A stretch of 64,000 nucleotides of DNA from Pyrofollis japonicus (GTDB lineage: Archaea > Thermoproteota > Thermoprotei_A > Sulfolobales > Pyrodictiaceae), in the NCBI RefSeq assembly GCF_033097485.1, contig NZ_AP028634.1, positions 248,001-312,000 of the forward strand. Reading direction: 5' to 3'. Position numbers and translations under genes: made by a program. Below are positions 1-64,000 of this stretch, one piece after another (position 1 is the first letter of the stretch; every line of letters starts with the position of its first letter). The notes beneath the pieces are model-generated. The model was not told where the DNA came from and searched no databases. It saw nothing but the letters and a program-made list of their open reading frames with translations.

Positions 1-110
1 ACCCGTAACCAGGATGAGCTAAGGCCGCTTCGAGGAGAGCCTTAACGAGTATTTGCTCGCTGCGAAAAGTAGCAGCGTCAGCCAACCCGGCTTACGCCAT
101 CAGCGCCTCA
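1..110 (+). ncRNA. rnpB: possible 3' end of archaeal RNase P RNA (partial)
   Basis: This stretch has no convincing ORF but has several short hairpins (TAAGGC/GCCTTA at about 20-45, GCTGC/GCAGC at about 60-77). It also holds AACCCGGCTTAC at about 84-95, which matches the conserved CR-V segment (3' strand of helix P4) near the 3' end of RNase P RNAs. A GGATGA at 12-17 is in the place where the J/P2 region often has GAUGA. The rest of the RNA would lie upstream of the window. The AGAA normally preceding the CGGCUUA core is not exact and the spacing to GGATGA is longer than in textbook RNAs, so this is tentative. Confidence 0.38.
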
Positions 111-329
111 CTGGGCGCCTCGGTCCGGGGTTCGCTTCCGGCGCGTTCATCACTTCACTAGTAGTCTTTGGTCTCCACACGCCTCTTATAAGGATGCCCG
201 AGGCAGGGGCTTAGGCATATTACTTCCGCGATAAGGGATTGCTTACGTGGTTCAAGCTGTAAGAACTATTTTTCTAGCCGTGCCTTTGCACTCTATCACG
301 CGAGAGAGGTATAGCGGGGGATATACGTT
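111..329 (+). promoter_or_regulatory. intergenic region and promoter upstream of the BMP-type binding protein
   Basis: No ORF of note. A TATA-like CTTATAAGG occurs near 184-192. The ATG at 330 is preceded by a purine-rich GGGGGAT with about 7 nt spacing, which supports that start. A GC-rich hairpin near 124-141 loosely resembles a tRNA T-arm but lacks the expected loop A and has no tRNA body. Confidence 0.4.
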
Positions 330-1697
330 ATGAATAAGACTGCTATTATAAGCGCAATTATCCTCATCATTATTATCGCAGGCGTGGCTGTGTACTATGC
401 CTCAAAGGGCGGCGGCAAGACAACCACTACGAGTACACCAAGTGTGTCGGCCACCGCCTCTCCCACGGCAACCGGCGCAACTAGCACACCCCAGACCAGC
501 AGCCCAGCCTCCACTACCGCCCCGGCCACAACTACTGCCGCAGGTGAGCGTAACGAGGTCTGTGTCGTATACGATATCGGTGGTAGAGGAGACCTAAGCT
601 TCAACGACATGGCGTACCTGGGTGCAAGCAAGGCGGCTAAGGACTTCGGCCTCAAGCTGAAAGAGGTTCAGAGTACAAGCGAGTCAGACTATCTCCCCAA
701 TCTGAGGACGCTGGCGAAGAGCAAGAAGTGTGCAGTTATAGTCGCGGTGGGCTTCCTCATGACTGACGCCGTTAAGAAGGTTGCCGACGAGTACCCTGAC
801 CAGCTATTCGCTATAATAGACGGCTACATCCCGGACAAGCCTAACGTTCTAAGCGTGTTGTTCAAGGAGCATGAAGGCAGCGCCATAGTCGGCGCCCTGG
901 CCGGCATGGTGGCGCATCATTACAAGTGCAAGGCTGTAGGCGTAGTGCTTGGAATGGAGATACCGGTTCTCTACAAGTTCGAGGCCGGCTACTACTGGGG
1001 CATAAGGTATGGAGAGAAGATATACGAACAACACACTGGCGAGAAGGTTCAGCCACTAAGAATACTCTACACGTATACAGGTGCCTTCAACGACCCAGCA
1101 CGCGGCAAGACCGCTACTGAGGCACAGCTAGCTAACGGCGCCTGCATCGTCTACAACGTTGCTGGCGCGACCGGCCTAGGCATCTTCGAGGCAGTAGAGG
1201 AGGCTGCGAAGAAGCAGGGCAGGGACATGGGCCCGCCATTCGCGATAGGCGTTGACAGCGACCAGGACTGGATCAAGCCAGGCTTCATAATCGCGAGCAT
1301 GATGAAGAGGGTTGACGTTGGTGTATATACTGCTGTGAAGAGGGCCCTAGACTACTATGCAGGCAAGGTGACAAAGTACGGCGGTATACTCGAGCTAGGC
1401 CTCGCCGAAGGCGGCGTCGGGATGAGCCGCCTAGAGGACCTAGAAACCTTCCTAGAGATCGGTGTACAGGCTGGAAAGATAAAGCCAGAGCAGAAGCAAG
1501 AGATCTACGAGAAGGTCAAGAAGATGAGAGAGCAAATACCGCAGTGGATCTGGGACGAGGCCTACAAGCTACAAGACACGCTTAAGACGAACAAGGACCT
1601 AGAGGTCTATGGCGTGAAGTTCAGCGACATAGAGAAGATGATACCGCTAGACAGCAAAGAGATAGCGAAGCTCAGAGAGATCTTCAAGGTAGGATAA
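330..1697 (+). CDS. BMP/PnrA-family ABC transporter substrate-binding protein
   Basis: Extracytoplasmic binding protein that captures a nucleoside-like solute for the ATPase and permeases just downstream. Residues 1-25 form a lysine-led hydrophobic membrane anchor, followed by a Thr/Ser/Pro/Ala-rich linker to about residue 70, a design common in archaeal binding proteins. The mature domain shows the BMP pattern: VVYDIGGRGDLSFND after the linker, then a central segment with VGALAGM and VGVVLGMEIP, and GVDSDQD near residue 307. At 455 aa it is longer than bacterial BMP proteins because of the linker and a charged helical C-terminal extension. It is first in a four-gene importer set. Family is clear; nucleoside specificity is inferred from the RbsA-type ATPase and permease partners. 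Confidence 0.88.
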   Translation: MNKTAIISAIILIIIIAGVAVYYASKGGGKTTTTSTPSVSATASPTATGATSTPQTSSPASTTAPATTTAAGERNEVCVVYDIGGRGDLSFNDMAYLGASKAAKDFGLKLKEVQSTSESDYLPNLRTLAKSKKCAVIVAVGFLMTDAVKKVADEYPDQLFAIIDGYIPDKPNVLSVLFKEHEGSAIVGALAGMVAHHYKCKAVGVVLGMEIPVLYKFEAGYYWGIRYGEKIYEQHTGEKVQPLRILYTYTGAFNDPARGKTATEAQLANGACIVYNVAGATGLGIFEAVEEAAKKQGRDMGPPFAIGVDSDQDWIKPGFIIASMMKRVDVGVYTAVKRALDYYAGKVTKYGGILELGLAEGGVGMSRLEDLETFLEIGVQAGKIKPEQKQEIYEKVKKMREQIPQWIWDEAYKLQDTLKTNKDLEVYGVKFSDIEKMIPLDSKEIAKLREIFKVG

Positions 1698-1738
1698 GGC
1701 CTCTTCTAGTCCATACCGAGGAATCGGGTTACCAAGCA

Positions 1739-1746
1739 CTTTTTTA
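1739..1746 (+). terminator. poly-T stretch after binding protein gene
   Basis: A run of six T residues (1740-1745) lies 42 nt after the stop codon and before the ATPase gene. It is a typical archaeal U-tract and could give partial termination, so that the binding protein is made in excess over the transporter subunits. No strong stem precedes it. Confidence 0.4.
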
Positions 1747-1801
1747 CCTAATAGCTCATTTTCCTTATTTTGGCACTTATCACCGACAGGTTGCGAGGGC
1801 C

Positions 1802-3325
1802 TTGGAGGACGCCAAGAACCCTATAGTGCTTATGAAGAGTATTGTCAAGATTTACCCAGATGGTACTGTCGCGCTCCGAGGCGTAGACCTAGCCATATAT
1901 CACGGGGAGATTCTCGGCCTCCTAGGCGAGAACGGTGCAGGAAAGACAACGCTGATGAAGATTCTCTCCGGGTTTCTTCGCCCCACTCGTGGAGAAATAT
2001 ATCTACGGGGGCGGAAGGTCTCATTTCATTCCGCGGCCGATGCCCTCAGCAAGGGTATCGGGATGGTGCACCAGCACCTAGCACTTGTACCTGTCTTTAC
2101 TGGGTATGAGAACATAGTTCTCGGGCTCAAGATCAAGGGGGATGCGCGGCGGGAGATTGAGAAGCTCATGGAGGAGACAGGGCTCCGTGTCCGCCTCGAT
2201 GTGCCGGTTGAGCAGCTGTCTTTCGGCGAGAGGCAAAGGATAGAGATACTTCGTATGCTTCTCCGTAGAGTCGATATATTGATCCTCGACGAGCCCACGA
2301 CTAACCTCACACCGCTCGAGACCAAGGTCTTGTTCCAGGCGTTGAGGAGGCTCCGGAATAGCGGGAAATCAGTGATATTCATTACCCATAAGCTTAGAGA
2401 GGTCTTGGAGATAGCTGACCGCATAGTAGTCATGAGGAGGGGGAGGGTTGTAGGCGAGGTTCCACGAGAGAAGGCAGAGCCTCGCATGCTTGCCCGGATG
2501 ATGGTTGGCAAAGAGGTTTTCCTACGTATTGAGAAGCCTCCGGCCAAGCCGGGTAAGCCAGTACTAAGGGTCGTTGACCTATGGGTGAGAAGTGATACTG
2601 GCGCGTGGGCCGTGAAGGGTGTGAGCTTCGAGGTGAGGATGGGCGAAATCTTCGGCATCGCCGGGGTCGAGGGCAATGGACAGGCCGAGCTAGTGCAAGC
2701 CATCACGGGGCTGAGGAGGGTTGAGAAGGGCAAAGTATTCTTAATGAATGTTGACGTCACTAACAAGGAGCCTGGCGAGCTGTACAAGCTAGGAGTAGCC
2801 CATATACCCGAGGATAGGCGTGCAATGGGCCTCGTCCTCGACATGAGTGTTGCGGAGAACAGTGTGCTCGGGATGCATCGCTGGGAGCAGTTCCGCGGCA
2901 AAGCTGGCGCAATAAGGTGGAGGAGCGTCTACGACCATGCAAGGAAGATTATTGAGGAGTACGAGGTTGTAGCCCCGAGCCTGCGCAGCCCCGTGCGCTA
3001 TCTTAGCGGTGGTAACCAGCAGAAGCTGCTGGCTGGAAGAGAGCTTTCCAAGAACCCGCGGCTAATAGTCGCTGCCCAGCCAACGAGAGGCTTGGACGTA
3101 GCTGCCACCGAGTATATCCGTAAGCTGCTCGTTGACTTGCGCACGAAGGGGCACGCTGTCCTACTAGTCTCCGCTGATACCGATGAGGTTCTACAGCTCA
3201 GCGACCGGGTGGCAGTAATGTATGATGGACGTTTCACTGCTGTAACACGCCCCGAGGAGCTCACAGAGGAGAAGCTCGGCCTCCTAATGGGCGGTATGGA
3301 GGTAAAGGGTCTTGGCTCAAGCTGA
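1802..3325 (+). CDS. double-domain ABC transporter ATPase, nucleoside/BMP type
   Basis: Energises the importer encoded by the flanking genes. It contains two fused ABC domains, as in RbsA/YufO/BmpB ATPases. The N-terminal half has Walker A GENGAGKTT, a signature-like LSFGERQRIE and Walker B ILILDEPTTNL. The C-terminal half has a degenerate Walker A (GVEGNGQAE), a good signature LSGGNQQK and AAQPTRGLD. An intact first site and degenerate second site are normal for this family. The TTG start at 1802 is the upstream choice; an ATG about 30 nt later is possible. It overlaps the next permease gene by 14 nt, which suggests translational coupling. Confidence 0.92.
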   Translation: MEDAKNPIVLMKSIVKIYPDGTVALRGVDLAIYHGEILGLLGENGAGKTTLMKILSGFLRPTRGEIYLRGRKVSFHSAADALSKGIGMVHQHLALVPVFTGYENIVLGLKIKGDARREIEKLMEETGLRVRLDVPVEQLSFGERQRIEILRMLLRRVDILILDEPTTNLTPLETKVLFQALRRLRNSGKSVIFITHKLREVLEIADRIVVMRRGRVVGEVPREKAEPRMLARMMVGKEVFLRIEKPPAKPGKPVLRVVDLWVRSDTGAWAVKGVSFEVRMGEIFGIAGVEGNGQAELVQAITGLRRVEKGKVFLMNVDVTNKEPGELYKLGVAHIPEDRRAMGLVLDMSVAENSVLGMHRWEQFRGKAGAIRWRSVYDHARKIIEEYEVVAPSLRSPVRYLSGGNQQKLLAGRELSKNPRLIVAAQPTRGLDVAATEYIRKLLVDLRTKGHAVLLVSADTDEVLQLSDRVAVMYDGRFTAVTRPEELTEEKLGLLMGGMEVKGLGSS

Positions 3326-4442
3326 AAGGCTGGAGGTTTCTCGGACAAGGCTCCCTGAATGGCTCGTGGAGGGCCTCCTTAGGCTAGGAGAGAGCGTTAT
3401 CGCGCTACTCGTAGGCCTCTTGGTAGGAGCAATCATTATGTATCTCAGCGGCTACGATGCTGTAGAGGCATATAAGAGCCTCTTCGGCATGAGCCTCTTC
3501 GATAGCTACGGGCTTACGGGGACTCTCAGCTTCACGGCGCCAATAATGCTAACGGGTATAACTTTTGCCGTCGGCGTTAGGGCCGGTCTCTTCAACATAG
3601 GAGCCGAGGGCCAACTCTACATGGGCGCTCTCGGCGCCGTACTTGTCGCCTGGCTTGCTACCTATAAGATCCGATTGCTGGATAGTGTCTTAGGTACCCT
3701 CTTCGCCTATACTATAGGGGTTGTACTTGCACTTGTCTGGGCCTACATAGCTGGCATATTGAAGGTTAAGAGAGGAGTTCACGAAGTTGTATCAACAATA
3801 ATGCTGAACTGGATAGCGTTTTGGATAGTCGAGTACTTCCGCGTCTACGTCGTCTATAACCCAGAGGACCCCTCCAAGACGATAAGTGTCCCCACGCATG
3901 CGAGGCTTCCACTACTAGTCCCAGATACGGAGCTCTCAGCGACAATAATAGTATCAATACTGTTCTCGTTATTCGTCTACTACTTGCTATGGTACACTGT
4001 TACCGGCTACGAGCTCCGAGCCGCCGGGCTTAACCCGTTGGCTGCCCGCTACGCCGGCATAAAGACCGAGAAGGCCATAATGATCTCGTTCCTTGTAGGC
4101 GGAATAGCATCAGGCCTAGCTGGCGCCGGCGAGGTCCTGGGGAGGCCGCCTCACTACGCTATTACGACTGGGCTGAGCAACCTCTACGGCCTAGGATTCG
4201 ACGGCATAACGGTCGCACTGATAGGGGCCAATCACCCTATCGGGATAATATTCGCAGCAATTCTTGTCGGTGCACTCAAGTCCGGTGCACGCTACATGCA
4301 AATCTATGCAGGAGTTCCGCTCGAAATGGTGAGAGTCGTTGAAGGCGTCATCATAGTCGCCCTAGCCGTTCCCGGAACCCTCCGCATGCTCCGCGAATAC
4401 CTACGCAGGAGGAGAGAGCTAGCCGAGCTACAAAAGGGGTGA
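3312..4442 (+). CDS. ABC transporter permease, nucleoside type (YufP-like)
   Basis: Membrane subunit of the BMP-linked importer. The 376-aa protein has about eight to ten hydrophobic segments, with the family motif FNIGAEGQL near residue 95 and a glycine-rich GIASGLAGAGEVLG near residue 260, the cytoplasmic loop expected to contact the ATPase. The C-terminus is a short basic tail. The gene starts within the end of the ATPase gene and is followed after 4 nt by the second permease, so the two subunits are likely translated together as a heterodimer. Confidence 0.9.
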   Translation: MAQAERLEVSRTRLPEWLVEGLLRLGESVIALLVGLLVGAIIMYLSGYDAVEAYKSLFGMSLFDSYGLTGTLSFTAPIMLTGITFAVGVRAGLFNIGAEGQLYMGALGAVLVAWLATYKIRLLDSVLGTLFAYTIGVVLALVWAYIAGILKVKRGVHEVVSTIMLNWIAFWIVEYFRVYVVYNPEDPSKTISVPTHARLPLLVPDTELSATIIVSILFSLFVYYLLWYTVTGYELRAAGLNPLAARYAGIKTEKAIMISFLVGGIASGLAGAGEVLGRPPHYAITTGLSNLYGLGFDGITVALIGANHPIGIIFAAILVGALKSGARYMQIYAGVPLEMVRVVEGVIIVALAVPGTLRMLREYLRRRRELAELQKG

Positions 4443-4446
4443 AACC

Positions 4447-5349
4447 ATGGATGCACACACTGCTTGGCTCTTCACACTAAGCACCCTCGACGCGATGACC
4501 CCCATACTCTTGACCGCGCTAGGCGAAATACTGGCTGAGAGAGCCGGCATAGTCAACATCGGCCTCGAAGGCATAATAATGCTCGGCGCAATGGTAGGAG
4601 TCATGGCGGCTGAGGCCGTCCATAATCCGCTCAGCCCGCTTATAGGGCTCCTAGCAGGCCTAGGAATAGGAGCGGCGATAGGACTACTCCACGCAGCGCT
4701 AACAGCGTACCTTAAGGGCGACCACATAATACCGGGCGTCGGTATCAACACGTTAGCCCTGGGACTAGTGCCGTTCATGCTCATAGTCTATTGGCACAGC
4801 GCTGGCCAGCACCAGGTATACAATTATGCACGCGTTCCGAGGATTGGCGGCATAAGCCCTGTAACAATCTTCGCGCTGATCCTGGCCCCCATCATGTGGT
4901 ACATATTGTTTAGGACAAGCATCGGCCTCACCATTAGAAGTGTCGGCGAGAACCCCGAAGCAGCAGACACTGTTGGAATACACGTTGAAAGAGTACAAGC
5001 CATTGCAACAATCATAGGAGCTTCCCTTGCAGGCCTCGCGGGTGCATTCATGAGCCTTGACTGGCTGTCAACGCTTACCAAGGAGATAGCGGCTGGAAGA
5101 GGCTTCATAGCCCTAGCCTTAGTAGTTTTCAGCGACTGGAACCCGCTAAGAGCACTAGGAGGAGCCGCGCTCTTCGGCTTCTTCGACGTGCTACGAGAAT
5201 GGGTCAAGATAATGCCCTCCGTGAAGGCAGTTGTACCCGACACACTGCTCAACACAATCCCCTACATAGTCACGCTGGCAGCTGTTGCAGGAGTCCTAGG
5301 CAGGGTAAGACCACCGCGACACGTAGGCCAGCCCTATAAGAGGGAATAA
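4447..5349 (+). CDS. ABC transporter permease, nucleoside type (YufQ-like)
   Basis: Second membrane subunit of the importer. It carries the paralogous motif VNIGLEGIIMLGA near residue 37 and a C-terminal ATPase-contact region AGRGFIALALVVFSDWNP, both typical of the YufQ/RbsC-like permeases. The 300-aa length is normal for the shorter partner of the pair. ATG 4447 lies 4 nt after the preceding stop codon. It is the last gene of the operon and is followed by a hairpin plus T-tract. Confidence 0.9.
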   Translation: MDAHTAWLFTLSTLDAMTPILLTALGEILAERAGIVNIGLEGIIMLGAMVGVMAAEAVHNPLSPLIGLLAGLGIGAAIGLLHAALTAYLKGDHIIPGVGINTLALGLVPFMLIVYWHSAGQHQVYNYARVPRIGGISPVTIFALILAPIMWYILFRTSIGLTIRSVGENPEAADTVGIHVERVQAIATIIGASLAGLAGAFMSLDWLSTLTKEIAAGRGFIALALVVFSDWNPLRALGGAALFGFFDVLREWVKIMPSVKAVVPDTLLNTIPYIVTLAAVAGVLGRVRPPRHVGQPYKRE

Positions 5350-5364
5350 GGATCCAAGACACAC

Positions 5365-5388
5365 AGCGCTCTTTTCTAAGCGCTTTTT
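5365..5388 (+). terminator. hairpin plus T-tract terminator
   Basis: Two copies of AGCGCT (5365-5370 and 5379-5384) can pair as a stem with a short T/C-rich loop, and a run of five T residues follows directly. This looks like an intrinsic-type terminator and marks the end of the nucleoside importer operon. Confidence 0.65.
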
Positions 5389-5399
5389 GTTAACCATAA

Positions 5400-6269
5400 A
5401 TGGTTCTTACGTCTATTTTTCCTCCTAGCCAGCACCTAGAGCCAGAGAGGGATAGCGGCTTGGCCGAGGAGTGCTGCGTCGACACAGTCTGTGAAGGTTG
5501 CCCCGTGCTGCTCTACATAGATGAGCGTAGACGCTTCATATTCCGTGTCCGCAGGGGCGGCACCACTGGCAGCGATCGCGGAGTACTTCGCCATGACGAC
5601 GTAATAGGGCTCCGATACGGGTCGTGGGTCAAGCTCAGCAGCGGCATCAAGGCGCTCGTCATGAGGCCAAGGCTTGTCGATTACATGGAGCGAGGGCTAA
5701 GGAGGAAGACCCAAGTAATATACCCCAAGGATCACGGCTTCATCGCCATGCTCTTAGACCTTAAGCCGGGCATGAGGATTCTCGAGATAGGCGTTGGAAG
5801 CGGCTTTACGACTGCTTTCCTAGCACAGATTGTTGGAGAGCAAGGACACGTCTATGGCTATGAAAAGCGTAGAGACAACTTAGAGATAGCTAAGAAGAAT
5901 CTTGAGAAACTAGGACTCTTGGAAAGGGTTACGCTCAAGCATCGTGACGCGAGAGAAGGCATTGATGAGAAGAACATAGACGCGGCTGTTATCGACATGC
6001 CTGACCCCTGGGCTGTTCTTAGACACCTTCACGAGGCTCTGAGGCCGAGTGCGGGGGTAGTGTTCTTCCTCCCTGCCGCTAATCAGGTTCAGCGCCTCCT
6101 CCTAAGCATGAGGCTTCGTGGTGGATGGGGCAATATAGGCGTGTATGAGGTGCTTGTCCGGAGCTATGAGCCATTCGGGGACGCGTTTCGACCACAAACA
6201 ACTATGATCGCGCATACAGGTTATCTCGTGCACGCTGTGCGCGTAGAGCCTATGGACCAGTATCGCTAA
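5400..6269 (+). CDS. trmI: tRNA (adenine-N1-)-methyltransferase TrmI
   Basis: SAM-dependent enzyme that makes m1A at position 58 (in archaea also 57) of tRNA, a thermostabilising modification. It has the small N-terminal domain with GVLRHDDVIG, the TrmI signature TQVIYPKD, the SAM-binding motif EIGVGSGFTT and the catalytic-loop motif DMPDPW. The family is normally about 250 aa; this ORF is 289 aa because of a 35-residue N-terminal stretch with four cysteines (CC, C, C between about residues 25 and 38). A TTG at 5460 would remove part of this and give a more typical length. The gene stands alone after a terminator. Confidence 0.9.
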   Translation: MVLTSIFPPSQHLEPERDSGLAEECCVDTVCEGCPVLLYIDERRRFIFRVRRGGTTGSDRGVLRHDDVIGLRYGSWVKLSSGIKALVMRPRLVDYMERGLRRKTQVIYPKDHGFIAMLLDLKPGMRILEIGVGSGFTTAFLAQIVGEQGHVYGYEKRRDNLEIAKKNLEKLGLLERVTLKHRDAREGIDEKNIDAAVIDMPDPWAVLRHLHEALRPSAGVVFFLPAANQVQRLLLSMRLRGGWGNIGVYEVLVRSYEPFGDAFRPQTTMIAHTGYLVHAVRVEPMDQYR

Positions 6270-6391
6270 TCTATTAGCCTATAGTATAAACAATACATTG
6301 ACATAAATTATCCCTATAGTGCTATTTCTAGACCCCTATTGTACTATTATTGCTATTCACTGAGATTACCCTATTTGCGACGCCATGGAGT

Positions 6392-6404
6392 AATATTTTA
6401 ATAG
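6392..6404 (+). promoter_or_regulatory. TATA box of the sugar ABC importer operon
   Basis: AATATTTTAATAG fits an archaeal TATA element and places a start site near 6420-6425, about 55 nt before the ATG at 6478. The leader then contains a palindrome and the ribosome binding site GAGAGGTGAG. Confidence 0.5.
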
Positions 6405-6435
6405 AAGCGGCCTTCACTATACTTCTAAGTGGATT

Positions 6436-6449
6436 TAGAACCGGTTCTA
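6436..6449. promoter_or_regulatory. 14-bp perfect palindrome, candidate operator
   Basis: TAGAACCGGTTCTA is a perfect inverted repeat located between the inferred TATA box and the ribosome binding site of the sugar importer operon. A repressor bound here would block transcription just after the start site. The cognate regulator is not identified in the window. Confidence 0.45.
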
Positions 6450-6477
6450 GAGCCTTATGTAGAGAGGTGAGAAAGGC

Positions 6478-8199
6478 ATGGCTTCTCGCACCGCGTGGAT
6501 AGTTGCAACCATAGTCATTATATTAATCATCGCGGGCGCCGCATGGTACTATGCCGCAAAGGGCGGAAAAGGTACACAGACAACTACAGCAACTTCTAGC
6601 CCGGCGCCGAGCACAACAGCACCGCAGACAACATCTACTCCAACAACGTCGGCTGCCCCGGCCAAGCCGGAGCTTACTGGCAACATCGAGAAGGACATTG
6701 TCTCTATAGCAAAGTACCTTGCTGCCCAAGGAATCCACCAGGTAGAGTTCAGAGTCGCCAGCGCGGGTGACCCCAACAGCGTTATGAGAGTATATGCTAT
6801 CAGTGAGGCCGCCTACCGGCTCAACAAGATCGTTGAGAGCAAGGGCATCGACTTCAAGATAGTGATTAAGACGGAGTTTAGGAGAGGCGGCGGCGACAAG
6901 CTTGCACAGGACTTCGAGACAGGGTTCCAGGCCAACAAGAACCCAGACATCATGGCCAACAGCTACAAGTGGATAGCGAGATTCGCTGAGGAGGGCTACA
7001 TACTCGACATAACGCCCTACGTTGAAAAGTACAGCGAGTTCATCAAGGACTTCTATCCGAGCCTACTCAACGCTGTCAAGTGGAAGGGCAAGTACTATGG
7101 CCTCCCACAGGACACGGAGGCAAGACCTCTCTACTGGCGCACCGATGTAGCACAGTGCATTAAGGAGAAGACCGGTGAGGACATACTCGCCAACCTCTAC
7201 GATAAGGTGAAGAGCGGAGAAGTCACTTGGCACGAAGTATACAAGTACGCCAAGCTAGCTGTCGAGAACAAGTGTTCGCAGTGGGGCGTACTACACAGAA
7301 AGGGTAGTGCACACCCAGACCTCATACAGTTCATATTCGCATTCGGCGGCCAGCTAGAGGACCCTGCTACGGGCAAGCTAGTAGTAGACGTTCCTGCTGT
7401 GTATAAGTGGCTCTACGTTGAGTGGAAGATGGCCAGAGACGGCCTAATCCCGAAGGACATGATGAGCTGGGACTGGGCTAAGCAAATACACCCAGCAGTA
7501 GTCTGTGGTAAGACTCTCATCTGGATAGGTGGTACCTGGCACTGGACAGAGTGGCAGACAAAGCCATACTGTAACGGCAGGCCCCTGACCGCCGAGGAGG
7601 TAAAGAGGTACTTCTACTACACCTTGTTCCCGGCAGGTGATCATGGAGACAAGCCGGTGACGCTCAGTCAGCCATTCGTATGGATGATAGCGAGCAATGC
7701 TGGAAAGGACAACAAGGACTACGCTAAATACAAGGATGTATACCACATGATAGCGTTCCTGCTAATAGTGAAAGCTAGCGACCCAGACCTAGTAGCGATA
7801 CACAGCATTATCAGCGCACACCTACCAGTAACCAAGAAGGCAGCAGAGCTAATCAACGACAAGGCATGGGTACAGAAGCTAGCCAACCTAGAGATAGAGC
7901 TAAGCCCCGAGGTAAAGAACGCCATAGCCGACATAGTGAAGAAGACTGTTAACGACATAAACGTTGAGTTCCTTGCCAATGCTAGCAAGCTACTAGAATA
8001 CACAAAGCTAACACCAATGCACCCACTATACCCGAAGCTAGCCGACATCTTCCGCGACGCAGTAGACAAGGTGCTCCGTGGCGAGATGACGCCAGACAAG
8101 GCAGTCGAGTACATCATCAGCAAGGTTAAAGCCGACCCCGAGCTAAGCAAGGCAACAGAGATCAAGGGCGAGATACCGACGAACTGGCAATACCCTTAG
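6478..8199 (+). CDS. extracellular solute-binding protein, sugar-type ABC importer
   Basis: Membrane-anchored binding protein for the MalFGK-like transporter that follows. Residues 1-24 are a hydrophobic anchor and residues 30-62 a Thr/Ser/Pro linker. The mature part resembles family-1 binding proteins (COG1653): PDIMANSYKWIARFAEEGYILDITPYVEK near residues 159-187 and a hinge-like GLPQDTEARPLYWRTD near residue 209. At 573 aa it is long for the family, with a helical C-terminal region. ATG 6478 follows GAGAGGTGAG with good spacing. The substrate is not readable from sequence; sugar is inferred from permease and ATPase types. Confidence 0.82.
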   Translation: MASRTAWIVATIVIILIIAGAAWYYAAKGGKGTQTTTATSSPAPSTTAPQTTSTPTTSAAPAKPELTGNIEKDIVSIAKYLAAQGIHQVEFRVASAGDPNSVMRVYAISEAAYRLNKIVESKGIDFKIVIKTEFRRGGGDKLAQDFETGFQANKNPDIMANSYKWIARFAEEGYILDITPYVEKYSEFIKDFYPSLLNAVKWKGKYYGLPQDTEARPLYWRTDVAQCIKEKTGEDILANLYDKVKSGEVTWHEVYKYAKLAVENKCSQWGVLHRKGSAHPDLIQFIFAFGGQLEDPATGKLVVDVPAVYKWLYVEWKMARDGLIPKDMMSWDWAKQIHPAVVCGKTLIWIGGTWHWTEWQTKPYCNGRPLTAEEVKRYFYYTLFPAGDHGDKPVTLSQPFVWMIASNAGKDNKDYAKYKDVYHMIAFLLIVKASDPDLVAIHSIISAHLPVTKKAAELINDKAWVQKLANLEIELSPEVKNAIADIVKKTVNDINVEFLANASKLLEYTKLTPMHPLYPKLADIFRDAVDKVLRGEMTPDKAVEYIISKVKADPELSKATEIKGEIPTNWQYP

Positions 8200-8221
8200 C
8201 CCTAGATAGGAGGGCTACATA

Positions 8222-9163
8222 ATGGCGGACAGCGAGAGGATTAAGCAAATACTGTTTTTCCTCTCCCCGGCCCTAGCTCTCGTCGTAGTCTTCTACATAA
8301 TACCTCTCATCCTTGCAGTATATCTTGGTTTCACTCCTCTCCGCGACTGGAATCTGAAAGCCTATATGGGCAAATTTACTACCCAGAGCTACGAGTACTT
8401 ATTTTACCTCGTGACGCACGACCCCGACGTAAGCAAAGTCGTCAAAACCACGATAGTATTTACCTCGGCCACGCTCATCGTAAACGTGCTCGGAGGCCTC
8501 CTCTTAGCACTAGCAGCGTTCTTCATGGAGGAATCGGTCTCGCTCACGTATCGCAGCCTGTGGCTTCTCCCAAGGCTTACACCAGTTGCCGTATACTCGC
8601 TCCTATGGTACTACTTCTTCCTAGGGAGCGGTGAGGGGACGCTTAACAGCCTCCTCCTACGCCTAGGCCTAATAGACCACCCGATCGCATGGGGTACTGA
8701 TCCCTCCCTTCAGCCAGCCGGTACGTGGCTCATACTCATAGTTGTGAACGGTTTTGTCGGCGTCAGCTTCGGGATGATAATCTTCTATAGTGCCTTGAAG
8801 AGCATACCGCGCGAACAGATAATAGCGGCAAGGATTGATGGGGCAAACACGTTTCAGCTTATTCGGCGCATACTGCTACCACAAATAAGGTGGCACCTCG
8901 TATACGTTACTATCTGGCAGCTACTCAGCCTACTAACGACGTTCGCACACATCTTTTTGCTGACAGAGTGGGGTGTGGTAGACCGCTGGTGGGGTACAAC
9001 CTGGGCGCTCTACGTCTTTAACGAGGCCTTTAGCGCCGGGGAGCAAGGCGTCGCAGCGGCTGCTGCAACGATACTAGTGGCGATAGGAGCTGTGCTCGGC
9101 CTCCTCTCGCTGAGGCTGCTTGGGTTCAAGAAGATGATGCAGGAGCCGCGGGGTGAGATATGA
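8222..9163 (+). CDS. sugar-type ABC transporter permease, MalF-like
   Basis: Inner-membrane channel subunit. The 313-aa protein has about six transmembrane helices starting with the segment near residues 12-34, and the ATPase-docking EAA loop near residues 199-215 (EQIIAARIDGANTFQLIRRI). Such proteins pair with a MalG-type subunit, here encoded next with a 4-nt overlap. The start is preceded by AGGAGGG, a strong ribosome binding site. Confidence 0.88.
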   Translation: MADSERIKQILFFLSPALALVVVFYIIPLILAVYLGFTPLRDWNLKAYMGKFTTQSYEYLFYLVTHDPDVSKVVKTTIVFTSATLIVNVLGGLLLALAAFFMEESVSLTYRSLWLLPRLTPVAVYSLLWYYFFLGSGEGTLNSLLLRLGLIDHPIAWGTDPSLQPAGTWLILIVVNGFVGVSFGMIIFYSALKSIPREQIIAARIDGANTFQLIRRILLPQIRWHLVYVTIWQLLSLLTTFAHIFLLTEWGVVDRWWGTTWALYVFNEAFSAGEQGVAAAAATILVAIGAVLGLLSLRLLGFKKMMQEPRGEI

Positions 9164-10131
9164 TGAGCCTTGCCTCGATTCTTGGAAGGGTACGTCGGGG
9201 GAGGAAAGAAGCAGTAGCAGAGACTATAGTGTACCATGATGTGGAGACGATATCTCGTAGACGCATGACGCTGTTACTAGCAACCATCCTTGGCCTCATC
9301 AGCCTCCCCCTCGTAATGATATATCTCTTGCTAGTCTTGTCTAGCTTTGCAGACCACATGCTCTCAGGCCCTGACATATTCACTGCAAAGTATAGTCTCG
9401 AGAACTGGAGACTGCTCTTCGAGGGCAGGCTTGAGCCCGCTGCTGCGCCACTCTATACTTTCTGGGACCTCGTAAAGATAATCATAAACACGCTAGTTGT
9501 TGCAGCCGGGGTAGCTGCAGTCGTCGTCGTTGCCAGTACTCTCGCGGGGTATGCTTTCTCGCGTATGAGGTTCAAGTGGAGGCGCGGGCTCATGGAGTTC
9601 CTCATACTCCTCCACGCTTTTCCAGGCGTAGCTCTGCTTATTGCTGTGTACGCTATCTATGTCTGGAGCCTGCAGCTGGTTCCAAAGAATGTGCTCACTA
9701 GCTACCAGTTCCTCTTCACTATACTGGCTAGGGCCTCGCTCGAGATACCTATGAGCATCTGGCTCATGAAGGGATTCTTCGACAAGATCCCGTGGGAGGT
9801 TGAGTGGAGCGCGCTCGTTGACGGAGCGTCCCGCATAAAGACTTGGTGGAAGATCCTCCTACCACAGGTTAAGCCAGGCATAGCCGCGCTATCGATTTTC
9901 GCGTTCCTTGCTGGATGGGAGGACCTAATCTATGTCCACGTCTTCCTATACGTCGCTGGCGGGATAAAGACGTTGGCAACATTCATAGAGGAGACAATAG
10001 GGAACATTGAGACAGCTTACCTCCCCATAGCAGCAGCCGCCGGAACACTATACCTCCTTCCCACGCTCCTCTTCTTTATCTTCACTCAAAGACTCCTACT
10101 CGAAACAATGAGCGGAGGGGTGAAAGGGTAA
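9160..10131 (+). CDS. sugar-type ABC transporter permease, MalG-like
   Basis: Second channel subunit, 323 aa with about six transmembrane helices after a 40-residue charged cytoplasmic N-terminus. The EAA loop WSALVDGASRIKTWWKILLP lies near residues 218-238, and PMSIWLMKGFF precedes it, as in MalG proteins. It overlaps the upstream MalF-like gene by 4 nt and the downstream ATPase gene by 1 nt, a tightly coupled operon. Confidence 0.89.
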   Translation: MMSLASILGRVRRGRKEAVAETIVYHDVETISRRRMTLLLATILGLISLPLVMIYLLLVLSSFADHMLSGPDIFTAKYSLENWRLLFEGRLEPAAAPLYTFWDLVKIIINTLVVAAGVAAVVVVASTLAGYAFSRMRFKWRRGLMEFLILLHAFPGVALLIAVYAIYVWSLQLVPKNVLTSYQFLFTILARASLEIPMSIWLMKGFFDKIPWEVEWSALVDGASRIKTWWKILLPQVKPGIAALSIFAFLAGWEDLIYVHVFLYVAGGIKTLATFIEETIGNIETAYLPIAAAAGTLYLLPTLLFFIFTQRLLLETMSGGVKG

Positions 10132-11249
10132 TGGTCGAAGTAGTCCTCGAGAACATTACTAAGCGCTTCGGAAAAGTAGTCGCAGTAGACAATATCTCCC
10201 TACGCTTCCCCGACGCAAGGTTCTCCGTCCTCCTGGGCCCAAGCGGTTCAGGCAAGACGACGCTACTCTACCTCATCGCAGGCATCTATAAGCCCACAAG
10301 CGGGCGCATATACTTCGGTGACCGCGACGTAACGGATCTACCGCCGGGCAAGCGGAACATAGGCCTAGTCTTCCAGAACTATGCCCTCTACCCCCACATG
10401 ACTGTCTACGACAACATAGCTTTTCCACTTAGGCTCAGAAAGGCACCAGAGTCAAAGATAGATTCAAAAGTCCACGAGGTCGCCAAGCTCCTCCACATAG
10501 AGGAGCTTCTTGACCGTTATCCGGCTCAGCTCAGCGGCGGCCAGCAACAAAGAGTAGCACTAGCAAGAGCACTCGTAAAGGAGCCCGAGGTGCTCTTGCT
10601 CGACGAGCCCCTTAGCAACCTTGACGCATTGCTACGCCTAATGATACGTGCTGAGCTCAAGAGGCTGCAGCGCGAATTAGAGATAACTACTATACACGTC
10701 ACACATGACCAGGCAGAGGCCATGAGTCTAGCAGACATGGTTGTAGTGATAGACAAGGGCCGCGTGCAGCAAATAGGGAGCCCCGACGATGTCTACTATA
10801 GGCCGAAGAACCTCTTCGTAGCAGGCTTCATAGGCTCGCCTCCAGCAAACATGCTTCAAGGCAAAGTCGTTAGGGGAGAAACCGTTGCAATAGAGGTTGC
10901 AGGCTCAGTGGCCCCGGTGAGCGAGAAGTATGCAAAGATACTTGTGGAAGCTGGTCTCGAGGAGATTGTCGTCGCGTTTAGGCCTGAGCATGCCAAGCTC
11001 TCAGCAGAGCCTAGCCCAGGTGCGCTGAGCATTCGCGGCGAAGTATACGCGGTTGAGCCCCTGGGTAGAGAGACTCTCGTGACACTCATCGTTGCGGGCA
11101 CGCCTGTCAAGGTCCTCACACCGCCGGAGGAGAGGCCTAGCAGCGGCGATAACTTGTACATAGTAGTACCCACTGAGAAGGTGATGCTGTTTGACCCGGA
11201 GACCGAGCTAAACCTTGAATACATAGCGGAGACTAAGATGCCGGACTAG
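10131..11249 (+). CDS. ABC transporter ATPase, MalK/UgpC family
   Basis: ATP-hydrolysing subunit of the sugar importer. It has Walker A GPSGSGKTT near residues 36-44, the Q-loop FQNYALYPHM, the signature LSGGQQQRVALARAL, Walker B VLLLDEPLSNLD and the switch histidine in THDQAEA. After about residue 240 a TOBE/OB-fold regulatory region follows, as in MalK and UgpC. The 372-aa length is standard. It ends the operon unless the small ORF at 11276 belongs to it. Confidence 0.93.
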   Translation: MVEVVLENITKRFGKVVAVDNISLRFPDARFSVLLGPSGSGKTTLLYLIAGIYKPTSGRIYFGDRDVTDLPPGKRNIGLVFQNYALYPHMTVYDNIAFPLRLRKAPESKIDSKVHEVAKLLHIEELLDRYPAQLSGGQQQRVALARALVKEPEVLLLDEPLSNLDALLRLMIRAELKRLQRELEITTIHVTHDQAEAMSLADMVVVIDKGRVQQIGSPDDVYYRPKNLFVAGFIGSPPANMLQGKVVRGETVAIEVAGSVAPVSEKYAKILVEAGLEEIVVAFRPEHAKLSAEPSPGALSIRGEVYAVEPLGRETLVTLIVAGTPVKVLTPPEERPSSGDNLYIVVPTEKVMLFDPETELNLEYIAETKMPD

Positions 11250-11275
11250 CGCCGGGGACAGAGAGGCGAGCATGG

Positions 11276-11491
11276 TTGAGCAGGTTCAGAGACTGGGCAA
11301 CTAGGGGGCTCGACCCGGTAAGCATCCTTGTAGCATATGCGCTTATTGTTTTCCTCGTTATTCTTTCCGCCTACTTTGTGTATAGGCGGTACCAGAGGGC
11401 ACTGGGCCGAGGCTCTGGGATAAGCACTCCTTTGCCGCGTTCGCAACCATTCTCGCTATTTGCGCTGACCCCATTGTTGTTGATGGCCTAG
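11276..11491 (+). CDS. small single-span membrane protein (doubtful)
   Basis: A 71-aa ORF 26 nt after the ATPase gene, starting at TTG with GAGAGGCGAG upstream. It has one clear transmembrane segment (residues about 16-36, LVAYALIVFLVILSAYFVYR) followed by a basic stretch. The last third runs antisense into the 3' end of the DHH gene, so at least that part is probably constrained by the opposite gene. It could be a small accessory subunit of the importer. The hydrophobic segment lies in the gap between genes, which is the main reason to keep it. Confidence 0.35.
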   Translation: MSRFRDWATRGLDPVSILVAYALIVFLVILSAYFVYRRYQRALGRGSGISTPLPRSQPFSLFALTPLLLMA

Positions 11492-12404
11492 GTGCTCCTG
11501 CGACGTTGCTGTGACCGCCTCCCCCGAGCTTTGCGGCGATGCAATCAGCTCTCAGCCTTCCCCACGTCTTTATGCTGAGCCCCTTCGGGTAGACTATTAC
11601 AACTACGTCGGCTTTATCGGGCCCCGGGGTCGCTCCCAAGCGCTGGACGTCGCACGCGCTTGCTCTTGGAGGCGGGGTCACCACGGCAACCCTTATACCG
11701 TTAAAGGACTCTATTAGGACGCTTGTCTTCTCCCTTATTTCGCGATAATAGCTAGGCGCTTCCTTCTCGTAGATCTCTCTAGCCCAGTCGGGCCAGAGTT
11801 CGCCCCGGGAGAGGGATTGGGCCGCGCGCCTCAATCCCTCCCAGTCAAGGTAGCGGAGAACGAGCCTCCACTTGTCTGCGAGGCCGTAGGGGTCCTCGCT
11901 GCAAGAGTCATCGGCTCTCGCTATCTCGACTAGCTTCTTCGAAACCTCGTCGTTCCAGCATTCGGTGAGAAAGCATGCCAGTTCTGCTGTCACCTTGCTC
12001 CGGTCACGGATAACTATTACACCGTGCTTCTCAAGCACAGTCTCCACGTCCTCTTCCCACACATGGTGGTCTAGCCAGATGACGGACTTAGCATACTTCG
12101 CCAGAGTCGCTATGGCCTCTGCATCACCGCGGCCACGTGGCGACAGATCCGCAATGACTACGACCGTGCCCGGCTTACCCGCTGCGCCTTGAAGCGCCCT
12201 TTTAGCCATCGTGTAGAGGCCGCGGACCCCGGCAACGCTGTGAGCCACTTCCTTGCCCTTGGAGCGCGCCCACCGCATGATTATTGCTGCCGAGGATAAG
12301 CCATCAAGGTCTACATGGCTTACTACGTGTATCCTGGAACCAGACTCCAGCGCCTCGCGCGCCTTCCTAAACAGCTGCGCTTGCTCCTCCTCTCCCAGGG
12401 CCAT
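11358..12404 (-). CDS. DHH-family phosphoesterase/exonuclease
   Basis: Predicted metal-dependent phosphoesterase related to RecJ and archaeal GAN-type nucleases. Visible motifs are HVVSHVDLDGLSSAAI (motif I), VVIADLSPRG (motif II), IWLDHHVWEE with the defining DHH (motif III), and the DHHA1 glycine motif GGGGHSNVAGA near the C-terminus. About 348 aa from the ATG at 12404, which has GGGGTG upstream; a longer reading from 12491 adds 29 residues with no family resemblance. The role may be in DNA replication or repair, or in cleaving small phosphodiesters; sequence alone does not decide. Confidence 0.82.
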   Translation of the reverse strand: MALGEEEQAQLFRKAREALESGSRIHVVSHVDLDGLSSAAIIMRWARSKGKEVAHSVAGVRGLYTMAKRALQGAAGKPGTVVVIADLSPRGRGDAEAIATLAKYAKSVIWLDHHVWEEDVETVLEKHGVIVIRDRSKVTAELACFLTECWNDEVSKKLVEIARADDSCSEDPYGLADKWRLVLRYLDWEGLRRAAQSLSRGELWPDWAREIYEKEAPSYYREIREKTSVLIESFNGIRVAVVTPPPRASACDVQRLGATPGPDKADVVVIVYPKGLSIKTWGRLRADCIAAKLGGGGHSNVAGAPRPSTTMGSAQIARMVANAAKECLSQSLGPVPSGTAYTQSRRKE

Positions 12405-12616
12405 TACACCCCTTACCCCTTCTCGGCACTTATGAGCAGGGAGAAGGGCCAATACTGCTTCTCGGGGCATCCAGCATAAACAGTACACCACTCATTTTCG
12501 GTAACAAGGAACGAGCCGAAACACGTCACGGAAAAATAGAGCGCAACTATCGAATTTAATCCGGCAAGGCACTTTTTACACCGTTTCAACCGCTCCTAGT
12601 ATCCTGGGGACAACAC

Positions 12617-13066
12617 ATGGCTTATAGGAAAATACTCGTAGGATACGATGGCAGTGAGGCATCAAAAATAGCTGTAAGAAAAGCAGTGGATCTAGCCAAG
12701 CAGCTTGGAGCGAGGATTACCGTTGCAACTGTTCTTCCTCCCCCCGTAGTGTTCCTTGGCGAGTTGATGGTCCCGGAATCAGTAGATATTAGCACGCTAG
12801 AGGAGCCCGCAAAGAAGGAGCTTGAGAAGCTCATAGCAGAGATAAAGGAGACAACCGGGCTCAGCGAAGCAGACTACGCCGTCCTCATGGGAGACCCGGC
12901 AGAAGAGCTCGTACGCTACGCCGAGGAGAACGGCTACGATCTCATAGTTGTTGGTAGGCGGGGGAGAGGCGGAATAGAGAGACTCTTGCTAGGGAGTGTC
13001 TCGAGCAAGGTGGTCTCTATAAGCAAGAATATTGACGTCCTTGTGGTAGAGACTAGCAAGAAATAG
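12617..13066 (+). CDS. universal stress protein, UspA family
   Basis: A 149-aa single-domain Usp protein. It begins with the typical KILVGYDGSEASKIAVRKAV and ends with the ATP-binding motif GRRGRGGIERLLLGSVSSKV (glycine spacing G-2x-G-9x-GS), so it probably binds ATP. Such proteins act as cytosolic dimers in stress response. It is monocistronic: AT-rich sequence and GGGGAC precede the ATG, and the next gene starts 204 nt later. Confidence 0.92.
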   Translation: MAYRKILVGYDGSEASKIAVRKAVDLAKQLGARITVATVLPPPVVFLGELMVPESVDISTLEEPAKKELEKLIAEIKETTGLSEADYAVLMGDPAEELVRYAEENGYDLIVVGRRGRGGIERLLLGSVSSKVVSISKNIDVLVVETSKK

Positions 13067-13270
13067 CAACCCCGCACTGTTTAGATAGTCGACGCTGTGC
13101 CTAGAAAGGAGTACTGTCTACTCTTTTCTCTACATAGCGATGCCTTGTTAGCTCAGAGGAGAAGAGCACACGTTTTTGCCTTATCATAGAATTAGCTGCT
13201 TACCTTTTGCTGCGGTTGTGGTTATATTTTCTCGCAGCCCCTATCATAGCGTAAGTATGGGGCAGTATTG

Positions 13271-14170
13271 ATGGCGAAGCGTGTATGTGAGCATAGAGCA
13301 TTGGCGGCAGTAGGCTCGCTGGCTAGGAAGAAAGCACCACCAGTAGTTCCCGCCAGTAGTATTGGTTCTTGGTATTGGTGCAGGCTTAAGGCATGGCACA
13401 GTGTGAGCCTCTTCAACACCGGGTGGCTGAGCTTGGAGGAGCTGGGGGAGGACGAGCTTGCTGGGCTCGTTGTCCTCTGGGCTGCTGAGCTCTGGAAGAA
13501 GGGCAGGGAGAGAATAATCACGGGGAGAATTATTCACGGGGAGAACGCGAGCGATGCAATTAGTGAGGCGCTTACAGGGCCACAGATAGCCGAGGTATTG
13601 CTAAGGGAGGACGGGAAGGCGTTTAAGAAGCTTTTAGAGAATGGAGTGGTCTCAATGGGGCTTATTGATCCCCGCGAGTATGAGGAGCAGGTGAGAAAGT
13701 ACAATGAGGCCACGGATATTGTGGAGTACTTTAGGCGAGAAGAGTGGCCGATGATTGGGCGAAGGGCTCCAAGAGGCTACATGGTGATAGGGGTGCCTGA
13801 CTCGATAGAGTATAGTAGGGGAGGCCTACGCGTAGCGGAGCTAAAGACCTCGTCAAAGCCATGGCTTGTGCGTAGACACTCTAGGAGCTACTTGGCTGCA
13901 AAGGCTCAGCTCGCAGCATATACGTGGATACTGGTCGAGAAATGGCCTCTTGAGGAAGCAGTGCTCGTCTTCAAAGACGTTGCTGGGAGAACCTTCCTTG
14001 TTGAGAGGTTCGTGCCGGAGGATCTCGCCGAGTGGTTTGAGAGAAACGGCCTAACAGTGGCAGACGAGCTAGCTTCACTGGAGCCGCCAAGGCCGTCGGA
14101 TAGGGCTCCTTGCAGGAGCTGTGAGTATGGTAACATAGACCCCGTATTCCTTAGAACGAGCCAGGGGTGA
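13271..14170 (+). CDS. Cas4-like PD-(D/E)XK exonuclease
   Basis: Predicted nuclease of the Cas4/RecB-like superfamily. After about 30 residues comes a Cas4-type N-terminal motif with a single cysteine, SIGSWYWCRLKAW (Cys37). The catalytic core is GVPDSIEY (Asp) followed by VAELKTSS (E-x-K) and the downstream YLAAKAQLAAYTWIL (QxxxY). The C-terminus carries CRSC, but the third C-terminal cysteine of standard Cas4 is not evident, so the Fe-S cluster may be incomplete or use Cys6. ATG 13271 is chosen; TTG 13268 directly before it is equivalent. No cas genes or CRISPR repeats lie nearby, so a general DNA repair role is as likely as adaptation. Confidence 0.72.
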   Translation: MAKRVCEHRALAAVGSLARKKAPPVVPASSIGSWYWCRLKAWHSVSLFNTGWLSLEELGEDELAGLVVLWAAELWKKGRERIITGRIIHGENASDAISEALTGPQIAEVLLREDGKAFKKLLENGVVSMGLIDPREYEEQVRKYNEATDIVEYFRREEWPMIGRRAPRGYMVIGVPDSIEYSRGGLRVAELKTSSKPWLVRRHSRSYLAAKAQLAAYTWILVEKWPLEEAVLVFKDVAGRTFLVERFVPEDLAEWFERNGLTVADELASLEPPRPSDRAPCRSCEYGNIDPVFLRTSQG

Positions 14171-14175
14171 CGCGC

Positions 14176-15147
14176 CTAGAGCGCTAATCGTGTCTCCCTA
14201 TACCTTTCCAGGCTCAGTAGCAGGAACACAGCTAGGCTTGCTGCATAGAGTGGTGCGGCTAGGTTCCTCTGCTCCTTCACCTTGACTGTTAGCCTTGCAG
14301 TCACTGTTGTATTCTCTATTATTTTTCCCGTCTCATTGGCTATTTTCTCGAAGACTTTTACCAGGTCGCTCGCCTTTTCCGCTACATAGCTCTTCCCGTG
14401 GCCGACCCTAGCCATGTACTCGACCTCGTCGCGGCCAGAAGGATTATTGCCTATAAAGACTGTGTAGACACGGATCCCCATGGATGCAAGCTTCTCCAAT
14501 ACCTCGCGGTACTCAAAGCGGTCAGCTGGGATACCATCCGAGGCAAACACTATTATGGCTGTCTGGTTGAACTCGCGGTAGATCTTTAGCCAGCTATAGG
14601 CGAGGGAGAGGGGATACGTATACATAGTGCCGCCGCCTGCCTCGAGCCTCCTTATAGCATCCAGTACTTCGGACACGTTTGCCCCGGGAGGTACTGCTAG
14701 CTCTACTTTGTCCGAGAACGCTATGAGGCCTATGTCAACGGTCTTATTGAGCCTACTGAGTTTTTCGACGAGCAGCTCTAGCGCCTTCTTCGCCTCCGCT
14801 AGCTTTGCTCCCATCATGCTCCCAGAGACATCGATTATAGCCACTACCACCGGACGCGGAGGAATGTGGAGCTGCACAAGGCTCCGCTTCTCCACATGCT
14901 TGACGACCGTGTACTCAATAGTAGGCGATGCCACCGCCAATGATAGGAGAATGGCTAGTAGTACCTCGAGTACGAGGAGCCTGCGTGGGCGACGATACAC
15001 CGGCTTCTCTATGAAGTCTACAAGCGGGTTGAAAAACGTGTTCATCTCAGCATACTTCCTGGAAGGGAGTCTACGCCTAAGGAGTATCAGCGCCGATATC
15101 GCCGCTACAGCGACACCAGCCAACGGGTTTGAGAAGAAGACCCTCAA
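14176..15147 (-). CDS. von Willebrand factor A domain membrane protein (BatA-like)
   Basis: A 323-aa protein with an N-terminal membrane segment pair (about residues 8-25 and 60-80), then a vWA domain with the metal-site motif DVSGSM near residue 110, and a C-terminal transmembrane helix (about 297-315). This is the Bat/Aerotolerance-type topology, with the vWA domain outside or in the pseudoperiplasm. It starts at TTG 15147, 13 nt after the upstream vWA gene's stop, and closes the leftward cluster that includes MoxR. The partner AAA ATPase MoxR probably acts on or with these vWA proteins. Confidence 0.8.
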   Translation of the reverse strand: MRVFFSNPLAGVAVAAISALILLRRRLPSRKYAEMNTFFNPLVDFIEKPVYRRPRRLLVLEVLLAILLSLAVASPTIEYTVVKHVEKRSLVQLHIPPRPVVVAIIDVSGSMMGAKLAEAKKALELLVEKLSRLNKTVDIGLIAFSDKVELAVPPGANVSEVLDAIRRLEAGGGTMYTYPLSLAYSWLKIYREFNQTAIIVFASDGIPADRFEYREVLEKLASMGIRVYTVFIGNNPSGRDEVEYMARVGHGKSYVAEKASDLVKVFEKIANETGKIIENTTVTARLTVKVKEQRNLAAPLYAASLAVFLLLSLERYRETRLAL

Positions 15148-15160
15148 CCAAACCCCGCCT

Positions 15161-16096
15161 CTAGACTCCGTGCCTTCTGAGAACGAGGACTAGAGGAGCT
15201 ATTGCAGAGGCGCCAATTATCCAGGATATGTCTCTGCGCCCAGCCCGGACGAGGAGCGAGGTCTCACCCTTAGCCGTTAATGCTTGAAGCCTTGCCCGCT
15301 TAGCAGCATCCATTGCAAGGCTCTCGAGCACGCTGTAGGTTATCTGGTTAAGCCTGTAAACCCTGACGCCTGTATCTCGGAGTCTTGCCTCCAGCTTGTA
15401 GCCGCGTGGATCCGACCCAACTATCACGAATAGTACTGGTATGTGCCTCTCCTTCAAGCTCTTAGCTACTTGTACCGGGTCAGGACCATAGTTCCAACCA
15501 CCATCTGTCACAACGACTACTGCACCTGGGAGCCCCGATACGCGGAGATACGTCGCCGCTGATGATAGGGCGTCGCCTATTGCTGAGTACTTCTCCCCCG
15601 CCCTGAGTCCTTGGAGTGCCTTCGAAACATTAGATGGAGGCCCCTTGTAGATGAGCCTAGTTGTGGCGGAGAAGCCGAGGACGACTATTGACGCGTTCCC
15701 TACGCGGGTAAGCATCTCGCTTAGGAGCTCCTTGGCCAGGTCGAGCCTCGTCTTCGTGCCCTCCTTATACCCCATGCTCTTGGAGAGATCTATTGCAACA
15801 ACCAAGGTTATCGGGATGTTCATAGCCTTGTCTATGTTCTCTATGCTCAACTTCACCCGCTTATACGTAGCTATACTCGGCGACGAGGAGGCTACAACAA
15901 GCAATACTATGAGCAATAAGTGTGCAGCTGGGAAGCGAGGAGGAGAACCCTGGCCGCCAAGCTTAGAGCGAATAACCAAGTAGTTATTCTTAGCGAGCCT
16001 CCAGAGGTAGAAAGGCGCGAGAACCAAGACGAGCAGGGCTAAGAGATAAGGATGCCCAAACTCTATGTGAATAGTGTCCACCGGGAAGAGCTTCAT
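15161..16096 (-). CDS. von Willebrand factor A domain membrane protein
   Basis: Paralogue of the neighbouring vWA gene, about 311 aa. It shows an N-terminal membrane segment (about residues 16-34), a second at about 58-75, a vWA domain with DLSKSM in the metal site near residue 105 and TDGGWNYGP later in the fold, and a hydrophobic C-terminal helix. ATG 16096 is preferred over GTG 16102 because GGGGG lies at suitable spacing. It forms an operon with the downstream vWA gene and the upstream helical protein. Confidence 0.78.
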   Translation of the reverse strand: MKLFPVDTIHIEFGHPYLLALLVLVLAPFYLWRLAKNNYLVIRSKLGGQGSPPRFPAAHLLLIVLLVVASSSPSIATYKRVKLSIENIDKAMNIPITLVVAIDLSKSMGYKEGTKTRLDLAKELLSEMLTRVGNASIVVLGFSATTRLIYKGPPSNVSKALQGLRAGEKYSAIGDALSSAATYLRVSGLPGAVVVVTDGGWNYGPDPVQVAKSLKERHIPVLFVIVGSDPRGYKLEARLRDTGVRVYRLNQITYSVLESLAMDAAKRARLQALTAKGETSLLVRAGRRDISWIIGASAIAPLVLVLRRHGV

Positions 16097-16119
16097 TAAC
16101 ACGGCCCCCGAGCCCTCCC

Positions 16120-17058
16120 CTAATCGTCGCTACTTGGTGCACGATAGCCAGCGCCATGACCGCCTCCCTGGCTCCCGCTTTGCTCACCGCTACTAGCACC
16201 TGGGCCCTCCTGTCCTCCCTGCTGGAGACTACCTAGCTTGCTGAGAAGCTGCTCGATTATCACTGCTTCATTGTAGCCCATTGCTCCTGCTTTCTCGGGT
16301 CTAAGGCTCTTGATCCCTTTAACTAGGTTCTCGGCTTCCTGTGGCGAAGGCTTTTCACCGGTACAAAGCTTCTTAACGGTATCATTGTTCTGGGCAAGGA
16401 AGTTGAAGAACCTATTTATCTCGTTAAGCATGCTGAGAGCCTCAGCTACCTTGTTTGTAAGGTTTTCAGCGATCTCCTTATGTTGCAGTGAGAGTAGAGC
16501 ACTAGTATCAATGCTGGAGCCGTAGCCAAGCGCCTCTGACAATCTTTCCCTAGCATTTGTTAGAAGAGGCTTAGCTTCCTCATAGGTCTTCAGCGCTTCG
16601 TCAATCCTACAGTTCTCGGCCAAGCCGAGCGCCTCGGCAGTCTTCAGTAAGCCCTCATACAGCTCCGGTACAGCTAACGTGCTTTCAGCGGACTCGTTGG
16701 CTAGAAGCGCATAGCTCTCCATAGCTTTCTTCATCGCGGCTGAGAAGCCCTTGTTAACACTAACCTCGTTTGCCGCCTCCATAAGATCCCTAGATACGCT
16801 GAAAGCCTGCGAAGCAATTACCCACGTCTTGCTTGTATTTGGCTCCAATAGGCTGAGTGCTCTACTTAGCTGCGTCAAACTCATATTAGCGAGGACGGTT
16901 GCCTTGGCCATGAGCTCGGTAGGCTTCGGCTTCTCGCCGCTACCCTTGCCAAAAGGCATAAACGTAACTATAAACGGAGACAGTAGCACAAGTACCACTA
17001 GTATCCATACAAGAGTCCTCTTACTTAGCAACCTAAGCCTCAGACTCTTCTCCCTCAT
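16120..17058 (-). CDS. membrane-anchored helical protein, unknown
   Basis: Not recognised. The 312-aa product has a basic N-terminus and a single membrane segment (about residues 14-34), then some 230 residues of leucine/alanine-rich helices likely outside the cell, and a low-complexity Gly/Ser/Gln C-terminal tail of about 35 residues. Position between an ABC exporter set and the two vWA genes in a MoxR cluster suggests it is a structural partner in the same envelope complex. Two cysteines (in AENCRID and KKLCTGE) could form a disulphide. Confidence 0.6.
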   Translation of the reverse strand: MREKSLRLRLLSKRTLVWILVVLVLLSPFIVTFMPFGKGSGEKPKPTELMAKATVLANMSLTQLSRALSLLEPNTSKTWVIASQAFSVSRDLMEAANEVSVNKGFSAAMKKAMESYALLANESAESTLAVPELYEGLLKTAEALGLAENCRIDEALKTYEEAKPLLTNARERLSEALGYGSSIDTSALLSLQHKEIAENLTNKVAEALSMLNEINRFFNFLAQNNDTVKKLCTGEKPSPQEAENLVKGIKSLRPEKAGAMGYNEAVIIEQLLSKLGSLQQGGQEGPGASSGEQSGSQGGGHGAGYRAPSSDD

Positions 17059-17131
17059 TACGGGCCAACACCCTGGATGATGCCTTTCTCTCCGCTATAT
17101 GAGGGCGGCGGTCATACAGTATTCGAGGTCA

Positions 17132-17986
17132 TCATGTTCTTAGTTTATCTGCTATTTTTCTAAATATACGCCACTTACCAGTATAGTACTCTGGGTGAAT
17201 ACTTGCATCAGCAACTATTATGAGAAAGCCTCCACCTATTATAGATGCTGCACGGGCAGCCATTAGCCAAGTAATTCTCGGGATCAAGCCCATCTTTATC
17301 CATATGCCTACTTGTCGTACTGCGTGTACAGCTCCCGAAGTCGGAGTGGTCCATGGCTGCTGCGAGCTAGCAAGTGATTGGAGCATTTTTACTACTTGCT
17401 TACCAGGCACCTTGGTACCCATTGCCGGGTCCTCTATCTCGAAACTATCTGCAGGAATGTATATGGCGACGATTACTCGTAGTAGCCTAGAGGCTCCAAA
17501 GCCTAAGCTGTATTTAGCCAAATAATCAGTTATATCGATATATTCGCCTAGGCGAGCACCGTGATATATAAAGGCGTCCTTAGGCATAGAGTACGTATAC
17601 TTAACCAGGTTATCGAGATCCGAAATACTGTTAATTCTTACATAGTTTGCCGGCGGGTTAAAAATACAGGATGATGTTTTCAATACGTACAAATATATAT
17701 GCGCTCTTAGGGACCCATGATTCAATATTACAAGTCTTCGGGCACCATACGTAACAATTGACTTGTCTACATAGATTACTGTCCTATATGCATCACTAAT
17801 GGGAATTGACGATGTACAAGTATCGTATACGAGGTAAACACCATTGCCACTAACCCCGACTATGTGAGGATTGCCGGTTCCAAGTGTTTGCTTAAAACCA
17901 GTTCCTAGAAAGGATGGCAAAGCGATGCTGATTATTGATGATAGACCAACTATTATCAGTATTAGGCCTAGGATGCGAAACAGCAA
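17132..17986 (-). CDS. membrane-anchored protein of unknown function linked to ABC exporter
   Basis: Not recognised. A 284-aa protein with an N-terminal transmembrane helix (about residues 5-27), a long mostly beta-rich extracellular part with three or more cysteines, and a C-terminal transmembrane helix (about 238-260) with a short basic cytoplasmic tail. It starts at TTG 17986 with GGTGTAA upstream and lies 6 nt after the permease gene, so it is probably an accessory subunit of that exporter. Confidence 0.6.
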   Translation of the reverse strand: MLFRILGLILIIVGLSSIISIALPSFLGTGFKQTLGTGNPHIVGVSGNGVYLVYDTCTSSIPISDAYRTVIYVDKSIVTYGARRLVILNHGSLRAHIYLYVLKTSSCIFNPPANYVRINSISDLDNLVKYTYSMPKDAFIYHGARLGEYIDITDYLAKYSLGFGASRLLRVIVAIYIPADSFEIEDPAMGTKVPGKQVVKMLQSLASSQQPWTTPTSGAVHAVRQVGIWIKMGLIPRITWLMAARAASIIGGGFLIIVADASIHPEYYTGKWRIFRKIADKLRT

Positions 17987-17992
17987 AACCAG

Positions 17993-18730
17993 TTACACCT
18001 CCATCCTCTTTGCCCATTGGTATAAGAGGGCGAAGAGTGCAAAGCTCACACCATATGCATAGATTAGTAAGAGAGTCTTAGCTGAGCTGTTTGTCGCCGT
18101 CAGCACTGCTACGGGGTGCCATATACCCAGTATCGCCATTACCGTGGATTCACTGATTTCTATATCGAGCATACCGACTATGATAGCCAAGGCGAGCAGA
18201 ACTAGCACAGGTGTAAGTAGTTCATGAACTATTATGTAGAGGGATGCTCGGCTCCTATTCCTTGTATAGACAGATAACATTAACGCGAGCAAGGTTAAGT
18301 ACAAGAGTTCTCCAAGCCCGTAGACGAGTGGCTCGTAGATGCTTGGGTTTGTTATTGAGCGCGGCGATATCACCAGTATCGGAGTTAGTATAGCGAGCAC
18401 GTAGCTTATTCCTAGGAGACCTGGCCCGCTGAGCAGCCACGCGAGCATGTATTCTTCGTTGCTTATTGGGTGTACAAGATGGGCAATTGCTTGTCCTGTT
18501 CCGAGCTCCTCTGCTAGGCCTGTTACGAGTATCGATGATATGAGCACGTATATCAGCGTTATTATGACCTCTATAACCATTATGGCGTCTCTCTGGAAGC
18601 CGCTGAGCGAGAGGAAGACTGCGTTCAGGACCGAGCTTACTACTACGAGTGCTAGGACAGACTTGCCTAACATGCTGCTCGTTATGAAGTCTGCCTGGGC
18701 GAGTATTTTCTCAAAGCTTATGTTCTTCAT
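17993..18730 (-). CDS. ABC-2 type transporter permease
   Basis: A 245-aa integral membrane protein with about six hydrophobic segments and the layout of an ABC-2/NatB-like permease: short cytoplasmic N-terminus, first span near residues 22-42, and a final span near 218-238. It begins 3 nt after the ATPase gene ends, so the two form one exporter unit. The substrate is unknown. The MoxR/vWA setting suggests export of an envelope component, which is inference. Confidence 0.72.
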   Translation of the reverse strand: MKNISFEKILAQADFITSSMLGKSVLALVVVSSVLNAVFLSLSGFQRDAIMVIEVIITLIYVLISSILVTGLAEELGTGQAIAHLVHPISNEEYMLAWLLSGPGLLGISYVLAILTPILVISPRSITNPSIYEPLVYGLGELLYLTLLALMLSVYTRNRSRASLYIIVHELLTPVLVLLALAIIVGMLDIEISESTVMAILGIWHPVAVLTATNSSAKTLLLIYAYGVSFALFALLYQWAKRMEV

Positions 18731-18733
18731 GGC

Positions 18734-19651
18734 CTAGGAGCCCCCTATTGCTTTCCGGTATAGCTGGTCAAGGTAGCTGGTCTGAACACTGTAGTCTAAT
18801 ACGAGGCCTCTTCTCGCAAGGTCTTCAACGTATGGCGAGAAATCAGCTATCCTTGGGTCCACGTGGACTTCGAGAACCTTCTCATCTCTTATTATGACGC
18901 CCTTTACGCTCTCCAGGTCTAGGAGCTCCTTGGCGAGGCTCCTCGGCTCTGTCGCCACGGTTAACTTGTATACCGCTGTGGCTCCGTAGCGGGATGCTAG
19001 ATCGGCTAGGCGTCCATAGTCTACTACCCTCCCATTGTTTATGAACACGGCATAGTCTATGACCATTTGTAGCTCTGGCAATATGTGGCTAGAGATAATC
19101 ACCGTGGCGCCTAGATCCTTCTTCAGAACCGATATGAGTTCAAGTATCTCGAGCCTAGCGATTGGGTCGAGGTTAGCTGTCGGCTCGTCCAGCAAGAGTA
19201 TCTCGGGCTGGCTCAAAATAGCTTGCGCTAGGCCTAGGCGCTGCAAGTAGCCCCTTGAGAGACTGGACACGGGCTTGTCAAGATACTTCTCTATCCCAAC
19301 AAGCCGCGCAATCCTTCTAACATCGCTCCAAGGGACCCCCCGGAGCCTCGCAACGTGTCGAAGGAAATGCTCAACACTGACACTAGGTGGGTAGACTGGC
19401 TTCTCTGGTAGGAACCCGGTAATCGCACGGACTTCTCTGGCCTCGTACTCGGGGTCAAGGCCCTTAACCAGTATCTCGCCTTGGTCGCGGTGAAGGAGGC
19501 CTACCATGAGTTTTAGACTCGTGGTTTTACCGCTGCCGTTTGGCCCGAGGAACCCGGCGAGGGCTCCGCTTGGCACGAGAAAAGACGCGCCCTTTAGCGC
19601 CTCGATCCGGCCTCGGCGGTAAGTCTTATACACATTGCGGAACTCTATCAC
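18734..19651 (-). CDS. ABC exporter ATPase (CcmA/NatA type)
   Basis: ATPase subunit of the ABC-2 exporter. Walker A GPNGSGKTTSLK, signature LSRGYLQRLGLAQAI, Walker B ILLLDEPTANLDP and the switch histidine in ISSHILPE are all present, and a C-terminal extension of about 90 residues is typical for this class. GTG 19651 (giving VIEFRNVYKTY) is preferred; a TTG at 19720 would add 23 residues without family resemblance. It is the promoter-proximal gene of the exporter set. Confidence 0.88.
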   Translation of the reverse strand: MIEFRNVYKTYRRGRIEALKGASFLVPSGALAGFLGPNGSGKTTSLKLMVGLLHRDQGEILVKGLDPEYEAREVRAITGFLPEKPVYPPSVSVEHFLRHVARLRGVPWSDVRRIARLVGIEKYLDKPVSSLSRGYLQRLGLAQAILSQPEILLLDEPTANLDPIARLEILELISVLKKDLGATVIISSHILPELQMVIDYAVFINNGRVVDYGRLADLASRYGATAVYKLTVATEPRSLAKELLDLESVKGVIIRDEKVLEVHVDPRIADFSPYVEDLARRGLVLDYSVQTSYLDQLYRKAIGGS

Positions 19652-19841
19652 GGCGCTCGGGCCCCGCCAAGCAAGTTCTATGAGCACAAGTGAGACATGA
19701 TGCCTCGGAAACCAGTACAACTGGTGGCATGGTTTCTTCTGTTTGAGGAGGAGGCCTTGGGCTTATTTATACCCTGGTGTAGATGCCATCTAGCACCCTA
19801 AGCTGAGTATAAGCAGCTGGGTTCAAGAGGGGCGAAACCGG

Positions 19842-20906
19842 CTATGCTATTGTTTTCTTGACTAGCTCTAGCGCGTCTTTGATCAGCGCTATCCGGGCGC
19901 CGTAGCGGGTCTTCTCCTCGTACTCTATGAGCTTCTCTACTCTCGGTATGAGGCGGTGGTTTAGTACAGGGAACAATACTTTGTCAACATCTTTCGGCTC
20001 TACGACGCTGCTGCCCCGTAGCGCTGCATGGGCCTTCGCGGCTCTCAGCAATGCTATCCCGGCTCTAGGGCTTGCTCCTAGCTCCAAGTACTCGCTTATC
20101 GGCTCGAAGACCTCGGGCCTGGTGGAGCGGAGAACGCGGGCAATATAGTCTAGAGTCTCCTCTGTAACCTCTACGCTCTTTGCTATAGTCTCCTGGGCCT
20201 CTACGAGCCATCTAGGCTCAACTATTTGTTCAAGATCCTCTATCGGCTCTGTGAGCCTTGCCGAGTGGAGCCGGAGTATATTCTTCTCGTCTTCGAGGCT
20301 CTCGGGGTATCCTACGAGGATTCTCATGAGGAACCGGTCGAGCTGTGCCTCGGGAAGTGGATAGGTCCCCTCCTGCTCCACGGGGTTCTGTGTAGCGAAT
20401 ACGAGGAAGAATTTCCCCTTCTCGCGGAACTCTAGGCTATAGGTCTTGTCTCCTATTGTTACTTGTTTCTCCTGCATTGCTTGGAGAAGGGCTGATTGTG
20501 TGCGCGGTACTGCTCTGTTTATCTCGTCCGCAAGAACCATGTAAGCGAAGATAGGGCCGAATCTCGTCTCGAAGGACCTTGTAGCGGGGTTGTAGACGAG
20601 GCTGCCCGTTATATCGCTTGGTAGTAGGTCGGGCGTGAACTGTATCCTGCTAAGCCCCTTGAAGGGGACACCATTGATCTCCTCTTCTCTCCCTACGAGT
20701 CCCAGAAGCCTTGCTAAGGCCTTCACCATGGTTGTCTTCGCTATACCCGGTACTCCTTCAAGCAAGACGTGGCCATTAGCAAGCATTGCTACAGCTACTA
20801 GGCTTGTCTCTTCGCGTAGACCTATTATCACCCGGTGCAGTGCCCTTAACATCTCCGTGGTTATGCTCCTTACCTCATCTATGTCCCTGTGGTGCCTAGT
20901 ACTCAT
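19842..20906 (-). CDS. MoxR-family AAA+ ATPase
   Basis: Chaperone-like AAA+ ATPase of the MoxR class, expected to work with DUF58 and vWA proteins on envelope or metalloenzyme maturation. Walker A GVPGIAKTTMVKALA, Walker B VLADEINRA, and the MoxR signature TQNPVEQEGTYPLPEAQLDR are complete, with an arginine/sensor-2 region ASPRAGIALLRAAKA. ATG 20906 follows AGAGGTGC at 6 nt; a GTG at 20927 gives seven more residues. It sits between the PRC-barrel-like gene and the exporter genes. Confidence 0.92.
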   Translation of the reverse strand: MSTRHHRDIDEVRSITTEMLRALHRVIIGLREETSLVAVAMLANGHVLLEGVPGIAKTTMVKALARLLGLVGREEEINGVPFKGLSRIQFTPDLLPSDITGSLVYNPATRSFETRFGPIFAYMVLADEINRAVPRTQSALLQAMQEKQVTIGDKTYSLEFREKGKFFLVFATQNPVEQEGTYPLPEAQLDRFLMRILVGYPESLEDEKNILRLHSARLTEPIEDLEQIVEPRWLVEAQETIAKSVEVTEETLDYIARVLRSTRPEVFEPISEYLELGASPRAGIALLRAAKAHAALRGSSVVEPKDVDKVLFPVLNHRLIPRVEKLIEYEEKTRYGARIALIKDALELVKKTIA

Positions 20907-20958
20907 ACAACTGCACCTCTTCTCCACGCATCAGGGAGGAGGATACATTGGCTCGCGC

Positions 20959-21819
20959 CTATTTTGTAATCACTATGTCGCCTATCTTGAGCACGTTGGA
21001 CCAAGGGATATCGGTGTATGAGCCCCGGAGCGGCTCACTCACCACGTGCTCGTGCAGCAGCTGCTTTGCATGACTTGGTACACCCAGCGACTCAAGAAGC
21101 CTCTCAATACTGGGCAGCATAGTTATGTCCAGCCTAGGGGACGCTAGAGGATCGTAGTGCTCGGCCAGCTTCTCATACAAGTCTATGAGGCCGCGCTTCT
21201 TAAGCGTATTGAGAAAGGCTATCCAGTTAATATAACCCGCTACCCCCTGGCCATGGCTCACCCTAATACCGGGCTCACCTGGACCTATTACTATCTCCTC
21301 CGCGTAGCCAAGTATGCCGTCAGATAAGCTGACTACAAGCTTGCCCCTTAGCTCACCGGGCCCCGGGACAGCCGGCATTTCTACCCTTATTTCGCGACCA
21401 CGATAGCGTGCTTCCCGAGGCGTTCTAAGCACAATTACTCTTTCTTCTCGGCTCTCCATTCCTCTCCAGAGCTTCTTAGAGTCCGCTATCGCCACCTCCT
21501 TCACGGGTACAAGTGCCTTGGTAAGCCTAACTGGTTTCTCCGCTACCCGGTACGGGATGTCAAGGCCTTCTTCCCGAGCCCTGGCAACGAGGTATTCTAC
21601 TGGTTCCTCGCCTCCAAGCTTAGCACCGCTCTCGACTAGTCTGCGCCTAAGCTTCTCAACGTTGACTACTGGTTGGCGAGCCTTAACCTCGATAGCTATC
21701 TTGAGGAAGACCGTCCCCTCGCGGAACACGAGGCCGTCAAGCACGCCGTAGAAGAGGGCTTCGCTATCGTATACCCGGGCGTCTCTCAGCTCATTGATGC
21801 CGAAGAATCTTGGAGCCAA
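20959..21819 (-). CDS. PRC-barrel-like protein, unknown function
   Basis: A 286-aa soluble protein without membrane segments. The N-terminal about 45 residues (FFGINELRDARVYDSE, then GVLDGLVF) and the extreme C-terminus (IPWSNVLKIGDIVI) resemble strands of PRC-barrel domains, whose end motif is typically W-x-x-V-x-x-IGD-x-V. The middle is alpha/beta and charged. It starts at TTG 21819, divergent from DUF58, and lies just upstream of moxR in the same direction. A scaffold role is possible but not shown. Confidence 0.55.
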   Translation of the reverse strand: MAPRFFGINELRDARVYDSEALFYGVLDGLVFREGTVFLKIAIEVKARQPVVNVEKLRRRLVESGAKLGGEEPVEYLVARAREEGLDIPYRVAEKPVRLTKALVPVKEVAIADSKKLWRGMESREERVIVLRTPREARYRGREIRVEMPAVPGPGELRGKLVVSLSDGILGYAEEIVIGPGEPGIRVSHGQGVAGYINWIAFLNTLKKRGLIDLYEKLAEHYDPLASPRLDITMLPSIERLLESLGVPSHAKQLLHEHVVSEPLRGSYTDIPWSNVLKIGDIVITK

Positions 21820-21905
21820 GACTAGTTCTTCCCGCGTAGCGTATAGATGGGGCTCGCTCTAATTATATTAGTTGGCTACGTTGCTCGGAGAGATGGATAG
21901 GCGCC

Positions 21906-22790
21906 GTGGACACGTACTGTAACTTGGTTAGGAGCAGTATTAGAGTTGCAAGAGCGTTCGCCGAGAGCTTGTACACCGGGCTCTCTAGGAGCACTGAGCA
22001 GGGCCTAGGGCTCGAGTATATCGATTTCCGCGACTATGTCTATGGAGACGATGTCCGCTACGTGGATTGGAGGCTTAGCGCCCGGAGCCTTACACCGGAC
22101 GGAGACATTCGGCTCATAGTGAAGGTTTTCCAGGCCGAGAGAATGATTGATACAATGATGGTTGTAGATACTACTTCATCAATGGGCTTCGGGGAGAAGC
22201 CTTGGATTCTCGGCTTCGCCTCTACGCTTCTCGCCTCGCTCGCTGATAGCTTAGAGGACAAGTTAACCCTCGTAATTATGGCCGAGGACGTGAAGGTACT
22301 TTCACCTAACAAGCCTAGGGAGGCAGCATACATACTGGACAATATTGCTTGTTCGCAGGGATTCAGAGGCAAGGCATCCCTTCTAGACGTGCTGCCGAGC
22401 ATTCGGAGAAAGATGCACCGCCCGGTAGTTGTGCTAACAGACTATGCACACAACTTTAACGAGGTAGCCGGCTTCCTCAAGGCTATGAGGGCAGCTAGGA
22501 ACCACGTACTCTACATAAGTATCGCTGACCTCTTCGAGACAAAGCCACCTCTAAGCGATGCCGTGGCAAGACTCGTAGGCCTAGAAGATGGCGGGGAAGC
22601 TGTTGGAAAGCTACGAGACATCTATACCTCTATAAGGCGGCACATCGCAGCGTTAAACGCGCTAGTAAAAACCTATACAGGAAACAGTATTGCACTCATC
22701 GGGAAGAAGAGCGCAATGAATCAGAGACACCGCCTAGTAAGCTCATACCTTGCCGTGAGGAGCGGCTTAAGAGCACTCACAAGATATTAA
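21906..22790 (+). CDS. DUF58 domain protein
   Basis: A 294-aa protein with the DUF58 signature near residues 35-60: LGLEYIDFRDYVYGDDVRYV followed by DWR. A vWA-like fold follows, with VVDTTSSM as the metal-site-like motif near residue 80. DUF58 proteins are constant partners of MoxR ATPases; here the gene is divergent from the moxR cluster, sharing its upstream region with the PRC-barrel-like gene. Unlike many bacterial homologues it lacks N-terminal membrane spans, so it is probably cytosolic. The GTG start at 21906 is used. Confidence 0.87.
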   Translation: MDTYCNLVRSSIRVARAFAESLYTGLSRSTEQGLGLEYIDFRDYVYGDDVRYVDWRLSARSLTPDGDIRLIVKVFQAERMIDTMMVVDTTSSMGFGEKPWILGFASTLLASLADSLEDKLTLVIMAEDVKVLSPNKPREAAYILDNIACSQGFRGKASLLDVLPSIRRKMHRPVVVLTDYAHNFNEVAGFLKAMRAARNHVLYISIADLFETKPPLSDAVARLVGLEDGGEAVGKLRDIYTSIRRHIAALNALVKTYTGNSIALIGKKSAMNQRHRLVSSYLAVRSGLRALTRY

Positions 22791-22897
22791 CGTAGCTATG
22801 CTTAAACAACTTAGATTGGATAGACCCGCTTAACGCCTTTGTACTAGTAATGATAACTGAGAATAATGAGGCTTCTTCATAGTCTGAGGGGAGATTT

Positions 22898-23353
22898 ATG
22901 CGAATACGGCGCGAATCGTACCTATGGCTACAAGCTGCCCGAGAGGACATTGAGGACGCTGAACTGATGCTAGAGGAGGGGAGATGGTTTAGGGTAGCAT
23001 TCTTTGCGCAGCAAGCCGTGGAAAAGGCTCTTAAAGCGCTCTACCCTATTGTTGCGTTGTCTGAGCCCCCGCGTACCCATAGTGTAACTGAGCTGTATCG
23101 GGGACTTGTTAGGGCTGGTTTTCGTCTCCCAAGAGAGCTTGAGGATAAGCTATATATCTTTAACAAGTATTATACTGTGACTCGGTATCCTGACGCGGCG
23201 AACGGGTTACCTTCGGAGAGCGTCGATAAGGAGGAGGCTGAGAGGGCTCTGGCGCTTGCAAAGAGAATACTTGGATTCATTGAGGAGTTCATTAGAAAGG
23301 CTGAGGGCCAGGCAGCTGGAGGAGGCAGTGAGGGCAGCCAAGAGGCTGATTAG
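22898..23353 (+). CDS. HEPN domain protein (toxin-type partner)
   Basis: A 151-aa all-helical HEPN protein. The family features are ARDDI-like AAREDIEDAELML near residue 15, RVAFFAQQAVEKALKAL near residue 30-46, and THSVTELYRGL. HEPN proteins paired with MNT nucleotidyltransferases often form toxin-antitoxin modules in which HEPN is an RNase and MNT modifies it. A strong GAGGGGAG precedes ATG 22898. The last 20 residues are a Gly/Ser tail and overlap the MNT gene start. Confidence 0.88.
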   Translation: MRIRRESYLWLQAAREDIEDAELMLEEGRWFRVAFFAQQAVEKALKALYPIVALSEPPRTHSVTELYRGLVRAGFRLPRELEDKLYIFNKYYTVTRYPDAANGLPSESVDKEEAERALALAKRILGFIEEFIRKAEGQAAGGGSEGSQEAD

Positions 23354-23639
23354 TATCCTTCGGGAGAGCGGTATAAGGGTTGAGGCTGCCTTCTTGTTTG
23401 GTAGTAGGGTTCGAGGGGACTCACTTAGGTTGAGCGATGTTGATCTTGTAGTTGTCTCGCCCGACTTCCAGTCAATGAGGTATAGTGAGAGGCTTGAGCT
23501 AATTTATAGGCTCGAATGGATTCACGGAATTGAGCCCTGGGTTGAAGTTATCCCCCTTACCCCCGAAGAGTTTGAGGAAAAGAAGAGGCACTCTGCTGTG
23601 CTAAGGGATGCCTCACGCTACTGGATAAGAATTGAATAA
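23328..23639 (+). CDS. MNT-type nucleotidyltransferase (antitoxin-type partner)
   Basis: Minimal nucleotidyltransferase with the polymerase-beta-like motif GSRVRGDSLRLSDVDLVVV, including the two metal-binding aspartates. GTG 23328 is chosen because GGAGGAGG lies directly upstream, giving a 103-aa protein of normal length for the family and a 26-nt overlap with the HEPN gene; an upstream TTG at 23256 would give 127 aa. In related pairs the MNT protein AMPylates or otherwise inactivates the HEPN toxin; that is family knowledge, not shown here. Confidence 0.87.
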   Translation: MRAAKRLISILRESGIRVEAAFLFGSRVRGDSLRLSDVDLVVVSPDFQSMRYSERLELIYRLEWIHGIEPWVEVIPLTPEEFEEKKRHSAVLRDASRYWIRIE

Positions 23640-23681
23640 GATTCTGGGAGATCGCAGCGAAACAAGCTAGAGAAGCAACTG

Positions 23682-25535
23682 TCAGCGAACTCCCCCGCCA
23701 CCGCCGCCGAAACCTCCTCCTGCACCGAATCCGCCACCACCTCCGGCGCCGCCTCTTCTTGTTGCACCATAGGCTGTGCTCGCCGCGCTCCTCATAATTG
23801 GACGCCCAACTATTGGCACCATGGCTTCTCTCGGAATCGGTATGTTCAGCTCCTTCATGGCCTCCACGACTTTGTCTGCTACGCCAAGTGCTGTCGCATA
23901 AACGAGCCACTCCTTCCAAATAACGATATCTTGTGGTGCATACTTCTTTAGCTGTGCCAGATCGCTTAGGAATTTCCTAAACGCCTCCCACTCCAGCTTC
24001 TCCTTGTAGTAATCCCTCTTCCAGCGCCCGAAGACATAGGACGGCATTTTGTACGATAGCACCATCTCTCCTATCAATGTGAAACCATAGATGGCGATAC
24101 GCTGTGGATGGGTATAATAAGCTGGCTTATTCGCAAGCAAAACAATCAATGCAAACACAGCGAAAAACGACGCTACGATTACCCATATTGGTATGGGCTT
24201 TCTCGGCTCAATGAGCTGCTTTACGAGATCTAGTGCTTCACGAGGAGGAGTTCTTAGAGCTTTAAACCAATCAGTATAGCTCTGAGCCGCAGAGCGGTTT
24301 CTTTTAACATCTGCTTCAACCCTCTCCTTGAATCGTTTAAAGCTAAACATGTTCCCCTCGCCAAATCTTCTCAAGAACTCTAGCGTCGTTGACTCGTAGC
24401 CATCGAGCTTCTCATCCCTCTTTATTGCTTCTTCATTTATCTCGAGCACGACATCGTCGTCTCCAGCCTCCCTTATTGAGAGTATCCCGCGGCGTACTAG
24501 GTCAAGGATAGTAGCGTAGAAAGCATTCTCATCCACGTCCATGACGTCCTTGTGGAATACTAGGTTTACTTGCCACGGCTTCCTAGAAGGATTCGGAACA
24601 TAGCTCAGATATTCGGGGACAGTGTATTCCTCCTCCTTACCAACCCTATAGTAGAGCACCACGAGCATCAGGGGGTAAGCTAACACGAGGACTGCAAGAA
24701 GGTATGAGGTTCCTTTGACGAGGCTGTACTTTATGTAGTAGAAGGAGTTTGCCCTAGAAGCCTTAGAGGCCACATCGTTGACGATGATCAAGGGATATTC
24801 TGATAAGTCTAGTAAACTATTCTTGGGCGCTACAAACTCTATTTCAATGAGTGTGTTTGCCGGCGAAGAGCCTGTGACGAGGACTGAGCCCTCTTTGACT
24901 AGTACCTTGTACTCTGGGACATGGACGTAGAGCTTCACCATATCTATGTCGCGTATTTCTACGCTGAAGCTCTTGTAAGGTATGTGCTTCTCTGCAAGCT
25001 TGAGATTAAGATGGGCATACTTGTCGTCAACATGGATTGGCGGGTACAGTTTGAACACATACACCACTCTATATGTGCCAGGACGTATTCCGTGCGGGAA
25101 GTAGCATCCAGCTTCGTTGAAGAACGCCTTCTCTCTAATCGTTTCAACATATCGTTCCAGAATCCCTGGAGACAAGTGCCTCGCGATTAATATGATGCGC
25201 CCAGTATGCTCTTTGACGTATCCTATTGAGCCTTCGGGGCACTCTACGCGCAGAAGCACTATTGAGGGCTCACTAGTCGACGGTGGGAACAAGTAGTAGA
25301 GGGGGGCTCCCCAGTACCGGTATAGCATTGACTTGCCGGAAACACCTACATGGTAAATATATTCCTCTCTTAAGACGAGCTTATTGTTAAGAATAGCGTG
25401 GTAATCTGCATACACGTTGCCGCTTGAGGGCACTAGTTTCGTGGAAGCATAGAGAGATACTGCGCCGATGGCGAGTAGAAGCGCTACATATGTATAGAGT
25501 ACTCTCTTTTCACTCCACACTGCTCTTCTCACCAT
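23682..25535 (-). CDS. DUF2207 membrane protein with glycine-rich tail
   Basis: A 617-aa protein: N-terminal membrane segment (about residues 12-28), an extracellular beta-rich DUF2207 region to about residue 270, then spans near 278-297, 450-468 and 478-495, with a cytoplasmic winged-helix-like part between (YVPNPSRKPWQVNLVFHKD onward). The last 25 residues are almost pure glycine, as in many DUF2207 proteins. It overlaps the end of the LemA gene by 26 nt, a common pairing. Function unknown; an envelope or stress role is usually assumed. Confidence 0.82.
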   Translation of the reverse strand: MVRRAVWSEKRVLYTYVALLLAIGAVSLYASTKLVPSSGNVYADYHAILNNKLVLREEYIYHVGVSGKSMLYRYWGAPLYYLFPPSTSEPSIVLLRVECPEGSIGYVKEHTGRIILIARHLSPGILERYVETIREKAFFNEAGCYFPHGIRPGTYRVVYVFKLYPPIHVDDKYAHLNLKLAEKHIPYKSFSVEIRDIDMVKLYVHVPEYKVLVKEGSVLVTGSSPANTLIEIEFVAPKNSLLDLSEYPLIIVNDVASKASRANSFYYIKYSLVKGTSYLLAVLVLAYPLMLVVLYYRVGKEEEYTVPEYLSYVPNPSRKPWQVNLVFHKDVMDVDENAFYATILDLVRRGILSIREAGDDDVVLEINEEAIKRDEKLDGYESTTLEFLRRFGEGNMFSFKRFKERVEADVKRNRSAAQSYTDWFKALRTPPREALDLVKQLIEPRKPIPIWVIVASFFAVFALIVLLANKPAYYTHPQRIAIYGFTLIGEMVLSYKMPSYVFGRWKRDYYKEKLEWEAFRKFLSDLAQLKKYAPQDIVIWKEWLVYATALGVADKVVEAMKELNIPIPREAMVPIVGRPIMRSAASTAYGATRRGGAGGGGGFGAGGGFGGGGGGVR

Positions 25536-26097
25536 AGAAGGCTGTACTGGGTCTTTGCTCTAGGCCCTCGCCGACTTCGAGATAGGGTAGTTTTTGTAGG
25601 CCAGCAGCGAGGGCTACAAACCTGCTAGGAATAGTATCTATCATTGTATTATATTCTTGGATTATATTGTTATAGGTGTATCTATGCCTAGCTATCTCGT
25701 CCTCGACGCTCTGCACAGCATCCATGAGCTTCTTCACGGTCTCAGCTGTTTTTAGGTCAGGATACTGTTCAACGATTGCAAGTAGTCTGGCCAGTAGGCT
25801 CCTTGTCTCCCTCTCAGCCTGCGCTATTTCCTCGGGTGAAGCAGTAGCTATACGAGACCGAAGCCTTGTGACATTTTCGAGAACGTCTTTCTCGAATCTC
25901 GCGTAAGAAGACACGGCTTCTACGAGAGATGATATTAGGTCAAGCCTTTTCCGGAGAGCGACTCTTATCTGGCCAAGAGTCGCCACGGCGGCATTCCTAA
26001 GCCTCATGAACCTGTTGTAAATGATTATGTAAAACCCTATCACAGCAATGAGTGCAACTAGAATTATTGCCAGGATAACTAGTAAGGCAATGTTCAA
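25510..26097 (-). CDS. LemA family protein
   Basis: About 195 aa: an N-terminal transmembrane helix (about residues 3-25), then YIIIYNRFMRLRNAAVATLG and a long helical bundle ending with the LemA motif NNIIQEYNTMIDTIPSRFVA, where the protein family normally has YN..V..fP. TTG 26097 is preferred because GAGGTGA sits at good spacing; the ORF extends to 26139. It is translated together with DUF2207. Confidence 0.86.
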   Translation of the reverse strand: MNIALLVILAIILVALIAVIGFYIIIYNRFMRLRNAAVATLGQIRVALRKRLDLISSLVEAVSSYARFEKDVLENVTRLRSRIATASPEEIAQAERETRSLLARLLAIVEQYPDLKTAETVKKLMDAVQSVEDEIARHRYTYNNIIQEYNTMIDTIPSRFVALAAGLQKLPYLEVGEGLEQRPSTAFYGEKSSVE

Positions 26098-26294
26098 GAC
26101 AGTCACCTCTCTTCCGGATAAGAGTAGAAAGAACATCATATATAGGTCTATGCTCTCAATGCATTGTCACGACTAAAGACGATAGGAATGAACGCTGTTG
26201 CATGATTTCAAGGTTTTAAGTGTAAGGTGCCGGGCTAGAATAAGCTGGGGATGTTGAGGGCGATTGGGGCTTAGGGGCTGGTAGTGCTGAGCCC

Positions 26295-26975
26295 GTGCTC
26301 CGTGCTGAACCCCTCCTATACTCCCTCCATATGCTTGGGCTGCGCATTGAGTCAAGAACATATGGTGTTTCGGAAATGGTTGTAGAAGGCGATACGAGGA
26401 AGATTGTAATAGTGATGACTGAGGTATCGTTGCAGGAGAGGCTGGGTTGTGATTTTAGCCATATGGGCAGAGACGTCTTCGCAAAATGTGTTGGGGCTTT
26501 AAAGGACAACGAGCTGTTCGTGCTGCTTAAGAAGTTGTTTAGCGCTGGGAGGGAAAACAGGCTTATCTACCTGGGAGATGATGGGGTTCTTGCCTACGTG
26601 TTTGGAGACCGTGTTCTCGACTTGTATGGTTCTAGGACGAGGCTTCGGTGTAGGAGGTGTGGGCATCGCTGGTGGATAACGGAGGGCGATACTTGCCCCA
26701 TGTGTGGTTCCCGCGACTTTGAGCACGATTATGTAAGGATTGGTGAGAGGCCTAAGGAGAGGAGATTGCTAGAGGCTATTTACGAGGCGACTTCTGCAGA
26801 CATAGTAGTCTTTGACTCCTTGCATGATCCTCCGGAGAGTATTGAGCTTCTCTTACTCCTTGTTGCAAGGAGGTTTACCAAGGTGTATTTGTCCGGTAAT
26901 AGGCCAAGCATTATTCCTGCCAGCGTTGTTGAGGAGAGGAGGCTCGAAGAAGTCTTGGAGGATAGGATCTCATAG
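26295..26975 (+). CDS. sirtuin-like protein with intact zinc ribbon but degenerate active site
   Basis: A 226-aa protein with two CxxC pairs (Cys119/122 and Cys134/137) set in a context that follows Sir2 deacylases: GDRVLDLYGSRTRLRCRRCG resembles the sirtuin stretch V-x-ELHG-x-x-x-x-x-x-C-x-x-C, and CPMCGSRDF then GERP resembles CP-x-CGG followed by GE. However, the NAD-loop GAG motif is replaced (VMTEVSLQERLGCDF near residues 40-54), the conserved QN-D motif reads LGDDG, and the catalytic His is Tyr111. It is therefore probably enzymatically dead or altered. GTG start at 26295. A plain zinc-ribbon protein is the alternative call. Confidence 0.5.
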   Translation: MLRAEPLLYSLHMLGLRIESRTYGVSEMVVEGDTRKIVIVMTEVSLQERLGCDFSHMGRDVFAKCVGALKDNELFVLLKKLFSAGRENRLIYLGDDGVLAYVFGDRVLDLYGSRTRLRCRRCGHRWWITEGDTCPMCGSRDFEHDYVRIGERPKERRLLEAIYEATSADIVVFDSLHDPPESIELLLLLVARRFTKVYLSGNRPSIIPASVVEERRLEEVLEDRIS

Positions 26976-26988
26976 TGAGGAGAGGTTG

Positions 26989-27762
26989 TTAGATCCATCG
27001 CTTTTTCCTGCGATACCACTTTGCTCGACGATAGCTGGCTTCTGCTCGTAGGCCTAGATAGAATTCCTTTACGTCCTTGTCTTCTCTGAGCTTCTCGGCT
27101 GGGCCCTCGAGTACTATTTTGCCGTTCTCTAGTACGTATCCGTAGTCAGCTATCTCTAGTGCCTTCTTAGCGTTCTGCTCTGCGAGGAGTACTGTGAGTT
27201 TTTCTTCTTCGTGTAGCTGCTTTATGGACTCATATACTTCGTGGACTATTTTTGGCGCAAGGCCTAGGCTTGGCTCATCGAGGAGCAGTAGCTTTGGCTT
27301 TGCGAGCAGAGCTAGACCTATTGCAAGCATCTGTTGTTCGCCGCCGCTAAGGTATCCGACCTTCTTATGCCTATGATATCGGAGTCTCGGGAAGTACTTG
27401 TAGACGAGCTCAGGGTCGCCGCCGCGCCATGCGTATAGTGCGGCCTCTATGTTCTCCTCTACTGTGAGCTCCTTGAAGACCTGGCGCCCCTCAGCAACAT
27501 ACACTATGCCTTTCCTTGATACCTCGTCGGGCTCGCGGTTCTCTATTCTCTCATCATTAAAAACTATGGAGCCCTTTGTGACACGGCCTCTATACATTCC
27601 CAGTACTCCGGAGATGGCGCGGAGGAGAGTGGTTTTCCCGGCACCGTTCGGCCCTATTATCGTGGTTATGGTTCCATTTTCGACGCTAATACTAACTCCT
27701 TTCAATACCAGTATGAATGGGTGATATATTACCTCTATATTATTTACATCGAGTATCGCCAT
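26989..27762 (-). CDS. livF: branched-chain-type ABC transporter ATPase LivF
   Basis: Second ATPase of the Liv-type importer. Walker A GPNGAGKTTLLR, signature LSGGEQQMLAIGLAL, Walker B LLLLDEPSLGLAP and the typical LivF C-terminal ENGKIVLEGPAEKL are present. ATG 27762 has GGTGAGG at the right distance. About 18 residues of a basic tail extend past the usual end. It is the last gene of the leftward operon, separated from the binding protein gene by 54 nt. Confidence 0.92.
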   Translation of the reverse strand: MAILDVNNIEVIYHPFILVLKGVSISVENGTITTIIGPNGAGKTTLLRAISGVLGMYRGRVTKGSIVFNDERIENREPDEVSRKGIVYVAEGRQVFKELTVEENIEAALYAWRGGDPELVYKYFPRLRYHRHKKVGYLSGGEQQMLAIGLALLAKPKLLLLDEPSLGLAPKIVHEVYESIKQLHEEEKLTVLLAEQNAKKALEIADYGYVLENGKIVLEGPAEKLREDKDVKEFYLGLRAEASYRRAKWYRRKKRWI

Positions 27763-27816
27763 AGCCCTCACCTAGTACATGGGTGTAGGAGAGTAAAACA
27801 AGAGCTAGGGTAATGC

Positions 27817-29178
27817 CTATCCCTGCGTAGCCGCGACGCAGTCAAATCCCTGCGGGCTCACCGGGCCTATGAAGTGGAACTTGCCATCCTCGCTATACAT
27901 CACTATGTATACGCTTGTAAATGCTAGGTGCTTGCCCGGGCAGAACCTCATCGGGGGAGTTATATCACCCAGCTTTATCGGATCACTACTACAACTACTC
28001 TCAAGGGCTTCTTTGAGCGCCTCTCCCTTCTTTTGTACCAGGTCGGCACTAGTAGTCCTCTCTATAGCCTTAACAAGTAGCCATACATTTATGAAGCCTT
28101 GCATGAAGCGGAGGTTTACTTCCTCTGGCTTCAAACCAGCCTCTTGAGCAGCCTCATATAGTTCCTTATAGCCTGGCTTGTCCTTCGCATACTCTGGCCA
28201 CTTCCATGGCGAAACACCGGCCACTTTCCCAGCCACTTCTTTGCCAGCCATCTCGGGGAAGCGCTCATCGAATCCCCAGACATTAGCAACCATTACTGTG
28301 CTGAGACCATGTTTCGCCATTGCTGCAGCGGCTAGGGCGCAACTGTGTATCGTGTTTCCGCACCAAGCATAGTCGGGCTTCTTTGATAGAAGCTGTGTTG
28401 CCGCGCGATCCGCGTCTACTGCGGTAGCTTTTAGCGGGAGGTCCACGTCAGCAACTATTGTTAGGCCTAGGTGGCCTGCATAGGCCTTTATTGCTGGTAT
28501 CGGGCTCTTGCTATACGCCACTTTATGGTCGTAGAGCAGTGCAAGAGTCTTTCCGCACTGCTCTTTCACCCAATTTACTGCTGCGCATGCTTGTGTGCTA
28601 TAGTCTGGTGCTGGGAAGAAGTTGTAAGGCTTTGTGACCAGCTTAGCGGAATAGCTCGCAGATATATAGAGTATCTTGTCCTGTGCTACCTGGTCGGCTA
28701 GCTTCTCTGTATCAGCAGTGCCCCAGCCTATTATTGCTACGACTCCGTAGCGGTCACGGAACTCCTTGTAGAATTCTATTGCCTTCGAAGGATTATAGGC
28801 ATAGTCTCTCTTCACATACTCTATCCTAACTCTTACACCATCCTTTGTATAGACGCCCTTCTTGTTAAAGTACTTGAGTGCTGCAACTACGCCTTTTGCA
28901 TAATCTTTTCCAACATCGCTTGTAGGCCCGCTCTCATCCACAAGGACGCCTATCATCAGCTTTATCTCCTTCTGCGAGGCCTTACTCGGGCTCATTGTGC
29001 TTGTTGTCTGAGGCTGTGCCGCGCTGGCTGTACTGCCCTGTGCTGGGGGAGGTGATGCACTAGTCTGTGGCGTTGATGTGGACGTTTTTCCCTTATGGCC
29101 GCCCATGGCAAAAAACGCTGCTATGCCAACCACTATTATTGCAACTACTATGCCTATGAGTAGTGTTTTTGAGTCCAT
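27817..29178 (-). CDS. branched-chain-type ABC substrate-binding protein (LivJ/LivK-like)
   Basis: Membrane-anchored binding protein, 453 aa: anchor at residues 5-26, a Ser/Thr/Pro/Gln linker to about 68, then a type-I periplasmic-binding fold starting KLMIGVLVDESGPTSDVGKDYAKG-like (family motif G..P.SG..A..G). VVAIIGWGTADT and ASYSAKLV match the ligand-site regions of Leu/Ile/Val or amide/organic-acid binding proteins. Ligand not determinable; the acyl-CoA ligase in the operon hints at carboxylic acids. GAGGTGGGAT precedes the ATG. Confidence 0.85.
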   Translation of the reverse strand: MDSKTLLIGIVVAIIVVGIAAFFAMGGHKGKTSTSTPQTSASPPPAQGSTASAAQPQTTSTMSPSKASQKEIKLMIGVLVDESGPTSDVGKDYAKGVVAALKYFNKKGVYTKDGVRVRIEYVKRDYAYNPSKAIEFYKEFRDRYGVVAIIGWGTADTEKLADQVAQDKILYISASYSAKLVTKPYNFFPAPDYSTQACAAVNWVKEQCGKTLALLYDHKVAYSKSPIPAIKAYAGHLGLTIVADVDLPLKATAVDADRAATQLLSKKPDYAWCGNTIHSCALAAAAMAKHGLSTVMVANVWGFDERFPEMAGKEVAGKVAGVSPWKWPEYAKDKPGYKELYEAAQEAGLKPEEVNLRFMQGFINVWLLVKAIERTTSADLVQKKGEALKEALESSCSSDPIKLGDITPPMRFCPGKHLAFTSVYIVMYSEDGKFHFIGPVSPQGFDCVAATQG

Positions 29179-29213
29179 TTATCCCACCTCTACCTCCCAC
29201 CTAAACATTATCC

Positions 29214-29224
29214 GGAATTATAAA
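29214..29224 (-). promoter_or_regulatory. TATA box upstream of the Liv-type binding protein gene
   Basis: On the minus strand TTTATAATTCC lies about 40 nt before the ATG at 29178, which puts a start site near 29195-29200 and leaves a short leader with the ribosome binding site. An internal promoter here would let the binding protein be made separately from livHM. Confidence 0.5.
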
Positions 29225-29259
29225 AACTTTTCCCTAATAGATGATTTATTTCTTGAAAA

Positions 29260-30267
29260 CTAGTATCTAAATGGCCATAGCCTAAAGTATTCTTTAACTC
29301 TTCTAAGCAGTCCTATGAGTCCCTCCGGCTCAGCTATTACGAAGACCGCTATGAGGCCTCCTAGTACAATGTACTTCGTCGCAGCGTCGGCGGAGAAGGC
29401 GCTGGCCAATAGGCTCCAGCCAGTGTGGATAACCAGTGCGCCGAGCAGGCTTCCCCAAACTATGCGGCCAGCACCGCCTACTAGGACTATTGCTAGGAAC
29501 TCGATTGAGGCGTCTAGCCCGAAGGCCCCATAACCTATTCCTGGATTTGCTAGAACATATAACGCGCCAGCTAAGCCCGCGTAGAGGCTACCAATGGTAA
29601 ACGCTAGGGCCTTTGTCATGGGAACATTTATGCCTACAACCTGGGCTGAGACATCGTTATCCCTAACAGCCTTCATAGCCCTGCCTAGACCACTTCGCCC
29701 TACATTGGCTGCCACGATAACCGCTAGTACAGCTATGCCGAGTACCGTATAGTACAGCGGCATTCCGTTCCCAAGGTAGATCCCCATAATGTTCTTGGAA
29801 GATGTGCTTATAGTAATCCCCTGGTCAGGGTCAATCCATGTCTTGAACATGTATTCTAGTATTTCCTGGACAGCTATGCTGGCCATTGCTAGGTAGTAGC
29901 CTTTGAGTCTGAATGATGGTAGTGCTAGTACTGCTCCAACTATCGCTGCAGTTATCGCTGCAACAGGTATTGCCAAGAGAATATTCACGCCGTTGTTCGC
30001 TAAGTATGCTGCTGTATAGGCTCCTACACCCATGAGCGCGCCATGTGCAAGAGATATTTGGCCAGCGAGCCCTGTTACTATGTTGAGGCCGATAGCCCCA
30101 ATGAAGAATATCATTAGCGATACAGCAGTGTTTACGCCGTAGTTTCCAGCTATTAGTGGAAATGCTAGTAAGAGTACTGCTCCTATGCCTAGGGATGTCC
30201 AGTGTATTGGGTAGCGAAGCAGGGCCATATCGGCCAGATAAGTTTCCTTGAAGACCCCTGCTGGCAT
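29260..30267 (-). CDS. livM: branched-chain-type ABC transporter permease LivM
   Basis: A 335-aa membrane subunit with about nine hydrophobic segments. LivM signatures include GLAGQISLAHGALMGVGAYT near residue 66 and LAGALYVLANPGIGYGAFGLDASIEFLAIVLVGGAG-type loop near residues 230-265 (ATPase contact). It follows livH by 14 nt on the minus strand. It pairs with LivH as the heterodimeric channel. Confidence 0.91.
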   Translation of the reverse strand: MPAGVFKETYLADMALLRYPIHWTSLGIGAVLLLAFPLIAGNYGVNTAVSLMIFFIGAIGLNIVTGLAGQISLAHGALMGVGAYTAAYLANNGVNILLAIPVAAITAAIVGAVLALPSFRLKGYYLAMASIAVQEILEYMFKTWIDPDQGITISTSSKNIMGIYLGNGMPLYYTVLGIAVLAVIVAANVGRSGLGRAMKAVRDNDVSAQVVGINVPMTKALAFTIGSLYAGLAGALYVLANPGIGYGAFGLDASIEFLAIVLVGGAGRIVWGSLLGALVIHTGWSLLASAFSADAATKYIVLGGLIAVFVIAEPEGLIGLLRRVKEYFRLWPFRY

Positions 30268-30281
30268 GGCGATTCTACCCC

Positions 30282-31166
30282 CTATATTCTTTCAATTTTC
30301 TCCGTGCCGAAGAGCCCATAAGGCTTCAACGCTAAGACGCCAAGCATGACCACATAGGCTACCACATCCCCAAATCCCGGCAAATAGTATGAAAACGCAT
30401 ATGAGCCAAACTGCTCGGCAAAACCAAGTATGAGTCCGCCAACAACTATTCCTGCAACACTATCGAGCCCCGCCACTAGGCTTGCTGCAAGCGCCTTCAA
30501 CACGTACGAGTCTAGGTATGGGCTCACACCGGCCTCGGCGCCCAGCGCTATTCCGCCAAGCGCTCCAACTAGGCCAGCTATCCCCCAACTGAGCGCTGTC
30601 AGTTTCCGCACAGGCAACCCATAGCCAGCCGCTCCGTATGGGTTCTCAGCAACAGCCCTCATCGCTACACCGAGCTTAGTAAACCTATGAATAGCTATGA
30701 TGCTGAGCAATAGTAGCATAGAAGCTGTAAGGGCAACCACATCTGCACTAGTTAGCATTACTGGGCCGAACCCGAGCGTTACTTGCGGAAGGCTGTAAGC
30801 CCCGCCGCTCCAATAATCGCTTGCAAACTTGATAGTGATTCCCCGCAGAATGTAATAGATCCCCAGAGTTGCTGCAATCAATGCCACCGGGGATCTGCCA
30901 AGAAGAGGCCTCGCAGCACCGCGCTCTAGTACTAGGCCAGCCGCGAAGCCTATTAGCGAGGCAGCTGCGATTGCTATCGCCAATCCGAGTCCCTGGGCAG
31001 ATATGATTAGCGCTGCGTAGGCGGCAAGGAGGACTAGGCCGGGATGGGCCAAGTTGAGGGACTTGTTTACACGATATACTAGGTTGAAGCCTAGGGCTAA
31101 CACTGAGTAAACAAAACCGATTATTACCGAGCCTACCGTTAAGCTACCAATTATTGCTGCATCCAT
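30282..31166 (-). CDS. livH: branched-chain-type ABC transporter permease LivH
   Basis: A 294-aa permease with about eight hydrophobic segments. The region GFVYSVLALGFNLVYRVNKS near the N-terminus and the AENPYGAAGYGLPV plus GLVGALGGIALG loops are typical of LivH. The start ATG is preceded by AGAAGGTGATG. Its gene lies between the acyl-CoA ligase and livM in the same operon. Confidence 0.91.
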   Translation of the reverse strand: MDAAIIGSLTVGSVIIGFVYSVLALGFNLVYRVNKSLNLAHPGLVLLAAYAALIISAQGLGLAIAIAAASLIGFAAGLVLERGAARPLLGRSPVALIAATLGIYYILRGITIKFASDYWSGGAYSLPQVTLGFGPVMLTSADVVALTASMLLLLSIIAIHRFTKLGVAMRAVAENPYGAAGYGLPVRKLTALSWGIAGLVGALGGIALGAEAGVSPYLDSYVLKALAASLVAGLDSVAGIVVGGLILGFAEQFGSYAFSYYLPGFGDVVAYVVMLGVLALKPYGLFGTEKIERI

Positions 31167-31251
31167 TGCTTCATCACCTTCTGAAACGCATACTCCAAGC
31201 TATCATCGGGACGCGCACAGCCCAGACAGCTTGAGAAAAGAATGAGGCTGT

Positions 31252-33177
31252 CTAAACGTCGATTATTTGTACCTGCTTCTCAACAAGCACTCTCCTCCCG
31301 TCCTCTAGCCTTATCTCTATGCCCAACACGTAGTTCTTCTCACCAGCATACATTGCCTCTATGAGGCCCCGGTAGCGCTGCTCGATTACTCTTCGGCGGA
31401 GCTTCCTCGTCCTAGTCATTTCTCCATCGTCTGGGTGAAACTCCTTGAAGAGACTAACGAACCTCCTAACCCGCATCTCTTCCTCGAGCTGCTTGTTTGC
31501 CTTTGCTACTTCGCTCCGTAGGAGGGCTAGTACCTCTGGCTTCTGGCTTAGGTCGCTATAACTGGTAAACGGGATCCTTCTTCTCTCTGCCCAACGCGAA
31601 ACCGTCGGATAATCAATATTGAGTATTGCTACGAGATACGGGCGTCTATCACCTATTATCGCTGCTTCCGCTATGTAGGGGCTGAACTTTAGCTTGTTCT
31701 GCACAATCTGCGGAGCTATGCGCGTTCCATCGCTTAACGTTATTATCTCCTTAGCCCTATCGTGTACCACGAGGTGCCCGTCAGGAGTAATTTCACCTAT
31801 GTCGCCAGTATGAAGCCATCCATTACTGTCTATGGTTTTACGTGTGGCTTCTTCATTTCGATAATAGCCTCTCATTACTGCTGGACTCCTTATCAGTATC
31901 TCCCCATCCTCGCCTATCCTTACCTCTGTTTCGGGCAGTGGCTTTCCAACAGTATCAGCTCTTACATCGTCGTCTGGGTGTACAACTGCTATACCAGCAA
32001 CCTCTGTTTGGCCATAGATTTGTTTCAGGTTTACCCCAAGGGCATGGAAGTACTTGAAGTAGTCTGGGCCAAGCATTGCGCCGCCAGTATAGGCCCTCTT
32101 GACTCTTTTGAGCCCTTTCTTGTCAAGGATGCTTCTCAGCGCAACCCAGTAAGCAATGTATCTTAGTAATCTCCATCCAGGTGTCGGCTCTCTTCTTCCT
32201 GGTTTTAGGCGAGACTCTGCAGCTTTCTGGCCAATAAGTATCGCTAAGCGGTAGGCGAGCTTCTTGAAGGGGTCGGAGTCCTCGGCGTCAGCCATCACGT
32301 CTCTCGCTATTCTTTCCCATATTCTTGGTGGAGCGAAGAGGAAGTGCGGGGCTATTTCTCTGAAGTCGTGCCAGAGCGTCTCCTCGCTCTCAGGGAAGTT
32401 GACGCGAAATCCTGCTAGGAAGTGGAGTGCGATGCTCATCATCTGTTCTCCTACCCACGCTGGCGGCAAGAAGGAAACGTACTCCCATGATGGCTCCACT
32501 GGATCCATTTTGTTTAGCTGGTAGGCCATTGCTAAGAGGTTTTTATGTGTTAGCATAGCTAGCTTGGGTCTACCAGTAGTCCCGCTAGTTGTGAAGAAAC
32601 CGGCAACATCATCTGGAGATATGTCTTTCACTATTTTTTCGTAGAGTTGTGGCTGGCTCTCGTCGAGACTCTTGCCCGTTTTCAATAGGTCGCCAAACGT
32701 TATTATGAGGTCGCCCAGCTTCTCCCTGTAGAGGTGGAGGCCCTTAGGCTCATCAACTACTATCTTTTCTATTCGTGTTTTATCGATTATTTCGAGCACT
32801 TTGTCTAGTTGCTCCTGGCCCTCGACGAGAACTATTCTCGCGTCGCTCTCGGCAAGCACGTAAGCTATCTCGTCTGCTAAGCTGTCCTTGTATACTCCTA
32901 CACTAACGACGCCTAGACTGTGAGCACCGACCTCGTATATGGGCCAAGAGGGTCTATTACCGGTTATGAATGCTGCTTTATCTCCTCTCCCTACTCCTAA
33001 TGAGTATAGTCCTAGTGCTGTCCACCTTACTAGCTGGTAGTATTCTCTCCAGCTGAATCTCCGCCATATGCCGTAGCGTTTCCAGCGGAAAGCGGTTCTT
33101 TCTGGCTCGTTTTGAGCCCTCTCTGCTAGAAGCCATGGAAATGTTGTATCGTAGGGCTTGGCCTCCACCATGATCAT
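31252..33177 (-). CDS. AMP-forming long-chain acyl-CoA synthetase
   Basis: Activates a carboxylic acid with ATP and CoA to the acyl-CoA. The 641-aa protein has the complete adenylate-forming signature: TTSGTTGRPKLAMLTHKN (P-loop), YGQTEVAGI, LHTGDIGEI and KEIITLSDGTRIAP. The length and C-terminal TRTRKLRRRVIEQRY put it in the FAA1/COG1022 long-chain group. It overlaps livG by 4 nt (ATGA) and precedes livH, so it is cotranslated with an importer: uptake and activation of the same acid is a reasonable inference. Confidence 0.88.
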   Translation of the reverse strand: MIMVEAKPYDTTFPWLLAERAQNEPERTAFRWKRYGIWRRFSWREYYQLVRWTALGLYSLGVGRGDKAAFITGNRPSWPIYEVGAHSLGVVSVGVYKDSLADEIAYVLAESDARIVLVEGQEQLDKVLEIIDKTRIEKIVVDEPKGLHLYREKLGDLIITFGDLLKTGKSLDESQPQLYEKIVKDISPDDVAGFFTTSGTTGRPKLAMLTHKNLLAMAYQLNKMDPVEPSWEYVSFLPPAWVGEQMMSIALHFLAGFRVNFPESEETLWHDFREIAPHFLFAPPRIWERIARDVMADAEDSDPFKKLAYRLAILIGQKAAESRLKPGRREPTPGWRLLRYIAYWVALRSILDKKGLKRVKRAYTGGAMLGPDYFKYFHALGVNLKQIYGQTEVAGIAVVHPDDDVRADTVGKPLPETEVRIGEDGEILIRSPAVMRGYYRNEEATRKTIDSNGWLHTGDIGEITPDGHLVVHDRAKEIITLSDGTRIAPQIVQNKLKFSPYIAEAAIIGDRRPYLVAILNIDYPTVSRWAERRRIPFTSYSDLSQKPEVLALLRSEVAKANKQLEEEMRVRRFVSLFKEFHPDDGEMTRTRKLRRRVIEQRYRGLIEAMYAGEKNYVLGIEIRLEDGRRVLVEKQVQIIDV

Positions 33178-34040
33178 CCACCCAGATACGCCTCTATTAC
33201 TCTAGGATCATGCGCTACTTCGCGGGGATGGCCCTCGGCTATGACGCGGCCATAGTCCATGACTATGACTCGGTTACAGAGGTCCATCACCACTTCTAGG
33301 TCATGCTCTACGAGGACGAATGTTGTGCCACGAGTCTCATTAACCTCTATAATAGCTCTTGCAACATCCTCCTTCTCTTCCCTGCTGAGTCCCGCCATAG
33401 GTTCATCCATTAATACTGCCTTGGGGTCCTGCACGAGTGCTCTTGCGAGGTCTACTCGTTTCTGCACCCCTGGAGGAAGTGAACCTACGTGTGCATTGCG
33501 ATGCTTGTGGAGATCTAGTAGGTCTATTATGATCTCTGCTTTTTGTCTAGCCCATTCCTCCCAGTGCTTGGCTCTGCTGGTCCAGAACATGGCGTCGAAG
33601 AGGCTATATTTTCTCCAGGGCTCGAGCCCTGTCATGATGTTTTCTAGGACTGTCATAGAGTGGAAGAGCTCGCTATGCTGAAACGTTCTAGCGATTCCTA
33701 GCTGGACGCGTTTCCTTGGAGGAAGCCGTGTTATGTCTTTGCCTTGGAAGAGTACACGGCCCTTCGATGGCTGATAGAAGCCCGAGATTACGTTGAGAAG
33801 GGTTGTCTTTCCGGCACCGTTGGGGCCGACTATGCCGAGTATCTCGCCGGGCTTGACGCTGAAGCTTACCCTGCTTAGTGCTGTTACTCCTCCGAACCTT
33901 ACCTCTACGTCTTCAACACTTAGTATGGGTGACTGGATGGAAACATTTCTTGAGCCGTACTCGTCTCTTGTCCGCCAGAGTAGCTGGTAATCGAACCTCA
34001 CCACCTCCTCGTCGGCGTGCTTATGCTGCGCGAAGAACAA
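33174..34040 (-). CDS. livG: branched-chain-type ABC transporter ATPase LivG
   Basis: First ATPase of the Liv-type importer. Walker A GPNGAGKTTLLN, LARTFQ-type motif IARTFQHSELF, signature-region LPPGVQKRVDLARAL (the usual LSGG is PPGV here), Walker B AVLMDEPMAGLS and the switch histidine in LVEHDLEVVMDLC. The signature deviation LPPGVQKR is seen in some LivG groups linked to acyl-CoA ligases. Start is uncertain: TTG 34040 is listed; GTG 34001, preceded by GAGGAGGTG, would remove 13 residues. It is promoter-proximal in the operon. Confidence 0.88.
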   Translation of the reverse strand: MFFAQHKHADEEVVRFDYQLLWRTRDEYGSRNVSIQSPILSVEDVEVRFGGVTALSRVSFSVKPGEILGIVGPNGAGKTTLLNVISGFYQPSKGRVLFQGKDITRLPPRKRVQLGIARTFQHSELFHSMTVLENIMTGLEPWRKYSLFDAMFWTSRAKHWEEWARQKAEIIIDLLDLHKHRNAHVGSLPPGVQKRVDLARALVQDPKAVLMDEPMAGLSREEKEDVARAIIEVNETRGTTFVLVEHDLEVVMDLCNRVIVMDYGRVIAEGHPREVAHDPRVIEAYLGG

Positions 34041-34125
34041 AACGCACCATCTCGCCCACCTCTGCGCTAGTTTATTCTACTATTGATGTGCTCGATGAGC
34101 CTGCCATGGTGGGGAGACAGCTCTA

Positions 34126-34133
34126 CTATTTAA
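34126..34133 (+). promoter_or_regulatory. TATA box of the divergent AMP ligase gene
   Basis: TATTTAAG fits an archaeal TATA element and predicts transcription from about 34155 rightwards. This start lies downstream of the first possible GTG codon at 34150, which argues that translation begins later, at ATG 34270. Confidence 0.4.
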
Positions 34134-34269
34134 GCTTTTTCATAAAGGAGTGGACGGATTCACTATAACACCCATAGGGAGAGGGGAAAACCGGTGCACA
34201 ATAACTCTGAAAAAGGTGCGTCCCGAGGCCCTCTGGGAGCAGAGGCCTTGCAGTACTAGAGGGTTAGGC

Positions 34270-35715
34270 ATGCGTACTGAGGGGTGCGGATATAGAGGCT
34301 CACCCATAGACGCTATGATGTGTTATTCGACCATAGATGGTTCGCTTATACGTGATACAGGTGGAGTAGAGCTAGATTATGACCGTGCTTGGAGAAGGGC
34401 GACAAGTATCGCTAAAACCCTTGACGCGAAACATGGAGTTAGAAGAGGCGATGCTGTAGCAATTGCTCCCATCAATAGTGCCGAATCCCTACTCTCTCTT
34501 ACTGCGACATGGCTTCTAGGAGCTACAGCGGCAATTATTGATCCGCTCAGCCATAGTATGGACCTAGAGATGCAGTTGAGGCAGGTTTCTCCGAGGCTCC
34601 TTATAACCGCTAATGCTTTCCTGGACAAGCACTGTGATACAGCTAGGAAGCTAGGTATCATATGTGTCTCCGCAGAACAGCTTTACGTTGAAGCAGGGGA
34701 TACTGAGTGGGAGGGCTACTATAGGCCAAGGAGCTGGGAAAACGCACTAATATACTTCTATGCAGGTATAGCTGGGAGAACAATTCCTGTCATACATACA
34801 CACAGCAATGTAGCTGCCTCAGCCGAGATAGTTGTAAGCCATTATAGGTTGGGGCAAAACGATAAAGTGCTTGTTGTAGCGCCTATAAGCCATGCACTCG
34901 GCCTACAAATATCAGCTCTTGCTGCGCTTCATGCGGGAGCCTCCATAACACTCTATCGGAGAACAGGTAAGATGAACACAACAGAAGCCGTAGAGATCGT
35001 TACCCGAGAGAACCCTTCAATGATTCTCGCTGTCCCCATGTTCTATAAGAGCTTACTCGACTCCGGCTACAAAGGCACCCCTGCCCTCAAGTACCCGGTG
35101 AGCGCTGGTGCACCACTACCCACAGATCTACAGAATTCTTGGAGCAAGGTAACTGGAGTGGAGCTTCTACAGCTTTACGGCATGACTGAAGCAGCTCCTG
35201 TATCCGCGACCCTTCCAGGAGAGAACCCGCTGGGAAGCATTGGCAAGCCAATGCCAGGCATAGAGGTAAGGCTTCTCAACCCCACCAGCACGGAGAATGG
35301 AGGAGCCATTGGCGAGCTACTGGTCCGCGGCCCCATGGTTATGAAAGGCTACGGTGTAGAGGCTGAGAATGAGAGAGCCTTCCTGCCTGGAGGCTGGCTC
35401 AGAACCGGCGACATCATAGAGGTGGATAGAGATGGCTTCATGTTCTTCCGCGGCGTTAAGAAGAGAATGATAAAGTACAAGGGCTATCCTATCTTTCCCC
35501 GGGACCTTGAAGTTATCCTTGAGCAGCACCCGGCTGTGGCGCGGGCAAGGGTGTACGGGGAGCCCGGAGGCGATGTCGGGCAAATACCTGTTGCAGAGGT
35601 TTGGCTACGCAAGGGAGTGGTTGTTAACGAAGAGGAGCTTATGGAGTGGGTTAACTCAAAGGTTGCACCATACAAGAGAATAAGGAGGCTAGTAATAAAG
35701 GGCTATATTGATTAA
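34270..35715 (+). CDS. AMP-dependent acyl-CoA synthetase/ligase
   Basis: Adenylate-forming enzyme of the short/medium-chain group, about 481 aa. Motifs: LYGMTEAAPVSATLPG, GELLVRGPMVMKGYG, LRTGDIIEVDRDGFMFF and KKRMIKYKGYPIFPRDLE. The P-loop equivalent near residue 160 (YFYAGIAGRTIPVIHTHSN) deviates from the canonical STGTTG-x-PKG: the Ser/Thr/Gly-rich part is altered, so activity may be reduced. ATG 34270 gives the usual spacing to the first conserved strand; GTG 34150 would add 40 residues. It overlaps the convergent glutamate synthase gene by 4 nt. Confidence 0.8.
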   Translation: MRTEGCGYRGSPIDAMMCYSTIDGSLIRDTGGVELDYDRAWRRATSIAKTLDAKHGVRRGDAVAIAPINSAESLLSLTATWLLGATAAIIDPLSHSMDLEMQLRQVSPRLLITANAFLDKHCDTARKLGIICVSAEQLYVEAGDTEWEGYYRPRSWENALIYFYAGIAGRTIPVIHTHSNVAASAEIVVSHYRLGQNDKVLVVAPISHALGLQISALAALHAGASITLYRRTGKMNTTEAVEIVTRENPSMILAVPMFYKSLLDSGYKGTPALKYPVSAGAPLPTDLQNSWSKVTGVELLQLYGMTEAAPVSATLPGENPLGSIGKPMPGIEVRLLNPTSTENGGAIGELLVRGPMVMKGYGVEAENERAFLPGGWLRTGDIIEVDRDGFMFFRGVKKRMIKYKGYPIFPRDLEVILEQHPAVARARVYGEPGGDVGQIPVAEVWLRKGVVVNEEELMEWVNSKVAPYKRIRRLVIKGYID

Positions 35716-37547
35716 TCCCTTATCTTTGCCGAGGTTATGATTGTGTAGCGGTGCGTTAGAGCCTCCTCAACGTCCATCGGGATCTTGGTGGCCTCTACGT
35801 GTTGTTCTAGAATTGTTTTGAGTTCCTCCTCTTCTTCGCTTGTCAAGTAGCGATACTCTGCATGTGGGTAGCCGATATGGAGTACTCCCCAGAGCTTGGC
35901 GAGTCTCCTGAATCTCTCGCCAAGGATACTTTTTAGCTCATATATGCTTCTGGCTTGGAGCGCTCTTATCATTGTTTCTTGGCTTATTTCGCCCCGTGCT
36001 GCGAGGGACTTAATGTAGCGTTCTACTTGTCGGGGTTGAAGCGCTTTACCTATGTAGCCTAGCGGTACATGGCCCCGTATGTAGATCTTGCCTCCAACCA
36101 TTCCGGTGGCGATATATTTGCCGGGTTTACCGAGCACCACGACCCTTCCACCAGCCATGAACTCCGCCAAGTAGTCTCCAACGTCACCCCGTACTACGAC
36201 TATTCCTCCCTTGAGCTGTACTGCTAGCCTGTTACCAGCATTACCAGTCACGTGCAGCTCGCCACTCCTCATAGCCTGGGCAGCCGAGTCTCCTACATCG
36301 CCATACACTATTATCTTCGAATTCTCAGCACAATCAGCCAGGTCCTCCTGGGCCTGGCCATAGATGTGGACCTCGAGCCCCTCTACGAGATTCAGGCTAG
36401 CATTGCCCACTACGCCCCATAGCTCGAGCACGCCGGGGCCAAGGCCGTTGGCGACATAGCGGTGGCCTAGCAGATTATAGGCCGCGGCGTAACCTTTCTC
36501 AGCGAGATTCTTAGCAAGGAGTTGGTTTAGCTCTATCCGTCCCAGCTTCGAGGCGTCTATCGCGCCCCTAGGGGGATTCGGAAGCTCTAGTATCTTATAG
36601 GGAGCCAGGCCCTTAGCTACTAATTCTCCGTCAGGATACACTATTATTCTCCCGCCACCGCGGAGGAGTCGAGGCCTAGCACTAGGCTCCATAGCCTTTA
36701 TCGCCGCTGCCTCGCTCGCAACGTACACGGCCTCGTTCTCAACAGCGACATAAAGAGGGCGCAAGTGGTGCCGATCAACAAAAGCCGCAAATAATGGTCC
36801 TCTCGCAGTACCACGGAGGAGTATAACCGCGTATGGGCCATCGAGCCTAGCCCACCTAACATATTTGCCATAGATCATTGCATCTATCACGTCTTCGGCT
36901 TCATAACCTTCCCTAAACAATAGCTCGGCTAGGTAAGCTATAACCTCACTATCATTCCCTGTAAAGCTCCTTATAGAAGCTAGTAGTTCTACCAGCCTCT
37001 TATTAGCCCCATAGCTGCTGAGGTCTCCGTTATGAACTATCGCCGTCTCCAAGTATGTAAAGGGATGGGCTAGCCAGGGGCTGAACCCCGGACTATTAGT
37101 TGGGTAACGCGTATGCCCTATCCAAGCTATGCTCTTCTCGTGCCAGGCTCCATAGACTCCTACTACTTCGTGCGGCCACCCAATACTCTTCCAGACCCCG
37201 AGAAACCTTGATGCCTGGAGGACGCGAAGACCACCCAAGAGCGAGCTTGACGGATAGTCGTATAAGTGTGCCTCGTAAACCGAGAAGCCGCGACCTAGAT
37301 AGGCAATCCTCCTCGGCGACCCCCTGACGAGCGCACCTAGTCTCTTCTCTGCCTCCGTGAGCTCCTTCTCTCCTCTACTCTCGTCTATGAATATCCTCAG
37401 CCGTACAAGGCCGCTGGGCTCTGGATCATAGGCTGCGAATCCTGCCCCGTGCTCGGTGCCGCGTTCCCCCATTGCCTGCAAAGCGGTAAGGATATTATCT
37501 ATGCCTTGCTCCTCGTCAAGGTTTATGAGGCCAGCGATGCCACACAT
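35712..37547 (-). CDS. gltB: glutamate synthase, glutaminase (domain 1) fused to GXGXG (domain 3) polypeptide
   Basis: Supplies ammonia from glutamine to the FMN subunit encoded just upstream. Residue 2 is the nucleophile Cys (MCGIAGLIN) of a class-II amidotransferase domain that runs to about residue 300. The C-terminal part has the right-handed GXGXG beta-helix of glutamate synthases: GVVGNASLNLVEG, YGDVGDSAAQAM and GGRVVVLGKPGKYIATGMVGG. At 611 aa it joins domains 1 and 3, which in bacteria flank the FMN domain in a single 1500-residue chain. It follows the FMN subunit by 9 nt. Confidence 0.86.
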   Translation of the reverse strand: MCGIAGLINLDEEQGIDNILTALQAMGERGTEHGAGFAAYDPEPSGLVRLRIFIDESRGEKELTEAEKRLGALVRGSPRRIAYLGRGFSVYEAHLYDYPSSSLLGGLRVLQASRFLGVWKSIGWPHEVVGVYGAWHEKSIAWIGHTRYPTNSPGFSPWLAHPFTYLETAIVHNGDLSSYGANKRLVELLASIRSFTGNDSEVIAYLAELLFREGYEAEDVIDAMIYGKYVRWARLDGPYAVILLRGTARGPLFAAFVDRHHLRPLYVAVENEAVYVASEAAAIKAMEPSARPRLLRGGGRIIVYPDGELVAKGLAPYKILELPNPPRGAIDASKLGRIELNQLLAKNLAEKGYAAAYNLLGHRYVANGLGPGVLELWGVVGNASLNLVEGLEVHIYGQAQEDLADCAENSKIIVYGDVGDSAAQAMRSGELHVTGNAGNRLAVQLKGGIVVVRGDVGDYLAEFMAGGRVVVLGKPGKYIATGMVGGKIYIRGHVPLGYIGKALQPRQVERYIKSLAARGEISQETMIRALQARSIYELKSILGERFRRLAKLWGVLHIGYPHAEYRYLTSEEEEELKTILEQHVEATKIPMDVEEALTHRYTIITSAKIRD

Positions 37548-37556
37548 GAGCCTGCT

Positions 37557-39650
37557 TCACCTCCCGGCAAGGCTTACCCCAAGAAGCCTTGATACGAGGC
37601 CATCAAGGCTTCTAAGGAGCCAGCGATTACCATGGAGGCTCTCATAGCTCGTAACCCCGCCTGCTCCCATGAGGAGCTTTATTTCCCACATTAGCTCTAT
37701 GAGCGTGTTCTCGTATGCTTCTCTGCGCTTCTCCAAAGGCTTGTCTCTAAGCTTTGAGGCCAGAGACTTGAAGAGCTTTATTGGGAGAACCATGTCGGCG
37801 CCAAGGGCTATGAGCTTGTATACGTCTGCCCCGTGTCTTAGCTGCCCTGATGCAACTATGGTTACACTATCCCTTATACCATTCCTCCAGTACTCGTCGT
37901 CAAGCCTAACTACCCACTCCTCTAACCACGGCTTTGACCTACCATTTCCGCCTCTGAGCTTCTCATCAACGATTACTATCCTGGCCCCAATTGGGGGATA
38001 GACGCCTGGTGGGAGTGCTATTGCCTCCGGGTGCTCCATGAGGTCGCACTCGAGGGGCAGCCCTAGCGCAGTAGCTGCCTCTACTAGAGCCTCATCGCTG
38101 CAAGGTACGACTATAGGGGCTTCATAGGTAGTGCCGTCGAAGAGTCTTGTCTCTAGACTTATTTCTTCGCGGTAGGGGTCTATGCTTGGCCTAGTTACCT
38201 GCGCTGCCTCTATGCGTAAGAGGTCAAGCGGCCTCTCGGCAGGTGATGTGTAGCCCGGCACTATGCCGCCCATGCCGACGACGGGGGTTTTGGCCTTCTC
38301 GTAGACTTCTCTAGGCACATCATAGATAGTTCCATCCGCGTACCAGGCTACCTGGCCCGGCTCAGCCGCTTCCACGCCTATCGTATCTGCGACCTCTTCG
38401 TCTATATTGTATGCCTCGAGTAGGTCTTTTCGCCCAACTAGCTTTTGGAGAGAGTCTTCTCCAAGAACATATGTTATAAGTTTTAGGCTTCTCTCTATGG
38501 CTTTGAGCCAGTTTACCGCTCGATGAGTAGCCCAGTCAACGTCTAGCTTAAGGGGATGAGTGAGGCTGCTCGTTAGCGCTGTTGGACACTTTCCCGTGTT
38601 GCATAAGTGGCACATTATGCAACCCATTGCTATTAAGGCAGCAGTGCCGATGTTAGCCATGTTTGCTCCGAGGAAGATGAGCTTAGCTATGTCTTCTCCC
38701 GAGTATATCATTCCACCGCCTATGAGGAGGAAGCCGTCTCGCAGGCCGTTTGCGCGCAGAAGCTTATCGGCTACTGGTATCGCGTAGTCTACCGGTATAC
38801 CTATGTGGTCCCTGACAATGCGAGGAGCTGCCCCAGTGCCTGCTCCAGCACCATCTATTATCGCGCCTAGGGCTGTTGAACGCGCTATCCCTACTGCGAC
38901 AAAGCCTACCTGGTGCCCCGCGGCAGTCTTGACGAGCACAGGTCTACCTGTAAGCTCTTTCAACATCTTTACCCGCTGGGCGAGATCTTCTATACTATAG
39001 ATATCGTGGTGGGGGGCAGGGCTGAGAGCCTCAGTACCTGGTGGGAGGCGGCGCAGCTTTGCAATCTCATCTACAACCTTTGTTGCTGGGAGATGTCCAC
39101 CTATGCCGGGTTTTGCCCCTTGCCCTATCTTTATGTTGACTGCGATCCCTTTCCGGATCATATACCGGTCTACGCCGAAGCGGCCGCTAGCCCACTGTAT
39201 AACAATATTCTTATACTTGGCGACCTCGGGGTGAAGGCCGCCCTCACCAACACCGATGACTGCGCCTGCCTCGTCTGCTGCACGGGCTAGCGCGATATTA
39301 GGCCTACCTGCAAGAGCGCCGAAACTCATATCGCCGAGATAGACGGGGAGGCGGAGCCTAGTCCCAGCGAACATCAGTCCGGCATCTACGTCAAGTCTAT
39401 CTAGCCCGGTTGGTCCGAGCTTTTTTGCGAGATCATTTACTTCGTCCGGCCTAATATCTCGAATAGCTAGTCGGTCTAGGATTCGTCCACGCCTGCGGAG
39501 AGGCTTTACCACAGCCTTTTCGAGAGCCTCGGTGGCGGCGTAGCGTATCTCGAGTATTTTCTCACGTGTCCAGAAACCATGCCGGTCTCCTATCAGCGGC
39601 CTATACTCATTGACTATAATGCTCTCTGTGCTCTTACCGGTTTTACTCAA
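37557..39650 (-). CDS. gltB: glutamate synthase FMN/Fe-S subunit (domain 2)
   Basis: Makes glutamate from 2-oxoglutarate using ammonia delivered by the amidotransferase subunit. The FMN-barrel motifs GVGEGGLHPEV, KIGQGAKPGIGGHLP, VKTAAGHQVGFVAVG, DGAGAGTGAAP and LIGGGMIYSGEDIAK are followed by the cysteine cluster CIMCHLCNTGKCPTA, which ligates the 3Fe-4S centre. At 697 aa it has about 190 extra C-terminal residues including a second short barrel-like segment (GQLRHGADVYKLIALGADMV). TTG start at 39650 with AGGTG upstream. No small NADPH subunit is nearby, so ferredoxin is the likely donor. Confidence 0.87.
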   Translation of the reverse strand: MSKTGKSTESIIVNEYRPLIGDRHGFWTREKILEIRYAATEALEKAVVKPLRRRGRILDRLAIRDIRPDEVNDLAKKLGPTGLDRLDVDAGLMFAGTRLRLPVYLGDMSFGALAGRPNIALARAADEAGAVIGVGEGGLHPEVAKYKNIVIQWASGRFGVDRYMIRKGIAVNIKIGQGAKPGIGGHLPATKVVDEIAKLRRLPPGTEALSPAPHHDIYSIEDLAQRVKMLKELTGRPVLVKTAAGHQVGFVAVGIARSTALGAIIDGAGAGTGAAPRIVRDHIGIPVDYAIPVADKLLRANGLRDGFLLIGGGMIYSGEDIAKLIFLGANMANIGTAALIAMGCIMCHLCNTGKCPTALTSSLTHPLKLDVDWATHRAVNWLKAIERSLKLITYVLGEDSLQKLVGRKDLLEAYNIDEEVADTIGVEAAEPGQVAWYADGTIYDVPREVYEKAKTPVVGMGGIVPGYTSPAERPLDLLRIEAAQVTRPSIDPYREEISLETRLFDGTTYEAPIVVPCSDEALVEAATALGLPLECDLMEHPEAIALPPGVYPPIGARIVIVDEKLRGGNGRSKPWLEEWVVRLDDEYWRNGIRDSVTIVASGQLRHGADVYKLIALGADMVLPIKLFKSLASKLRDKPLEKRREAYENTLIELMWEIKLLMGAGGVTSYESLHGNRWLLRSLDGLVSRLLGVSLAGR

Positions 39651-40049
39651 ATATTACACCTAATGTGGTGGGCTTCTCGTAGGAAAAGAGAATATATGCT
39701 TTTTCTTCTTAAAGGGTGCAAAATAGAACATGGGCTCCCTGTCTCTGGGAGGCTTAAGTGAGCTGCGTCTCCGGGCTAAAAACAAGGCGTTCCATCTGCT
39801 ACACGTATTTAGTTAACATAATTGGTCTCTGATTGCACCTCAATGCAAAATCATTAATCTGAGAAAGCAAGCCCTATTAATGTGCCAATCAAGTTCTTGA
39901 CTCCGTTCCCGAGGTGCATAAGGGGCAGCTTACATCATAGTGAAGCAGTGATCTGAGACCATGAATGCTAAATAGAGCAGTAGCGTAATGTTATTTGTAA
40001 CCGACATAGTGTTGCTGAGCACGAGAGGTTAATTGGCGGTGCTTGTTAT
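39651..40049. other. 399-bp intergenic region between divergent glutamate synthase and GMP synthase genes
   Basis: Holds the promoters of two divergent units. On the minus strand AAAGCATATATTC around 39690-39702 could be the TATA element for the glutamate synthase operon. On the plus side the region 39810-40040 is AT-rich. Several isolated CTGA tetramers occur, but no pair of C and D boxes with guide spacing. No ORF longer than about 60 codons is convincing, and no tRNA is visible. Confidence 0.4.
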
Positions 40050-41603
40050 ATGAGGATAGGTGAAGGCTATAGTGCTGTTGCGATAATCAATTTTGGAGGA
40101 CAATATGCTCATTTGATTTCAAGGCGATTGAGAGAGCTGGGAGTTTATACTGAGATAATTCACTACTATGAGGCTAGCCCGGAGAAGATAAGGAAGCTAG
40201 GAGCGGGCGCTGTTGTATTGTCTGGTGGTCCTCGTAGTGTTCTCGAGCCTAATGCGCCCCGTATAGGCAGCTGGATACTCGAACTAGGCGTGCCCGTGCT
40301 TGGTATATGTTATGGGCATCAATTGCTTGCATTGCTTATTGGTGGCAGGGTTGAGAGAGGTCCCGGCGAGTATGGGCGGACATGGGTGAGGGTACTACGA
40401 CCTAGTGACCCGTTGTTTCGGGGATGGGGCTCCGAGGAAGAAACGTGGATGAGCCACGGCGACTATGTTGCATTTGTTCCTGACAACGCAGAGGTCTTAG
40501 CGGTTTCGAGAGATACCGGCTATATTGCTGCTTTCAGACTCCGAGACAGGCCAATCTATGGTGTCCAGTTTCACCCAGAAGTTGCCCATACGCCAAAAGG
40601 AAGACTCTTGCTAGACAATTTTGTCTCCTTAGTGGCTAAGCTTCAGAAGAACTGGAAGCCGGAGAACATCGTAGACGAGCTTGTCCGCGAGATACGGGCT
40701 AAGGTGCCTCCGGGAGAAAAGGTTCTGGTCGCAGTTAGCGGAGGCATTGACTCAACTACGACAGCACTTCTCGTCAAGAGGGCTATAGGTGACCGGCTCG
40801 TAGCCGTTTTTGTTAACCATGGCCTTCTCCGCGAGGGCGAAGCAGAGGAGGTATTGTCGCTGCTCAGAAGCCTCGGCATAGAGCCCGTCTACATTGATGC
40901 CTCCAAGGTTTTCCTGAAGAGGCTTCGCGGCATAAAGGACTGCGAGGAGAAGAGGAAGATCATTGGCAAAACATTTATCGAGATATTCGAGGACGTGGCT
41001 AGAAGTGATCCATCTATAAAGTGGCTTGCTCAAGGCACCACATATCCCGACGTGATAGAGAGCGGTGCGGTGCCTGGAGCAGATAGAATAAAGAGCCATC
41101 ACAATGTAGGTGGGCTGCCAGAAAGGCTTGGGTTGAAGGTGCTTGAGCCGCTGCGCTACTTCTACAAGGACGAGGTACGCCGCATAGCCATCTCGCTCGG
41201 CGTTCCACGAGAATATGCCTATCGCCACCCCTTCCCTGGCCCTGGGCTAGCTGTACGCATAATCGGCGAGGTCACCGACGAAAAGCTGCGCATAGCTAGG
41301 AGGGCTTCGCGTATAGTTGAGGAGGTGCTGCGCAAGGCCGGGCTCTACGATAGGGTTTGGCAAGCATTCGCCGTAGTCGGCGACGATAAGTGGGTTGGCG
41401 TGAAGGGTGATAGCAGGGTGGATGGCTACATTGTGACTATTCGCATCGTTGAGAGTGAGGACGGGATGACAGCTGATTGGTCGCGGATACCCTACGAGGT
41501 TCTTGCCGAGATATCTTGGAGAATAAGTAGTGAGATACCAGAGGTTACCATGGTCACATATGCCGTAACTTCAAAGCCCCCCTCAACGATAGAGCCGTGT
41601 TGA
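40050..41603 (+). CDS. guaA: GMP synthase (glutamine-hydrolysing)
   Basis: Converts XMP to GMP in purine biosynthesis. It is the bacterial-style single-chain form: an N-terminal class-I amidotransferase with GICYGHQLLA (nucleophile Cys near residue 87) and FHPEVAHTPKG, then the ATP pyrophosphatase loop VSGGIDSTT near residues 228-236 and the C-terminal dimerisation domain with HPFPGPGLAVRIIGE and VTYAVTSKPPSTIE at the end. Many archaea use two separate chains, so the fused 517-aa form is worth noting. ATG 40050; monocistronic. Confidence 0.95.
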   Translation: MRIGEGYSAVAIINFGGQYAHLISRRLRELGVYTEIIHYYEASPEKIRKLGAGAVVLSGGPRSVLEPNAPRIGSWILELGVPVLGICYGHQLLALLIGGRVERGPGEYGRTWVRVLRPSDPLFRGWGSEEETWMSHGDYVAFVPDNAEVLAVSRDTGYIAAFRLRDRPIYGVQFHPEVAHTPKGRLLLDNFVSLVAKLQKNWKPENIVDELVREIRAKVPPGEKVLVAVSGGIDSTTTALLVKRAIGDRLVAVFVNHGLLREGEAEEVLSLLRSLGIEPVYIDASKVFLKRLRGIKDCEEKRKIIGKTFIEIFEDVARSDPSIKWLAQGTTYPDVIESGAVPGADRIKSHHNVGGLPERLGLKVLEPLRYFYKDEVRRIAISLGVPREYAYRHPFPGPGLAVRIIGEVTDEKLRIARRASRIVEEVLRKAGLYDRVWQAFAVVGDDKWVGVKGDSRVDGYIVTIRIVESEDGMTADWSRIPYEVLAEISWRISSEIPEVTMVTYAVTSKPPSTIEPC

Positions 41604-41701
41604 CCAGTTATCTTTAACCCGCGTTACCACTACCGCTATCCACGCCTCATAGAAACCCTATTATAATTGGTCTCGTAACCCTATTAGACGGTGCTCTACA
41701 G

Positions 41702-43567
41702 GTGGAGTTCAAACTTCTAAGAATAAACCTCTGGACACAGAAGGTCCGCGAAGAAAAGATTGACGAGAAGACCCTTCGCCGCTTCATCGGCGGCAGAGGC
41801 CTCGGCGCATACCTAGCCCTCAAAGAGATACCTAAGGGCGCCGACCCCTTCGGCCCTGAGAACAAGCTCTACATCCTAACAGGCCCCCTAACCGGCACGG
41901 CTGCCGTTGAGACAGGCAGGTACCACGTTGTCGGAAAGAGCCCTCTAACCGGCATCCTCGGCGACTCTAACTCTGGCGGCCAGTTCGGACCCTGGCTACG
42001 CTTCGCAGGATACGATGGCATAGTGCTTGAGAGCGTAAGCGAGGAACCGGTCTGGATAAGCATTGTTGACGGAGAAGTAAAGTTCCACGACGCTAAGAAT
42101 CTCTGGGGCCGCGGAGTAATCCACACCGAAAACGTGATAAGAGAGACAATGGGGATAACGAAGCCCGACCTCGGAAGCGTGCTGGCAATTGGCCCCGCTG
42201 GCGAGAACCTCTCAAAGATCGCTGCAATAATGAACGACAAGTACCGTGCAGCTGGTAGAACGGGCCTAGGCGCGGTAATGGGCTCGAAAAAAGTCAAGGC
42301 GATATTCGTATATGGTCATCGCAAAATAGAACTATATGACAGGCAAAAGTTCACCCAGGCTGCTAAGGAGCTTGGCAAAAAGATAATGGAGCACAGTATC
42401 TCGCAAGCACTAACAAAGTACGGTACAGCCGTATTGGTGAACATTATCAACGAGCACGGCGGCCTTCCGACGAAGAACTGGACCCGGGGAACCTTCGAGA
42501 AGGCCTACGAGATTAGCGGCGAATACCTCGCCGAGCACTATCTGAAAACCAATAAGGGTTGCTGGGGCTGCGTAATAAGGTGCGCCAGAGTAGCAGAGGT
42601 GAAGAGCGGGCCCTACCGCACACCGGTCTCCGAAGGCCCCGAGTACGAGACAATATGGGCCAACGGCGCCAACACAATGATTGGCAACATGGAGGCAATA
42701 ATAAAGATAAACTACCTGTTGAACGACATGGGCTTCGACACGATAAGCTTCGGTAACACAGCTGCTGTACTAATGGAGCTCTATGAGAAGGCGCAGAAAG
42801 GAGAGCTACCCAAGGATAAGGCCGAGAAGCTCCTAAGCTTGCTAGAAGACGTTGAGCCGACATGGGGCAATGCTGACGCAGTTATAAGACTAATATGGAA
42901 GACTGCTTATCGCGACGGAATAGGCGAGTATGCAGCCGAGGGCGCAAAGAGGCTGGCAGAGGCATTTGGCTGCCCTGATTGCGCGATACATGTAAAGGGC
43001 CTCGAGCTTCCAGCGTACGACCCCAGAGCAATTAACAGCATGGCCCTAAGCTATGCTACCTCAAACCGCGGTGGCTGCCACCTAAGAGCCTATAGCGTAA
43101 GCTTCGACGTGCTCGGAGTACCCGAGAAGTACGACCCGCTGAAAATTGACCCGAAGAAGGCTGAGCTCGTCAAGTGGCAGCAAGACTACTTCGCAGTAAT
43201 AGACAGCCTTGTAGTATGTAAGTTCAACACGTTCGCCGATGCACCAGAATACTATGTAGAAATGTTGAAAGCCGCTATGGGCTGGGAGGATCTCACGGTA
43301 GAAGAACTGCTCACAACCGGCGAAAGAATCTATAACGTTGAGAGGCTCTTCGCGGTAAGAGAAGGCTATGGGTACAAAGACACGCTGCCAAAGAGGCTCC
43401 TAGAAGAACCGTTGCCCGACGGCCCCGCAAAGGGCAAGACTGCCAAGGAGGCCCTAGAGGCCTACCTACCAGTATACTATAAGGCCAGAGGATGGGTTGA
43501 CGGGAAGCCTACGCCAGAGACGCTGAAGAGACTAGGACTCGAAGAATTCCTATACATCGTCTCCTAG
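41702..43567 (+). CDS. aor: aldehyde:ferredoxin oxidoreductase (tungsten)
   Basis: Oxidises aldehydes to acids with ferredoxin, using a tungsten-bispyranopterin and one 4Fe-4S cluster. The cluster ligands are Cys287, Cys290 and Cys294 in KGCWGCVIRC and a fourth near residue 506 (VVCKF), matching the spacing in Pyrococcus AOR. Pterin-binding regions include RGLGAYLAL-type near the N-terminus and GGCHLRAYS. The 621-aa length is standard. GTG start at 41702; a TATA-like TATAATT near 41661 lies 40 nt upstream. The MoaD-like gene follows after 126 nt with its own possible promoter. Confidence 0.93.
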   Translation: MEFKLLRINLWTQKVREEKIDEKTLRRFIGGRGLGAYLALKEIPKGADPFGPENKLYILTGPLTGTAAVETGRYHVVGKSPLTGILGDSNSGGQFGPWLRFAGYDGIVLESVSEEPVWISIVDGEVKFHDAKNLWGRGVIHTENVIRETMGITKPDLGSVLAIGPAGENLSKIAAIMNDKYRAAGRTGLGAVMGSKKVKAIFVYGHRKIELYDRQKFTQAAKELGKKIMEHSISQALTKYGTAVLVNIINEHGGLPTKNWTRGTFEKAYEISGEYLAEHYLKTNKGCWGCVIRCARVAEVKSGPYRTPVSEGPEYETIWANGANTMIGNMEAIIKINYLLNDMGFDTISFGNTAAVLMELYEKAQKGELPKDKAEKLLSLLEDVEPTWGNADAVIRLIWKTAYRDGIGEYAAEGAKRLAEAFGCPDCAIHVKGLELPAYDPRAINSMALSYATSNRGGCHLRAYSVSFDVLGVPEKYDPLKIDPKKAELVKWQQDYFAVIDSLVVCKFNTFADAPEYYVEMLKAAMGWEDLTVEELLTTGERIYNVERLFAVREGYGYKDTLPKRLLEEPLPDGPAKGKTAKEALEAYLPVYYKARGWVDGKPTPETLKRLGLEEFLYIVS

Positions 43568-43601
43568 AACGAAAAGCACGTTTTCCTAGCCAAGCCATAG
43601 G

Positions 43602-43607
43602 TTTTTT
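43602..43607 (+). terminator. T-tract after the AOR gene
   Basis: Six consecutive T residues 35 nt after the AOR stop codon, directly followed by AAATCC. It may end the AOR transcript. TTTTTTAAA could also serve as a TATA-like element for the next gene. Confidence 0.4.
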
Positions 43608-43693
43608 AAATCCTAATCCCTTTTCTTATCCCAGCCCACCTACTCGGTACCCTACTCTCTAGCCATAGATAAGGAGACAAAGGTGCAACAGCT

Positions 43694-43996
43694 ATGAGTA
43701 TCAATGAGATAGAAGTCATAGCTGTATTTGTCCAAGAGTTCTACGAGTTAATTAAAAAACACCAAGTAAGGATAAGGCTTCCCAAGGGCTCCACTGTCCG
43801 CGATCTAGTAGAGTATATCGACACGAATATCTTCCCAGGGTTTAGGGATCGTGTTATTGACGAGGAGGGCAGGATCAAGTACCCCGTCGAAATAGCTATC
43901 AATGGGAGAAGAGTAGATTTTCTAAAAGGTCTTGACACGGAGCTTAAAGACGGTGATAGAGTACTCTTTTCCCCCAGGGCACTCTTCGTAGTCTAA
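43694..43996 (+). CDS. MoaD/ThiS-like ubiquitin-fold protein lacking C-terminal Gly-Gly
   Basis: A 100-aa beta-grasp protein: VRIRLPKGSTVRDLVEYI, then a middle loop, EIAINGRRVDF and LKDGDRVLFSPRALFVV. These are the strand pattern and DGD turn of MoaD/ThiS sulfur carriers. Those proteins must end in Gly-Gly to be thiocarboxylated; this one ends Phe-Val-Val, so it is unlikely to carry sulfur in the usual way. It lies directly after AOR. A role as a structural subunit or chaperone of the tungsten enzyme is an inference from position. Confidence 0.75.
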   Translation: MSINEIEVIAVFVQEFYELIKKHQVRIRLPKGSTVRDLVEYIDTNIFPGFRDRVIDEEGRIKYPVEIAINGRRVDFLKGLDTELKDGDRVLFSPRALFVV

Positions 43997-44076
43997 TTGG
44001 AGAAACTACCCTGGCACTTGACACTATCGTGTTGAGCAACGGCATAGCCTATGACAAGAAGGCTAGGCGATAGAAT

Positions 44077-44460
44077 ATGTATCAGGAAAGAAAGTGCGAA
44101 GATGTGTTGAGCGAAGCTTGCGGGAGATCACTCTCTATTCTAGAAGATATATCAGCCTCTATAGGTAAGGGTCGCGGAAAAGGCAGCGGCATAGCTAAGC
44201 TACTACGTGAGGCCGCTTACAATCTTAGCGACGCCGCCTCCATCTGCATAGCAGGTTGTGAGGCCTCAACGGAGCCGCGCTGTGTACTCGGAGACCTTGT
44301 TGACCGCTTACAAGCTGTTATGCAAGGAGCCGCTATAAGGCTCGAGAGAATAGGCAAGCTACAAACAGATACTGAGGAAGAACTTGCCAGGATAGTTGTG
44401 GACCTGGTATATTCCCTCCTAGACTCTCTATGCAGGTTCGCCTCAAGCATCAATTCCTAA
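44077..44460 (+). CDS. small helical protein, unknown
   Basis: Not recognised. 127 aa, predicted all-helical and soluble, with five cysteines in the first 70 residues (CEDV, EACG, SICIAGCEAS, PRCVLG) and one near the C-terminus. It could bind metal or form disulphides, which are frequent in hyperthermophilic crenarchaeal cytosolic proteins. It follows the MoaD-like gene by 80 nt in the same direction, with AGGCGATAG before the ATG, so it may belong to the AOR group. Confidence 0.6.
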   Translation: MYQERKCEDVLSEACGRSLSILEDISASIGKGRGKGSGIAKLLREAAYNLSDAASICIAGCEASTEPRCVLGDLVDRLQAVMQGAAIRLERIGKLQTDTEEELARIVVDLVYSLLDSLCRFASSINS

Positions 44461-44488
44461 GCGTGCTGGGATACTGCGTTCTTCCCTA

Positions 44489-44938
44489 TTAGCTCTGCTG
44501 AGCTGCACGTGTAGATCTTGCAACAAGTTCTGACGGTTTTTCGAATATCCATTCCTCGCTCAGCAGGTTTTTCTTCTTGTTGAGTAAGGGGCGTTCTATA
44601 GCTATCTTGTTTACTGCATCATATATCTCGCCTATTGCTTTCTTCGATTCATCTTTGTCCATCCAAGAGAGCTTTAACTCTTCTCCATTCTCAAGCATAA
44701 TTATGAAGCTCGAACCAACTATGCCACCATGATATACAATTCTTTCAAGCTTCTCGAATGGCACCGACTTCAGCTCATATCGTCCAAGAATCTTTTCGTC
44801 GAAGAGGATAATTCTTCTATTGCTTACAATGAGCCATTTTGGCTTCTCAAGTGCAAACTTCTTCTTAACCATGTATAAAACTTCTTCTTCGGGTTCAAGG
44901 CTTTCTCTAAGCCCTTTTGGCAAACTCTTCTTACTCAA
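44489..44938 (-). CDS. PH-domain protein (YokE/bPH type)
   Basis: A 149-aa protein with a bacterial pleckstrin-homology-like domain: ALEKPKWLIVSNRRIILFD, then YELKSVPFEKLERIVYHGG and IIMLENGEELKLSWMDKD, the seven-strand plus helix pattern of short PH proteins. No membrane segment. A helical basic tail follows after residue 110. It starts at TTG 44938 and converges with the preceding gene. Family call by pattern only; function unknown. Confidence 0.68.
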   Translation of the reverse strand: MSKKSLPKGLRESLEPEEEVLYMVKKKFALEKPKWLIVSNRRIILFDEKILGRYELKSVPFEKLERIVYHGGIVGSSFIIMLENGEELKLSWMDKDESKKAIGEIYDAVNKIAIERPLLNKKKNLLSEEWIFEKPSELVARSTRAAQQS

Positions 44939-45088
44939 TATGTGTGCACATCCAAATACTGGTTCTGGGCTACCTACTATGTCTCTCAGAAAAGGAGACG
45001 GGTAGAGGGTACCCGCTAGTCTATAGGTATTTTACCAATATATACCTATCTGTAAAGAATATGGAGACAAGATATCATTTGCAAAAGT

Positions 45089-45898
45089 TTGCGCGGTGCT
45101 TTGGGATTGAGCTTTGTAGGAGTTGTGCTCGGAGGCGGGGAAGGCAAGAGGTTTGGAGGAGATAAGCTCATAGCGATTGTTGATGGCGAGACATCTATAG
45201 CAAGGATTGTGGCTGCTCTCCGAGAAGCAGGTGCCTCTGAAACGTATGTCCTAACGCGCAACGAGGAGAGATGCAAACTCTATACGTCGCTCACAAGCCT
45301 TGAGAGCGGTTGCCTCTATGATACTGATCTTGCATGCAAAGGCCCTGGTGCAGCACTTGCCGCTATATCCTCTCTTAGTGCAAAGAGAGTCCTCGTTGTA
45401 CCAGGCGATGCCCCTTGGATCACAGCAGGTCTAATAAGAAATCTCTTAGCCTTCTTAGATGGCTGTGATATCGTCGTGCCACTTCATGCTGGGGGTTTCC
45501 TAGAGACATTAATGCTCGGCATCGATGGGCGTTATGCAGCCAGGTTTTACGATATAGCCAGAATGCTCTGTGAGTGGAGGGGCGAGGTTCGTCCTTCAGA
45601 TTATATACGTGTTGGCAAGAAGGCTTGCATCGTGGGGTCGTCGCTTCTCACATTTTCTGCCACAGAGTTCGCTCACATAAATACTAGAGAGTACTTGAAG
45701 ACCCGTGAACCCAAGAACCCTCTTGGCGACAAGGTCTTACTCGAGATAGGGGGAGAGCTAGCACAAATCCTTAGTCTCGGTGATAGAGCGGAACAGTGCA
45801 AATTATTGCTGAAAGCAGCTGAGGCATACACAGCAATGGATCTGAGGCACTTGGCTAGGCACGCGTTGCGCGATTATGAGAAGCTTTGTAGACACTAA
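45089..45898 (+). CDS. MobA-like molybdopterin nucleotidyltransferase
   Basis: Predicted to add GMP or CMP to the pyranopterin cofactor. The N-terminal motif VVLGGGEGKRFGGDKL corresponds to the MobA L-A-GG-x-S-x-R-M-G-x-DK loop, and VPGDAPWITAGLI to the second nucleotide motif. The 269-aa product has about 60 extra helical residues at the C-terminus. Promoter TATATA near 45036-45044 suggests a start site at about 45061; translation could begin at TTG 45089 or TTG 45107. Proximity to AOR and the MoaD-like gene supports a cofactor role, though AOR-type cofactors often lack the nucleotide. Confidence 0.72.
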   Translation: MRGALGLSFVGVVLGGGEGKRFGGDKLIAIVDGETSIARIVAALREAGASETYVLTRNEERCKLYTSLTSLESGCLYDTDLACKGPGAALAAISSLSAKRVLVVPGDAPWITAGLIRNLLAFLDGCDIVVPLHAGGFLETLMLGIDGRYAARFYDIARMLCEWRGEVRPSDYIRVGKKACIVGSSLLTFSATEFAHINTREYLKTREPKNPLGDKVLLEIGGELAQILSLGDRAEQCKLLLKAAEAYTAMDLRHLARHALRDYEKLCRH

Positions 45899-45946
45899 TG
45901 CTTAAGAAGGAGTCTCGCCCTTGTCTTGTTCTAGTCTGGGTTATGC

Positions 45947-46609
45947 TTGGAACGCGTAAACGTCGTGAAAAACCCGGCTCTTCAAAACATCCTCTTAGAG
46001 CTAAGGAAAAGGGACACATCCTCACACATCTTCTGTGAACTGCTTGAACAGGCTGGTTACCTGCTAGCTTACGAGGCTTCACGAGAACTTCCCCTGCTAG
46101 ATGAAAGTGTTGAGACACCACTAGGAGCCGTTGCCACTGGAGCTAGAGTCAAAGACGAAGACATTGTAATAGTTGCTGTGCTGCGAGCAGCGCTTCCTAT
46201 GGCTCTAGGGGCTCGAAGATTGTACCGTAGGGCGAGAATGGGGTTTGTCGCGGCAAAGAGGCTAGAGGAAACAAAGACACAAGCCAAGGAAGGCATTGTG
46301 TTCGACGTCGATATACCCTACTGGAACATTGGGAGCGTTAAAGGCAAGTATGTTCTGCTTGTAGACCCTATGCTAGCGACTGGCAGCACGCTGTCCCGCG
46401 TAATAGAGCGGATAGGAAGAGAAAAACCCAAGAAGATAGTTGTTGTTGGCCTTATAGCCGTTGAACAGGGAATCAGGATTGTGCTTAGATCACTCGACAA
46501 GGTAGGAGTAAGAGGAAGTATATACGTAGCCGCTATAGACCCTGAGCTAAACAATATGGGGTTCATCGTGCCGGGGCTAGGAGATGCAGGTGACAGATGC
46601 TTTGGCTAA
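45947..46609 (+). CDS. upp: uracil phosphoribosyltransferase
   Basis: Salvages uracil to UMP with PRPP. The PRPP-binding loop is VLLVDPMLATGSTLSRVIER, and the uracil-binding C-terminus YVAAIDPELNNMGFIVPGLGDAGDR is characteristic of the family. 220 aa is normal. It starts at TTG 45947, 48 nt after the MobA-like gene. The salvage function fits the nucleoside importer elsewhere in the window. Confidence 0.94.
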   Translation: MERVNVVKNPALQNILLELRKRDTSSHIFCELLEQAGYLLAYEASRELPLLDESVETPLGAVATGARVKDEDIVIVAVLRAALPMALGARRLYRRARMGFVAAKRLEETKTQAKEGIVFDVDIPYWNIGSVKGKYVLLVDPMLATGSTLSRVIERIGREKPKKIVVVGLIAVEQGIRIVLRSLDKVGVRGSIYVAAIDPELNNMGFIVPGLGDAGDRCFG

Positions 46610-46745
46610 GAGGAGGCCAAGCAAGAAAAACCAAAGCTAACCCTTAAACCCCTTTCTGGGCGTCAATACTCTATAACTCGAGTGAGGAGCTTTTCGGGGA
46701 GCGTGACCCCGCGTAGCCACGGGCTAAAAATATTGGGGGATGACT

Positions 46746-46761
46746 GGGCGGTTACCCAGCC
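46746..46761. terminator. short hairpin between convergent genes
   Basis: CTGGG and CCCAG flank a six-base loop in the gap between the convergent upp and stomatin genes. No T-tract follows on either strand, so the termination role is uncertain; it may simply mark the transcript ends. Confidence 0.3.
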
Positions 46762-46775
46762 GACAAAGCCGCCTC

Positions 46776-47642
46776 TTATTCTTGGGTCTGCTGTCGTTGC
46801 ACGGCCTTGCCGCCCACAAGGCCTAGTGCTACTTCAGTAGCATGTTCCTTTCCTAGACCTAACGGATAGAATACTATCATGTTCTTCTCCTTAGCTACCT
46901 CTATCAGTGTCTGTAGCTCACGTAGACGTAGCGCAGCAGGATGCTCCTCATATATTCTGGCTGCCTCGCCCAGGATCTTGGCAGCTTGTCTCTCACCCTC
47001 AGCTTCTATGATCTTTGCCCTCCTCCAGCGCTCCGCTTCCGCCTGCCTTGCCATCGCCCTAACCATGCCCTCGGGCAGCACTACTTCCTTTATGGTTACC
47101 ATTGTGACCTTGATGCCCCACGGATCTGTTAGCTCGTCAAGGATTTTTTGTAGCTCCTTGTTGATCTCTTCTCTCCGAGTCAGGAGGTCGTCTAGCTCGC
47201 TCTTGCCGATTATGTCTCTGAGCGTTGTCTGTGCAAGCATGGTTACTGCTAGGTTGTAGTTTCGCACAGTGAGCACTGCCTTCAGGGGGTCCTGGACCCG
47301 GTAGTATACTACAGCGTCTACTGATACCTCAACATTGTCCTTTGTTATTATTCTCTGCCTAGGTACATCAACTGTATGTATACGTAGATCAACAGTCACT
47401 ACGCGATCTATTATGGGTATTACGATTACTATCCCGGGCCCTTTTGCTCCGACAGCTCTTCCAAGCCTGAATACTACAACTCTTTCATATTCTTTTACTA
47501 TCCTAATGCTGTATAACAATATAATGAAGATTATTAGTAGTGCAAAGAATAGTGCTATAATCGTGCCTATGTTGCTTGGTGCTGAAGGCGTTGGTTGCTG
47601 GGCAGCTGCAGAAATAAAGGAGATAGCACTGAATGCAGACAT
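46776..47642 (-). CDS. stomatin/prohibitin-like SPFH protein
   Basis: A 288-aa membrane scaffold protein: one transmembrane helix (about residues 24-47), then the SPFH/band-7 domain beginning VKEYERVVVFRLGR, with KGPGIVIVIPIID and LAQTTLRDIIGKSELDDLL as family landmarks, and a charged coiled-coil with AEAERWRRAKIIEAEGE. Archaeal stomatins usually neighbour an NfeD-type protease; none is seen here. ATG 47642 with AGGTGAT upstream. Confidence 0.92.
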   Translation of the reverse strand: MSAFSAISFISAAAQQPTPSAPSNIGTIIALFFALLIIFIILLYSIRIVKEYERVVVFRLGRAVGAKGPGIVIVIPIIDRVVTVDLRIHTVDVPRQRIITKDNVEVSVDAVVYYRVQDPLKAVLTVRNYNLAVTMLAQTTLRDIIGKSELDDLLTRREEINKELQKILDELTDPWGIKVTMVTIKEVVLPEGMVRAMARQAEAERWRRAKIIEAEGERQAAKILGEAARIYEEHPAALRLRELQTLIEVAKEKNMIVFYPLGLGKEHATEVALGLVGGKAVQRQQTQE

Positions 47643-47727
47643 TAATCAATCACCTATCGCGTCATGAATCTAAGGATATTGATTGAATTTATTCCGAGTT
47701 ATAATTTGGCGCTTTATCGTAAAAAGG

Positions 47728-48069
47728 TTAGCGATGTTGCCTCTGCTCTTGCCCCAATTTCCGTTTACAATAATCGAGTATCTCTTTTTTAACGCGATAA
47801 GCCGTGATCCTCTGCGATGTAGCTGATCTTGCTATGGGGCATATTGTTCTAAGCGGGCAGCGCTGACACGGACAAGAAGAAGCATCTGTTTCGACACGTT
47901 CGATCCACTTTTGGGCTTCGAGAAACCCTAGTATTGCGCGTACCCTTTGGAGCGGGAGTCTAAGCTTTGCGGCTATGTACTCGGGTGTGGCGATTCCCAG
48001 CTCTGCTATCGTAAGTACAACGGAGCATAAATCATCCCTGCCATTATCCGCGGCGTTCTGTCCGGCCAC
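47728..48069 (-). CDS. winged-helix protein with cysteine cluster
   Basis: A 113-aa protein. Residues about 14-60 form a helix-turn-helix/winged helix (ELGIATPEYIAAKLRLPLQ then RVRAILGFLEAQKWI). Residues about 66-78 hold CPCQRCPLRTICP, four or five cysteines closely spaced, suitable for an Fe-S cluster or zinc. The layout is reminiscent of FeoC or Fe-S-sensing regulators but no specific family is recognised. GTG start at 48069 with GGTGACG upstream. It follows the 147-aa unknown gene by 45 nt and may share its transcript. Confidence 0.65.
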   Translation of the reverse strand: MAGQNAADNGRDDLCSVVLTIAELGIATPEYIAAKLRLPLQRVRAILGFLEAQKWIERVETDASSCPCQRCPLRTICPIARSATSQRITAYRVKKEILDYCKRKLGQEQRQHR

Positions 48070-48114
48070 GTAGGCGTCACCGTCAAGCTCTGTATACTGG
48101 TTTTGCCGGTGCTG

Positions 48115-48558
48115 CTAGAATAGGGGGATCGTGTCTATGAGCTTAAGCCTCAGCTTACGGAGACTACTCATAACCTCTTCCACGAATTTGTCGAGACGAG
48201 CAGGACTTATGCCACGTGTTGCAGCAATCTTCTTTACTTCTTGTTCGACGAGTCGATACTTTTTGTAAGTCTCGTTGAGCTTTCTCCAAGGTATGTCTCG
48301 GAGAGCTTCAGATAACTCCTTATCGAATGGAAGCACGCCTTCAACCATGAGCACGGCTATAATAGGGTACCCTATGTAGCCTCGAAGCCTTGTGCCGTTA
48401 TCATTGCTGTAGGCAAGACCCTTCTCAGGGTCGACATAGACGGTATAAACCCTATCACCCTCGCTGCTGACAACTCTATATTTCTTATCACTGATCTTTT
48501 CTATACGTCCATCCGCTATAGCACCGAGTGCTTCGAGGACCTTTATTCTGGGAGGCAT
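48115..48558 (-). CDS. conserved-looking archaeal protein, unknown
   Basis: Not recognised. 147 aa, soluble, mixed alpha/beta: an N-terminal helix (VLEALGAIADGRIE), beta strands to about residue 60 (KYRVVSSEGDRVYTVYVDPEKG), and a charged helical second half ending in a hydrophobic LIDTIPLF. Good codon structure and a start after GGAGGCATG-like sequence support a real gene. It is the first gene of a possible two-gene unit with the cysteine-cluster regulator. Confidence 0.6.
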   Translation of the reverse strand: MPPRIKVLEALGAIADGRIEKISDKKYRVVSSEGDRVYTVYVDPEKGLAYSNDNGTRLRGYIGYPIIAVLMVEGVLPFDKELSEALRDIPWRKLNETYKKYRLVEQEVKKIAATRGISPARLDKFVEEVMSSLRKLRLKLIDTIPLF

Positions 48559-48735
48559 GCGTAGATACTTGGACGTAGTAATACACCCCTTATAACGTCC
48601 TAGAACTATGCCTTGCCTCTCCGAGTACTCCTTGTAAACTCGTTTACATTACTGTGCTAAAAACTATGTTCACGAATAGAGAACGCGTTATATTGGCCGG
48701 AGGCTTTAGCTAATAATAAAAGATGAGTTAACGCG

Positions 48736-49176
48736 CTATATCATCATTGTTGGTGGTCTTCTGGGTGATTCCTCCTCCTCTCCTGAAGTCCTCACCGTGG
48801 CTACGAGGGGGTTCAGCTTACCTTCCTTTGCTAGCTGCTCTAGCAAGTCTTTTACATCGCTTGTATGCTTAATATCTATCTCAAGGAGCTGGTTTAGGAT
48901 ATTGTACATGACTTTCCATACTTCTAGAAGCATTTCCCTGGGAACATGCGCTATTATTACTGGATCTTGAAGCCAGTTGTCGAAAGCCTTTATTGTTCTT
49001 ATCATGTGTTGGAATGCTGCACGCGTTGCAACTATTATATCAAGGCGGTCTCCTTGTTCAACTCTGTCAGCTGTCTCTCTAAACGTTTCCAGCAGCTTCT
49101 TCTGCGCACGTACCCACTCTTCGAGCTGCTTAAGGAAGGCGTAATCGATCACGCGTATCTCTCCAGGTCTGCTCAT
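48736..49176 (-). CDS. archaeal helical protein, possibly DUF2153
   Basis: A 146-aa helical protein starting MSRPGEIRVIDYAFLKQLEE and containing AAFQHMIRTIKAFDNWLQDP. The pattern resembles the crenarchaeal DUF2153 family, by memory only. The C-terminal 20 residues are acidic then proline-rich (EEEESPRRPPTMMI). ATG 49176 follows AAAGGTGGTG. Function unknown. Confidence 0.6.
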   Translation of the reverse strand: MSRPGEIRVIDYAFLKQLEEWVRAQKKLLETFRETADRVEQGDRLDIIVATRAAFQHMIRTIKAFDNWLQDPVIIAHVPREMLLEVWKVMYNILNQLLEIDIKHTSDVKDLLEQLAKEGKLNPLVATVRTSGEEEESPRRPPTMMI

Positions 49177-49520
49177 AATACACCACCTTTAACGTGGGCT
49201 AGGGGTAGGGCTACGGGATTGTGTATACAGGTAGCAACTGTTATGAGTTTCCCTAGGCTCTTAGAGGGACTTAGACCCCTTTTTATCCCTGCTTATGTTA
49301 ATGCCGCCAATATTGTGGCGCTGCCCCTGCTTCAAGCACGCCAAGAAGCCCCGCTAACAACGGTTTCTTAGCAATCTTTATCCGAGCCTTTTGTGAAAGC
49401 ATAGTGTTGCGGGAATGAAGAGTCCTAACCCCTTACCGACGCAAAGATATGTGGAGCGAGGGCGAGACAGACCCGCAAATGTTTGCCTCTTCCTCTTACT
49501 CATTCTCTCTGGGCTTGTCC
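49177..49520. other. 344-bp intergenic region
   Basis: Contains the promoter of the helical protein gene (minus-strand GATAAAAAGG near 49277-49286) and the 3' flank of the acyl-CoA synthetase gene. A 43-codon reading from ATG 49243 to 49371 on the plus strand has no ribosome binding site and is not supported. Nothing else recognised. Confidence 0.35.
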
Positions 49521-50942
49521 TTAGAGTCTTCCTAGGCGCTGTAGCCATTTTCCATAGAATCTTAGTGCCCACATTGCTTTTGCTGCACGGTGCTCGCCTG
49601 GGTAGACGGGGATACCAGTTTTTGCCTCAAAGAGCTTAGCTATTCTCCACGACTTCTGGCCGCCGGTCACGGATGCCACTATTGGTATCCCGAGTTCGCG
49701 TGCTTTTTGGGCTATGGGCTGCATGAGGTCTGCAAGTCTCTCAGTCATAGTCGCTATGTTGAAGTATGGTATTAGGAATATGCCGTCTACCTCACCGCTT
49801 TCAAGTGCTATGCGCGTTGATTCCGCCATGTGGTCCTCCGTGCCGGAACCAGTTATGTCTACAGGGTTCCTTGGGCTAGCTATTGGCAGGAGTATTCGTC
49901 TCAGCTTCTCCTGCGTGCTCTGGCTGAACATTGGCACCTCGAGGCCTAGCTCGGATAGCCAGTCAGTAGCCATTACACCGCTTCCGCCTCCAACAGTTAT
50001 TATCGCTACTCTATTACCCCTCATAGGTGGCTGAAGTGCTAGTGCTTGTGCTATGTCGAACAGTTCCTCGGTGTGTAGGACTTCTATGGCGCCAGTCTGT
50101 TTGAATACTGCGTTGTATATTTGGTAGCTGCCAGCAAGGCTACCGGTATGGCTTGCAGCTGCCCGCGCGCCAGCACTTGTCTTTCCGGCCTTAAGCACTA
50201 CTACTGGCTTTACTGGTGTAGTGTCTTCAAGTGCTCTTCTGAAAGTAGGGCCATCCTCCACACCCTCGACGTAGAGGGCTATGACTTTTGTATGTGGATC
50301 GTTCTTTAGATAAGCTAGAAGGTCGGCTTCATCGATGTCCGCGCGGTTGCCTATGCTCACGAACTTGCTGAGCCCGAGACCTCGTAGTGCGGCAACATCG
50401 AGCAGCGCTGCACCTAGTGCGCCGCTTTGGCTAATAAAGGCTATGGGGCCATTACCTGGAAGGCTCTGCTTCTCTGGGTCAAGAAACATAGTATTTATCC
50501 CGGTTGACGGGGAGTAGACTCCTAGGCAGTTAGGCCCGAGGACCCGGACACCATACTTCCTAGCGATACTAATGACTTGTCTTTCAAGCTTGGCTCCTTC
50601 CTCGCCAACCTCTCGGAAGCCAGCGCTTATTATTATTGCTGTCTTTATTCCTCGGCGCCCAACTTGCTCCATAACACTAGGCACGCGCTGGGCAGGTACC
50701 ACAATAACTGCTAGTTCAACAGGATCTGGCACATCTAGGACGCTTGGATACGCCTTGAATCCAAGAATCTCATCAGCATTAGGATTCACAGGGTAAATTG
50801 GGCCACGATAGCTGTTTTTAAGATTATACAAAACCATGTAGCCTACCTTACCGGGCTTGCGAGAAGCACCGATGACTGCAACACCACGTGGACGGAAAAG
50901 ATACTCAACTCCTTCGCCAATAGGGGGGCGCTGAGAAGCCAC
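49521..50942 (-). CDS. acdA: acyl/acetyl-CoA synthetase (ADP-forming) alpha subunit
   Basis: Converts acyl-CoA, ADP and phosphate to acid, CoA and ATP, the main substrate-level phosphorylation step of peptide and sugar fermenting archaea. CoA-binding Rossmann domain: FRPRGVAVIGASRKPGKVG; succinyl-CoA-synthetase-like ligase parts: LGPNCLGVYSP, FISQSGALGAALLD, and the phosphorylated histidine in AASHTGSLAGS. 473 aa matches a separate alpha subunit; the ATP-grasp beta subunit is not in the window. GTG start with GGTGTAGG upstream. Confidence 0.9.
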   Translation of the reverse strand: MASQRPPIGEGVEYLFRPRGVAVIGASRKPGKVGYMVLYNLKNSYRGPIYPVNPNADEILGFKAYPSVLDVPDPVELAVIVVPAQRVPSVMEQVGRRGIKTAIIISAGFREVGEEGAKLERQVISIARKYGVRVLGPNCLGVYSPSTGINTMFLDPEKQSLPGNGPIAFISQSGALGAALLDVAALRGLGLSKFVSIGNRADIDEADLLAYLKNDPHTKVIALYVEGVEDGPTFRRALEDTTPVKPVVVLKAGKTSAGARAAASHTGSLAGSYQIYNAVFKQTGAIEVLHTEELFDIAQALALQPPMRGNRVAIITVGGGSGVMATDWLSELGLEVPMFSQSTQEKLRRILLPIASPRNPVDITGSGTEDHMAESTRIALESGEVDGIFLIPYFNIATMTERLADLMQPIAQKARELGIPIVASVTGGQKSWRIAKLFEAKTGIPVYPGEHRAAKAMWALRFYGKWLQRLGRL

Positions 50943-51106
50943 GACAACCTACACCGTGTAAATGGTTCTCTTTAGGGGAATAAAAGCATGAGATTTTAAA
51001 GTAGAATAATAAAAGCATTGTATAACAAGATAGCAAGGAGCACTAAAAGCTCGTAGGAGCGCGTTAAGGTAAATATGTAGCCAGAGAACCGGTATGGGGT
51101 TATGTT

Positions 51107-51113
51107 AAAAAAA
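51107..51113 (-). terminator. T-tract terminator after the stalk-like gene
   Basis: On the minus strand a run of seven T residues lies 24 nt after the stop codon of the coiled-coil protein gene, in an AT-rich stretch. It probably ends the surface-layer transcript. Confidence 0.55.
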
Positions 51114-51137
51114 CAATTCTTATGGAAAATTATGTTA

Positions 51138-52487
51138 TTAGACTGCTATTTTGCGATACACGAGTATTACGGCTACGATTGCTATTATGAGACCGATTAT
51201 ACCTATCACTATTGCTATCATTGCCTTAGAGGCTGCATCGTTTGCCTTACTTGTAGCCTGGTCAGCGCTCTTGGCTGCTGCATCAGCCTTTCCGGCTACG
51301 TCATTTAGCTGCTTTTGTACATTGCTTATCGAAGATCTAAGATCAGACACGCTTGTTTGTAGACTGCTTACGCTTGATCTTAGATCTTCGGTTGTCTTCT
51401 TCAGATCATCTACTACTGTTTGCAGCTGGGTAACAGTTGATTGTATCTTTGTTAGCGCCTCGTCAATGCTGGCTATCTTTGTGTTCAAACTGTTAATGGT
51501 CGATGCCAGTTGCTCTACTGATGCTTTATCAGCCTTACCTTGCAGTTGCTGTTGTACATTGTTTAGCTGGTTCTGAAGTGACTTGATATCGTCTTGTAGA
51601 CCTACAATACTGTCGCTAAGCTTCTTAAGAGTATCTGATATACTTGCTACGGCATCTTCAAGAGACGTCACTCTTTCAGATACATTACTTATCTTTTCAT
51701 TAACGTTACCAATCTTCTCATTAATTATAGCATTGATATCACTTATCTTTTCATTGATCATTGCTACTAGTGTATCGTTTAGCTCTGCTAGCGATGCATT
51801 GAGACTCTGTATAGCTTTACTGAGTTCTTTGACATTGTTTCTCAGAGTCTTTATCGCGTATTCATAGCTCTCTATGATTATCGTGCCTGCATCGTTCTCG
51901 CCTATTTTTGCAACATTTACTGTTACAGTCACTGGTAGATAGCCTTCCTTCTTTATTAGTAACGTGTATGTGCCAGTTGTTGGAACCGAGACAAGGAAGT
52001 AACCATTGGTCTCTGTTTCTGCCTTGGCATTAGTTTCCTTCACGATGACTGTTGCGCCGGGGACAGGGTTACCGGTCTCTTTATCAACGACCTTGCCTGT
52101 TATTGAGTATGTTGTTGCTACCTTAAATTGTATCGTTAATGATACACCGTTGCTAAGCATTATTGTCGCTGTATAGATTCCTAGTCGTGGGGGCTTAAAG
52201 CTGTATATCCAGCTTTGTGCATTGTTTAGCTGAAAGTCCTTGTTCATTCCAAGCGGCGGTGTTGTGCCTGGGAACTTCACTACTAGCGATAATGTGCCGT
52301 TGTATGGTTTGCTAAATTCTGCTACGAGTGTGACATTTTCGTCGGGAAGATAGCTTGCTTTTGTGGAGTAGAATTTAACGCCTTCGGCTTCGGCTATGTT
52401 GCTTTCAGCCGAAGCAGCAATGCCTAGCACGAGTACCGCTAGCATCATGACACTTATTAGAGCTGTTATGCTTCCTATTTTTCTCAT
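51138..52487 (-). CDS. coiled-coil surface stalk protein (SlaB-like)
   Basis: Likely membrane anchor for the S-layer. From ATG 52487 (GGAGGGTG 7 nt upstream) it has a signal peptide (about residues 1-25, ending ASA), a beta-rich domain, a carboxypeptidase-regulatory-like domain (SITGKVVDKETGNPVPGATV near residue 130), then some 200 residues of heptad-rich coiled coil (IVGLQDDIKSLQNQLNNV and similar repeats), an Ala/Lys stretch and a C-terminal transmembrane helix ending YRKIAV. This is the architecture of Sulfolobales SlaB stalks, and the gene follows the S-layer gene as slaB follows slaA. Sequence homology was not tested. Confidence 0.75.
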   Translation of the reverse strand: MRKIGSITALISVMMLAVLVLGIAASAESNIAEAEGVKFYSTKASYLPDENVTLVAEFSKPYNGTLSLVVKFPGTTPPLGMNKDFQLNNAQSWIYSFKPPRLGIYTATIMLSNGVSLTIQFKVATTYSITGKVVDKETGNPVPGATVIVKETNAKAETETNGYFLVSVPTTGTYTLLIKKEGYLPVTVTVNVAKIGENDAGTIIIESYEYAIKTLRNNVKELSKAIQSLNASLAELNDTLVAMINEKISDINAIINEKIGNVNEKISNVSERVTSLEDAVASISDTLKKLSDSIVGLQDDIKSLQNQLNNVQQQLQGKADKASVEQLASTINSLNTKIASIDEALTKIQSTVTQLQTVVDDLKKTTEDLRSSVSSLQTSVSDLRSSISNVQKQLNDVAGKADAAAKSADQATSKANDAASKAMIAIVIGIIGLIIAIVAVILVYRKIAV

Positions 52488-52535
52488 ACACATACACCCT
52501 CCGATTAGCGCCACTCATGTTGTACCTATGGGAGA

Positions 52536-52567
52536 CATATTTAAACGTTAAAGCTCATATATAAAAC
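52536..52567 (-). promoter_or_regulatory. promoter of the stalk-like gene
   Basis: On the minus strand GTTTTATATATGAG (52555-52567 region) followed by CGTTTAAATATG gives two TATA-like elements 50-75 nt before the start codon. The stalk gene can therefore be transcribed independently of the S-layer gene. Confidence 0.45.
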
Positions 52568-52611
52568 ATATCTATACCAACATATGTGTAACATAACATA
52601 AGGCATTTAGT

Positions 52612-52617
52612 AAAAAA
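52612..52617 (-). terminator. T-tract after the S-layer gene
   Basis: Minus-strand run of six T residues about 40 nt after the S-layer stop codon and before the stalk gene promoter. Probable partial terminator that would keep S-layer mRNA in excess over stalk mRNA. Confidence 0.45.
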
Positions 52618-52655
52618 CATGTATAGGGTTGAAGCTACTTAGACTTTTACTTGTT

Positions 52656-55600
52656 TTACTGGGAAACTATTGTTATTGTTGTCTCGGCTGCTGGCAATGA
52701 TGATAGCGGTTTCATTGATTCTAGGTTGTCAACCACGTAGAACTTCAATGTGTAGGTTCCGGGTGACAGTGTTGATGTTATGCCTGCTGGTATTGATAGT
52801 GTTACCTCTGCTTTGCCGCCAGTAGTTGCCGTTATTGTCGCGTAGTCGAACCACCAGTAGTAGCCATTCTCGTCTACTACATACATTACTACTGTGAGCT
52901 TGCCTCCAGCGTATACTGATGCTGCTACTGGGTCGTATGTTACCGGTACCTTGACGTTTACTATGCTACCCTGCTTTACCACGTTGGTTACCTCTATCTC
53001 GCCAGTAGGTGTTAGTACTGTTAGTGCCACCTTTGTTGCATTGATGCTTGCTGTCTGTGTCGCATTTATAGCAACAATTCCGACCTTGGCAACAGCATTA
53101 GCAATTCCTTTATAGGTCACATTGATTATTGAACCGCTTGGAGCGACGATGTAGTTGTCTTTAGGTAGTCCTAGTGATCCGCAGAATAGCTGCACTGCTG
53201 GTGTAGCATACTTTACGACTGGTATTGGTACGCCTTCAACCGTCTCGTTCTCATATTCTATGAATGTTAGGTTGCCGATACTATAGAACTTTGACACATT
53301 GTTGCCTATCCTTACGGATAGGTCAAAGTACTTGTCGAATGGCATCGGCTCGTAGTTCTCGCTTGTTACGTTGATCCAGTCTAAGAGGTCCATGTCATAG
53401 ACTACTATTCTTATTACATCGCCTGCTTGTCCTGTTCTTGGACAGAAGCAGTTATAGCTTGTCTTTTCTTCGTCTGTCAGTGCATCAACTATTTTGACTT
53501 TGGGCTCCTCATAGTATACTTTGACTGTCGCTACTACTTGTGATGCGCCAGCTAGTGCTGAGCAGCCACTTATTGTACATGACACTGCTGGATCCTGGTA
53601 TATGATCTCTATCGTCTTACCCTTCAAGTAAGATAAGTTGACGTCAAGTATCTGTGCTATCTGAGCAAGCGTTATGTTTCCAACGAACACGCCAGTTGAG
53701 TTTGCCAGCTTATAGCTGGTCATGACTGTTATATTTGTTGAATTGTCTAGTGGTACTTGAGTTATATTTAGTTTTGCTTCATCTAGCACGAAGCTAGATG
53801 GTAATGGCTTCACGATATCGCCAACCTTGATGAGCAAGTGGTTGCCGCTTATAGTATCTGGGTTAGTGCTATTCTTGTTTCTGTCTGCGTCACGTATTAC
53901 TATTAGGATCGTTGTATTTCCAGAAGCTGGCACAACCTTATTGGTTACATCGACATAACCATTCCAGTCTAGCTGCGGCATTGTGTAGTATAGTTCTATG
54001 CTACCCTTCTCAGGTTTTACGAAGATGTTGTTTACTATTAGTGGCTTATCTCCTACTTGTAGCTGTGTTTCGTCAGAGCCGCTTGGTATGTACTTGCTTC
54101 CGAAGTAGAGTAGCCAGTCTAGTGGGTTCTTATTGTTATTCGCATATTCTTGCTTGAGCAGGGTCATTGCTTGTTGTTGTATTGTTGTGTCCTTCGGTGT
54201 AGGATCGACGTATCTTATGCAGAGTGTGCCGCACACATTAGCGTAGCCTTCGTCGAGCACGAATTCGCCTTCGAAGATGCTGCTGTTTGGCGCTACCTCG
54301 TGCAACGGTATTACATGCGGCTCTGGCGGTGTGATTAGTGCGCCTGTTGTTGGACAGCACTGTCCTACTACTATATAGGTTGTATCGTTTATGCGGTTAT
54401 CAAGGTTTGCGTCGGGATCATATACTCTTATCTTAACCTTAGTTCCAAATGTCGCTGATCCGCTTGGTGTTATCTCAACTGTTGCTTGCTCTAGCTTAAA
54501 TGTTACTTCCTTGCTCACTGACTTCGATGATGGGCTGTTGTAGGTTATAACGAGTTTTGCTCCGTCTAGCCATGGTGATGGGCATCCGGCTATTGTCTCG
54601 TCACCTACCTTTGAGTATATTAGTATCTTTCCGGTAAATACGCCAGTATCTGGTCCGGTTTCTGTAAGGTCTGTTGCCTTTATGTAGCATGTACCTACTG
54701 TTGTGTTGTCTGATAACTTGAGTTGTACTTTTAGTATACTTGTATTGCTTGTAAGTATCATTGTGTCTGTTCCGACCAACTTTACTAGTTTTAGTGTAAT
54801 GTTGCTGCTCTTTATTGTATCTATTTCGCAGCAGTTCGTGTTGGAGGCATTGTCGTATACTGCTACGTGTATTACCTGCGCGGTACCGTTTACGTAACCA
54901 TAATCATAGTTGTTGACGTTTGTTGTTGGCGAATATACTCTGCCAGCTACTGGTAGGGTGTCACGGTCTAGCTTCATGTCTACTGGTGATAGTGTTACGT
55001 TGAATACGTGGTCCTTTGGCTCTAGGTCTGGTGTGAATATGTCGCGGTATATTATCATTATCTTTTCTGGCTCGTAGCCGCTTCCTCTCAGGGTTGCTAC
55101 TGCGCCTGTCCAGTTGAGGTAGTCTAGTGGCAGTACTGCTTTGACTGTGTCACCTTCCTTGTAGAATTCTAGTATAAAGTCTTTGACCGATGTGAGGTTG
55201 ACTACCATTTCTTTTCCTTTATTGTTTGCTCCAACCATGTATACTGATAGGCCTAGGGCGGGTACCTTCTGGCCTCCTGCTACAGTGTAGTTGGCTATTA
55301 TTTCGCTCATGTTTGTCCCGGTGCTTATTCTTGTTGCAGCAATTACTGTGCCGTCATCTACGTCGAATAGCAGGTCTGCATCCTTTATCTTAATGGTGAG
55401 TGTTTGTACTGGGCAGCATTTCTGCGGGACGCGTAGTGTCAGCGAGTCTGGTTCAACCGTTATGCTTCCTTCATGGTACTGTAGCTCTATTGTTCTCTGT
55501 GTTGTACAGTTGCAGGGGCCGCTGCAGCTGTCTATTCGTAACTCGGTGGTGTTGAGTGTTATCGTGTTGATTGTCTCATTGAAAGCCTTACCGTACAAGG

Positions 55601-56759
55601 GTAGTATGCTTATGTCGTCACTCTCGAAGACTCCGGTGTTTGGCCCTGTTTCTACTAGCGTTACATTCATGACAGCTATGCTTTCATCGTCCTTGCTGAG
55701 TATTTTCACTTGATACGTGTAGTTTTCCTTTGCAAGGGAGTTGAGGTTCGCATCAGCATCCTCTACGGTTATCTTGAAGCTCTCGTCTGTTAATGATAGT
55801 GCTGATGGTATATCCCACTGTGCTATGCTTACGAAGAAGCGTATGGGTGCTTCTGCAGCCACATTCAGTGAAGTACTCGACGTTACATCTTCAACTATTT
55901 TGGCGCTCACCGTGAGAGAGGAGCCTGGCTGCTGGACTGCTGTAAAGTCATTGCCAATAATGTACCATGGTGTGGTCTTGTTGGATGCGTTGCCTAGGAA
56001 TTCTAGAAACGCTGTCACGTTATCATTATCGATTATTAGGTTCTTGCCAGTTGCATTAAATATGAACGTTCCATTTGCCACCACATTGCCGAATGCATCC
56101 GTTATGTTCATCTCAACCTTGTATTGGTGACCGCTGACAGCGCCTGGATAAACTATTACCCATTCATACACGTTGTAATGCTGGAGTGCTGCACTGCATG
56201 CTGCGCCGCCAGGGCATAGTCTTGGTATCCAGTAAGCACTGCCGAACCAGCGGCCCTGGACTACTAGGTTTGCAGTCTTATAGAAGATTATTTCTTCCGA
56301 GACACCGCCGTAGGTTATTACTACTTTCTGACCGTTCTCGGTTAGCTCGCCGTCTAATAGCTTTGACTTGGGCGAGGGAGCAACGCTGTCCACATTTGTA
56401 GTGTTTACGAGTACGCGGACCTTACCACCTATGGTGACGAATGATAGGTATGCTATGTATGTTACATTGACACATGCGCCGTAGACCGTCTCATAGGCGC
56501 TTCTGTTAAGGACTACTGTGTTGCTTACACCGTTGACTGATATGTTTACTGTGATGTTGGTCTGAGTACAGTCAGCTGTGTCCAGTGTTACGTTTGCCTG
56601 TATGACTGACCCTGGGCTAGCTGTCGTGGAGTTGACAGATATCGTTACTCCGCTCGTCTCTGCCTTTGCTTCTTGTATTGGAAGGAGAGGTGTTATCGGT
56701 GCTAGTATTGGTAGGAGGAAGACAGCTATTATGAGCATGTTCAAGAGTCTCGACTGCAT
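52656..56759 (-). CDS. S-layer (SlaA-like) surface protein
   Basis: A very large secreted protein, about 1367 aa from ATG 56759 (GGTGAG 6 nt upstream; the ORF continues to 56861 without signal-like sequence). A signal peptide at about residues 1-32 ends in EAKAE. The rest is beta-rich with repeated domains, each containing a Asp-rich segment such as ITVEDADANLNSL, IKIKDADLLFDVDDG, VRVYDPDANLDN, VIRDADRNKNS, followed by a GPNTGVFE or SSIFEGEF-like motif. Paired cysteines (NCTT, CCPVQ, CCEID, CCPTT, CFC) suggest disulphides. Many N-x-T/S sequons are present. No C-terminal membrane helix, so anchoring must come from the downstream stalk-like protein. Confidence 0.82.
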   Translation of the reverse strand: MQSRLLNMLIIAVFLLPILAPITPLLPIQEAKAETSGVTISVNSTTASPGSVIQANVTLDTADCTQTNITVNISVNGVSNTVVLNRSAYETVYGACVNVTYIAYLSFVTIGGKVRVLVNTTNVDSVAPSPKSKLLDGELTENGQKVVITYGGVSEEIIFYKTANLVVQGRWFGSAYWIPRLCPGGAACSAALQHYNVYEWVIVYPGAVSGHQYKVEMNITDAFGNVVANGTFIFNATGKNLIIDNDNVTAFLEFLGNASNKTTPWYIIGNDFTAVQQPGSSLTVSAKIVEDVTSSTSLNVAAEAPIRFFVSIAQWDIPSALSLTDESFKITVEDADANLNSLAKENYTYQVKILSKDDESIAVMNVTLVETGPNTGVFESDDISILPLYGKAFNETINTITLNTTELRIDSCSGPCNCTTQRTIELQYHEGSITVEPDSLTLRVPQKCCPVQTLTIKIKDADLLFDVDDGTVIAATRISTGTNMSEIIANYTVAGGQKVPALGLSVYMVGANNKGKEMVVNLTSVKDFILEFYKEGDTVKAVLPLDYLNWTGAVATLRGSGYEPEKIMIIYRDIFTPDLEPKDHVFNVTLSPVDMKLDRDTLPVAGRVYSPTTNVNNYDYGYVNGTAQVIHVAVYDNASNTNCCEIDTIKSSNITLKLVKLVGTDTMILTSNTSILKVQLKLSDNTTVGTCYIKATDLTETGPDTGVFTGKILIYSKVGDETIAGCPSPWLDGAKLVITYNSPSSKSVSKEVTFKLEQATVEITPSGSATFGTKVKIRVYDPDANLDNRINDTTYIVVGQCCPTTGALITPPEPHVIPLHEVAPNSSIFEGEFVLDEGYANVCGTLCIRYVDPTPKDTTIQQQAMTLLKQEYANNNKNPLDWLLYFGSKYIPSGSDETQLQVGDKPLIVNNIFVKPEKGSIELYYTMPQLDWNGYVDVTNKVVPASGNTTILIVIRDADRNKNSTNPDTISGNHLLIKVGDIVKPLPSSFVLDEAKLNITQVPLDNSTNITVMTSYKLANSTGVFVGNITLAQIAQILDVNLSYLKGKTIEIIYQDPAVSCTISGCSALAGASQVVATVKVYYEEPKVKIVDALTDEEKTSYNCFCPRTGQAGDVIRIVVYDMDLLDWINVTSENYEPMPFDKYFDLSVRIGNNVSKFYSIGNLTFIEYENETVEGVPIPVVKYATPAVQLFCGSLGLPKDNYIVAPSGSIINVTYKGIANAVAKVGIVAINATQTASINATKVALTVLTPTGEIEVTNVVKQGSIVNVKVPVTYDPVAASVYAGGKLTVVMYVVDENGYYWWFDYATITATTGGKAEVTLSIPAGITSTLSPGTYTLKFYVVDNLESMKPLSSLPAAETTITIVSQ
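52660..56700 (-). repeat. repeated Asp-rich domains inside the S-layer protein
   Basis: At least six copies of a domain motif with the order (I/V)-x-(D/V)-x-D-(A/P)-D-x-N/L, then 30-60 residues later ETGP-(N/D)-TG-(V)-F or N-(S)-(T/S)-(G/I)-(V/F)-F. Copies are seen near residues 340, 470, 690, 820, 960 and 1140 of the protein. The Asp clusters probably bind Ca2+. The copies are divergent at the DNA level. Confidence 0.6.
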
Positions 56760-56842
56760 ATGGGACTCACCTAGTCTTACCTTATACTCTTTGGCCGTGT
56801 ACTGTGCTGTGTATTGGAGAGGGTTTTTGGGGTATACGGTAA

Positions 56843-56858
56843 CAAGTGTATACACTTG
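56843..56858. promoter_or_regulatory. 16-bp perfect palindrome in the divergent surface-gene promoter region
   Basis: CAAGTGTATACACTTG is a perfect inverted repeat lying between the S-layer gene and the divergent 658-aa protein gene, 66 nt from the start codon of the latter. The central TATACA could also act as TATA element for the S-layer gene, in which case a protein bound here would control both units. Confidence 0.5.
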
Positions 56859-56891
56859 CATACAGAATAGATTCAGTACACCGCCTTGGAG

Positions 56892-56905
56892 TTATTTTAT
56901 ATTTC
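56892..56905 (+). promoter_or_regulatory. TATA box of the 658-aa surface protein gene
   Basis: TATTTTATATTT centres about 25 nt upstream of ATG 56924, so the predicted transcript begins at or within a few nucleotides of the start codon. This fits a leaderless mRNA. Confidence 0.55.
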
Positions 56906-56923
56906 CTCTTTTTCTAGGGCAGT

Positions 56924-58900
56924 ATGCGAGGTATTGAGGGGGCCATCGGAGGACTTATTCTTGGGCTCTTGCTTCTAGGCTTTATAGCTATACTATATTC
57001 GGAAATGAATAAAGCCATGCTTGTAGGGAGAGAAATCACTAGAATAGCTTACAAGGCAAAGCCACGCAAAATCGTCTTGGAGCCCCTAGCGGCGAATTGT
57101 ATAGGCGATGTCCTTCCCGTAAAGCTTCTCGCTAGTGGGTTTAGCGGATATGGCGCACACGTTCTAGTATACGATATTAACGGCTCTCTCTACACGGAAA
57201 ATACGCTTATTAATGATTCGGCAACTATTAGAATACCTTGTTCGAAGAACGTAGTGATAGTACTTGTTAGTGATGAATTTTTCCAACTCTATAGCTTTGA
57301 CTATGATCCTACGAAACCTTGTCTGAGCGGCTTTCTCGTTAATGGGTCAGCGCTTCTTGGCGGGAATTATTGCTTAGAAGAGACCTATTCGAGCCCAGAG
57401 TTTTTGGGCCTTCAACCTGTATGGGTAAGAGGTATAATCTCTAATAATGAGGAAGCAGATTACGTGCTTACACTATATGGGGCTCTTCCATGTCTTGTCA
57501 TCAATATGAGTGAGACTAGTGCAACACCTCTAGGTACTAGGCCTGCATATATTTTTCACTATGCCCCCGGCTTACTCAATATAACTGCTTATAAGGGCCG
57601 AGATGATGTCTTTATTTATCCAAAGTATTGTAAGCCTGGAATAGGCTGCTACTATGTAGAACGTAGAGGAGATTTCTTTAATAAGCTTGTGGATGTTATC
57701 CAGCTCGAGTACGAGGATGCCGAACTAAGCATTGCAAGGCCTGGATGGCTATATTTGAGGGATTATAGAGCTATAGTGAATTATCCATACTATGGCCATT
57801 TTATGGCGTTGAACAGATACTATTACACATTTATTGAGTCGAATATTACAAAAATGTTCTTTACTTTTCATGCATGGGAAGAGGAGCGAGACCGAAGCGG
57901 CTTTCTCGTCTGGAAGACAGAACTGTTTCCATCTTTGCGTAAAATTGTCTCAGTAAGAACTATTGATGCAATACTGATTCCTCTACTCGTTTCCAAGTAT
58001 TCGAAGCCTCTAACAATAAGCTTTGCCGTACTGCCAGCATCTTATAGTATTAGCGGCGAGAAGTACGAGCTAACCATCTTTGGAGACAAATTTATCTATG
58101 GAAAATATGGTCCATATAGCATACCTTCGTTTAATGTTGGTCTACACTTGTTTCTAGTACCTTTAACTGAGTTGAGGCTCACAGGTATACCCGTTCCTAT
58201 AGAGCTTAGCGGGTTTGTTCAGTGCAGTGGTGCTGCTCCCGCAGTATACCACGAGGTCCTTGTACCTCGGACACCTATTTCACCGAATGCACCATATATT
58301 CTTAGCCGCTTAGTCACCATAGATCCAGGCACTATCTTTAAATACGCTGATCTAGTAGATGAGAAAGCAATACTTGTGCTGGAAATAGTGCTTGATACAA
58401 AAGATTATACTGTTCCCATTGACACCGCTGATTCTTGTTTTGGCTCTGGTGATATAAAAACATGTCCGTTTGGGGGCCTGGGAGTTGCCTTAATCGGTGG
58501 CTTAGAGGCATATATCCATTTGTCGATTCTCCCAGGGATAGCGTACAAGGCAGATAGTTCATACTTGTTGCTCGTAACGAATGAGACAACAAGTGCTAGT
58601 AGCGCCATAGGAGTAGAGAAAGTCCTGCCCCCAAGCAGCCTTAATACTCAGTTAAAGCTAGCTAAGCCTGGTAGCTACGCTATTGCCTCATATAACATAG
58701 ATTTTGAGGCGGAAGCGGGCCCTATTATGTGTAAGGGGTGCAAAATTGTGCCAATGTATAAGGACTACGTAGTGATTAAGGGGGGCACCGTTCTAGCCGG
58801 TACTAGGGGCACTGTAGGCCTGGATGCATGTAGCTCGGCTGAAAGCCTAGTAGAAAGAGTCCTACGTTTAGGGCCCAAGGCTCTTACCGAGATAAGCTAA
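56924..58900 (+). CDS. large secreted protein with pilin-like N-terminal helix
   Basis: A 658-aa protein not recognised as a whole. The first 30 residues (MRGIEGAIGGLILGLLLLGF, then IAILYSE) resemble the class III signal region of archaeal pilins and archaellins: a short positive start, a Gly/Glu junction, then a hydrophobic helix. The remainder is beta-rich, with several cysteines and N-glycosylation sequons, and no C-terminal membrane segment. Length is far beyond ordinary pilins, so it may be a large surface appendage or envelope protein. It is divergent from the S-layer gene and probably leaderless. Confidence 0.62.
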   Translation: MRGIEGAIGGLILGLLLLGFIAILYSEMNKAMLVGREITRIAYKAKPRKIVLEPLAANCIGDVLPVKLLASGFSGYGAHVLVYDINGSLYTENTLINDSATIRIPCSKNVVIVLVSDEFFQLYSFDYDPTKPCLSGFLVNGSALLGGNYCLEETYSSPEFLGLQPVWVRGIISNNEEADYVLTLYGALPCLVINMSETSATPLGTRPAYIFHYAPGLLNITAYKGRDDVFIYPKYCKPGIGCYYVERRGDFFNKLVDVIQLEYEDAELSIARPGWLYLRDYRAIVNYPYYGHFMALNRYYYTFIESNITKMFFTFHAWEEERDRSGFLVWKTELFPSLRKIVSVRTIDAILIPLLVSKYSKPLTISFAVLPASYSISGEKYELTIFGDKFIYGKYGPYSIPSFNVGLHLFLVPLTELRLTGIPVPIELSGFVQCSGAAPAVYHEVLVPRTPISPNAPYILSRLVTIDPGTIFKYADLVDEKAILVLEIVLDTKDYTVPIDTADSCFGSGDIKTCPFGGLGVALIGGLEAYIHLSILPGIAYKADSSYLLLVTNETTSASSAIGVEKVLPPSSLNTQLKLAKPGSYAIASYNIDFEAEAGPIMCKGCKIVPMYKDYVVIKGGTVLAGTRGTVGLDACSSAESLVERVLRLGPKALTEIS

Positions 58901-58977
58901 AGTATGTCTTATGCTAGTGCGAAAACTGGACTAGGAGACAGCCAAGGAAACCATTACTTATATGCGAGGAGGCCTTA

Positions 58978-59571
58978 ATGAAAGGGCCTAAGAAGCTAAT
59001 CGTTGTCCCGGAGCCTATACTTGAGGAACTTATGTCCATAGCTAAAAAGAGCGGGCTAACTATTTCTGAGCTCACGGCTCTCATACTCGCACACGCGGCT
59101 AGGATACTTAAGGGTAGAGAAAACATAACCGCTGTCTTTAAGGACACGGTCGTAATGCATGACCTTAAAAGGCTTGGAGCAGTAATGGTATCTTCAGAAG
59201 CATTTATCTCGCTACTAAACGGTAATAATGATGAAGAATATTTCAAAGATTTTGTAGAAAAAGCTAAATCATTTGCCAAGACAGCAACACTCTACCTTAA
59301 AGCCCACGGTATTGAAGTTGAGCCCAAGGATATTGTTTCCTTATTTGTGCCTTCAGCTATGGTTGATAGTATTGAGGATGATAGGAACATGAAGCTAATA
59401 ATATCTTTCAATAACCCTGGCACGGGGCTGGAAAAACTAATAGAATACGCGAAAGATATTGCGACAACTGTAATTACTACATGGGGTTATAACGTACGAA
59501 GCATTGACTCACTTGAGTCAATAGTAGTTATAGAGTTCGAGAAAAAGAGGAAGGAATCTGAGGAGGCATAA
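58978..59571 (+). CDS. ribbon-helix-helix-like protein, copy 1
   Basis: A 197-aa protein. Residues 5-45 (KKLIVVPEPILEELMSIAKK, then SGLTISELTALI) match the strand-helix-helix pattern of RHH DNA-binding domains. A helical middle and a C-terminal alpha/beta part (LIISFNNPG, then VVIEFEKK) follow. It is paralogous to the next gene: same N-terminus and a similar ending with NVRS and a hydrophobic final strand. GCGAGGAGGCC precedes the ATG. Probably a regulator; targets unknown. Confidence 0.6.
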   Translation: MKGPKKLIVVPEPILEELMSIAKKSGLTISELTALILAHAARILKGRENITAVFKDTVVMHDLKRLGAVMVSSEAFISLLNGNNDEEYFKDFVEKAKSFAKTATLYLKAHGIEVEPKDIVSLFVPSAMVDSIEDDRNMKLIISFNNPGTGLEKLIEYAKDIATTVITTWGYNVRSIDSLESIVVIEFEKKRKESEEA

Positions 59572-59576
59572 GGAGC

Positions 59577-60065
59577 TTGAAGCGAAAACCCATAATGCTT
59601 GACGCACCTCTTGTTGATGAACTAAAAAAAGTAGCGAATAAACATGGAATGACGCTCTCCTCTTATATGCGGAGCTTGATTTCTAACACAATAGAGGCCG
59701 AAAATAAAGGCGTGTTCGCGCCTCTAGCTATTAGAAAGGCTATACTCGTATCTAGGCTTCGAAGTGCTGGCCTATTATTGCTGCCTCTATCCCTGCTTAA
59801 AAATTGTAAAAGTGACGGGGACAATGCTTTTGAGGAGGGGAAACGGATAGGCCTCTTTCTAAGAAGTATCAATATCCCATTAGAGGAAGCAATTGATCTC
59901 TTTATAGAGAACATTAAGATTGCTATCCGTGAGGATAATAGGGTTATCCTTATTGCATCATCGGATCTAGAGAAAATATTCATTGAATTTTTAAGAGGAG
60001 TTGCATCCTCTTATGATGTAAATGTACGAAGTGAGGGCGATCTACTCGTAATAGAGTTTGACTAA
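59577..60065 (+). CDS. ribbon-helix-helix-like protein, copy 2
   Basis: A 162-aa paralogue of the preceding gene, starting at TTG 59577 after AAGGAG, 5 nt from the previous stop. The RHH-like N-terminus is KPIMLDAPLVDELKKVANKH then GMTLSSYMRSLI, and the C-terminus ends DVNVRSEGDLLVIEFD, parallel to the VRSIDSLESIVVIEFE end of copy 1. The middle region is shorter. A tandem duplication that may form a heterodimer. Confidence 0.6.
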   Translation: MKRKPIMLDAPLVDELKKVANKHGMTLSSYMRSLISNTIEAENKGVFAPLAIRKAILVSRLRSAGLLLLPLSLLKNCKSDGDNAFEEGKRIGLFLRSINIPLEEAIDLFIENIKIAIREDNRVILIASSDLEKIFIEFLRGVASSYDVNVRSEGDLLVIEFD

Positions 60066-60092
60066 AAATAGATTATATAAGGCATTTCGCTC

Positions 60093-60341
60093 TTATGCAG
60101 CAATAAGAGTTATTGTCCTAAGTATGCCTGGAAGGGATCTTATCATTGTGACTGCTTTGTCTATTTTTCTCAAGCTGTCAGAAATTATTCTTACAACTAT
60201 ATCGTATTCGCCATAGACCACACTCGGCTCAACCTCGACTCCGATATCCTTTGCTATCTCCTTTATCTTTTCAATAATCTCATATTCTTTTCCGACTTCT
60301 GCCACAATGAGAAGATAGGCGAGCACTCTTTCCTCTCCCAT
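60093..60341 (-). CDS. stand-alone Lrp/AsnC ligand-binding (RAM) domain protein
   Basis: An 82-aa protein equal to the C-terminal ligand domain of Lrp/AsnC regulators, without DNA-binding domain: LAYLLIVAEVGKEYEIIEKI, then EPSVVYGEYDIVVRI, and the ending SLPGILRTITLIA. Such SraC/RAM-only proteins form oligomers and bind amino acids, acting with full-length Lrp proteins. It converges with the RHH pair. Confidence 0.85.
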   Translation of the reverse strand: MGEERVLAYLLIVAEVGKEYEIIEKIKEIAKDIGVEVEPSVVYGEYDIVVRIISDSLRKIDKAVTMIRSLPGILRTITLIAA

Positions 60342-60595
60342 TCTTCACACCCGTAACACGCGTACGTAGTACTAATCGACGGCGAAAAATGGAAAGATCG
60401 CCTTCTGATTTTATGTGATACGCTTATTTTAAAATTTTCCCGCAAAGTGTCACCGTCAAAACCCTTATTGGCAGACGCAATGCTTCATAAGCCTCGAAAC
60501 AATTATAATATGCAATATATCACAACCCCGGATATGCAAGGGAGCCGAATGTTGAAAAGCCCCTCCTAGAAAGAAGGCGTTGGGGGAGGCAGGGT
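60342..60595. promoter_or_regulatory. divergent promoter region
   Basis: The minus-strand element TTTTAAAATA near 60430-60440 would serve the RAM-domain gene; AATTATAATATG near 60501-60512 would serve the HTH gene. Just before the HTH start, residues 60559-60566 and 60583-60590 can pair (8 positions, one mismatch), placing the ribosome binding site GGGGGAGG in a stem. Confidence 0.45.
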
Positions 60596-60907
60596 ATGCC
60601 CTCAGTTGATGAATGCCTTGAAATAGTCGAAAAGATGTATAAAGACGGCGCACCAGTTAAGGAAATTGCAAAAAGATGCGGTAATAGCATGAGCACAGTA
60701 TATAAGGCACTTGACCGGCTAGAAGCATTAGGCAGAATAAAGAGAAGGAGAGGCCACTACAGCAAACATCGACGACTAAGCGAAGAAGAACTTGAACAAA
60801 TAAAGCAGCTATACATGCAAGGTGCAAGCATATACGAGATCGCGAGAAGGCTAAACAGACCAGAATCAACCGTATACTATGCCTTAAAGAGACTAGGACT
60901 CAAATAA
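60596..60907 (+). CDS. double helix-turn-helix DNA-binding protein
   Basis: A 103-aa basic protein made of two similar HTH units joined by a basic linker: residues about 7-47 (EIAKRCGNSMSTVYKALDRL) and 65-101 (EIARRLNRPESTVYYALKRL). The two units look like an internal duplication of a resolvase/Hin-type HTH. No catalytic domain. It has a strong GGGGGAGG site. Likely a transcription regulator. Confidence 0.78.
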   Translation: MPSVDECLEIVEKMYKDGAPVKEIAKRCGNSMSTVYKALDRLEALGRIKRRRGHYSKHRRLSEEELEQIKQLYMQGASIYEIARRLNRPESTVYYALKRLGLK

Positions 60908-61056
60908 GCCAACAAGGATCTCAATGACACCGTGTTGCTCAACACTATTGCCACTATTTGTAACTTTTTAGCCACGACAATATTCTAAAATTATTTAAAT
61001 TAACGAAACTAGACTATTAGCAATACTTCATAGCAATCACATTTTGAGAACTAAGG

Positions 61057-61545
61057 CTAAAGCTCGCGAGCCATTAGGTACGCGTCCTCGCCGTCAAGAT
61101 AGTACATGGGTATTATACGTACCTTGCGGAAACCAAGGCGCTCATAGAGGCGTATAGCTGGTTCATTAGACACTCTGACCTCAAGATATACTTCTCTGCA
61201 ATCATAAACCTCCTTCAACGCCTTTAAGGCGTACTCCATCAAGCTCCTACCTATTCCCCTACGCCGGTATTGCTCTAAAACCGCTATAGATACTATGTGG
61301 CCTTTTTTAACAAAGGTTCCCTCTACGACAAAGGGCGCACCATATTCTACTCTGGACATTACATAGCCGACGACTTTGCCGTCAACCTCTGCCACAAAGA
61401 ATGCTTCTCCCCATCTCTCTAGATGTTCTTCGAAGAACCACTCTGGATAATTCTCGGGCAAAGAAACCTTGTTTATATACATGACTGTCGGTATGTCCTC
61501 CTTGCGAGCCTTTCTAATAATATAGCCGGGTTTGTCTGTAGTCAC
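61057..61545 (-). CDS. N-terminal protein acetyltransferase (RimI/Ard1 type)
   Basis: GNAT-fold enzyme that acetylates protein N-termini, as archaeal Ard1 does. Motif A for acetyl-CoA is VLEQYRRRGIGRSLMEYALK, preceded by IVSIAV; YPEWFFEEHLERWGEAFFVAE-like N-terminal substrate region and YLEVRVSN-type EVYLEVRVSNEPAIRLYERL are the Ard1 signatures. 162 aa. Monocistronic. Confidence 0.9.
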   Translation of the reverse strand: MTTDKPGYIIRKARKEDIPTVMYINKVSLPENYPEWFFEEHLERWGEAFFVAEVDGKVVGYVMSRVEYGAPFVVEGTFVKKGHIVSIAVLEQYRRRGIGRSLMEYALKALKEVYDCREVYLEVRVSNEPAIRLYERLGFRKVRIIPMYYLDGEDAYLMAREL

Positions 61546-61712
61546 AGCTACCGAGTCGCCCTCCTTCCTTTAGCTATTTGTTTACCCGCATAATGAGCTT
61601 CTAGCGGGGTGCATCTTATATATCACCTTCATGTGGAAAAGGCGCTAACACTATTTTTCAGAGCTACCCGAGATAATATTGCAAAACGCGGACTAGAGAG
61701 GAAGACTACATA

Positions 61713-62270
61713 ATGAGTAGTAAGTTTAAGCCGGTACTGGGAACCGGGGACGACGGTTATACTTACTGTATTATTACTCGCAAAAGAGTGCCAAAGACAC
61801 ATAGTTGCATAGAGTTTGTTGGAGCACTTGATGAAGCAGAGGCTTCACTGGGCTTTGCGCAAAGCCTGCTCGAAAACCTTGTGCCACAGCTGAAGGAGGA
61901 AGTAAAGATTCTTGAATTAGCGCAGGTGGCATTGTTTCGCATAGGCTTCTACCTCGCTGGAAAACAGTGCCTTAACAACAACATTATCGAGCAAATTGAG
62001 AAATATATTAAAAAGCTTTCATCGGAGGCTGGCTTCTCCTTTGTATTGAATGGAGGACACCCAGCCGCTGCCGCAACCTCCTTAGCGAGGACAAGTATCA
62101 GGCGTGCAGAGAGAGCTTTCTGGCGGTGCATAAACGATGCAAACATTAGGGACAACAAGATAGACGTGATAGCAAAACTACTAAATAGGCTAAGTGACTT
62201 AGCATACCTTCTACAATTGCGAATAAATAGAAGAACCGGTAGAGAAACTTCAACAATTAAATGCCAGTAA
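61713..62270 (+). CDS. PduO-type cob(I)alamin adenosyltransferase
   Basis: Transfers adenosyl from ATP to cob(I)alamin to make coenzyme B12. The family landmarks are present: an N-terminal TGDDGYTYC (usual TGDKG-T), VGALDEAEASLGFAQS, and the ATP-binding SLARTSIRRAERAFWR. FVLNGGHPAA corresponds to the usual F-x-LPGG. 185 aa is typical. The start at ATG 61713 has GAGAGGAAG upstream. The gene is followed by an unusual inverted-repeat region. Confidence 0.82.
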   Translation: MSSKFKPVLGTGDDGYTYCIITRKRVPKTHSCIEFVGALDEAEASLGFAQSLLENLVPQLKEEVKILELAQVALFRIGFYLAGKQCLNNNIIEQIEKYIKKLSSEAGFSFVLNGGHPAAAATSLARTSIRRAERAFWRCINDANIRDNKIDVIAKLLNRLSDLAYLLQLRINRRTGRETSTIKCQ

Positions 62271-62279
62271 GAAAGGCCT

Positions 62280-62377
62280 CCTGGCCGGCGTGCCGCTCAT
62301 AGCCATAGGGGCTCGCAATACCCGCTTAGGTTCATCGGCCAGGCTGCACTCATGCATATTCTTTATCTAGCCTGGCC
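62280..62377 (+). promoter_or_regulatory. overlapping inverted repeats that allow two alternative hairpins
   Basis: CCTGGCCG (62280-62287) can pair with CGGCCAGG (62336-62343), while GGCCAGGCT (62337-62345) can pair instead with AGCCTGGCC (62369-62377). The shared middle arm makes the two stems mutually exclusive. The first encloses a 48-nt segment that itself contains GGGG/CCC blocks. A TATA-like TATAAGTATTTTAAA follows at 62379-62393, so the element is either the 3' leader/terminator of the adenosyltransferase mRNA or a separate small RNA. Confidence 0.5.
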
Positions 62378-62470
62378 TGTATAAGTATTTTAAACCATGG
62401 GCCCCTGTGAAGAACGATGGGCGGCCAGACCATAACGGAATGAGGATACATTGTAGCGCGGAGGGGCACG

Positions 62471-63076
62471 TTGCTCTTCATAGCCTCATGTGGCCCAAGT
62501 ATAACAGTTAACGGAATAATGAACATACTAAAGACCTATAATATTGGTAAAGAAGTTGACGCGGTATTCATTATAGGCGGAATTTCTATCAATAGAATCA
62601 ATGAACTAAAGTCGCTGGGCGTAAAAGTATACTCCATTACAAGCCGCTATGACGACCACTATATAGCTGATGTGCTTAGAGAAAACACCATTTTCGTTGA
62701 GAGCACAGTACTCTATATTGGTAGCGACTTTTACGTAGTAGGTATAGGTGGAAGAGAACCACTGGCGAATATTAGAGCTGTAACGAGAATCATAGAACAG
62801 CTTCCACGCAATAAGGGATTAATAATGCTTAGCTACTATCCTCCAAGGAAAATATGCGACAAAACTATCCTTGGAGGTAGGAAGGGACTCCAGGAACTTA
62901 GTTTATTCACTCAAATACACAATCCCTTAATCATTATATCGTGCGAGTCAGGGCCCGGCTTGCTCCAATACAACGAAAAAACGGTAATTTGTCTTGGAAC
63001 CCCCCGGGACAAGTGCTACGCGCTTGTCGAGATAGGGAAGAAAAAGAACAAGCCCATTCTAGCCTGTCTAGGATAG
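62471..63076 (+). CDS. degenerate calcineurin-type phosphoesterase homologue
   Basis: A 201-aa alpha/beta protein following the layout of YfcE/Icc-like metallophosphoesterases: AVFIIGGISINRINELKSLG, YSITSRYDDHY, LSYYPPRKICDKTILGGRKG, and the end CESGPGLLQYNEKTVICLGT. The metal ligands are missing: the initial D-x-H reads ASCGPS, the GD and GN-H-D motifs are changed, and the final G-H-x-H is replaced by CESG. It is probably non-catalytic, perhaps a regulatory or RNA-binding relative. TTG start with GGAGGGG upstream. Confidence 0.5.
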   Translation: MLFIASCGPSITVNGIMNILKTYNIGKEVDAVFIIGGISINRINELKSLGVKVYSITSRYDDHYIADVLRENTIFVESTVLYIGSDFYVVGIGGREPLANIRAVTRIIEQLPRNKGLIMLSYYPPRKICDKTILGGRKGLQELSLFTQIHNPLIIISCESGPGLLQYNEKTVICLGTPRDKCYALVEIGKKKNKPILACLG

Positions 63077-63093
63077 AAGAGTTCTCCGCAAGG

Positions 63094-63648
63094 GTGAACG
63101 TTTTGTCAACTATAATAGACTTATTCAGAAAGACGCTTAGAGATAAGTCAGAGGAACATAGAGAGAAACTTGTACAAGAATTCTTAAAAGATATTAATAC
63201 GAATCTATTAGAATTATCCAGATTTATCGGAGGAGAGTTCTTTCCTGACACAGTCATTGCCTCAACTGCCGCTGAGAACGTTATAGCAGCACTCGCTACC
63301 AAGGTATCCAGGAAGCAAGACAAAGAACGAGAAACAATACTTAAGATAATAGCACCTTCAGAACCTATTGAGGGCTGGAGGCCCCTTCAAGTTCTACTCG
63401 AAGAACTTAGTTTCGAAAATTACGTAACAGTTATTAGAACAAGGTTTACACCCTCGTCAAGTTTTACCGCGAAGAAAGTTGTCTCAAGAATCTCTAGGGT
63501 TGCAAAAGGTGCTTCTCCTAAAATTGTTGATGTAACCGACGCAAACCCATTAGTGGTAGCAGGCCTATGCTCTGGTGGAGTTAGGCGATTTGTAATACTT
63601 GTTGACATCGGATATGCTGCTGTTTATCAGCACTTCAGCTGTGCTTAA
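63094..63648 (+). CDS. hypothetical protein following the phosphoesterase homologue
   Basis: Not recognised. The ORF is open from 62941, but the part before about 63070 overlaps the preceding gene in another frame and is probably not translated. GTG 63094 (17 nt after the preceding stop) gives 184 aa; GTG 63013 is an alternative. The N-terminal half is helical and charged (FRKTLRDKSEEHREKL), the C-terminal half alpha/beta (KIVDVTDANPLVVAGL, FVILVDIGYAAVYQHF). Tight spacing suggests a two-gene unit with the phosphoesterase homologue. Confidence 0.55.
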   Translation: MNVLSTIIDLFRKTLRDKSEEHREKLVQEFLKDINTNLLELSRFIGGEFFPDTVIASTAAENVIAALATKVSRKQDKERETILKIIAPSEPIEGWRPLQVLLEELSFENYVTVIRTRFTPSSSFTAKKVVSRISRVAKGASPKIVDVTDANPLVVAGLCSGGVRRFVILVDIGYAAVYQHFSCA

Positions 63649-63678
63649 TTAGCTATCGTTTTTAATTATTTAAAGATT

Positions 63679-64000
63679 CTACATGATGATTACGATGAGC
63701 CCCGGGACAAGTAGTATCGCTTGCAATAAGCATGCAACTAAGATGTTCTTGATTACCGCTTTCTCAGAAGCAACGAGGTAGCCATAGAGAAGCTTGTTTA
63801 TAATACTTGTTGCCGTGGCTATTATTGCCAAGAATACTATCGTCTTAGTACCTAGCCCTTGTAGAGCAGTTAATGCTAGTATAGTTGCGCTGCTCGAGAC
63901 AAAACCACCTACAGCAACTACAAGAGCTAAGCTTGCAGACCCGCTGCTTCTCAAAAAGTAGGAAGTGAATACCATTACCAGATAGAACAGCGTCATCTTT
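63679..64000 (-). CDS. MgtC/DUF4010-type membrane protein (partial)
   Basis: C-terminal fragment that continues beyond the window edge. About 105 residues with three or four hydrophobic segments and the motif VAVGGFVSSSATILALTAL, typical of DUF4010 domains found at the C-terminus of MgtC-like proteins. The Met at 63996 is probably internal. The gene converges with the hypothetical protein. Confidence 0.65.
   Translation of the reverse strand, partial: KMTLFYLVMVFTSYFLRSSGSASLALVVAVGGFVSSSATILALTALQGLGTKTIVFLAIIATATSIINKLLYGYLVASEKAVIKNILVACLLQAILLVPGLIVIIM

Follow-up and report, generated by a model that had tools for sequence, protein, structure and literature searches.

A putative pseudo-sirtuin family of the Pyrodictiaceae that lacks the catalytic histidine and the NAD-binding motifs of Sir2

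The window analysed here is a stretch of 64,000 nucleotides from Pyrofollis japonicus, whose genome (G000) consists of a single contig of 2.005 Mb. The gene under study is solitary, with genes of the opposite strand on both sides (Table 1). A comparison of gene neighbourhoods across the family loci found no protein-coding neighbours that are conserved between genera, and because the protein neighbours vary by genus, the neighbourhood points to no operon partner. Elsewhere in the window, at 22898-23639, two adjacent small genes of 151 and 127 amino acids have, by eye, the appearance of a toxin-antitoxin pair made up of a HEPN protein and a minimal nucleotidyltransferase.

Table 1. Features at the locus of the putative pseudo-sirtuin gene, in window coordinates
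Feature	Position	Strand	Remarks
Preceding gene	23682-25535	opposite to pseudo-sirtuin	
Preceding gene	25510-26139	opposite to pseudo-sirtuin	LemA-like, by eye
Probable C/D box sRNA gene	26251-26308	+	overlaps the start of the listed ORF; separate from the protein
Listed ORF, GTG start	26295-26975	+	226 codons, stop at 26975
Pseudo-sirtuin coding region	26376-26975	+	homologous block from about residue 36 (26400)
First Rossmann strand and helix, residues 36-51	26400-26447	+	from DSSP of the trimmed model; TEVSLQ where sirtuins have GAGxS
GDDG, residues 94-97	26574-26585	+	where sirtuins have the N-V/I-D-G of QNxDG
DLYG, residues 109-112	26619-26630	+	where sirtuins have ELHG
Zinc ribbon, C119-x2-C122 ... 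C134-x2-C137	26649-26705	+	
EAIYEATSAD helix, residues 160-169	26772-26801	+	best-kept motif of the family, zinc-less relatives included
C-terminal Rossmann half	26802-26975	+	sirtuin GTS (NAD-binding) and INxE lost
Following genes	26989 onward	opposite to pseudo-sirtuin	branched-chain amino acid ABC transporter, by eye

The 5' end of the listed reading frame probably belongs to a C/D box sRNA. The first half of this element comprises a C box (ATGTTGA), guide 1 (GGGCGATTGGGG) and a D' box (CTTA), and the second half a C' box (GTGCTGA), guide 2 (GCCCGTGCTCCGTG) and a D box (CTGA). Since the listed GTG sits within guide 2, the first ~12-27 codons of the frame are probably untranslated, and the true start is probably one of two downstream ATG codons, at 26331 or 26376. 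Archaeal C/D box sRNA genes commonly overlap the ends of ORFs, and in a reporter a 5' overlap of this kind reduced transcription of the downstream gene (PMC7994747).

The segment 26247-26312 is 88% identical to its counterpart in G004, the nearest relative that the search gave for this genome, as against 61% for the alignable coding part. An archaeal C/D box sRNA is expected to be 50-70 nt long and to have C, D', C' and D boxes with guides of 12-14 nt; the element fits this pattern, and its box layout recurs in 11 genomes, at lengths of 51-71. The boxes of these elements commonly deviate from the consensus by one or two letters; the element of G006 has UUGAUGA as C' and CUGA as D', and that of G013 has a degenerate C box. 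Guide 1 is common to these 11 family genomes, sometimes with one change, and guide 2 is variable. The sRNA adjoins the pseudo-sirtuin gene in seven genomes (G000, G004, G005, G006, G011, G013 and G014), two of which (G005 and G006) have it on the opposite strand; in G018 and G008 it lies on a contig other than that of the pseudo-sirtuin, and in G007 and G017, genomes in which no pseudo-sirtuin was found, it lies elsewhere. Guide 1 can form a 12-nt pairing near the 3' end of 23S rRNA, at position 3087 (p 0.013 against shuffles, with no correction for having tried more than one guide), and no good target for guide 2 was found in rRNA. A search of Rfam, which holds described and curated families only, gave no match for 26251-26308 up to an E value of 1.

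Four genomes, G014, G005, G011 and G018 (loci L085, L086, L087 and L089), have another C/D-like element, which lies upstream of the pseudo-sirtuin gene by no more than about 150 bases and has GGACGCCTGGGC and GCCTGTGCAACG as its guides. Its first guide pairs over 12 nt with position 1848 of the 23S rRNA of G000, and a search of G000 itself with an exact pattern for the element found no match.

The protein had been described beforehand, from its sequence alone, as a pseudo-sirtuin. Taken as a single query, the window protein does not readily reveal such an identity: its best matches are generic zinc ribbons (Spt4, HypA, L37e) that score equal to or above sirtuins, it has no match to Pfam SIR2, and its NCBIfam sirtuin matches are all below threshold. 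A profile built from 27 real sirtuins of the same order gives it 27.2 bits (E 1.8e-7), compared with 5.8 bits for the top scorer among 2,000 shuffled versions of the protein, and masking of the zinc ribbon lowers its score to 2.2 bits, which is chance level. The picture changes when the family is considered, that is, the window gene and eight orthologues from other Pyrodictiaceae genomes. The Pfam SIR2 cut-off is passed by three of the orthologues, those of G013, G010 and G018, the three scores being 41.8, 35.9 and 32.4 bits. Masking of the ribbon does not bring these three down to chance: their E values are then 1.8e-5 to 1.6e-4, in a set that includes the 2,000 shuffles. The kinship with sirtuins is thus not carried by the ribbon alone, and the case depends on the family rather than on the single sequence. 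Against PDB sequences, the nine-sequence profile ranks sirtuins before any other zinc-ribbon family, with Sir2Tm first (2h4h, an H116Y mutant; E 4.6e-12) and Sir2Af2 at E 5.5e-11, and hhalign aligns the family with six real sirtuins across 167 columns with a probability of 99.3. The family profile, the fold matches and the motif losses reported below bear out the original description, and the sequence comparisons establish the descent of the family from a Sir2-type deacylase. An Spt4, HypA or L37e zinc ribbon was dropped as the identity of the family after the orthologues were brought in. Automated annotation overlooks the family, as the window protein with its missing Pfam SIR2 match exemplifies.

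Structure prediction agrees with this assignment. The full ORF yielded a poor AlphaFold model (pLDDT 54) and the protein trimmed to 26394-26972 a better one (pLDDT 70.5, pTM 0.68), both built from two sequences only. In the trimmed model a Rossmann-type fold is predicted, with alternating strands and helices and with the ribbon inserted as in sirtuins. In a Foldseek search with this model the best 50 PDB matches were sirtuins without exception (best E 1.7e-8); their TM-scores are just 0.41-0.56, so that the relative placement of the domains is uncertain.

We compared the motif columns of the 27 real sirtuins with those of the nine family members (sirtuin positions in L028 numbering). The order of motifs is the one that the preliminary description had given: a strand at about residues 36-42, GDDG, DLYG, the two CxxC pairs, GE at 150-151, and lastly DSL at 174-176 after a late strand. 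GAGxS is lost in all nine members; the region of the FRG cofactor loop is gapped in six and unrecognisable in the others; and of the GTS/GSS loop, G192 is found in only three members and S194 in one. Also lost in every member are the Gln and Asn of QNxD, and the catalytic His is Tyr (Y111) throughout, with the Gly of the HG pair retained in 9/9. The sirtuin positions replaced or unconserved in the family include T27, G28, A29, G30, S32, S35-W47 (FRG), Q106, N107 and H112, and further A115, G116, H124, G192, S194 and several Pro; the His of GLH and the AG behind it are among the residues lost. The earlier claim that all catalytic residues are lost holds for the catalytic His, for QN and for the NAD loop, but not for the Asp of QN-D, since D96 is invariant in 9/9.

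The zinc module had been said to be kept, and its four Cys are indeed invariant in all nine main members, as is the Tyr in place of His. The ribbon is, however, absent from two divergent relatives, G006 (165 aa; L092:1771-2268, minus strand) and G019 (190 aa; L093:6285-6857, minus strand); it is therefore not the essential part, and the argument for it as the retained functional part is weakened. Both zinc-less relatives retain the helix, in the form EA-[IV]-Y-x-x-[TS]-T-A-D, the family consensus being E-A-[IV]-Y-E-x-T-[TS]-A-D. Among the invariants specific to the family are Tyr111, Arg116 and Glu160, with A161 and T166 in 8/9 members, and Y92 stands in place of a sirtuin Thr in 8/9.

In a tree, the nine members fall on one side of a branch with support 99/99 and the 27 real sirtuins of the order on the other. 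The family branches are long, indicating fast evolution, and the exact sister group is uncertain for this reason. There are no internal stops within the matches in the nine genomes, and the three closest pairs have dN/dS of 0.26/1.92, 0.25/1.08 and 0.28/1.63 (about 0.14, 0.23 and 0.17), which shows the protein to be under purifying selection. The G005 orthologue departs from the family frame after FTRV, near its C-terminus (L086 near 10280-10349), by a frameshift or a sequencing error. A normal Sir2 is present beside the pseudo-sirtuin in six genomes (G000, G004, G005, G011, G013 and G014); that of G000 is located at about 1390200-1390985 of G000:C1.

Among 214 genomes of the order and 398 drawn evenly from the phylum, the pseudo-sirtuin clade was not seen outside Pyrodictiaceae. 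The remaining matches in these searches lie below 90 bits and resemble normal sirtuins in score and length, and L135, the one weaker match that was examined closely, proved to be a normal sirtuin. Within the lineage, neither the complete genome G007 nor several incomplete genomes gave a match. No phage or plasmid homologue and no match to a sirtuin-type defence system was found; a match on a viral contig (L095) proved unrelated, judging from its ORFs. The family appears to be new, and by these sequence searches it is restricted to the Pyrodictiaceae, a lineage of hyperthermophilic archaea.

From the loss of motifs and established sirtuin enzymology, we infer that the family would be incapable of NAD-dependent deacylation. 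We think it reasonably likely that it is a lineage-specific sirtuin paralogue of Pyrodictiaceae, a pseudoenzyme that carries out no such reaction and acts as a non-catalytic binding protein. The sequences show that its ancestor was a Sir2-type deacylase, that the catalytic His has gone together with GAGxS, the NAD-binding loop, QN and GTS, and that purifying selection maintains the degenerate paralogue alongside an intact Sir2. According to the model, an interaction surface would be formed by what remains of the Rossmann core, including the family-specific helix, and in the majority of members by the zinc ribbon, with the cell's active Sir2 or the target proteins of Sir2 as candidate partners. 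A non-catalytic binding or regulatory role is plausible in these terms, the strongest candidates for a functional surface being the conserved helix together with Asp and Tyr of the pocket. Against this model it may be said that genomic context, with its lack of protein neighbours conserved between genera, backs no specific complex, and that the family evolves fast and has lost the ribbon in two relatives. Moreover, with D96 and Y111 invariant the old active-site pocket is not drifting, which fits a ligand-binding or catalytic role as well and leaves room for a new ligand or enzymatic activity. One may thus imagine a neofunctionalised sirtuin fold whose pocket has been rebuilt (D96, Y111, R116, E160, Y92) for a nucleotide or ADP-ribose-type ligand, with no canonical binding of NAD. 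The pocket positions of the sirtuin Asp (QN-D) and His (HG) are indeed taken by D96 and Y111, real sirtuins lack the invariance of R116 and E160 seen here, and Y92 has replaced Thr almost throughout. However, we found no solved enzyme carrying this set of residues, the glycine-rich first loop is unconserved within the family, the NAD contacts are gone, and the invariant residues may be structural; we hold such a rebuilding to be unlikely, if worth serious attention. That Pyrodictiaceae have put the fold to a new use in ligand binding or catalysis, the NAD/nicotinamide pocket being rebuilt around D96, Y111, R116 and E160, seems to us slightly more doubtful still.

Other explanations fare worse. 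The fast evolution, the loss of motifs, the missing ribbon of two relatives, the lost frame of G005 and the absence from G007 and several incomplete genomes would all suit a decaying remnant of a duplicated Sir2, a pseudogene in progress, but the low dN/dS of the closest pairs, the open frames in nine genomes and the residues invariant across genera make this quite improbable. A noncanonical NAD-consuming sirtuin, active alone or paired with a partner sirtuin, has a precedent in FAM118A and FAM118B, which process more NAD when mixed (PMC12700824). That activity depends on the His and Asn of both partners (PMC12700824), whereas no family member retains His, Asn or the NAD loop, and we regard the idea as very improbable. 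An unrelated protein resembling Sir2 in its ribbon alone could explain why the window protein, queried alone, scores at least as well with Spt4, HypA and L37e as with sirtuins and falls to chance once masked; it does not explain the sirtuin-like score of masked family members, the length of the hhalign alignment or a list of fold matches made up of sirtuins. The family profile, hhalign, ribbon masking and fold matches in combination refute the view that this is not a sirtuin, and we give it next to no credence.

In a limited search, the open-access literature yielded no account of a zinc-ribbon pseudo-sirtuin in archaea. With the canonical Sir2 deacylases (PF02146; Sir2Af1, Sir2Af2, Sir2Tm) the family shares the Rossmann core, the insertion site of the ribbon, the order of motifs, the D of QN-D, the G of HG and the four Cys. 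Unlike them, it is without GAGxS, the FRG cofactor loop, part of the small helical domain, QN, GTS and INxE, has Tyr for the catalytic His, and has a conserved protein of about 190-200 residues as against ~250. The laboratory mutant H116Y of Sir2Tm (2h4h), the top sequence match of the family profile, has the same Tyr at the catalytic position; in it a single residue was changed, and it was deposited, according to the entry title, with a p53 peptide and NAD, whereas in the natural family the parts that bind NAD are gone as well. A natural His-to-Tyr sirtuin, selected for beside an active copy, would provide a simple system for testing the sirtuin scaffold without catalysis and for asking, for example, whether such a scaffold regulates the active Sir2. 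FAM118A, FAM118B and other SIR2_2 sirtuins are likewise relatives of the sirtuin fold that lie off the canonical scheme, and the FAM118s act as a pair (PMC12700824). The zinc module is missing from the FAM118s and from ThsA, and the FAM118s retain the His and Asn of the active site (PMC12700824); the Pyrodictiaceae family is the reverse.
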